The notes under the pieces are model-generated. The model ran no database searches. It was given only the letters and a program-made list of their open reading frames with translations, and was not told the DNA's origin. A DNA stretch of 50,081 nt from Saccoglossus kowalevskii (taxonomy: Eukaryota > Hemichordata > Enteropneusta > Harrimaniidae), in contig NW_003134343.1 in assembly GCF_000003605.2 (NCBI RefSeq), positions 109,991 to 160,071 on the forward strand, in the 5' to 3' direction. Of this stretch, positions 1 through 50,081 are shown in pieces. Within the stretch, counting starts at the first letter, position 1. Each line of letters starts with the position of its first letter. A program made the translations under genes and the position numbers.

Positions 1-562
1 TAGCATTTTAAAACAAATATACTAAAAAAGAAATACTCAGCCATGCAAAAGAAGGATAGATATTACTTTTTCAGTATACACATCTCTGTTTATACAATCC
101 TTCACATATTCTACTCCCAACTATTCCTGCGTAAAATGGAATAGCCTCTTTCCATGTTGACATTCAGAGTAAAATCACGTGACAGGCTGTTACAATTGGC
201 TGTTACATACTCTTTCGCCGGTCTGGAAAATGTGTTTAATTAGCTCTTATTAAAGCGACAATGCATATTTCCCAGTGGGAGTGAACGTAGTTCGAATCTG
301 CCATTAAAAATAGGGGTCTTTTCAGCAAAAAACGAATAACCCTTGAGTGCACACAATACACTGAATTTCAGAACAAATCTTGCATTAGTTACAGCAGCAG
401 AATACCACAGAAATATCAGACGAAACATGAAAACACTATATATTGTATTTTGGCCTGAACCCTCTCTATTGCAATTCCTGGAATTACCCCCATATGTGCA
501 ACCATTTCTCACCTTGGTATCACCCAACTCTGAAATCAAATTCTTAATACCACGCTGAAGCG
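1..562. other. Non-coding, nothing recognised
   Basis: AT-rich sequence. Short open frames on both strands show no family motif and no convincing splice-bounded coding segment. It lies downstream of the opsin-like exons in their reading direction, so later exons of that gene could be expected here or beyond the window edge, but I found no TM4-TM7 motif. Confidence 0.4.
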
Positions 563-715
563 TTTGGTAATAATCTAAATCACAATACTACAGTCTAAAT
601 CAGAAGACTGAAATCTATATCAACATACTCCAATATCAATCAGAGTACTATAATCTAATTCAACATAATGCAATCTAAATCAGAATACTACAATATAAAG
701 CAATATACTCCAATA
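563..715. repeat. Degenerate minisatellite, period about 20 bp (left part)
   Basis: Variants of AATCTAAATCAGAATACTAC recur about every 20 bp. The same motif resumes at 1507-1550 after a retrotransposon relic, so the array looks split by the insertion. Confidence 0.7.
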
Positions 716-1504
716 ATAATAATAGTAATATATTTGGGGGACTGGCCGTTGAGGGCTGTGTATACTAACAGCAATAATTCATATACAATACGATCCTTCA
801 CTGGGAGCCAGTGAAGAGAAATGAAAGCAGGTGTAATATGGGCATATTTTCTTTTCTTCACAACAATTCTAGCTGCTACATTCTGTACCCTCTGCAATTT
901 AGATAATTGCACATTCGTCATACCATATAATAAACTATTGCAGTAATCAAGCCTTGATCCCACAAGAGTATGAACAATAATCTCGGTAGTTTTTATTGAA
1001 AGATATTTTCTGATCTGGGAAATCCTATACAGATGATAAAATTATGATTTTGTTACCTGACTAACATGACTTGCCATATTCAAATGTTTAAATTAAATTA
1101 AATTTCTTAATTTACTGAGGCATGCCAACAACTAAAATATCTGTTTTAGCTTATTGCAGTACATTCAATCTTTCAGTTCACTGACACAATTCTTAAGATT
1201 AGTCATAGCTATGTCACGATCATATACTGAGTTTGGTTGAAATGATATGTATAACTGGGTATCATCAGCATAGAGATGATATGATAGCCCATGATGTTCT
1301 ATAATACTACCAAGTGGGAAAGTGTACATGCTGGAAAAAGCGGCTCGAGCACCGACCCCTGATGAACACCATATTTTTATTAGAGATGTTAGACCCTTGA
1401 TCGAAATACACTGCTTAACTATGATCTTCCGTACTTCCCCGAGTATAAGCCCAGGGGCATGAACATGTATATTAGGAGATAGGGGATAGCCAAACCCCCA
1501 TTTA
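716..1504 (-). mobile_element. 5'-truncated non-LTR retrotransposon relic (reverse transcriptase end)
   Basis: On the minus strand, 1261-1272 encodes the reverse-transcriptase catalytic motif YADD, within LYADDTQLYI. Upstream of it (about 1340-1370) is a degraded G-x-x-Q-G-S motif. Positions 688-963 encode a C-terminal part with SRLDYCNSLLYG, KLQRVQNVAARIV and LHWLPVKDRI, hallmarks of CR1/L2/Jockey-type LINE ORF2. Frameshifts separate these blocks, so it is dead. The 3' end at about 716-730 reads as repeated ATT on the minus strand, the tail type of CR1/L2-like elements. Endonuclease and ORF1 are absent, which fits 5' truncation at insertion. The exact clade cannot be set from this fragment. 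Confidence 0.85.
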
Positions 1505-1506
1505 CT

Positions 1507-1550
1507 AAATCAGAATACTACAAGCTAATTCAACATATTACAATGGTTAT
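1507..1550. repeat. Degenerate minisatellite (right part)
   Basis: ACTAAATCAGAATACTAC followed by CTAATTCAACATATTACAA is the same unit as in 563-715. It abuts the truncated 5' side of the LINE relic. Confidence 0.6.
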
Positions 1551-1722
1551 CAGTTGGTTATCACACTGAAGTGTAGAATACTAAATTAGTGATATTAACA
1601 TACTTGTGTAAAGCGATACATAATATTGAATAGTTGGCTAAGACACGAGATTGTTTACTTTCAGTAGTTTTTAATTCATGTTATTTTACAAACACGTGTA
1701 ATGATGGTATATACATACTTAC

Positions 1723-2518
1723 CATGGTTATTTACAACAAGTAAACGTCGCACGATTGCCACGACAGCCAACGTTATCATACTGACACAGTTGAAGAACC
1801 AACCAGAAAATCCAGTCAAAGTACATCCAATTGAACCAAAACGCCACTTGAGAAGTAAAAAAGAATATTATCATAACATGTGTGTGGCTCATCAACAGCC
1901 TAATCATAGGTGCAATACAAGCCCCTTTGGTAAACAGTGTAGAAAAGTTTGAAAAGTGGGAGAGTATTATCAACATATCAACATTTAATTAGAAGTAACA
2001 ACTGTTATTTACCGATTACCACTATGAATCTAATTACGCTACAGACTCAGTAGCAAAACTACTCTTTGCTGCAATCTCAAGATGCAATTTTGGGAAGTAC
2101 TTTATTTTTAATAGACGTCTTATGTTATGATTCCAAAATTCAACAAAATAGTGAACCAAATGAGGTACTTAACATCTGCATATTCAATTAATCATGTTTC
2201 CAATGTGAGATGAAAGACATCCTACATAGTAAAAATGTGACAAATTCGATAATTGCTACAGATTATTTATTGACTGAATGACTTACTGAATGGCTGACTG
2301 ACCGTTGAAATAATGAGTTTTAACGAGGAATTAATGATCAACTGTTTCACTTACCTTAGTACTAAAAGATGAAATTGCCGCTAACATATAACTAGTAGTA
2401 ACGGCGCCAATATCAGCAATGGCGATGTTAGCTAATAAATAGTCTGGTATCTTTAGCTGTTTTCTCTGTTTAAATTTCGAAGCTAAATAAATTACATTGC
2501 CGAACAGTGACAGTAGGC
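1723..2518 (-). CDS. Opsin-like rhodopsin-family GPCR, partial (TM1-TM3, two exons)
   Basis: Two minus-strand exons join cleanly: 2518-2355 (acceptor TTTGTTTAG, donor AAG/GTAAGT, ending in phase 0) and 1846-1723 (acceptor ACTTCTCAAG, donor ATG/GTAAGT, phase 1). Exon one gives the end of TM1 with the conserved G-N pair (LLSLFGNVIYL), a basic first loop and TM2 LLANIAIADIG with the conserved Asp. Exon two gives WRFGSIGC with the TM3 disulfide cysteine, then SMITLAVVAI. This layout, especially W-x-FG-x-x-GC and S-M-I-T-L, most resembles opsins of the neuropsin/peropsin type. The position of the usual D/E-R-Y motif reads V-R-R. The N-terminal exon and TM4-TM7 (including the retinal lysine) were not found, so opsin identity is an inference and the gene may be partial or broken. 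A LINE relic lies just downstream. Confidence 0.65.
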
Positions 2519-2576
2519 CTAAACAAAAACATTCAATAGATTTATTAGAATTGGATTCCAAACACGAACGATACAT

Positions 2577-3379
2577 TAATAATCAACACTCATACGCTGT
2601 TTAAATGCTTTCACGAAGCCGCGTGGACAGAATTGAGGGGGTGTGGCTACTGAAATTTAGGGTGTCAATTAGCGTTCTGTAAGTAAATGCGTATAAACTG
2701 ATAACAACGCGTAGATTATTTAGCGTTACTGTGCAAAACAGCGATTGACAAGAGTTTGTCACAACAGGAGGAGTGTTCGAAGCCTTACAACGCAACAAAT
2801 TGTTGCTAGTTCGCTGTTAACAACTTATCGGGGATAACAGGTGTTCGATATGAGTAAGCATAACTTGCTGACCAGTCACACCCATCATGATTGGTCTTAT
2901 GTTACGTCACGTAAATAGGCATCTAATCTATGATCTATATAGTCATAATTAGGAATGTTGTCTTGTATAATTTGCTTGACAGATATTTGGTAATTATCTT
3001 AAATTAATGTCTAGGAAATAAACTTTTCTGTTTGACCTTCCTTAACTAGCTTTTCAGTTAGAGCTGTTACTTTTAAAAGATACGAGAAATTGATAATTCC
3101 AAAATTGAAATTATCCCGCCTATCTTGCAACTTACAGTGTAAACCATAAAGTTTATTTTGTAGGAACAGACCAAGGTAAGAAACTGAATTCATGCTCTCT
3201 TGTGTGTCCTTGGTGGTAAGTTATTCAGGATAAATTAAGTGAAGATAACTAGGAAATCTTTGCTATTTAAACAGTGAAATATGCTGGTTCATTGGGCAGA
3301 CGTATTGCCTTTATGCTTATTAGAGACTATATTTGACGGCCCTGATATTTATGTTTACCGAATGGCTTATTCTATAGTT
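2577..3379. other. Non-coding, no gene recognised
   Basis: Upstream of the opsin-like exons on their strand. The first exon (N-terminus and start of TM1) may lie here but no segment could be assigned. Short open frames show no motif. Confidence 0.35.
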
Positions 3380-5320
3380 CACTTGAAGGGCATGAGATCA
3401 TAAAAATTTACATCAGTGTTATTGCGTTACAACATAAAACTTCATCGCCAGCGCCATTTAATAAGTGTTATTGCGACTCTGGTGGTGCTCGCGTTGGTCA
3501 GTGAGTAACTCATTTGGATAGAAAAAACAATGGACAATGACCCATTGAAAGAGCACCTGATTTATGTAAGTAATTAATATTACAGAGAACTACATGTTGC
3601 ATTCAAGCACAAATTCCCTATTTAGCGCAATCGCTCGTTGATCTGGAGTCGTTGGTACAAAAAGTGTGTTTTTTCAAAATTAGATAAAATGTTTAATACA
3701 GGTTAAAATTTCACAATAAAATTAAAAATTAGTTCAAATGCATTAAATAATCCGTTTTTTGTGATTACAGGGCACACCAGGATTGAATAACAATCGGCTC
3801 CACTCTCGCTGCACTACCTTGGCGAATGGAGCTGCTTTATTGTAATAACAAATACCGTTGAGGGCAGTATAACAAACATGAATAGCAACCACTATACGCG
3901 AGACTTTAACGAATCTAATTGGTCAATATAACTGAACAATCACGGGCTAGGCACATATGTGGAGCACGAAATTTGCTCGAGTTATATTGTATAACATTTT
4001 ATATTGTAACATTTTATCCCATTCCCAAAACGCAATCATTTAGTCAACGTATTGTCTCATAAATACGGAGATAATAATAAACTGACTTTATTGTATAGAG
4101 CACGTCACGTGACTCTAGTTAAATAGTGGCGGATCACGTGGAACAAGATCGTTCTACAAACAACAGTACTTTCCTAGTAAACGAGTATTATGGAGAACAA
4201 AGAAACTAGATGACGGGTGCTGTTCGGAACAAGGAAAACATTGTTTCCTAGTAAATCCTGCACAAAAACTGTTGAGACAAATAGAGAAGAGCCAAAAAAT
4301 AAGTAGTACTCCGATTAGTGAACTAATAAATTCCTAAAGCATGTATATGGTAAGAAATTATAGTACATTTCTAGTAAATCTGACAAAAGATACCGAACGA
4401 AAAAAGTCCGTTACCAAAAGTAAGAATCATGTTTAAGACAATAGGCATGAGACAAAGATATTACTGTAAATACGTTAACCGAGAGGGTGTTTTGGCACAG
4501 GGCACAAGGTTGGCCGCCGCGCTATATCGCATAGACATACTTGCAACCATGCATTTAGGTGTGAAACTGTTGGGCAGAGATAATACATGCAACGATGGCT
4601 CGTACATCCACTTCCTGCATTTCTTTTGGTATTTGCATCTATATTTAAGGGTTTTATATTTAATGCGACGTATTCTCAACAAATGTCTCCTACGGTGTTA
4701 GTTTCAGCCCAGTGCAAGCAATGAACTTGAATACAAATTTTGAAAAACATAGTTTATTGCATTCGTATGGCATCCAAACTAATTGTACATATACAGTGTA
4801 CTCTGGCGGCAATGCGTACATTGAATACAACACAAGTCAAAACAGAACAGAAAAATTATATACTTACATATTGACGTCAAGTAAGTGCCTATAGCCATGT
4901 TAGTAACAAAGCTCATAGAAGATGAGGGGTACAACATCTCTGGCTCTGTTGTTGACATCATGTAAATGTATACCAGTAGTCAGAAACTGTTCGTGTACGT
5001 CTCGGTGCGCCTTTTTATATACAATCGTGGTTTTAGGGATGTTCCATTTCATTTCGGGGAAGTTTATATGCACCAGCACACTCATTTTGATTGACATTGC
5101 TAATCTATGCAAGGATCGTTTTCATTTCTATGTATTCTTCAATAATCTTGAATTTACAAGGTATAATGTTTCAGCTTACTGCCTCCATATATTTGTGGAG
5201 AGTGAAATGTACAGATACTAAATACGTGGATGATGCCCATACTATATGCTATATTCATATCATATATGAGCTAGATATGCGAAACGTGACAATGGTACTG
5301 TTACACTATTATTCTTCAAG
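3380..5320. repeat. Ancient tandem duplication, first copy (blocks A-C-B)
   Basis: Three blocks recur in the same order in 5533-8034. Block A (3380-3662) contains GCCATTTAATAAG, GGTGGTGCTCG, CCATTGAAAG, TATTACAGAGAACTAC and CGTTGGTACAAA. Block C (3671-3695) is TTTTCAAAATTAGATAAAAT. Block B (5071-5320) contains ATTTTGATTGACATTGC, TTTGTGGAGAGTGAAAT and GAGCTAGATATGCGAAAC. Copies differ by many substitutions and indels. Between the blocks no coding potential was recognised. Confidence 0.75.
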
Positions 5321-5532
5321 TTATATGAGTCTATATTGAACCAGAGTTCTAGTTTTGAAATTGCGAAATAATTTAATTATTTATTTCTATAATTAGTTAT
5401 TTATTTAAATGAACCACTTTCATAGTAACGTCCTTCGAATACCCGAAATCATGGCCGTCATTATGGAACCTAGTGCAACGGCGGCCCTAGTTTTAATATT
5501 TACTGAATGATTGTACTTAATATGTTTTTGGT

Positions 5533-8034
5533 TCACTTAAAGGACAAGATATTATAAGCATTTAATCAGTGTTATTATGTGAGAACATATAACTTCACCG
5601 CCAGCACCATTTAATAGATGTTGTCTATTACGATTATGGTGGTGCTCGATCATACTTTTGGAGTCTCGGTCGCGAGTAAGCACATTTCAGCCTAGCCTAT
5701 TTAGGCTTCTATATTTGTACATACTGCATTTAAACTATTTGTTAATGTGTTGCGTAATTACTAATAGTTAAAGGAAGCTAACAACCTAGGAAACGTCCGA
5801 GGCCCGTAGCGTTTACTAGAATTGAGACTCTAAACAGACAATTAACTGCCGTTCTTGTCCGGGTTGCCGCACTTTAATATTGGGAAATTGGCAAATTGTA
5901 GTTGTACGTGTATTACGTAACTCCTTATAATAGAAAAATGAACAATACCCCATTGAAAGCGCACCGGATTTAGTAAGCGTGATATTACAGAGAACTACGT
6001 GTTTCATTATAGCATTGATTCCCTACTTAGCGTAATCTCTCGTTGATCAGGAAATCGTTGGTACAAATCCAGGGTCCACAGCTTAACAAAAGGGGCAAAT
6101 TTTTAGCTTTAGTCAGAGTCATCTATACGTATACCACAGTGACACTGACTTTGTCGTCATATGCGGCGCTTTTACAAACAAGTTTATTACATTGACCAAA
6201 ATTTAGTACACTTGTTAAAGTAGTCTTTCTCCACTTGAAAACCATTACCGATTATCGCTCGATAAGACCAAGGTTACTAACCGCCCATAGTCTTACATGG
6301 CGAAACAGGAGTTATTATTATTCATCACCAAACACGGATAATGACAAATTGAGTACAAAGACAAGCGCGTAGGAGTCAAAAATAGGGGAATTCCCATTTC
6401 TTACTTGTTACATTCTATTATGTTGTTATGAGCCCAATAAAAGTGTTTAGATTTACAACCACGTAGTCGTGGAAAAGTATACAACAAAAATAGAAAGCAC
6501 TTGGTCTGACGTAGCGAAGAGTGGTGTATACAGAGCGTAATTTTTTAAAGAGTGAATTTTTTTTTTCAAAATTAGATAAAATGTTCAATGGTGATTTATT
6601 TTCATGTCGTACACAAACATGAATATATCCGCAATACAATTTCGATTTAATTTACACGTTCAGAGCAATTGTCAGTGTGATTTCCACGTACAAGCTATGG
6701 GAAAGCATGATTCGAACAGTCACGTGCTTATGTACATGCAAGGTGTTAGTCTCGAGTTTGTTCAATCTCTGGATATGTTTATATAATTACGGAGTTGATG
6801 GTATATGTACGTGGGATCATGAGGCTGTGAGCTGTTTGTCCAGTCACCGAAGTGGTCCGGCCCGAGCGAGTGCGGATGGCATGAGCTGAGCTGAGCTGTG
6901 CACGAAAGGGGATGGACTGTGCGTAAACATTCCAATAACTTGCTCGATCCTTATTTTTAAAGCGGAAACCCCATTGTCGATGACAAGACGAACCATTCTG
7001 TCGGTACTATCCTAGTTTATTGGCGGTTGTTACGGGCCTGGCTGGTTATGATAATAGCGGGGTTCGTTCGAGGGGCTCGTCAACAAATAATTCCCCGACA
7101 GTATGCTTCGAATATGCGAATGTTTTTTTTGAATTTATATATGACATTCTCGACAATTTTAAAAAGTACAAATGTGTCTCGAAAAAAATAAATCGAAAGT
7201 TCCCGTTCCAAAATGTTATGTTTCCTGAACTATATCCCCCAGTGAAATGATTGTTGACTGGAAACATTGCGTAATGCGTGTCCGTGTTCTGTAACGTATG
7301 AGTCGCACATATATTCGTACCACCTAGCTGTATCATGACATTTTTCTTATTTTAATTTGTTGGAGCCTCTTTATCGCGTTGCACAACGTTATTATTGCCT
7401 AGCCGACAAGACACGTTATGGCAAACGTTGTACTTTGCGATACTATACATTGTCTATTTCATTCAAATAAACCACAGTAATCGTTGCAAGCGCGGAACTA
7501 AATAAGGAGCTCTATGATGCAAGTAAGACAACTGCTTTAAAAAGATTGCAGGGCCCCGTGAGAGTTGGAATTCAAATCGGATTATAGCGTAATGCATTAT
7601 GTCAGCTTACGGAATTAACGCCTTCGGTTGAAATGATAACAAATGATACCAGCTCTGTACCAAGTTAACAACTGGGCTGACCATGCAAATTACATTTCCC
7701 ATGACGCACTGATGCAATCCCTGGGATTGCGGAGCCGTGCTTTAACCGACTTGTCCGCGGTATGTATATTGCCACACTATATCGGGTAGACTCGCAACCA
7801 CATTCACCAGTACACACATTTTGATTGACATTGCCAATCTATGCAAGTATCGTTTTTGTTTCCATGGATTTTCCCACAATCTCGAATTTTCAATGTTTCA
7901 CCTTACTGCCTCCACATATTTGTGGAGAGTGAAATATACTAAATGCGTGGATGATGGCCATAATCTATCTATATTCATATCGTGTATGAGCTAGATATGC
8001 GAAACTAGTAAAGTCTACTGTATTATTCTTCAAG
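5533..8034. repeat. Ancient tandem duplication, second copy (blocks A-C-B)
   Basis: Block A is split: 5533-5650 and 5930-6067 are separated by about 280 bp against about 30 bp in the first copy, so one copy gained or lost sequence. Block C is at 6563-6587 and block B at 7805-8034. The conserved order argues for duplication of one segment of about 2 kb rather than scattered small repeats. No gene is visible in it. Confidence 0.75.
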
Positions 8035-11000
8035 TGGCTGACCCTTTCAGGATGTGCATTTGAGATGTCTATTTATTTGTTATCGCCATTCCCCTACCTT
8101 TTAACTGCTGCTCGTTTACAATAGCAATCGGCAACATTATTACTGGTTTAGTAAAATTTTGAATTAAACGTATTATCACCAAAACAAATGTCAGTGTAAA
8201 CACACATTTTGCATGTAAGCGATATTTGATGAAATTGAACACCTGAACTAGACAGATAAGACACGTGTCCTTATATTTTTCATATTTTTAATCACTATGC
8301 TTAAAATCTCTATCATGAATTTTTTTTATAAATATGTATTCAATGCACATCTAAAATGTGCTTGCGCATGTCAATTGCACACGTGTATATTTCATTTCAA
8401 GTAAATCATAAAAAATATGTGATTATTTAAGTTGCAAATTCATTCATTAGTGTGGCCGTATGTATCATAGTAAAACGTAGCAATACTTGAAAATCACCAT
8501 ATAGAACATGTTTACAAATATATATATATATGTAACTATAATGAAACAAAAACTATGACAGGGTCACAGGTCAAATATGTATTGAGCAATTAGTGTGTTC
8601 TGTGCCAGTCAATTGTTTGTGTGCGCAGATACAAAAGAAGATGAATGGAGCTCCTAGAATAGGTAATTGCAGACTTGTTATTTCATAGCTCCTGGTACAG
8701 GAGGCGATAGATTATTGTCTTAGCTATTGTCACATAACACGTTCTTTTTAATTGGTCATAAGAAATAATGACGTATAACCTCTTGAAGTTACAATCCTAA
8801 CGAAGTCAATTTACTAAAAATAATGACGTCAATTCATAAATATCCCTATAATCTTTAATGATCTAGTACCTAATTTGAAGTAACTAGTCTCACTGGTAAG
8901 ACAACTTTTTTAAGCTTACAAATACAATCCTTCAAATGAATACATTTTTTTTCAGAATTTTGCGGTGTTTCATATCAAATGTTTACTTTTCATTCATTGG
9001 TGGTAAATATATACATTCAAAGTGACCGTGTTTGTCACTATTGACTAACATGTTAGTACGTCCATGGCTAATCTGAAATGCAACTGCTTCCCACAGAACT
9101 GTCGTAAAACGCTGTGGACTGATACTCTGGGAACTATATGCTGACTAATCCAAACGTGCAAGCTAAACTAAGATCTTTACTAGGGGTAACTCCACCTCTG
9201 AACATACCCTATAGGTTAATCAGTTCATTATCTGATAATGACGGTGTACTTTTCGACAGGTTTTAATGATTCTAAGATTTCCCGATCCGTATATGGAGTG
9301 AAAAACAGCTCTACCCATTGTTTCTGAGAAATTGCCTGGTATGTGCTTATATCTTCTGTAATCTTGATAACTGTAAGATCAATAGCTCAAAATTAAAAAC
9401 TAAATGAACCGCAACCAATACACTATTATCACATGCCTAATTAGTTAAATTATTAATTTGTCGACTAATTAATATTAATCACCTCAATTCCTATTATACT
9501 AATTAGTTTCTGTCCTAATCAGCACTAAATAGCCATGTACTCGCTTGTTATAAGTGATTTCATCTTTAAATCGTAGTTCTCGTTTTCAGCTAGTTTGTGA
9601 GAAGAGAACTGTGTTTTCGGGAAAGTGAACCGGAATCGACGTTTCCAGCTGTATTTCAAGATTTCCTATGCAGCGGGAGTGGGTCAATCACGACCTTAAC
9701 TTTTGATGACAACAGTTCTCATTCATCACAAGAACAGCTGACTGGTGGCGTGTTTAACCATAGACCTGGAATTTTAAGGTCTATGCTGTAACTATGCTGA
9801 AATAGGGTAAACTAATTCTACCTCTCAATTTTTCTACATTCAAACTGTCTGCTGAATAACACTTGTACTGTGAGTTGGCATCTGTAGTCAATTTGTGTTC
9901 CACTGTACAGAGAACTATTTTTGAATTACAACGATTGATTATGACGATTGTTCAGAGTTTCTACGAATGAACTTTTGATCGAACTCCTCGGCCGAAACTT
10001 CCGTCCACCATTGCACAGAGCCCAGCTTTCCAATGATCTATGGGGCTTTGTGAACGGCGTGTTGCATAAACAAGTCAGTATAAATGGGTATTTATGGATA
10101 CTACAAATACGCTTTTAAACAATAGGGATTATTTGCTTGAAAGTCACGCAGTACTAAACAGCTTCAGCCACGCTCCGGTAAAAACGCGTTTTCTCGAACT
10201 TACATGTCATGCCAAAGTAAATGTATGTGACTATGAATACCACAGCAGTGTATTTATGGCAATAAATAGTGTACAAGTTCAGATTTTGTCGGATAAACGT
10301 CAAAAACACGAACTGGAAAAGGGGACGCGCTACTAAGCTTGAATAGTTAACTGCTGCCAGTCAATGACACGTGATGTTGGGCCGCTCCACCAGGCCGAGT
10401 CTAATCTCCAAAAACATTTTAATACACAGTTCCAAATGCTTTAATCATTATAAACATTTTACTTGTGAAGCTTAATATTAAGATTTTCTTTGCATATAAG
10501 TACTTTTTCACTCAACTGCTGTATTTAACATTTTTATTCGTGAAGCTTAAATTTAAGCATTATTTCATTTTGGTAATGTTTACTTTGTTTACCCTATTGA
10601 GTATGCGTAAATTTAAGCTTCTATTCGAAATTATATTCTTATGTTCGTAAAAGGTCAAATACTATTGTTCTTTAATAATAAATAAACATGTATTTATAAA
10701 TACTAACTCATTTTTTGAATAAAACTAATTTTTTTAATAAGAAAATGATGATTAGAAATGGACCTTGTTAAAGAATATTCGGAAAAACAATTATTGTAAA
10801 ACAAACATTGTAAGTTATTTCTATGTTTAGTATCCATGTCTCTGCTCGAGAGAATAGAGGTAATTAAAATGTATGCTCATTTAAAATATCAGCTTTCTAA
10901 TGAATATTAAATGACTGCAATCGCTTAGTTGCGTGAGTATATCAAATTTTCAAACGCAAAAGAACAATGTCATCACCAATACCGCTATTTGACCATTAGA

Positions 11001-12204
11001 ATAAGTTCGACAATTTCTGGAAGAAGTACAAAAAATGAGAAATATGCCGTAAAAATGCCGTAGCTCATCCAAATTGACCGATTTGAACAGAAACGACTAC
11101 GATCGATCAAAGCTCGCAGATTTCATTATCCGGCTAGATCTGTAAGTATGCGCCTGTGTGTATGACACTAGAATGACATTACGAAAACACACGAAGCAGG
11201 TAAATGCGAATGCGTTCGGATATCTTCGGGTTAACCACAANNNNNNNNNNNNNNNNNNNNNNNNNNNNNNNNNNNNNNNNNNNNNNNNNNAAAAGTTATA
11301 TAACATTTTATTATTTAATAATTTATTAAAATACATGAGTTTGTCCTACTCCCTGTGGGTTAACATGTGTCAATAAACTACCAGCACGGTCTGCCGAGGC
11401 ACACATCCTACGGGTCTAATTCCCAATTCACACCAACAACAACAGGCGTTGCTAGTCTGTTTTATCATGGTTACTAACCGTGGTTCTATGGTCTGAGGCG
11501 ACATAGATTGTGCAATATCAAGTTCTATGCTTGACTTTGGCAGTGGTTTAATGCCACTATATTATTCCAACATCATTTAAATTAGTGTGATTCTGAAACA
11601 TGAAAATATAAGTCATCTAAAACTATGAACAAATGTGATACAGCGCCCGAATGTTATTTGAAAACGTGGTAAAATAACAAAAAATGGGCCCTGGAACTAG
11701 TATACAACGATTATAGATTCACCGAGCGGTGGAGCAAATTCGCTCTCGTATTTTGGCATTGTGAATTCTTATTTGAGTAGTTGTTTGTTAGCGGCAACGT
11801 TGATACATGTAAAATTGCCTTATAAATGACAATATTTCAAAGAAATACTGACGTGTCACACGCACGATGTCATTTTGAGGGTCAACACAACCTCCGGATT
11901 CACAACGAACAATTTGTTGGAATCGCGTGCGTAATTCTGTAAAAATGTGTTTCATGCTGCAAGAATAAATCTGGACAACTAACCGAGCCAAATAAAACCG
12001 AATAGACTTGACAATAATGCTATATGTGACGGTCAGAGTATTATTAAGTAAAGGCACTGGCTGGAAAATGATAACACAGCCTAACTCTCATAAACTAGAT
12101 ATAAAGATATATATATTTTTATATATATAAGAAGTCTCACGATATAACATTTTTAAAGCAATGGCTAGTCGTTCGAATTCGTTGCGTGTCTTGGTGTCGC
12201 CGTA
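8035..12204. other. Intergenic region without a recognised gene
   Basis: AT-rich. 9436-9510 holds a cluster of TAATTA/ATTAAT motifs. A possible terminal exon at 9591-9791 is described in the findings. 11241-11290 is a 50-N gap. No domain, tRNA or rRNA signature was seen. The 3' flank of the five-SRCR gene is at its right end. Confidence 0.4.
11241..11290. other. Assembly gap (50 N)
   Basis: Run of 50 N; the round size suggests a placeholder of unknown true length. Confidence 0.99.
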
Positions 12205-15200
12205 TTACAGGCAAATCAATCCAACATCAGTGCTGTGTTGACAGGACGTAAATCCCCATCCGTTGTGGTCGCACTGTGCCAATGAGGTTTCATTGCCATG
12301 GCAATTCACAGATTGCATTAATATGTCTGCAGTTCCTACTCCGAAGTCCGTCCTTGCATACACTACCTGTGGGCTACTATATCTGTGAGAAGATAAACGT
12401 GCATATATATATAATTATTTATTATATTTTGGGATATTCTACCTGGATCGGTGTGGATTTCGCTATATAGTGTTCAGAGTTCGCAATGTCAGATAAATAA
12501 GCAGGGGGACGATTCCACCAATGCACACAGTAAACAGATACATACAATAGAAGAGAGACGTCTTGACACAAATGATAAAAACAGGGGTTCGCAGAACGGA
12601 GCTAACATCATGACTAAGCATACTAATAACAATGATAACAAACCAAGTTTAAAATCAACCTGCCATGTATGATAATAACCCAATATGTTACAATCACCAT
12701 GGCTACTTACCCAAACCCCAGCTCTTTACAAACAACAACGGCTTCTTCATGTCCAAATCCATAGGTGTGGCAAACCGTGCCCCATATGTCCTCGAGCGAT
12801 ACTTCAAGTCTTCCTTCATTGGCTGTACTTCCTCCAACTAGACGGACGTCTTAACGAGAAACAAAACATGTACTGTGAAATTAACAGTTTAATTGATATA
12901 AAGCCCGTGTACATTTATTCGCAATATGTAGACACCAAATTTTGACTAATACTAGTTGACCAGTAATGTTGAAATTGGATTTGAATAGTTGAAATGACAA
13001 AACACAATCAGTGTGTTAGAATGCTCATCATAATAATTGTAAGTCAGTCGTGTTAACACTGTGTCACATCATGTTTACGCAGACTAATAATATACAGCAT
13101 AAATAACATACCGAATGTGCTCATATTGACGTTACACACCACTTGTAAATCATTTATCGACTGACCACTGCCCCACGTAGCCATTCCTGCATCACTGCAC
13201 TGTATGAGGGCGGTCTCATCACCATCGCAGTTAAATTGACGGCGTTCCAGGGTGCCATCACCAAATTGGTACTGAACTCTCATAGCTTCATGTCTACAAG
13301 GGATGCAGGTACAATAGAAGATAAGGAGCAAGTACAAACTGTGGAAGACAAGACGTTTGTTTCGGGACAGATTGTAGCTGACGTACGGAAGAAAAGGCTC
13401 CGTATAATCATAGACCCTCCAGTCTACTACTCATCACCATCGCAGTTAAATTGACGGCGTTCCAGGGTGCCATCACCAAATTGGTACTGAACTCTCATAG
13501 CTTCATATCTACAAGGGATGCAGGTACAATAGAAGATAAGGAGCAAGTACAAACTGTGGAAGACAAGACGTTTGTTTTGGGACAGATTGTAGCTGACGTA
13601 CGGAAGAAAAGGCTCCGTATAATCATAGACCCTCCAGTCTACTGGAGGGTCTATGGTATAATACCTAAAAATGACGTTTCGCTGTGATAATGCACATTCG
13701 AGGCAGTTGATGCATTGTTTTAAATGAGAGTTCTTAAACTATGTTTTTACGTTTTTATTTAATTATCCACCACAAAGAACTGGTATTCTAATACTTTAAA
13801 TTCGCTTACTGATAACCCAGTTCTCTGCATATGACACCGACAATCGGGAAGTTTGATGACGAACCGGCAACAGCCACCATACCCATCCATGGTAATCTAT
13901 TCATTGACACTTCTACTTTTCCCTCTTTCACGTTCCGTCCATTTACTAATCGGATATCTGCAAAAAAAAACATAGGTGGACAGAGTTCGCAATTGTATTA
14001 TAGCTTGTTAGTTTTAACCAGGGTCTAAATAATGAATGATGAATAATGTAAATTGTCTTTTTAAAGTGGGGGAGTCGTCACCTGCGCATGCGTCAGATGG
14101 CCACAGCGTGTCATTGTTTATAAACAAGCGTCTACCCATGAGCCATTGTGTTTTAGCGTGTGTTGTTATAGTCGCTTGGGACTCAATTCTCGCGCGTGCG
14201 CAGATGACGACCCTCCCGCTTTAAATAACGGCAAAAATACACAAACACACCAGTAAGACACACACACAACTGCCCTACCTATTGATGTAAGATTACACAC
14301 TAGCCTCGGCTGGACACACGGGTAGTTCCACTCCTGGAGGGTGCCCTCTATAAAACCTAGTGTACTGCATTCCCGGATGTTTGACTCTGAACCTTTACAT
14401 GACCAATCACGAACCAGAAACATTGCTAAGATGTCGGTGGTCTGCATATCTTGATTGAAATTTGTCAAGTAGTTCACGGATGAGGAAGGGTCTCCGCTGA
14501 ATTGAATTGCACATAAATTATATTTATCAGAATACGTTAATGATTATTATTAGTATGTTTATAGACACGTAAGTCTGTCGAATTTGTTTCGTAACCTAAC
14601 CAGCAATATCAGCTAATTGTCTGTCAGTGTTACAGGAAACCAGTAGAGCGTTTTCAGATTTAGAGGCAGCTGTATTGTCAGCAATTTACCTGACGATATT
14701 GTTGGTTAGTTCTACGGATCAAATTCGCGGCCACAGTACGTTCGATCCTATTTTTATATGCTCTAGGCACGATGAGCTTTAGCATATGCTATAATCTCGT
14801 CTCAGACTTTACGTACCCTAGATCTAGCTCCGTGCAAATGACATTTGGCACTCTGGTGGGATTTTTCATGTCTTCATAACATAAAAGGCCATCTACTCCA
14901 TTTGCGGATATGGCTACGCCCCCTTCAAAGTCACCAATCCCATCCATCAATCGTAGATCTGTTACAGGAGACATTTGTATGAATACAGGATTGGTAGCGC
15001 GTATATGCATATGGTAATTAATAGTTAATGTTTGTTTGTTTGTAATTATTTACACGTGTGGGTGTGAAGTCATAATTTCAATGTATATGTGTCGTTTTAC
15101 GGGATTTTCAAGTTAAAGTCGCAAATTACGTGTTTTGTAAGCAAGCCAATATTTACGGAAATTGCGATTTCTGGAATAATGATGTTTAAAGTGCAATGTT

Positions 15201-18200
15201 CGCTATGCAGTCCTGTGAAATCAACAGTATATTTTTAATAATAAACATTAAGTGTTTATCTCTCCATTAATTATTTTGAATATTAATAAAGTTTATTTTA
15301 AGCAGACTTAGACTAAACTTTCAATTTATTGTCTGGTATACACATGTCTTCAACAACCTATTTTCAAGTTAAAATCGCTTGCAACAACACATCATAACAA
15401 AATTGATTTTACAAAATATCAAAATAGTATTTGGTTCAGTACAGGTTCAGTACAGTTCATGCTACTCAAGCACAAAGTCTATACAAAACGTATTTGACAA
15501 TTACCAAATTGCTCCACAATATAATCACATTCAACAGTCATCGGAAATTGTGTGTAAAAGTCGGTATAACCGTCATCGATACATTCGGCAAGAGAAGACT
15601 CTGTACCATGGCAAACCATTTGCAGATAACGCGGTCCAAGGTACTTTGGTTCTTGGTAGATATACTGTACATCTCTCCTGGAATACGAACACGAGATACG
15701 TATGAATATGCACCCGTATACCGATATGAACACACCCAACACTGATATGAACACACCCAACACTGATATGAACACACATACTAGTTGTCACAACGTTACC
15801 AAGTATTAATTACGATAAATAGTCGCAATGTCTCACCGATCAGTTACCTGACGTTAACTTTATGTATACGCGCTACTAACTAAGTTGTGAAAACAACGGT
15901 CTCTTGATGACGACGATCGCGAGTTACTAAAACATCAAACGTTGCATGTTATCAAGCCTTGCTAACCCTAGTTAGTGTCATTCTTAACGGTATTATTATT
16001 ATGCACTAAAACAGTTGTCAATGATGTCATAACATGCCCGATTATGCACGAAATTGTATATTACAATAACCGATATAAGAACATACCCGTGACCGAGTTG
16101 GTGACAAGCAACTACGGCGGTAGAAAAGAACCTACTCGTATCCCATGATTCATGCCAACCCTGTAGCAATAATGTATCCCATGATGCACCGCGAAACACC
16201 TGTATATATCCACCCTTTGTCAAATTGCCTTGTTCGTATCGTACGGCTATAACGTGAGAAGGAAGACTATATGATTACGTTTCTCAGAAAACAATGATAT
16301 AGTTTGAGAAGTCTCAAAAACAGGGGAGACCCAGCGAAATTGACGCCATAACAAAGACGCTTTGATATTTAATATTTAGTTCAATTTCTTTGGTTATTTT
16401 GATTATTTGGATACATTTTGTAGCAACAAACCGGGTATTATTACAGCACGTTGTCTCAATAAAATAATGAACAAATACAATTTCAAATTGAAGTTTGATC
16501 CGACGAACTTAAATTATTGCTACAAATGCGCCACTGGAAGGCAGAAACATCGTGACTACAAATTCGTAATTCTTACCTAACGAGTCTGCTCTTATTCCAC
16601 ACACGACTCCAACAGTGAAATATTGAAGACATGACACGTCCTGAGATATTGTCCATTCACACTGGTCAATGGTCTGCTCGTTACCATGGCAATGCAGATT
16701 CTTCAGCACGAAAGAGGAGGTTGCTGAACCATGACCAAAATGACTGTTGTAGCGAGGTGACGCACCGCCCCTGTGACGAAAGTAGTCAAACAATTGCAGT
16801 CAATGCAAATATAACACAATAAAATAAAATGATTATCAATATTGTTATGAAAATCTGACTCCGAATCTACCTGATGTCCAAATGTCTGCAAATAACCTTG
16901 GCCTCCGCGTATGTGAAATCTGTTCTAAGTCCACATATTGCAATCCATTGATCGTTCTGCCACACTTCCACACCGCCCTGTGTATCATTGCCTCCAAACA
17001 GACGCAGTGCTATAAACAAGTGTACATGTCAACAAATCGTCTGGCGTGGTGAGTTCAGTAACACAAAGTTTCTGCCATTTTTCACGCCGCGGGCTTCCCA
17101 TGGCTTTGTTAGCTAACACCACGAAATGTCATTAAAATTAATTGATTGAACTATCGTTTCTATAGGCCCTCAAAAACGTCCTGTTTTGTATCAAAATATT
17201 GTAAACATGCAAAGAAAAACAAATAACACCACCTTAAACCAGAAATAGTTAAAATATACCTTATTGGAAGCATCCCGGCATCATTTGGTCACGTGGTATG
17301 TCACACAGTCGAGGTCATTGGTTAACATTCACCAGATAAATTATCTTATAAATTATAACATATTTATAACAAATAAAATAACATTCATTCATATGTTTGC
17401 GTGCGTAGTTAGGAGTACAATTTTATATTATTTCAAAGATCATTGGTGGGATTTATTTAATTACTTTTATGTGATGTGGAAGTAATGTGATGTAATGTTT
17501 GTAACATACGTGATCGTGGTATCGGCTGTGTGGTCGGCGTCACTGTTGTCAACTTCGACATAGTATTGATTGTCCCCGTTTTCACTGTGGTCGCTATGGA
17601 GATGAGACAATAAAATAATAATAATACTTATTAGCTCATATGGATAATGTTAACTGTGCTACGTGTTAAATGATAACGAAATAAAACATACCAGTTCCCG
17701 GTACCACAGTTATAATATCTATGAAAAAAAACAGAACATTTTGAAATTACTGAGTGCTCTTCTGTGTTGCGTCATTTGTCTTTACACACTGCGGCCAACG
17801 ATTAATTTAGATGTCGGTTATATTGAAGCATAAACCCTTGTCATACCATGAACATGTGAGTGTTATAGAACCAGATTAAATTGAAGCAACGAATGAGTTA
17901 GAACATTTTAACAATTTGTTGACAACTCAAAGTGCACGTGAAAATCAACATTGATTGGTCATTTCTTGAATAAATTTGTTAACATAAATTTAAAATCTAT
18001 AATCAGCCAAGTGCGTTGCAACCCATTCTTGTTCTTACAACCCTCTGTTTTCACCGACAGAATGTAACGAGTTAGTCCAGTGTTGATTTGATTCAACGAT
18101 GACATTGTGAGAACAAACAGAGAATTGTTCGCAAATACGTGTTTTTTTTAGATTTTATTCATATCTCTCACTCCCTTTCTCTTCCCATTATTTTTCCTCC

Positions 18201-19073
18201 CCATCTCTCTTTATCTCTTAATCGCAATTTACAAATAATATGCAACGAAATTTTAATTTCCCCAAAATTAAAGTTTAAAATCACCACATTTCGTATAGAT
18301 GATCAAGATCACAATGACAATCCCAATTTCATGTCAGAAAATCGTTCTATTATTGTGATACACCATAAAGTATTTGTGTATTGATTTCATGATGACACGG
18401 CCACAAAAATACATTTTTATAAAAACTGCTTGTCGGCTGGGTCATGGAGTTAATAAATAGCAAACTAATAGACACGGTAAATGGAATTTCATGTATAGTG
18501 TTTGTAAAGCTTCGTTTCACTGAAATGAGTGCTGGGCGCCACTGGCCACATTATTCAAAGAGAACATTTAATGTACTGAACTGACATGATGTAACAGTCG
18601 TGCAGTATAGCATGTGTGACACTATTTGCCTCGCATTAACAGTGTTACTACAGAAGCTAACATATTGCCCTGAACGGAAAGGCGAGTTTTTACAGGGACT
18701 CAATCGTGTACTGTTCATCGATGAACAAAGGAGTTACATTAGTTATAATGGTCTTGTTAGTAACAAACGTCATACGTGGGCAATCGAGGGTGAATTCGTG
18801 TACAATGAATTCACGCTATTCTTTTAATTCACTGAATCGTTTAAACTAAAGTAGTATTAAAACAGAGCCATATTTACATGAGACACGTGTCATACCTTGT
18901 TGTGATTTGCCTTTAGAACTGGCGGCGACCACAGATATTGTCACAGAGACGACAATGACGCAGACAATGAGAACGATAACGCCTATGATGATTGCCAACG
19001 TACGACCCTTAGGTGCTTCATATGATGTTTCATCTGTTGATCTGTCTAGTCGATATTTGTCTTCATTAGCCAT
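12205..19073 (-). CDS. Type II transmembrane protein with five SRCR domains (13 exons, 653 aa)
   Basis: Exons, minus strand: 19073-18896, 17718-17692, 17593-17510, 17009-16871, 16770-16577, 16246-16087, 15677-15505, 14958-14817, 14496-14279, 13957-13810, 13293-13112, 12849-12711, 12382-12205. All have AG/GT borders with matching phases and give 654 codons with one terminal stop. Residues 1-24 are charged; 25-51 form one hydrophobic helix (AIIIGVIVLIVCVIVVSVTI) with no signal peptide, so a type II membrane protein. Residues 60-96 are a Thr/Pro-rich stalk. SRCR domains: about 97-207, 208-318, 319-438, 439-548, 549-653. Each is coded by two exons (phase 1-2-1), the group A arrangement. Domains 1, 3 and 5 have six Cys; 2 and 4 have four. 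Group A SRCR proteins are often cell-surface ligand-binding or scavenger receptors; the ligand here is unknown. Paralogue at 32009-37061. Confidence 0.9.
13216..13645. repeat. Recent 215-bp tandem duplication across an SRCR exon border
   Basis: 13216-13430 and 13431-13645 are nearly identical: I saw two substitutions (at 13292/13507 and near 13363/13578) before they diverge at the last few bases. Each copy holds intron sequence, the acceptor and the first 78 nt of exon 11 of the five-SRCR gene (minus strand). Copy 13216-13430 runs on into the full exon; the other is a partial extra exon. Confidence 0.95.
13431..13508 (-). pseudogene. Partial duplicate of an SRCR4 exon (possible cryptic exon)
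   Basis: On the minus strand this has the same acceptor (CCCTTGTAG) as the true exon at 13293. It codes 26 residues, up to the CDGDE stretch of SRCR4, with His changed to Tyr near the start. Read-through hits an in-frame TAG two codons past the junction (about 13427-13429). The junction also makes a GT (GATGA/GTAGTA), so a 78-nt exon in phase 2-2 could be spliced in without a frameshift. It could be silent, cause truncation or add 26 residues; transcripts would decide. Assembly collapse of two haplotypes is another explanation. Confidence 0.7.
13624..13655. repeat. Perfect 14-bp inverted repeat (hairpin) at duplication border
   Basis: CATAGACCCTCCAG at 13624-13637 and its exact reverse complement at 13642-13655 are separated by TCTA. 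The left arm also occurs in the other copy (13409-13422) without the right arm, so the duplication breakpoint falls inside this hairpin. Confidence 0.95.
14065..14220. mobile_element. MITE flanked by TTAA, copy 1 (156 bp)
   Basis: Ends AGTGGGGGAGTCGTCACCTG and, inverted, AGCGGGAGGGTCGTCATCTG form terminal inverted repeats of nearly 30 bp, continuing into TGCGCATGCG/TGCGCACGCG. TTAA flanks both sides (14061-14064, 14221-14224). It lies in the intron between the two halves of the SRCR3/SRCR4 region of the five-SRCR gene. A second copy is at 39174-39325. TTAA targets are typical of piggyBac-type transposases, but the family is not proven. Confidence 0.85.
15717..15776. repeat. 21-bp direct repeat, about three copies
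   Basis: ACACACCCAACACTGATATGA-type units repeat three times in the intron just upstream of the second SRCR2 exon on the minus strand. Reading it as protein gives a spurious repeated frame. Confidence 0.85.
17692..17718 (-). other. 27-nt microexon in the SRCR protein stalk
   Basis: Acceptor TTTCATAG and donor ACTG/GTATGT bound a 27-nt exon in phase 1-1 that codes nine residues (D-I-I-T-V-V-P-G-T with the split codon). It fits between the transmembrane exon and the Thr-rich stalk exon. It is symmetric, so it could be skipped without a frameshift. No counterpart was seen in the paralogue at 32 kb. Confidence 0.7.
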
Positions 19074-19547
19074 ACTCTTTTATAACGTGTGATCGGTGTG
19101 ACATACGACAATCAGATCAGACTCCATGGGCACAGACGCCCAGTGTTTACGTTTATTCAAAGCTACCAGTGACCTTAACTCGGCCATACAAAGCGCCCTC
19201 ACATCCATAAATGAGACCCACTTTCTAGGCACTCTCCACGCAAGATGGCGCTTCTTCAAATCACTTTTCAAATCAGCCTGCTTGCGCTAAGAACTCTGGG
19301 AACGAGAGTGCTTTCTAGGTTGACCTCAACGTGCCTCATTTTAGTGGTCAAAGGTCAAGTTCATGTCGATACAACAATTACACATATTTAGACCCAATAC
19401 AAACGATGTAGTGAGTCTAAACTGAGAGAGCTGTTTAGTTTTAAAAATGGAATGAGCCCGAATGAGTCACTGGTGCTTATTTGACCTCTGACATGAATGC
19501 GCTTATGAATTTGTAGCGTGTAACGAGCATATCAGACTACTAATACA
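19074..19547. promoter_or_regulatory. Shared promoter region between divergent SRCR and PTGR1 genes
   Basis: The two start codons are 474 bp apart and point away from each other. TGGTCA-A-AGGTCA (19345-19357) matches the DR1 consensus bound by HNF4 and RXR heterodimers. TGACCT-C-TGACAT (19482-19494) is a second DR1-like site on the other strand. TGAGTCA (19463-19469) is an AP-1 core. A TATAAAA-like string on the minus strand ends about 8 bp before the SRCR start codon, too close to act as its TATA box unless the start is further downstream. Function is inferred from motifs only. Confidence 0.5.
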
Positions 19548-28147
<8,600 letters not shown>

Positions 28148-29357
28148 CTTGAGCTAGACCAGGTAAGAGTTTTGCATCTAGTGGTGTGGGAGATCAACAT
28201 GCGTCTATTGAAAGATATGGTTGGTGACTGACGCTAAACATGGCACATTTAATTGCTGTCCAAAACAATGTAAATTAGCGATATGTCGTTCACATTCATT
28301 TCTACATCGCCATCAAATGTTACGATTCATGTTGTAACTGCACACTCAGCACAAAGCTTGCTTATTATAATTGAAATAGAAAATGAGCGAATTTATAATT
28401 AGTATATCGTTCATGTTTTCAAATGTGTGTATACGCAGATGTACAGATGCTGTTTACTCGGCAGTATTCGATGACACTGTTAATATGTTTTACAATTACA
28501 GAGCCAATATAACCAACCCATATAGCCATATTGAATAATCTATTGATGATTTTATCCCATGAATTAATTGAGAAGCCAATTGATATATTCGTCACAATAC
28601 TCCCAGCGGCACAGGATTTCGCATTGAACAAGTTTCCATTTGTAAACAGTGTCATAATGATGTTACAATGTATGTTGTCATACCATATTATGTGGAATTC
28701 TTATGGTTTATGTTTATTATAATTCGTTATATAATCATATATATGTTCCATAATTATTGTACGTGCAGTAAATTGCTATTAACGTGTTTGCTTGGAAATT
28801 GCACCATTAAAACAATAAAAGTCGGAGCATACTTGTAAATATTTAATGCTACTGTCATACTCTATTTTTTTTATGAAACTTCAAGAATCAACCAATCGAC
28901 CATCACATGCGTGATCACGATATAAGCCACCAACGGTGGGCACAGTCTCATCTTTTTTCTCTTTGTTTCAAATAAAAAAAAAATTGCAAAGCACTAATTA
29001 CCAGCTTTCAAGGCTAAGCGCGAAGGCACTAAAGATAGATTAACAAACCTGATTAAATTGAGCTGTTTAGGCAATGTGAACCGATGATTTATAATGGATT
29101 AGATGAAAAGACTTTTGTGGTGTTTTGTAGGAATTTATTTTCATTGGTTTTTGGCAAGTTGAATGTAAAATATAGGGAAAAGGGTATATTTGCTGGATAT
29201 TATTTTTACCGAATCATTCCTTCAGCGAAAATAGCGAACATCAGTTAAAGTATTAAAAAGTATACTTACATAAATTATTCTCATACGTCAGTCGTCTCTT
29301 TTTCAATGTCTTTAATATAGCATTGTTCATGTGTGTATCTGCATTATTCCTCAGGTA
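28148..29357. other. PTGR1 3' flank and intergenic sequence
   Basis: An AATAAA hexamer at 28814-28819 is a candidate PTGR1 polyadenylation signal, about 670 bp past the stop. Otherwise AT-rich, with no open frame of recognised family. Confidence 0.45.
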
Positions 29358-29430
29358 TTCCAGTTATGCATATTAATAAGATCACATGTCCGTATCTGAT
29401 ATCATGTGATATGTTAGTCATATCTCTTGT
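29358..29430 (+). mobile_element. Fragment related to the PTGR1 intron 3 repeat element
   Basis: AGTTATGCATATTAATAAGA and TCACATGTCC followed by TAGTCATATC resemble 21146-21200 in order and sequence, so this is likely a short dispersed piece of the same family. Confidence 0.5.
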
Positions 29431-29733
29431 CCAATACTTTCATTATAACACTTGTTGCATTCAAATGTTCTCAAGCAAAATTTACTTTAATTCATACAAT
29501 ATCAGAAGTGCCGTTCCAGTTACCAACCGATTTGCAGGATAACACACTCATGCGAGACCTGGCAGTTTCTCCTTATAGCGAAGAATATTCTGTATACCAG
29601 AAGATCAACACAATACAGCGTATGACATGGTGGGAGTGTGTACAAATCCTAAGCCGTCGCTGGGTTGGTGTGGCTTGTTAGCTGTATATATCTGGTAGCA
29701 TTGCTTATGTGCGGTCTTCGAATCCGAACACAA

Positions 29734-29803
29734 CGTTCAGCACCATCAATGTGGTGAAACCTCATTGACGGTGCTGAATGTTACGTTGCATGAAACGTAA
29801 CAT
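29734..29803. repeat. Two abutting hairpins
   Basis: CGTTCAGCACCATCAATG (29734-29751) pairs with 29763-29780 with two mismatches across an 11-nt loop. ATGTTACGTT (29778-29787) pairs perfectly with AACGTAACAT (29794-29803) across a 6-nt loop. The two stems share three bases. Confidence 0.85.
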
Positions 29804-29896
29804 CACTGTGATGACGAATACATTGTGGGATACGGAAAAAGAGCCTGAAGTATGCGCACTGCGTACACATTATGCTAATAACCTTTAACAAGGTTA

Positions 29897-30755
29897 TTGT
29901 CACAGTGTAAGGCTACAATAGAAGCTCCTCGGGAGAGTTTAGGGTTTTCACCCTTCAATCTTATTTATGGCAGAACAGTGAGGGACCCAATGATGATTTT
30001 AAGAGTGTTGTGCACAAAGGAGGCTACTACACCAGACGTTAAAACTACTTACCATTATGTCCTGGATTTGCGAAATCGGCTTGAAGAGACATGTAAATTG
30101 CTCAAGCTGAGTTAGCTGAGGCAAAGGTTAGATACAAAAAGTATTATGATAGGAAGGCCAGGTATAGGAAGTTCCAACCCGGCGATAAAGTGTTAGTGTT
30201 ACTTCCCACTGACCACAATAAGTTGTTGATGCAATGGCAGGGGCCATATGTAATTAAGAAGAGAGTGGGTATGACGGATTACAGAATGGGTGTAAAAGGC
30301 AAGGTGAAAATGTATCATGCTAACTTGCATATTACGAAAGAGACAAACTGAATGACAAGAAAGTGGTTACAGGGGTGTTAGGTTTTGTATTGATTTTCGC
30401 AAACTCAATAGCATTACAGTGTTCGATGCAGAACCAATGCCATCACCTGAAGACCTATTTTCACGGTCGGTACTTCACCAAAATTGATCTAACCAAGGGT
30501 ACTGGCAGATCCCGATGGGTGAGGGGTTTAAAGAAAAGACAGCCTTTCTCACATCTGATGGTATATTTCAGTTTCGACTTATGCCTTTCGGGCTTGTGAA
30601 TGCACCAGCCTCTTTTTCCTATATGATGCGTATTTTCAAGTTGTTGGTAGGTCTTGAAGGTAAAGTTGAGAATTTAATTGATGACATTTTAATTTATTCA
30701 AAATCTTGGGAAGAGCATGTGCAGATTGTACAGGACGTTTTTTGCAGGGTTTGAG
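29897..30755 (+). mobile_element. Decayed Ty3/gypsy-like retroelement, integrase C-terminus followed by reverse transcriptase (Gmr1-like order)
   Basis: Integrase part, about 29897-30350, in two frames with a shift near 30100: SLGFSPFNLIYGR, then a YYDRKAR segment, FQPGDKVLVLLP and WQGPYVI (the GPY/F module). It ends in a stop near 30350. Reverse-transcriptase part, about 30380-30755, again with a frameshift near 30502: CIDFRKLNSIT, YFTKIDLTKG, EKTAFLTSDGIFQFRLMPFG, LVNAPASF and the catalytic LIDDILIYS. Integrase lying before reverse transcriptase is the reverse of normal Ty3/gypsy order and is known from Gmr1-like elements of deuterostomes. The N-terminal part of the reverse transcriptase, RNase H, gag, protease and LTRs were not seen. 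The copy is inactive. Confidence 0.8.
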
Positions 30756-30759
30756 GTAA

Positions 30760-31857
30760 TATGACAAAACATGAAATAAAGGATGCTGACAGTTATGACG
30801 TGGGTATATCTCATGAATATTATTTGAAAGTGGAACGTCGGAATCACGTATTTCGGTCTTGGTCCCACTCTGTCTATTGTGGTAATTTTGAAGACTGTAA
30901 ATGCTTTCTATCATACTAAACTGGTCACCAAATTTAACAACTGTTTTGGGGTTTTACCCAAATCTACATGAGCGACGACAAGCCTCAATAGGTCTCTATT
31001 GTATACAGCGCCACCAGTGGCTGTTCCAGGCTCCATGCGTCTAACGTTTAGAACTTATATAGCAAGTAATGAGCGCGGACTTACAGTGAGTAAATGAACC
31101 GAAATTCCAATGAACCAACGCCAAAATACGAAAGCTGCGTATCTGACGTCACGTATAGGCCCGGGTATTCATGAATGGTAAGTATGTCCTATTCAGTTAC
31201 GCTATTCCAGAAAAAGCATATGTCTTAGTTTCACTCAAGTCGAAATGCGATCAAACGGATTCAGTATATACATGTGGCCACTAACCACAACTCTGTAGAA
31301 GACTGCTATACACTTTATAACGAAAAACAGCGTCCTCAACACAACATTCTAAATAAATCCCTACAGTAGGTTGAGAGACTATTTACGATTAGTGTAGCCG
31401 CGCTTTTATTAATGTAAGAATGTTATCAAAACAAGCAATAGAAACAATGGCATAGGCTTCATCAACATTCTCAAGTAATACATCCATATAACTCAATCCG
31501 GCCATGTTAAATCTTCCTAATTTACACTAGATTTAGCGTTTTGTAGTAAAATATAAGGAGATACATTAAAGGAAAATAAAGTTGAAAAAAAAACAATTAA
31601 ATGACACGATTTTTATGCATCAAATCCTCAAGTGATCCACCTACAGGTACCATTAAGAAATACATTATACATGCTGTTGAGTTCAATAGGGAAACACTTA
31701 GAAAGAAAAAGATATATTAAAGGTCGCTGTAGGTTTATGGTTAATATTACATCATATCTAACACAACAGAAAGCAATCTTGTTTTGTGACACGGTTCGGT
31801 GTAGCGCCTTGTTTAAATGCTTAACACGTGACCAATAAAAAACCGGAATTCGACACT
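30760..31857. other. Intergenic, no gene recognised
   Basis: No further retroelement domains and no coding segment recognised. It leads into the promoter of the three-SRCR gene. Confidence 0.4.
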
Positions 31858-31863
31858 TATAAA
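31858..31863 (+). promoter_or_regulatory. Candidate TATA box of the three-SRCR gene
   Basis: TATAAA about 146 bp before the chosen start codon. An E-box CACGTG (about 31825) and CCAAT (about 31831) lie just upstream. Motif-based only. Confidence 0.35.
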
Positions 31864-32008
31864 ATATCTTGGGTTAAGTACGGCCTTTAAACCTGTCACA
31901 GTGAAATGTCAAAGTTCAACAATACGGTAAACCAGTGTCGTGCTCGAAAACATAACGCTTACTTTACGATATTTCCAGCTGTGCCACTGCCATATCGGCG
32001 GCCGAGAT

Positions 32009-35000
32009 ATGGATGTGCATTGTAATTCAGACTTGTCGCCCGCGGCTCGCCAGATATCGTACTCCGGCGGTCGCTTGATGTTAATAGCTGTGGCAGTTAT
32101 CGTACTTACTGTGTGTGTCATTGCCATCGTGGCTGTTGTTGCGGTCGTGGTACTGGGCGAGTATGATGTCAATGAACTGCTAGAAGGTATGATCGGAGTT
32201 ATTTATTAAGTAGTGGGACCTCTGATTGTTGGAGATATGCAGGAATTGAAGAAACAGAGATATTCCTTACAATTGTTCAAATGCGGCCCTGAAACCAATT
32301 ATAGTAGGAACAAATAATTTTCACTCAATTGCTGACCCCCAGTTTAAATAATGTCACACCCATTAACTCATAGATATTCCCGAGAGTAACATTAAACGAA
32401 GTCTGAGTTGCTTAGTAGATAAACAACATGGCTTCTATAACTAAGCTAATTCGTGTTGGTATATATACAAACTTACACCGCATACATATTATAGGCAAGC
32501 ATCTCTGATTACTTGTTTGTCATCCTTATTACATCACTGTTTTGAACATGGTTGAATTATTATAAATAGGGTCAACGATCGGCATGGTCTACCAGAATCA
32601 ATGAGATACTAATGGGTGTACTAAACCGATATATAAATTAACAGTATAATATCACTGGGAATTACTATGGAAATATGCTAGCACATTTTAGGGTGAGCTA
32701 CATTTTCAAATAAAACTGTTTTTTTTTTCTTCTTGGCAGTGAGTACGGTAGGACAGATGACACCACAGACTGTTCCATGGAAATGTATGTAACATTTACC
32801 ATGTTCACGTTTACGTTAAGCGTGATTATAAAACAGTAAAAATAAATGTAACTGAAATATCCCGCCGTAACTCGTTAATTGGTTATTTCGTCATTCAGTG
32901 ATTATCTCAAAGTATTGAATACGTATAACCATATATAAACAACAAATGATATACTATATTTTTGCATACAGCCTTACGTCTGGTTGATGGAAACGAGATT
33001 GAAGGCAGTGTCGAAGTGTGGGCATACAATGAATGGTTATCACTATGTGGGACGAAGGGCCACTTCAAACACGTGGAAGCCGTGGTTATTTGTCGACATA
33101 TCGGAATCAGGTAATTGTCAAATGAATATATAAAACAAATGTTATGATATATTTAGTCCTGTACAGTGATTAATACTGTTGTTTCAGTTGCGGCTGCACG
33201 GTGGGGGGCAAAGGAGGCAATTGCCCCCTCGAAAAAAATGTTGGGGGCGCCGCCCTTCAAAATCAAGCTGAAACCCTCTGTGTCAGCAAAGTTGGTCCTT
33301 CAAAATGCAGGAAATAGCGTTTCAGATGTCCAAATGTTCAAGGTGGAGCATGCCCCTGTAAGGTCACGCCTTTGGCGCAAGGTGGGTAAACAGGTTTCGC
33401 CCCTTCATGCAAATCTTCGTGACGCCGCCTCTGTGTTTTACACGTTACTTTTGTTTTGTTATTTTATTTTATTTTATTTTATTTTATTTTATTTTATTTT
33501 ATTTTATTTTATTTTATTTTATTTTATTTTATTTTATTTTATTTTATTTTATTTTATTTTAATTTATTTTATTTATACGTTAACCACTTGCCATGGGTAA
33601 ATACATAAAATTATCCCATCAAAAGAGTACAATTTCTACACAAAAAACATGGTAACGAGATAATTATAAGAATACGAATATAAAGTAAAGTAAAAAGAAA
33701 AGAATAGGGGTATGTCAACGTCGCCGCATATTGAATGATTCCCATTGTTCAGTGTGCTTCGCTAATTTGCCCCCCCCCCCCATCGCTATCTCTTTTTTCA
33801 ATATTATAAACTTGCCTGATGAGATATAGACATCCATGGAAAGAAGGTTTTTTTGTTTCTCATTTTTATACGATACAAATATTATATTTGTTTCCAAGGG
33901 GCGGTGCATCTCCTCGGTATAACAGTCATTTCGGACCTGGAAAAAGTAATGCATCTGTTGTTATGAGAAGTCTGCTTTGCAATGGGGACGAGACTGCAAT
34001 CGAACAGTGTGAATATTCCATATCTAAAGACGTGTCGTGTCGGCAAACCAGCACTATTGGTGTTGTATGCGGCATACGTAACAACTCCCTGCGTAAGTAA
34101 TCCAGTCTCTAAATAGTATAACAAGGTTCAACGTTTCCTGCCAACTACGGTTGTGTAGTTTTTGGGGTGGACAGAAGAAGAGAGGGCTGACAAAGTAGAA
34201 GATGGGTGGAAGTTGTTACAGAAGAACTAGCCTGTCCATGTCACCCATATGACAAATTAACATGTAACAAGTCAGTATTACTAACACTGGCATGTATGTC
34301 GAGTGTGTGCATGTGTTCGATGTTTTGTAATATGCATGACGACGGTTTTGCATACAACCGTTTGCGCATGTGACACTAGGGTCACCCCTACATTTAAATA
34401 ATCATGGAGGTTCCATGCTTGAAGTACGGAGTGTGTAAATTAATGCGAGGGGAATATTACTCTTGAACATAATGTGGTAGTCTACATCGGACCTTCGGCA
34501 TCCGAACAACAAAACTTATATGATGTACGAATTATTCAATCGAGACACATTTAGCATCGTTCTAGTTGCTGGCAAAAAACGTGTCGAGCTTATACGTTCA
34601 CATGAGATGACACTTTGTACGCGCTCTCCAAAAAACTGTCTTCCATACACACCAATCGCAGCCAGAACAAGCCGCAGCCTAGAAAGTATTTAGAAATATG
34701 TAAAAAAAAAAGAATATGTTTGTGGAAGCAAGGCGTGTCCTAATATAAAATGATGTAATTTAGCGCACTGAATATATGTTGTGTACAATGGTACTGCCAA
34801 TCATCGATCACTTGGGTCTACGTGTGGAGTCTCGGTATGTCTGCCACTCAGTACTACTAGTATAAAAAACGCAGTTTGGCGTCCACTCGCAGGGGACGTG
34901 AAGCTTTTGGTCATGTTTGCTGCTCCTTTCTTCAGTGCACGTCGACAATTGCAGCATTCTCGTCACAATGAGTAGTAGTTTCCGCGGGAGAAGTAGGCTT

Positions 35001-37061
35001 ACCCTTATTTGAAGTCTATAAAGTTACTATATCATGAAGTGGCTGTCATGTACAGAACGAGCTGATTTTTATAAGCTCAATTTATTATACAAAATTACAA
35101 GCTCTTAACCACCTTTATATCTTTCTAAGATAACTCACACAGACCTAGTTATATTTACCATATAAGCGAACAAATTTATAATGTGTGTAATTCGCCCACA
35201 AGAAGTAACTTCGACGAACGTTAGGCGCTCTGCGGCCTGCTAACATGAGTCCTTGTCACTGTTAAATATAGTATTAACTGCTTAATAGTTTCGCTCATAT
35301 GAGATGTGTTCGGGCAACAGTTTATGATTTGGCCTGACATGTAGGAGTGAGTGGCGCCCTCGCCGGCCGAACGGCATCAGACCCACTACCGACGTGTATT
35401 GGGTTTGGAGCACAACAGAGGGCGCAACTCACGCGACCTAACCATGCTATGTATGAAGTAATTGATTATAGTTTTGTATATATTTCACTGTGTCTAATCA
35501 AATCATTTAACATAGTTATGAAATTTGCTTCGGTTGTACTAAAGCTACCCTGTTTTGATGAATACGCCTTACAAACTATCACTCCCTGACAAAATTGCCT
35601 GTACAGGCATGTGACTTCGAGTTCTATAAAATATGATGTTTTGTGTATAAGATATAGTGATGTCAATTCCCGTGTAAAGACCCCCCACACACACACACAC
35701 AGCGTATACCTATCGCGTTGTTATACACGCCGTCATCCAATGAACGCAAGCAATTCGACCGTCACGTGACAAATTTTCATGGAAATTCTATTAGATTAAA
35801 TTCACAGACAGGGCTTTCCTAAAGAAAAATGTTTTCCAGTGTACATACGTGTACATAGCGTGTCTTGTTTCCAATCTTTGACAAATTTTTGCTGTTTAAA
35901 TTATATCTCATTATCGCTCTACTTTCACCACGATAGGTGTTCGACTCCATGGGGGTGTCCTGCCGAGAGAGGGCCATGTACAGGTGACTTTGAATGGTGC
36001 GTCTTGGGATACATTGCTCGTACAAGGGTGGTATGAATCGTACAATGTGTTTCGTTACTTTTCAACTGCTGCCATTGCTTGTAAACAACTGGGTTACAGG
36101 TAAGTGTACTCAATACTCCGACGAGAAAAATCCAACTCAATCTGTGTCCCTTCCTTGATTTACATAATCTTTTTTGCGCCTTGTCCCCACTTCAATCGTT
36201 TGTACGTATATTTCAGTGGCGTTGTTCAACATATCCTAGAACCAAATGTGCCAAAAAGTCAACGTCTTCGTGTATTGTCGTGCTATGGAAGTGAATCGTC
36301 TTTGGCTGAATGTCTTGATGAAGGATATACTGATTTGTTAATGCGTTTTCCAATGGTAGTAAAATGTGACAACCGTATACAGAAATTTGGTAATTAGATG
36401 TTTATACATTGTAGTTGGACGGCTTGTCTCGTATTGCATTGATTTCAATTATATATTCCGAACCGATCCACCTGAAATATGTGTCTAATATGGTCGCATT
36501 GAATATTTATTTATACTTCATATTCTGATTGTTAAAAGAGCTCAGTTTGCCCAGTGGCATTGTTGCACGGGAAGGAGTGGTAGAAATACACGTGAATGAA
36601 GTTGGTGGCGCCCTCTGTTTCCACAAACACGTCATGAAAAATCCAACCTCTGTCCCAGACGTACTTTGTAGACAACTTGGTTTTAGGTAAGTAAGTGTAT
36701 TTCACTTGGGACTTCAACACTACGTTGCGTAAATCATTCGTCACGACCACATATAGTGATGGGCAATATCAAATCTCTCTTGTTAAATATGAATATGTCT
36801 ATTATCTTCAAACCTCTATAATATCACTGACTGGTACTGTTTGTATTCTTTGATAGTGGCAATTCATCGAAATCGTCCCTTTTATATTTCAACCAAAATG
36901 TACAGTCGAACGACTTGTTAGTGATGATGATTCTCGTTGAAAGCTGGTCCTGTATCGGTTCTGAATCTTCGATTATGGAATGCAGAACGTCAGGTTATTT
37001 ACAAGGCACTCAGGGCGAGTGGAACTATCCATGTACACTGCCAACACTAATGTGTAGATGA
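32009..37061 (+). CDS. Type II transmembrane protein with three SRCR domains (8 exons, 414 aa)
   Basis: Exons: 32009-32186, 32740-32784, 32972-33110, 33899-34092, 35937-36099, 36217-36389, 36539-36686, 36857-37061. Phases match and give 415 codons with TGA at the end. Residues 23-49 form a single hydrophobic helix (LMLIAVAVIVLTVCVIAIVA) after a short polar N-terminus; no signal peptide. The second exon codes a 15-residue stalk. SRCR domains: about 75-185, 186-297, 298-414, each from two exons split in phase 2 (group A arrangement). Domains 1 and 3 have six Cys, domain 2 has four. Exons 1, 3, 4 and 6 have the same lengths (178, 139, 194, 173) as their counterparts in the gene at 12205-19073, so the two are paralogues. 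An upstream in-frame ATG at 31940 would add 23 residues; 32009 is preferred because it gives the same first-exon length as the paralogue. Role: probable surface receptor, ligand unknown. Confidence 0.9.
33180..33450. mobile_element. Degraded mobile-element fragment in intron 3 of the three-SRCR gene
   Basis: GC-rich segment with GGTGGGGGGCAAAGG, GGGGGCGCCGCCC and TTCAAAATGCAGGAAATAGC, resembling dispersed repeat sequence I associate with animal transposon ends; the family cannot be named. It abuts the ATTTT microsatellite. The long open frame across it is not a gene. Confidence 0.4.
33461..33576. repeat. ATTTT pentanucleotide microsatellite
   Basis: About 20 perfect ATTTT units (33461-33560), then a few imperfect ones. 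It lies between the two exons of SRCR1 of the three-SRCR gene. Confidence 0.98.
35349..35430. repeat. Short inverted repeat, 82 bp span
   Basis: GAGTGGCGCCCTC (35349-35361) and GAGGGCGCAACTC (35418-35430) pair at 12 of 13 positions. Possibly a tiny MITE remnant in intron 4 of the three-SRCR gene. Confidence 0.55.
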
Positions 37062-39173
37062 TTTCCGGTAGACGTGAACACTCGGTACGCATGCACCGTA
37101 TTTCCTTTGTGTAATATTTTAGTTTGTTGACAACATTCCTTTGAACTCTGATCTGAATAATAATGAATAAGTATCATTCCATTATTGCAAAATTTGCATA
37201 TCACTTTCCATTCAGTGAATGTTATGACCATTCCATGTGTCACAATATTTGTCCCGTCTGGGTTACTTTAGGTGTGACGTTACACTTCCTTGTCTCCGCT
37301 TGTGCTTCTTTCTTTAGATACATGTATTGCTCAATTATTTATTTTTTTATTTATATTCCTCAAGTTCACTTTTACAGTCTTTAAATATTTTGTATACCGA
37401 GTATTCGTCTATTTCGCGGCGTTTATGTTTAATTTACCTATCGGATGTAGTTGCTTGTTATTTCAGTGTACTGTGTACTCTCGATGTATCATTGTATATA
37501 TAATCAGAATAAATCAATGTTTTACAGTCATCATATCGCGGGATCTCTTTGAAACATTCAATATCTTGTATACTGGTATCGAACATCACTTTATTTGGTT
37601 TGATTTGCATTGCAAACATTAGGTCACTTCTAACCCGAACGTTCATGGATTGACCATTAGACATATAAGGGAAGATGTTAGAAAAACTGCGCACCTGGAA
37701 CACAGTCAGTTGATTTGTTGTTTTTTTTAAAAATGGCCATTATAATCGTGGTCATTAGTGTAAAACCCACTATATAAGTTATGATTAGCTAGGGAGTCTT
37801 ATAAGTACAGTCATATAGAGCTTGTCGGAGTGTTACAATACTAAATGACGTAATCCATACAAACCACTCTAAGCGCGTTTACAACAATTAACTATAGTGT
37901 TGTGGTTCATAGAATCTTGTAAACCGTCACGTGGCCATTCAAGGATGTAATCTCAATTAATTAAATACAAATTTAGTATATTAGTCTTATTTTTGACTCG
38001 CTGTTAACATAACTCTGTACTATGGTATTGGTGATATATGAATTGGATGCCATAGAATGGTACTTGATGGCCAACCAACCTAATCAAATATGTATTTTGC
38101 ATTGTACGAGTGCAAAATTAGTTATTAGGATATTAGTACCAGCTGTTTTATACGCATGCGCATTGACCGATCCTGTCAAATCTCGTCATCTGTGTTGGGG
38201 CGTGTCTGGTCGATGTGAAATTGCTTCAGCCATTGGTTAACGGAATTAACTGATGTCTGTGTGAAAACCGCTGTAAAGTGGCGGTAAAATAAATTTGCGC
38301 GGTTTTTGCACTGCCATTTTCTGAGTGATTTGGAGCAGCAATGGAAGCCGACCATTTAATTGATAAAAATCTTGTCCAGAATATGATTTTAAATGGCCGA
38401 AATTATAGAGAAATCGGTCTCGTATTGGAAAGCATGTTTCCGGGAAAGAGAGGTGGCGAGGTGGCGTGGCGTGGCGTGGTGAGTTGATTTCCTCCCCGGC
38501 AACGCCGAGTTGAGCGTCGGTACCGAGAGAGAGGCGGTGAATACGGTGTCGAGCGGCCAACATAATAAATCAAACTTAGAACTCGCGATACTAGTGCAGA
38601 CGACTATGGTCGAACCAACCATGAAAAATAAATGGCGGGACTTTGGTGTTGCACATTTAACACAGAAATAAAAGACATGCCCACAGTTGGACAACCAATC
38701 ATTTCATTTTTGGTCACGATGCCACGGTCATCTCCACGTCCTTTGTAAACCACATATATGATGTGTCGCAGGTTAATTTGACATCGGTTTGGTTTCGTAA
38801 TGACATCGTAGTAGCATCGTAACAAAACAAACTGCAAACGATTTGGAATCAGACGTTATACATGGATGCTGTGGTAGTCCCTGGATTATGCCACATTTGA
38901 GACAAGTGTTTTACTTTTTGGCAAGAATGAAAAATGTGATCAGTTCTCGTTTACTTCTGAATGTTCGAAAAATGCTATTTTTGGTATATATCGTCACCAC
39001 GTGACAGTGGTTGCCTTACATCGACGCAGACGATCAGCTGAGCAGTGACAGTGTGTGCTGGTTGTATATGCTACACAAAAACACACTTTTCACATCAAAA
39101 CTCAGCCCTGAAATGTATAATGATTGTCACCATACTTATACTTATGACTGTTTCCAATCACGAAAATAATTAA
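37062..39173. other. 3' flank of the three-SRCR gene and intergenic sequence
   Basis: AATAAA at 37508-37513 is a candidate polyadenylation signal. No SRCR4 or SRCR5 exon relic was recognised here on the plus strand. A GGCGT repeat lies near 38456-38480. Short open frames have no known motif. Confidence 0.4.
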
Positions 39174-39325
39174 AGCAGGGGAGTCGTCACCTGTGCATAC
39201 GGCAGGTGATCATAGCGTGTTATTGTTTACAAACGTCTACCCATAAGCCTTTGCGTCTTAATCGTGCATTGTTATTGCCGCGTAAGACTCAAATCCCGCG
39301 CGTGCGCAGGTGACGAACCCTCCGC
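39174..39325. mobile_element. MITE flanked by TTAA, copy 2 (about 152 bp)
   Basis: Same family as 14065-14220: left end AGCAGGGGAGTCGTCACCTG, right end inverted GCGGAGGGTTCGTCACCTGC, then the CGCG-rich inner part. TTAA at 39170-39173 and 39326-39329. Internal sequence (TCTACCCATAAGCC, GTTATTG) matches copy 1 with many substitutions. Confidence 0.85.
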
Positions 39326-39329
39326 TTAA

Positions 39330-40755
39330 ACAACATTCACCACCAAAATGTGAAATAATCACTATTAATTAAAATGACATTACATTTGATTATAGGTAAA
39401 TAGTTTCTTAAATCGTTGGAAAAACACTAAGCATTTTCTATTACATTCATGAGAGCTGTGAGAACACATGAACAAATTTCAAAACCATAAAATACTTTTT
39501 GTTGATAAAAAACGGTGGCCAATAAAACATAATATTTGTTGTCTGTGGTTTACATATGTGTAACTCTAGATATAAATAAACTAGAATTTTTCAAATAAGT
39601 TCCCAGAAAGGTTACGAACTTGAATAACCATTTATACCCCCCCCCCCCAAAAAAAAAACGTTCTTGTCAGGAACGTCGAGGAAACGTCAAGAGTTTACTT
39701 AACGGCATAAGCCACAGAAAGCGCCCGCACGGCGCGAATATGAAATCGCGTTCTCTGTGGGATATAGGGCATAGCAACTCGCAGCACAACATAAAGGTGT
39801 GTTTTCGATCCGGTAGGGCCCAAATGTGATCAAATTATTGGATGTTTGACAAGATCTTTAAAGAAACACGCCCTGCTCGAGTACCGATTTCTGCATACAT
39901 CTTCGCAAATTTACTTCATTCTACATAGATCGTTGCCGTTACATCCAATATGGAGTATCTTATTACGTTAAATATGGAGTAATTTATTCAAACACCAATC
40001 TCTGTCTTCATTCGGTTTTATTTTATGTACGAAGTTATGAGGTCTGACATGTGTATGGGATATTGCACCGATGTGAGCTTCAACCCATTCACCGATATGC
40101 GTGTTTGTTTTAAAGTCGGTGTATTAATATAATACAATGACAAATTTATCGATATATACAGTAGAATCTTATTTTAGAATGTGAGATTTAATTGTATGGT
40201 TTAATTTTAAGTTACCATCCACTGCAGTGTAGACTGTATAGGGAAATCGCTTCGTCAAGTAAACGAGCACCTTCGCCAGCCAAGGAACGTTTGTTTCGGG
40301 AGTCGGCAATGAATCAGAACAAAAATACCGTGCGATTCGGGCTATGGTAAACGAGGTTCCTTTGCTGTTAGTTACATTGCTGTGACTCAAGGTTATTTCC
40401 GCGTTTGAACTTTAACATACCGTGCCATCACGTTCATAGATACCAGTACATATAGTGATGATGGCTGTTATTATTAGATATTGTAATTGTAATTATTGTT
40501 GTTAAATGTTTAATTATGCTCAGTTATGATGATGTGAATGATTATCAATAATCTTACAGACTTTACCAATAATTTAACTTTATACTAATAAATTACATAA
40601 AAACACCAATATATACTGAAATTCGTTGTCACTACCATAAATCTATAATACTGTTACTGGTGGTATCATAAGGATTATTTTATTTAGCAGTTAGCGGTCT
40701 AAATATGCTTTATACCACCGACAATTTAGCGCACACCTGTTCTACTCTAACTATT
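39330..40755. other. Intergenic, no gene recognised
   Basis: Includes a C10-A10 tract near 39637-39658. Short open frames on both strands show no domain motif. Confidence 0.4.
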
Positions 40756-41380
40756 TGTGTGTAGTTAACAGTCAATATGTATACACATACAATCTGCATA
40801 TGAATGAGTGTGTAGTTTACAACCTTCATAAGAATAAAGTATTATATGGTTCACAATTTCCACAGAGTACAAGTGCGTGGTTCAAAATTTCCATATGAAT
40901 GCAAGTGTGTAGTTTACAATCTCCATATAAATATAATTGTGTAGTTTACAATCTCCATATAAATACAAGTGTGTAGTTTACAATCTCCATGTAAATACAA
41001 GTGTGTAGTTTACAATCTTTGTGTAAATACAAGTGTGTAGTTTACAATGTCTATGGAGTAAAAGTGTGTGGTTTACAATCTCCATATAAATACAAGTGTG
41101 TAGTTTACAATCTCCATATAAATACAAGTGTGTAGTTTACAATCTCCATGTAAATACAAGTGTGTAGTTTACAATGTCTATGGAGTAAAAGTGTGTGGTT
41201 TACAATCTCCATATAAATACAAGTGTGTAGTTTACAATCTCCATATAAATACAAGTGTGTAGTTTATAATCTTCGTATGAATACAAGTGCGTAGTTTACA
41301 ATGTCTATGGAGTACAAGTGTGTGGTTTACAACCCCACGTGATTACAGGTGTATGGTATAAAATCTCCATATACTTAAAA
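40756..41380. repeat. 32-bp minisatellite with 127-bp higher-order period (about 19 units)
   Basis: The unit GTGTGTAGTTTACAATCTCC followed by ATATAAATACAA repeats about 19 times. A distinct variant with ATGTCTATGGAGTA starts at 41047, 41174 and 41301, exactly 127 bp apart, so four-unit blocks were amplified together. Outer units are more diverged than inner ones. Confidence 0.97.
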
Positions 41381-42107
41381 ATGAAAAAAATACAAGGGTG
41401 GCGACGGTTTTCTTCGTTTTTGAGAACGTCTTCACTGACAGTAATTAAAGGGCGGCAGTCGTCGTGCCGCGTCCTGTTCGATATGGGACTAATAGCGACG
41501 TATACAACGCGTGTAAAATACATTGTTTATTTACATGAAATTCGAACACGCGCTGCGCGACGACCACCGCGCTTTAATTGTATGCAGAGTAGGGTAGGTA
41601 TTAATGCTGGCACCAAAAATCTAGTCCGGTTCTGTCACGCCTCCCTAAAATAGGTGTAAGATAATTATTTTTAAAACTATACTGTGAATGCTGAGTAACC
41701 GCACACATAAAGATGAAAGTGGCATATATTAACACGGTGATGTGACCTTTAATTTACCCTGGTATCTGGCTATTTACAATCATTTTAAAATACTTATGCA
41801 AATTACGCTACCGAAGTGTCACAGTGGGTCGTTTCACTAGGTAGGACTGTGACGTCATTAAGGCTGGCCTCCCAGTTTATGTTGAATATTTGTCATGATT
41901 AATGAAGAGCGGGTGCCTAGTTCAAAATCTACCCAAAACCCCAACAGATCGATCGCAGGTAAATTATCTATGAGGAAAGAAGCGTCACATATAATCTATA
42001 TTTATGCATGGTATTACGTTTATATATATAATATCAACACCAACATGTATAGTGTATTGTGTCGCTGAGGAAGTTACTGTGTTGATTTATATTGGGTTGT
42101 AGTTGAT
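41381..42107. other. Upstream region of the ankyrin gene
   Basis: A TATATATATA run at 42021-42030 lies about 80 bp before the first candidate start codon and could be a TATA element. A short upstream reading frame starts at 42045 and ends before 42070. The rest has no recognised content. Confidence 0.35.
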
Positions 42108-45100
42108 ATGGAAACACTGAATCTAGTTATTTTGTTTATTTTAAGGATATTCGTGCGAAAACGTCTGATGGCACTCACATTAATCGGTTATATGTGTTTG
42201 AAACGCTCGGCAAGATTTCAAAAAATAACCGATAACACAAAACATTGTCAGATGGCAGAAAACGACCGAATCCCAGAAAGAAATGAGTCAAATGCAGATG
42301 GGAGTAGAGGCCGTGACTCCGACAACATTAATGATGAAGGAACACAAATTGACGTTGATGATGGCGTTATCGGAGATGCAGATGAACCGTCAATGGATGG
42401 TTTTCAGGCACGTTGCCACAGTGATGTAACGGACGATAACAGCGTACAAGCCGAGAGGCCTCTGAGTGGGGCATATCTGGAATGCGACAGGAATAGCCTC
42501 ATAAACAACAACGACCAGCTGCAAATAGGCAAACTAAGTTCACGTGAATCAATTGGGCATAAACCGTGTTCCGAGAAAATTGACGACATTGATACGAAAC
42601 ATTCTCTGCATTTCCAAGATATTGCGATTACAGAGCCGGAAATAAAGGATAACCCAGACGGTAAGCCCAATCAAGGAAAAGTTGATATCCGTTTAGTTAC
42701 ACTGTTTAGTATGTAATTGTTATTCGAACGTGAGTGCATAGGTATAAATATATCACTAAAAGTGGCGGGTTGGGATCATTCTAGTCGTGTCTAAAATTGG
42801 AACCGTGGCTTGTCTGTGCAGGTTAACATTTAACTATCCGTCGTTTGCGCAGTTATGCATGGGCTAATTAGTTCGCTGTTCGTCGTTAATACGTGTGTAG
42901 CCCATCTTATCTTTCAGTTCCTGAACTAATTCACTTTGATATATCCTTCATTTAGTGACTCGTGCTGTGGAGGTTCCAAGTTCCGCTAACAAGGACGTAC
43001 AGAAGGATTTATTTCGCTATGTGGGAACTAACGATGTTCTGGGAATACGTAAACTGATCAAGTCAGCTGACTTACAAGTTAAAAAAGATGGTTACACCTT
43101 GTTGCACCAGGCAGCTATATTCAACGTGCCCAGCCTAGTGAGTGCTCTATTTCATTTCACTGAATTCAGCCTACTGATCGAACAACCTGTGCAATGTTAT
43201 GATGCGAATATTGGCAAAACAGCCAGAGAACTCGCGAAAAATAAAGGGGACTGGAAACTGGTGAAAATAATCGAGGATTACTCACGCATGGAGAACCAGC
43301 TTAGTGATTTGCACCGTGCTGCTAGACAGGGTGATTTGGAATCCGTGCAGACCCTTTGCGAGACAGGCGTTGACGTTGATTTGCCAGTTAACGATAATAT
43401 AACGTCATTATATATGGCTACTAGCGCTGGACATCTCGATGTGGTTAAAAAGCTCGTCGAATGGGGCGCCGATATCAATACACGACACAGTCGAGGGGAT
43501 ACCTTTCTGCACCGTGCTGCGTCGTGGGGTCATTATGATATCGCCGAATACCTACTTTCAACCGGAATGGAGTCCCTCGATATCGACGCTGTCAACGAGG
43601 ATTCCGAAACTGCGTTGCACAGAGCTGTTTGTTATAACCACATTGATATTTCTCGGTTGTTGTTACAGAATGAAGCGGATCCAAATATCGCAGACAAAAC
43701 CCAGAACAGTCCTCTCCATATAGCTGTATGTAATAACTACCCAAACTTAGTGGAACTTCTCCTACACAAGGGAGCAAATCCCGATGTATGGAATTTGGAC
43801 GGATTGACACCTTTGCACATGGCTTGCACCAACAATCTGTGCAGTATAGTGCAATTGTTGATTGATCACTCGTCCAGTGTCGACATTCGTGACAAGGAGA
43901 ACCATCGGTCGCCTTTACACATAGCTGTGTATTATGGTTATTATGAAGTGTCAGCCTATTTGTGTAAGTGCGGCGCCGATACCAACACGCGTGAGAAAAA
44001 TGGCTGGCATCCACTGTCACTAGCAGTGGCAGGAAATCATGCGGAAATTGTTAAACTGCTGATAGATTCTAAGAGCGACGTGAATAAAATTGTACCATCC
44101 AATCCCATAGATAATAATGATTGTACCGTGAAACAGTTGGAGTCTGAATTAGACAGACATCGCAGTTTTAGGAAGAACGAACATAATCATAAACTAACCG
44201 TCCTTCATATTGCTGCAGAAAATGGAGCTGCGGTAATCGTTGAATATCTCATGAAGGCAAAGGCATGCGTGGATGCTAAAGATGTATCAGGAAGATCGTC
44301 GTTGCATGTGGCTGCCTTGAAAGGAAACCTAGACGTTGTTAAACTGCTACTACGTGGAGGATCATTTGTAGACCTCGTAACAAACAGAAATGCAACTGCT
44401 CTTCACCTAGCCGCCAAAGCTGGACATGCATCTGTTGTCAAATATCTTCTCAAAAAAGGTGCAAAGCCAAATGCCGTGACAATGGCGATACAGACCACTC
44501 TGCATTGGGCAGCAAGTCAAAACAACATTGATGTAGTGCTTTATATTATGAAATACGGAGCCCAGATAGATGCATTTGATTTGAACGACTGGACTCCGCT
44601 TTATTGCGCCGCTCAGTTTGGACAGGATAAGGTCATTCGTCTTCTGCTAGCTAATGGTGCCAACATTGAAGGTGTCAAGGAGAGAGAGACGCCGTTGCAC
44701 GTCGCGGCAAGTAGAGGGCGGGTTGAATGCATAATTGTACTACTGGAGCACGGGGCTAACATCGAAGCCAAAGATTCTAACATGCAGACAGCGCTTCATC
44801 GAGCGGCGAATTCCGGGTTTTGCGATGCAGTTCACACACTGCTACAGCATGGTGCCGATATCAATGCTGTCGAGATGGGAGAATTAACAGCTCTTCAATT
44901 GGCCTGTATGAAAGATAATCTGGAGGTTGTTACATGCCTGCTAGAAAACGGCGCCGAAGTAAACCATAAGGACAGATTTGGAACAACGGCTCTGCACATA
45001 TCCGCTTCACATGGACATGTGTCTGTAGTGAACTATCTTATTGAACACAGGGCAGACCTCCAAGCGATCGATGAAAATGGGCTAACCCCGCTGCATAATG

Positions 45101-45690
45101 CAGCAAGGTGTGGACATCAACAACTTACCGAAGCATTGATAGATGCAGGGGCAGAAATTAACGTCGGTGACAAAAGCAGTTTTACTCCACTTCATCATGC
45201 TGCTCAAAGGGGACACGGCGAGGTTGTGGGAGCACTTTTGATTAAAGGTTCTGCCGACGCTAACACAATGTCGGAGGAAGAACAAACCCCACTTCATCTT
45301 GCTACCATTGCCATCCACCAACACGTTATCGATTTGCTCCTCCGTTACGGGGCTGCTGTCAACATGCGTGATAGGCAGAAATCCACTGCGCTGATTTATG
45401 CTGCAAAGGGTGGTAATCTCTACGTTGTGAAGAAGCTCCTCCAAAATTCAGCAAATACCAGCGTGGCTGATTACATGAAGAAAACCCCTCTACATTATGC
45501 TGCAGAAAATGGTCACCTCGTCGTGGCTGAGGCGTTAATAGAGAGAAGTGCAGATGTCAACGCACCGGACAAAAACGGGGACACGCCTTTAGCTTTGGCA
45601 CTAAGGCATGACCACATGTCGACGTCAACATTTCTGAAGGAGAAGGGTGGCGTTACGCTGAAATCAAAATTACAGTGTTCTTTATTTTGA
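42108..45690 (+). CDS. Ankyrin-repeat protein, about 24 repeats (2 exons, about 1095 aa)
   Basis: Exons 42108-42660 (donor GACG/GTAAGC, phase 1) and 42956-45690 (acceptor TCATTTAG); the split codon gives Val, then T-R-A-V-E-V. Exon 1 codes 184 residues: a hydrophobic start (LNLVILFILRIFV), then an acidic, Asp/Asn/Ser-rich region likely to be disordered. If translation starts at the Met at 42252 instead, the hydrophobic part is lost. Exon 2 codes an almost continuous ankyrin array from about residue 210 to the end, with about 24 units of 33 residues, many showing the T-P-L-H-x-A-A signature (e.g. TPLHVAASRGRVECIIVLLE). One insert of about 30 residues, rich in charged and Asn residues, breaks the array near 44080-44190. 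No death, SOCS, kinase or channel domain was seen. Ankyrin arrays bind proteins; the partner is unknown. The single 2.7-kb exon for all repeats suggests a retrocopy origin or intron loss. Confidence 0.9.
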
Positions 45691-48552
45691 ATTGGGCAAT
45701 GTTTGTCAAGTCCCCGGGATTAGGAGTATGTTCATATGCTGGTGTCTCTACCAATAAGGACGTGGACAACACGTGACGTTATTATTGTATGTTTTAAGTC
45801 ATCACTGTTTTTGTTTCTGAGAAAATACACTCGGAATGTGATAGAGGTGTGACACCAAAATCATACCTTATTTTGCAGCAGTCAATATTGCGGAAATGGA
45901 CAATCCATTTCGACAGCTGAACTTTATTGGTGTATACTCCGAGCCATACACGTCCATTCCATATTAACTGTAATTTATTCGAGGATTGGAATTGTTAATG
46001 ATTTTTGGTGTGAAACGAGTGAGATGTAAAATATTGTTCAGCATTTTTGAGTAAAAAAGTGAACACCAAAACAAAGGTGTTCCTCACAACATCTTCGTTG
46101 TACCACACACTCAATATTTAAATATTATAACACAGTGTCATATTAGCATGATGTGAACTATAATATATTTTCTCATAATTGATGGTCAATACTTGCAACC
46201 AGTGAGATAATATTATCTCCATAAGGGACAAATGAATTGATATCACACCAGTGACGAATTAAACTCGGGTATTGATACTGCTTTTAAAATTACAGTATGT
46301 TTCTTATAGACGGACTGTCACGATGTTGGTTTAGTTAAAAACATTATAACTTCCATATGACATAATATTGTGTATGAAATCGATTGTTGGTATAGGTATA
46401 TAAAGTGTCTTTAAATTATTTTAATGTGGCTTAATAACTAGTAACATATATTCGAAATGATAACAAGGGTGTGGTCGTCACACAGCGCATGCGCGAGATA
46501 TGGGTCCTATATTGAAAAAGGTTGACTGTTGTGCAGATCAACGTGTACAAAAAGATACATTACCAAAGTTTGATAAGGTAATTCCTGGTGTGACTAGAAC
46601 GCGTCGAAAGACTCTCACGAGTTAAAGTCGTGACTTATTGCACGTCGTGCCTAGATCAAACTCGCATTCACACTTGCAACTCGGAGAGCTGTTTATTTTT
46701 GCATTTTGTTCGTGTTTACATTCAGATACTGAAATCTTAAGAATGCGTAAATCTATGACCAGGTATTGTTCATATATTCCACATCTACAATCTCTGAAAA
46801 ATGTGAAGAAATCTGATGAGTGGCTGCTGAGTAGTACTCATTTGATTGGTCATGTTGATGTCAGACAAGACTAATTTGCATATCAATGGATGTATAGCGG
46901 AGTGACAAATGTTTTAATGACAATAAATTATAGATAACTGGTAAACATCTCTAGACATTTTGAAATTATATTACACTGTATACTTGACTGTGTCATTTAT
47001 TAATTATTTATTAAAATACATGCAAAAATGACAATTTAGTCATCCCACCAATCTGAATGTAGGTTGTTTTGACCTCTGTTTTATGTATGTTCCTATTTAT
47101 AATAGAGCTCCGGTGCTCAATTTTCATAGAATATACCTATAGATTATATAAAGTATAAATATGTGCCAAAATCCTTATATCTTCTGTGACAAAACAAACT
47201 TGTTACATTGACATGAACTTCTAATTCCGTTTTGAAAAAAAACTTATGTCAACCGTATCCCCTTCCGGAAATTTCATAACAATTCGACCACAACATTTTG
47301 AGTTATAATAAATTCCCCCAAAATGTTTCCCATGGCAATATGATTAACATCTCCATCGAATCTAATCAATTGTGTTGTCAGAGACAACCTCTCCTAAAAA
47401 ATGACATGTCAGTTCATGCCTAACTGTTTAAGTTATCAAATGCAGCAAAACCGTTCCCTTTGGTGGAGGTAATTATTTCCTTTGCACCAGATGACAATGT
47501 TTCTGTTGATGTGATTGGTCGGAAGTTTTTCAGTCGATATTTAGATTTTCCAAATGTAGTTGAATGATTTTAGAAAACTCGCCTCCTTGTTTAGTAAAAC
47601 TGACCTGATCGTAGACGTTGGACGTAGAAATAAATTAGTCCCCTGAAATGTGAAAACCATGCGTACACTCGCTTACATCGAAGAATTTTCTGAACATTTG
47701 CTTATTGTTTTTTTGTCTCTTTCTTGTCACAGTCACAGTTCTAATAAACTTCCTTAAAATGATAATGGATTTTGAAATCAAATAAAATTTAAATACATAA
47801 ATTCGTACATTATTTTTCGTACATTACTGTCATAGTAATGTCCGACTCACTACAATTATATATTCATTGTCGATGATGAATGTTATCAGTGCCGATTATT
47901 TCATCCGCATTTATGATGCGGTGTTGTCTAGCGCCACCAACGTAGATGATTTCAGAAAAAAATCGCCAGACAGCGACGAGCCAATCAGATGCAGAATAGC
48001 AGAATCCCGTGCCTTTGGGTTTTCTAAGCTGTTTTAGGTCACACGCAAATTATTGCTCGTTTTTTATCACCTAGAATCCCGGGACTGTATGAAATAATCA
48101 AGGTTAACAACATGTTGGTGACCATAAGACGTATTTTCGCGGTGACTATAAGTAAGCAGGTAAGTAGAGCGTCACCGGCATCACAAAAGATCAGCTGTGC
48201 GAAGGACCATGTTCACAACACGTGGGCTCCGTAATCGTGTTTCTAATATTTGAGCCATTATGTAAAGTTGAATATTTTTCAATATCTCTACGCGTGGCCA
48301 ATTTTTTTATATAGCATTTTTTATGTAGCATTGCGGTAATTTCGCGCGTTACTCCTAAATCTGAATGACCCACGAATGACGATGTGTGAGTGAGATTTTG
48401 GTAACTGGTTCAAAGTCTGCTCAGAATGACTGACAAAAGTAATGTGCCTGTTTTGTTTGGCGGACCCAGTTGTCTGACTACCATATTGACTGATTGCTCA
48501 GTTGTAAGACCACATACTTGTCCGACCATTCGTCACATAACCAGCAACTACA
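45691..48552. other. Ankyrin gene 3' flank and intergenic sequence
   Basis: The first AATAAA noted after the stop is at 46922-46927, about 1.2 kb downstream. 46470-46495 (GTCGTCACACAGCGCATGCG) resembles one terminal repeat of the TTAA-flanked MITE family. A possible first exon at 48112-48159 is discussed in the findings. No other gene recognised. Confidence 0.4.
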
Positions 48553-48787
48553 TTTGATTACAATCCAATGTAGGTATATAGGCTCCAATTATTTTTTATT
48601 TTTATATTTTTTTTAATTTTATTTGCCGCCTTAAGCCACCTGGATACGATATAAACAAAATTAATAAAAGCGAGTAAAACCAAAAAAATATTCATAAATA
48701 AACAAAAATAATAACTAAAAATCTAAAATAAAAAATAAAAAAATTGGAGCCTATATCTACATTTGGATTTTAATCAGATTGTACAGC
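48553..48787. mobile_element. Long fold-back (inverted-repeat) element
   Basis: The left arm TTGATTACAATCC, CAATGTAGG, ATATAGGCTCCAATT and an AT-rich run is matched in reverse by the right arm ending at about 48787. TATAGGCTCCAATT is exact in both arms. Arms of about 65-80 bp flank a short unique centre (GCCGCCTTAAGCCACC). No coding capacity; probably a MITE. Confidence 0.8.
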
Positions 48788-50081
48788 AACTGTGAAATCA
48801 AAATAAATTGCTATAGATAATACCAGCCCAAAGTTATTAATAACTTCAGTTCTATGTTCTGCAAATTTTATAAAGAAAAGTTTTATTAAAGTGCCTGTGC
48901 AATGCCCACCTTCACGTTTCCCATTTTAGATCTGTATCCCACTGAAATGGGCAGTTATTGATTTTTTTGCTAAAAATGATTACTCGTATCCAAGTAAATT
49001 TGGGATATTTCTCGTGTTGTAGCCACGCCCACCGATCCTGAAACGGTCGACTGTATCCGGATTTCTGACTCTTGCCGAAAGTGCGCCACCAAATGCCAAA
49101 ATGTGAGAGGAAGTCATACCCCTGAGCCGTAATAACACTGGTCATTTAGTATACTTTTAAACGATATACATTTTTCAGTCGTCGTTTTTTTTCTTTCTTT
49201 TTTTGTCTATTTTCTTTTTTTGAGAGAGAGAGTTTTTAGATGTTGTGTTGTGGGCAGTTGCAGTGAAATGTATAGTCATAGTGTAAGTATTCACATGTTT
49301 CTAATCGATCCGAAGGTGCGACATCAGTGGACGAAAGCCACTTAACCTCAGATTCATTTTTTTGGAAAAACTGTCCTCGTCCATGAAAAAAAAAAAAACT
49401 AGGTGTAAAGAGAAACGCCGACAACATAAACCTGGCGCAACACTTTTGAAAGAAATAGATTCCGGACCATGATCACCAAGGCGGATTTCAGAAGAGAGAG
49501 AGACGTCCGGCAAGTGTAAGGTAGCAATAATTTTGACAGTGACACGAAAACGAAGCGTCGGACAAACAAGAAATTACACAGCCCTTACACAATGCTAATT
49601 GTTTTCATTTTCGAAGGCTAAAAGTTTCTGAATTGTTTGGTGGTTTGTGTTGAATGTCGAATTCACACCTCTGTTCTTTTTTTACCTCCATGATTGCAGC
49701 TTGATCTGCGTAATAATTTCTCAAATAAGAATCCGGGCTTGGTCAATGTGTTTCCACCAAATAAAGTTTTAATATGATGTTATAATTATGACAATCACGC
49801 CATGGATCACGCTAACTCGAATCCACTCTGAATTTATCTGTATGTGTGTCGATCTCGATTATTTTTGTTATCCAATTAAACGCCGCTTTTAACGCACTTG
49901 CCCTCGTCGTGACCCGACGCGTTCACCTATTTCAACAAAATTTCAATTTATTTCCACGCGGCTGTCATTTATTTAGTAACTGTGATTTGTCGTTTTTTAA
50001 ATTATTTTATAGTGATCACTATGGTCTAATGTTTAGAATGTCAAAATATGTTCTCTTTTATTTTAATTTTGAAAGTTTTAC
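48788..50081. other. Intergenic, no gene confirmed
   Basis: AT-rich with T-run and GA-run tracts near 49190-49230. A possible short terminal exon at 49700 is mentioned in the findings. Nothing else recognised. Confidence 0.35.

Follow-up and report, generated by a model that had tools for sequence, protein, structure and literature searches.

Class A scavenger receptors are type II membrane proteins with a short N-terminal tail and one SRCR domain, and in hepsin and the TMPRSS family a type II anchor is likewise followed by an SRCR domain. CD163, WC1 and CD5L are either type I proteins with a C-terminal transmembrane (TM) segment or secreted. CD163 and WC1 are assigned to group B of the SRCR domains (PMC2906472), described as having eight cysteines and being encoded by a single exon (PMC3100851). 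Most animal SRCR proteins surveyed in PMC10855680 start with a signal peptide, followed by SRCR domains and then a TM segment and tail. In that survey, the sponge domains described are mostly split over three exons and those of the sea-urchin cluster are single-exon domains with one exception. Adjacent SRCR paralogues with equal exon lengths are common in animals (sponge neighbours agree in 6 of 7 exon lengths), and in 8 of 29 species more than 50% of the SRCR genes lie in tandem groups (PMC10855680). With respect to ligand binding, mutation of the calcium-site Asp residues abolished binding by SALSA and AIM (PMC7043408, PMC11525585), and one conserved dual cation site has been proposed as the general ligand-binding mode of the SRCR fold (PMC7043408).

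Here, we describe two predicted SRCR genes, M5 and P3, of Saccoglossus kowalevskii, both located in the window, i.e., the whole stretch of 50,081 nucleotides that was analysed. With the class A scavenger receptors MSR1/SCARA1, MARCO and SCARA5 they share a predicted type II layout, a short N-terminal tail and C-terminal group-A-like SRCR sequence, whereas they lack a collagen domain, carry more than a single SRCR domain (five in M5, three in P3) and have no Asp at the two calcium-site positions following C2. An array of SRCR domains alone is also found in CD163, WC1 and CD5L; unlike these group B proteins, M5 and P3 have six or four cysteines and two exons per domain, and the TM segment comes first. 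Hepsin and the TMPRSS family show the same order of type II anchor and SRCR domain but, in contrast to M5 and P3, contain a protease domain and do not carry several SRCR domains. The tandem SRCR genes of sponge and sea urchin described in PMC10855680 resemble the pair in that adjacent paralogues agree in exon lengths but not in the number of SRCR domains, yet differ from it in the position of the TM segment and in the number of exons per domain. With its TM segment first and several SRCR domains, the layout would be intermediate, sharing features with class A scavenger receptors on one side and with arrays of the CD163 type on the other.

Gene models of the locus

The region from 12.2 to 37.1 kb contains the following features, with gene models being predicted:

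12205–19073, minus strand: M5 gene, five SRCR domains
18896–19073, minus: M5 exon 1, 178 nt; start codon, cytoplasmic tail of ~24 residues (by eye), signal-anchor TM (model; hydropathy)
17692–17718, minus: possible M5 stalk exon, 27 nt, AG..GT, phase 1 kept (candidate)
17510–17593, minus: M5 stalk exon, 84 nt, Ser/Thr-rich (model)
16871–17009, minus: M5 SRCR1 first half, 139 nt (model and profile search)
16577–16770, minus: M5 SRCR1 second half, 194 nt (model and profile search)
16087–16246, minus: M5 SRCR2 first half, 160 nt, without Cys2 (model)
15505–15677, minus: M5 SRCR2 second half, 173 nt, without Cys7 (model)
14817–14958, minus: M5 SRCR3 first half, 142 nt (model)
14279–14496, minus: M5 SRCR3 second half, 218 nt (model)
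13810–13957, minus: M5 SRCR4 first half, 148 nt, without Cys2 (model)
13215–13643, no strand: 215-nt tandem repeat, copies identical at 212 of 214 positions (repeat search)
13112–13293, minus: M5 SRCR4 second half, 182 nt, without Cys7 (model)
12711–12849, minus: M5 SRCR5 first half, 139 nt (model)
12205–12382, minus: M5 SRCR5 second half with stop codon, 178 nt (model)
19074–19547, no strand: intergenic spacer of 474 bp separating the divergent M5 and PTGR1 genes, start codon to start codon
19548–28147, plus: PTGR1 (leukotriene B4 12-hydroxydehydrogenase / 15-oxo-prostaglandin 13-reductase), ~10 exons (exon count by eye, ends approximate)
32009–37061, plus strand: P3 gene, three SRCR domains
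32009–32186, plus: P3 exon 1, 178 nt; start codon, cytoplasmic tail of ~22 residues (by eye), signal-anchor TM (model; hydropathy)
32740–32784, plus: P3 stalk exon, 45 nt (model)
32972–33110, plus: P3 SRCR1 first half, 139 nt (model and profile search)
33899–34092, plus: P3 SRCR1 second half, 194 nt (model)
35937–36099, plus: P3 SRCR2 first half, 163 nt, without Cys2 (model)
36217–36389, plus: P3 SRCR2 second half, 173 nt, without Cys7 (model)
36539–36686, plus: P3 SRCR3 first half, 148 nt (model)
36857–37061, plus: P3 SRCR3 second half with stop codon, 205 nt (model)

The predicted M5 gene has 12 exons, or 13 with the possible 27-nt exon, and P3 has eight. Both models have GT-AG introns, open frames and splice sites throughout and a stop codon after the last SRCR domain. 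All eight domains are split across two exons with phases 1-2-1, and exon lengths of 178, 139, 194 and 173 nt occur in both genes. Gene models and Pfam agree with a sequence-only reading of this DNA in the coordinates and strands of a five-SRCR and a three-SRCR gene, in their equal intron phases and in the four identical exon lengths. Nothing in the window matched Rfam at gathering scores.

Domain identity and membrane layout

Each of the eight SRCR domains reached the Pfam PF00530 cut-off of 26.1 bits, the lowest scoring 26.6. Apart from SRCR, no model attained its cut-off when full-length M5 and P3 were scanned with Pfam at E up to 1; neither a collagen-like nor a trypsin-like or other protease domain was found. 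The Kyte-Doolittle maximum over 19 residues was 3.53 in M5 (from residue 26) and 3.50 in P3 (from residue 30). Past residue 100, all 19-residue windows of both proteins remained at or below 1.6, which argues against a C-terminal TM segment. Hydropathy therefore predicts a topology with a single N-terminal hydrophobic segment in each protein, in line with the type II layout previously suggested for both genes. Judged by eye, P3 follows the positive-inside rule clearly and M5 weakly, which leaves the orientation a prediction. YxxPhi, NPxY and dileucine motifs were not seen by eye in either cytoplasmic tail, and signalling would therefore require a partner.

Regarding group membership, all eight domains extend over more than one exon as in group A, and five have the six group A cysteines (C2-C7, C3-C8, C5-C6), the exceptions being SRCR2 of M5, SRCR2 of P3 and SRCR4 of M5. 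The group B traits, eight cysteines and a single exon, are absent from all eight, which have six or four cysteines and two exons each. CD163 is the best match among solved sequences, and the closest ones also include PIT54, CD5L, neurotrypsin and further members with SRCR domains. Further SRCR exons gave at least 51 matches in the genome, and a crude hydropathy scan of 22 partial loci, inspected by eye, yielded no convincing additional TM-first SRCR gene.

Paralogy and age of the gene pair

Positional domain pairs of M5 and P3 are 57% (SRCR1), 48% (SRCR2) and 51% (SRCR3) identical, and all remaining comparisons among the eight domains range from 19 to 34%. The domain tree, set beforehand as the refutation test for the proposed paralogy, joined SRCR1, SRCR2 and SRCR3 of the two genes at 99–100% (100/99, 100/99 and 99/99, respectively), with 12 half-domain matches dropped from the comparison set. 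As predicted, M5 and P3 are paralogues; they are colinear and have common motifs such as GGASPRYNSHFG, GASWDTLL and EWNYPC. Over 410 aligned codons they show 49% identity, the values by codon position being 0.61, 0.715 and 0.449. As just 36 of 100 fourfold sites are alike, the duplication is old. The predicted amino-acid sequence is under constraint, though the pair is otherwise saturated. No closer relative turned up elsewhere in the 572-Mb assembly.

The pair had also been interpreted as an inverted duplication. The opposite orientation was confirmed, and the term applies to orientation alone: an ungapped repeat search of 12.0–38.5 kb found no inverted repeat of at least 40 nt linking M5 to P3. 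Age has thus removed the traces of the duplication mechanism, and the arrangement could just as well stem from a subsequent inversion or transposition. The sole inverted pair returned by this search is local, at 23.5–23.7 kb.

Cysteine pairs and calcium-site positions

In SRCR2 of both genes and in SRCR4 of M5, C2 and C7 are lost together, and with them the C2-C7 pair; these domains have four cysteines each, and the number of cysteines per domain along M5 is 6-4-6-4-6.

By spacing, with 39, 22 and 5 residues between coordinating positions, the residues at C2+1 and C2+2 correspond to D1019 and D1020 of SALSA (numbering of PMC7043408). None of the eight M5/P3 domains has Asp at either position; among 21 further domains assembled from the genome, 19 have it at one or both (Fisher P 1e-5; 3e-4 counting the three paralogous pairs once each), the comparison domains being those that could be assembled from an HMM-ranked list, a selection favouring canonical domains. 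Three of four CD163 domains also have it. When Asp, Glu, Asn or Gln are all accepted, the proportions are 3/8 and 21/21 (P 5e-4); M5 SRCR3 has Glu at C2+2, and SRCR2 of M5 and P3 has Gln there. An acidic residue at C7+4, equivalent to SALSA E1086, was seen in 0/6 assessable M5/P3 domains versus 6/19 others.

Because just 6 of the 21 other domains have the full Asp-Asp dyad after C2, absence of the dyad is not telling alone; the contrast at the putative calcium site rests on at least one Asp at C2+1/C2+2, not on the dyad. The coordinating positions C5-4, C5-3 and C7-1 vary among the 21 comparison domains themselves. A Glu four residues past C5, present in all eight M5/P3 domains, was considered as a cation ligand and ruled out by the SALSA spacing check; it speaks neither for nor against cation binding. 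Judged from sequence, what is new here is the loss of the C2-C7 pair in SRCR2 and SRCR4 and the lack of Asp at both calcium-site positions in all eight domains.

PTGR1 and the region shared with M5

The gene between M5 and P3 had been named as PTGR1, and this identification holds: it lies on the plus strand and matches PTGR1 best (5e-94, with 1e-49 for PTGR2 and 2e-23 for PTGR3; hand-joined query without some junction residues). The best NCBIfam model, TIGR02825, scored 344 bits with this incomplete query, below its cut-off of 579.85. M5 and PTGR1 are arranged head to head, with 474 bp between their start codons, and may use a common promoter region.

Interpretation and alternative explanations

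We consider it fairly probable that M5 and P3 are two paralogous type II receptors, derived from one old duplication, whose group-A-like SRCR arrays bind independently of cations. In each, a short cytoplasmic tail would precede a single signal-anchor helix, followed by a short stalk and, at the C-terminal end, an array of five (M5) or three (P3) SRCR domains. The array would face outward, and its surfaces would bind a protein or other ligand without bridging calcium, acting as an immune or epithelial receptor for adhesion or recognition and not as a broad polyanion scavenger. The general cation-site proposal would meet a natural counter-example in two open, constrained genes whose domains all lack Asp at the key positions, and such genes would reveal other abilities of the SRCR fold. 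M5 and P3 appear to be functional genes that belong to a known superfamily and represent an unusual, possibly undescribed variant; among the best-matching open-licence PMC articles, no title or abstract beginning names a type II receptor that has several SRCR domains and neither collagen nor protease.

Alternatively, both genes could be part of the ordinary SRCR pattern-recognition repertoire of animals, i.e., local duplicates that bind microbes or polyanions like MARCO, CD163 and SALSA and involve no special mechanism. SRCR arrays and local duplicates are common in invertebrates (PMC10855680), and the closest solved sequences and the many further SRCR exons of the genome fit such a scenario. 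It is possible, though on the doubtful side, with the missing Asp in 8/8 domains and the missing cysteine pair in three speaking against it. A scenario of decay, in which the SRCR4 tandem repeat disrupts M5 and/or P3 has been truncated with loss of SRCR4-5, seems improbable. Through the 215-nt repeat, the splice acceptor and the initial part of the exon for the second half of SRCR4 are present twice, and use of the upstream acceptor would, by eye, lead into a stop codon; the repeat may interfere with the splicing of M5 or may be an artefact of assembly. For P3, tblastn with SRCR4 and SRCR5 gave no plus-strand match past 36687 and the profile search no SRCR match past 37055 in the window, in line with truncation, but three domains could equally be the ancestral number. 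Moreover, decay is at odds with the open frames and splice sites of both models and with the amino-acid constraint that the pair shows despite being otherwise saturated.

A functional module, in which DR1-type elements of the 474-bp stretch co-regulate M5 and PTGR1 and couple recognition to lipid-mediator clearance, is likewise unlikely. Besides the head-to-head arrangement, it draws on AGGTCA, the most over-represented hexamer of this stretch (4 versus 0.16 expected, P 2.3e-5, or ~0.05 corrected for 2080 hexamers; motif picked after the sequence was read), and on two DR1-like pairs (19345–19357 and 19482–19494), which we take to be of the nuclear-receptor element type. With at most one mismatch, these are two of only three DR1-like sites in the window; at up to two mismatches, however, the window total of nine was reached in 9 of 100 shuffles. 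Very unlikely, in our estimation, is a broader proposal of a receptor class without the calcium-bridged site and, in alternate domains (6-4-6-4-6 cysteines), without one cysteine pair, whose five-domain member shares one nuclear-receptor-type promoter with PTGR1. If this promoter reading were true, recognition and lipid-mediator inactivation would be transcribed together.

Separately, a 29,825-aa open frame at C354 adjoins long N runs (L006, 1453 N; L026, 3116 N) and was attributed to masked or gap sequence, with a giant gene being rejected.

Gene models and age of the duplication

Two SRCR genes, M5 and P3, were modelled by reading both strands and placing GT-AG introns in the window, which is animal-type DNA with introns from a 572-Mb assembly of 4830 contigs (contig C2594, positions 109991-160071), the genome searched here. 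Both models are complete:

12205-19073, minus strand: M5, five SRCR domains (M5_1 to M5_5 from the N-terminus); 12 exons, 13 if a possible 27-nt stalk exon is counted; 644 residues without that exon
32009-37061, plus strand: P3, three SRCR domains (P3_1 to P3_3); 8 exons; 414 residues

In both genes, exon 1 ends in phase 1 and is followed by a stalk exon, and each SRCR domain occupies a pair of exons that starts in phase 1, is interrupted in phase 2 and, except where the final stop is reached, ends in phase 1. Four exon lengths described as identical in the sequence-only reading (178 nt for exon 1, 139, 194 and 173 nt) are indeed common to both gene models, position by position; the remaining four shared exons are unequal (M5/P3: 84/45, 160/163, 142/148 and 218/205 nt). 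An in-frame TAA AAG AGT directly precedes the M5 start codon. A 215-nt tandem repeat at 13215-13643, with copies identical at 212/214 positions, doubles the end of an intron together with the beginning of an SRCR4 exon of M5. Since use of its first acceptor leads to a stop, the repeat may stem from recent duplication, from heterozygosity or from misassembly.

Compared by position, the domains of M5 and P3 are 57% (SRCR1), 48% (SRCR2) and 51% (SRCR3) identical, versus 19-34% for every remaining pairing of the eight. A tree was built from 33 domains, comprising these eight, 21 others of this genome and four of CD163, with 12 unpaired half-domain hits left out. It joined M5_1 with P3_1 (100/99), M5_2 with P3_2 (100/99) and M5_3 with P3_3 (99/99). 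The deeper order was poorly resolved (15/30 inner branches open); M5_4 lay on a long branch, and the placement of M5_5 among canonical domains lacked firm support. M5 and P3 share 49% of their residues across 410 aligned codons, with identities of 0.61, 0.715 and 0.449 at codon positions 1, 2 and 3, and fourfold sites are alike in 36/100 cases. These values, with synonymous sites near saturation and the protein conserved, indicate that the duplication is old and that both genes are under constraint.

Genome searches, which score the best candidates only and may miss distant relatives, returned 14 matches for the P3 ectodomain (six P3 itself, six M5 and two elsewhere at E 0.003) and 39 for M5, of which 18 fall on the M5 contig; the 21 on other contigs all lie within residues 512-644, around the canonical SRCR5. 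The genome-wide SRCR count is a lower bound and therefore no argument against SRCR expansion. Elsewhere, a minus-strand cluster of two-exon SRCR domains (loci L023-L025, contig C51:50000-76000) represents one long multi-SRCR gene or several genes.

Domain content and membrane layout

The eight SRCR domains of M5 and P3 all score at or above the Pfam cut-off for PF00530. Scans of the complete proteins, with hits admitted up to E 1, found PF00530 in both, a match below threshold to the related model SRCR_2 in M5, and no collagen or protease domains in either; single-domain scans added sub-threshold matches to unrelated models only. By hydropathy, both proteins contain a single strongly hydrophobic stretch, close to the N-terminus. 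Since this run of ~27 residues is on the long side for a signal peptide that is cleaved and no later one follows, a type II signal anchor is the best reading predicted for both proteins. No classical endocytic motif was seen by eye in their short tails.

Class A receptors combine type II topology with collagen and one SRCR domain. M5 and P3 are predicted to have the same topology; collagen and the single SRCR domain set class A apart from them. The usual SRCR protein order, as given in excerpts of one paper, is signal peptide, SRCR domains, transmembrane segment and tail, and the same excerpts document neighbouring SRCR duplicates with equal exon lengths (PMC10855680). Among the best literature matches in open-licence PMC papers, no multi-SRCR receptor of type II that lacks both collagen and protease was recognised. 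M5 and P3 appear to be a variant form within the known SRCR superfamily, with a putative transmembrane-first multi-SRCR layout.

Joint loss of C2 and C7, and absence of Asp at two calcium-site positions

In SRCR domains C2 bonds C7, according to excerpts of two papers (PMC11525585, PMC3100851). Among the 33 domains, both cysteines are absent from M5_2, P3_2, M5_4 and one domain elsewhere, and no complete domain has lost C2 alone or C7 alone; a truncated hit (L004) lacks C2, its C7 position lying beyond the hit end. Because the pair is jointly missing in M5_2 and M5_4, the M5 domains alternate six and four cysteines. The domain elsewhere (L030, 2233-4003 on contig C1281, minus strand) carries Ser at both positions, a further joint loss of the pair.

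As described in excerpts of PMC7043408 and PMC11525585, SALSA holds one surface cation by D1019, D1020 and E1086 and the other by D1020, D1058, D1059 and N1081, and mutating D1019 or D1020, or the matching pair in AIM, abolishes binding. Mapped by spacing on a CD163 domain (39, 22 and 5 residues), these sites fall at C2+1, C2+2, C7+4, C5-4, C5-3 and C7-1. By the same spacing, the Glu at C5+4 is not a cation ligand.

Residues at the mapped positions in M5/P3 and in other domains of the genome.
Residues and position; M5/P3; other genome domains; P
Asp at C2+1 or C2+2; 0/8; 19/21; 1e-5 (Fisher)
Asp or Glu, same positions; 1/8; 19/21; 1.7e-4
Asp, Glu, Asn or Gln, same positions; 3/8; 21/21; 5e-4
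Complete Asp-Asp dyad; 0/8; 6/21
Acidic at C7+4; 0/6 assessable; 6/19
Acidic at C5-4; 1/8; 8/21
Acidic at C5-3; 1/8; 7/21

The Asp contrast, in which CD163 scores 3/4, holds with the three paralogous pairs counted once (P 3e-4); the remaining domains of the genome were retrieved by an HMM from the M5, P3 and CD163 domains and most had to be put together from halves, so that the set may be biased towards canonical domains. The added positions and looser residue counts agree with it in direction. With 6/21 other domains and 2/4 of CD163 carrying it, the complete dyad itself is not universal, and the calcium-site claim rests on any Asp at C2+1 or C2+2. Most likely, the SRCR array would face outward on its type II anchor and act in cell-cell or particle recognition via cation-independent surfaces.

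PTGR1 and neighbouring features

Between M5 and P3, eight plus-strand frames (19.5-28.1 kb) were compared with Pfam; four of them match oxidoreductase domains, one (ADH_zinc_N) above cut-off. The hand-joined protein matches PTGR1 (5e-94) and PTGR2 (1e-49) among solved sequences, and its best NCBIfam model is leukotriene B4 12-hydroxydehydrogenase, with a score under cut-off. Two papers, one about the transcriptome of a cancer and one about implantation in mice, contain both the terms SRCR and PTGR1.

M5 and PTGR1 stand head to head with start codons 474 bp apart. AGGTCA occurs four times in this stretch (19074-19547; expected 0.16) and tops the hexamers present, with P 2.3e-5, or ~0.05 corrected for 2080 hexamers. 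If no more than one mismatch is allowed, the window has three DR1-like sites, two of them in this stretch; such sites averaged 0.4 per window in ten 50-kb sequences simulated from a first-order model. At two mismatches, the window total of nine is unremarkable, being reached in 9 of 100 shuffles. Because the motif was chosen after the sequence was read, the enrichment is a lead only. Further features of the window are:

2334-2582, minus strand: frame whose product resembles the beginning of a receptor of the rhodopsin family; 7tm_1 match below cut-off (E 0.076); opsin-like by eye
29882-30751: broken retroelement remains between PTGR1 and P3; RVT_1 reverse transcriptase match in frame 30488-30751
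31906-31918: further DR1-like site, with two mismatches, ~90 bp upstream of the start codon of P3
42940-45690: one 916-codon frame, downstream of P3, that contains ~20 ankyrin repeats
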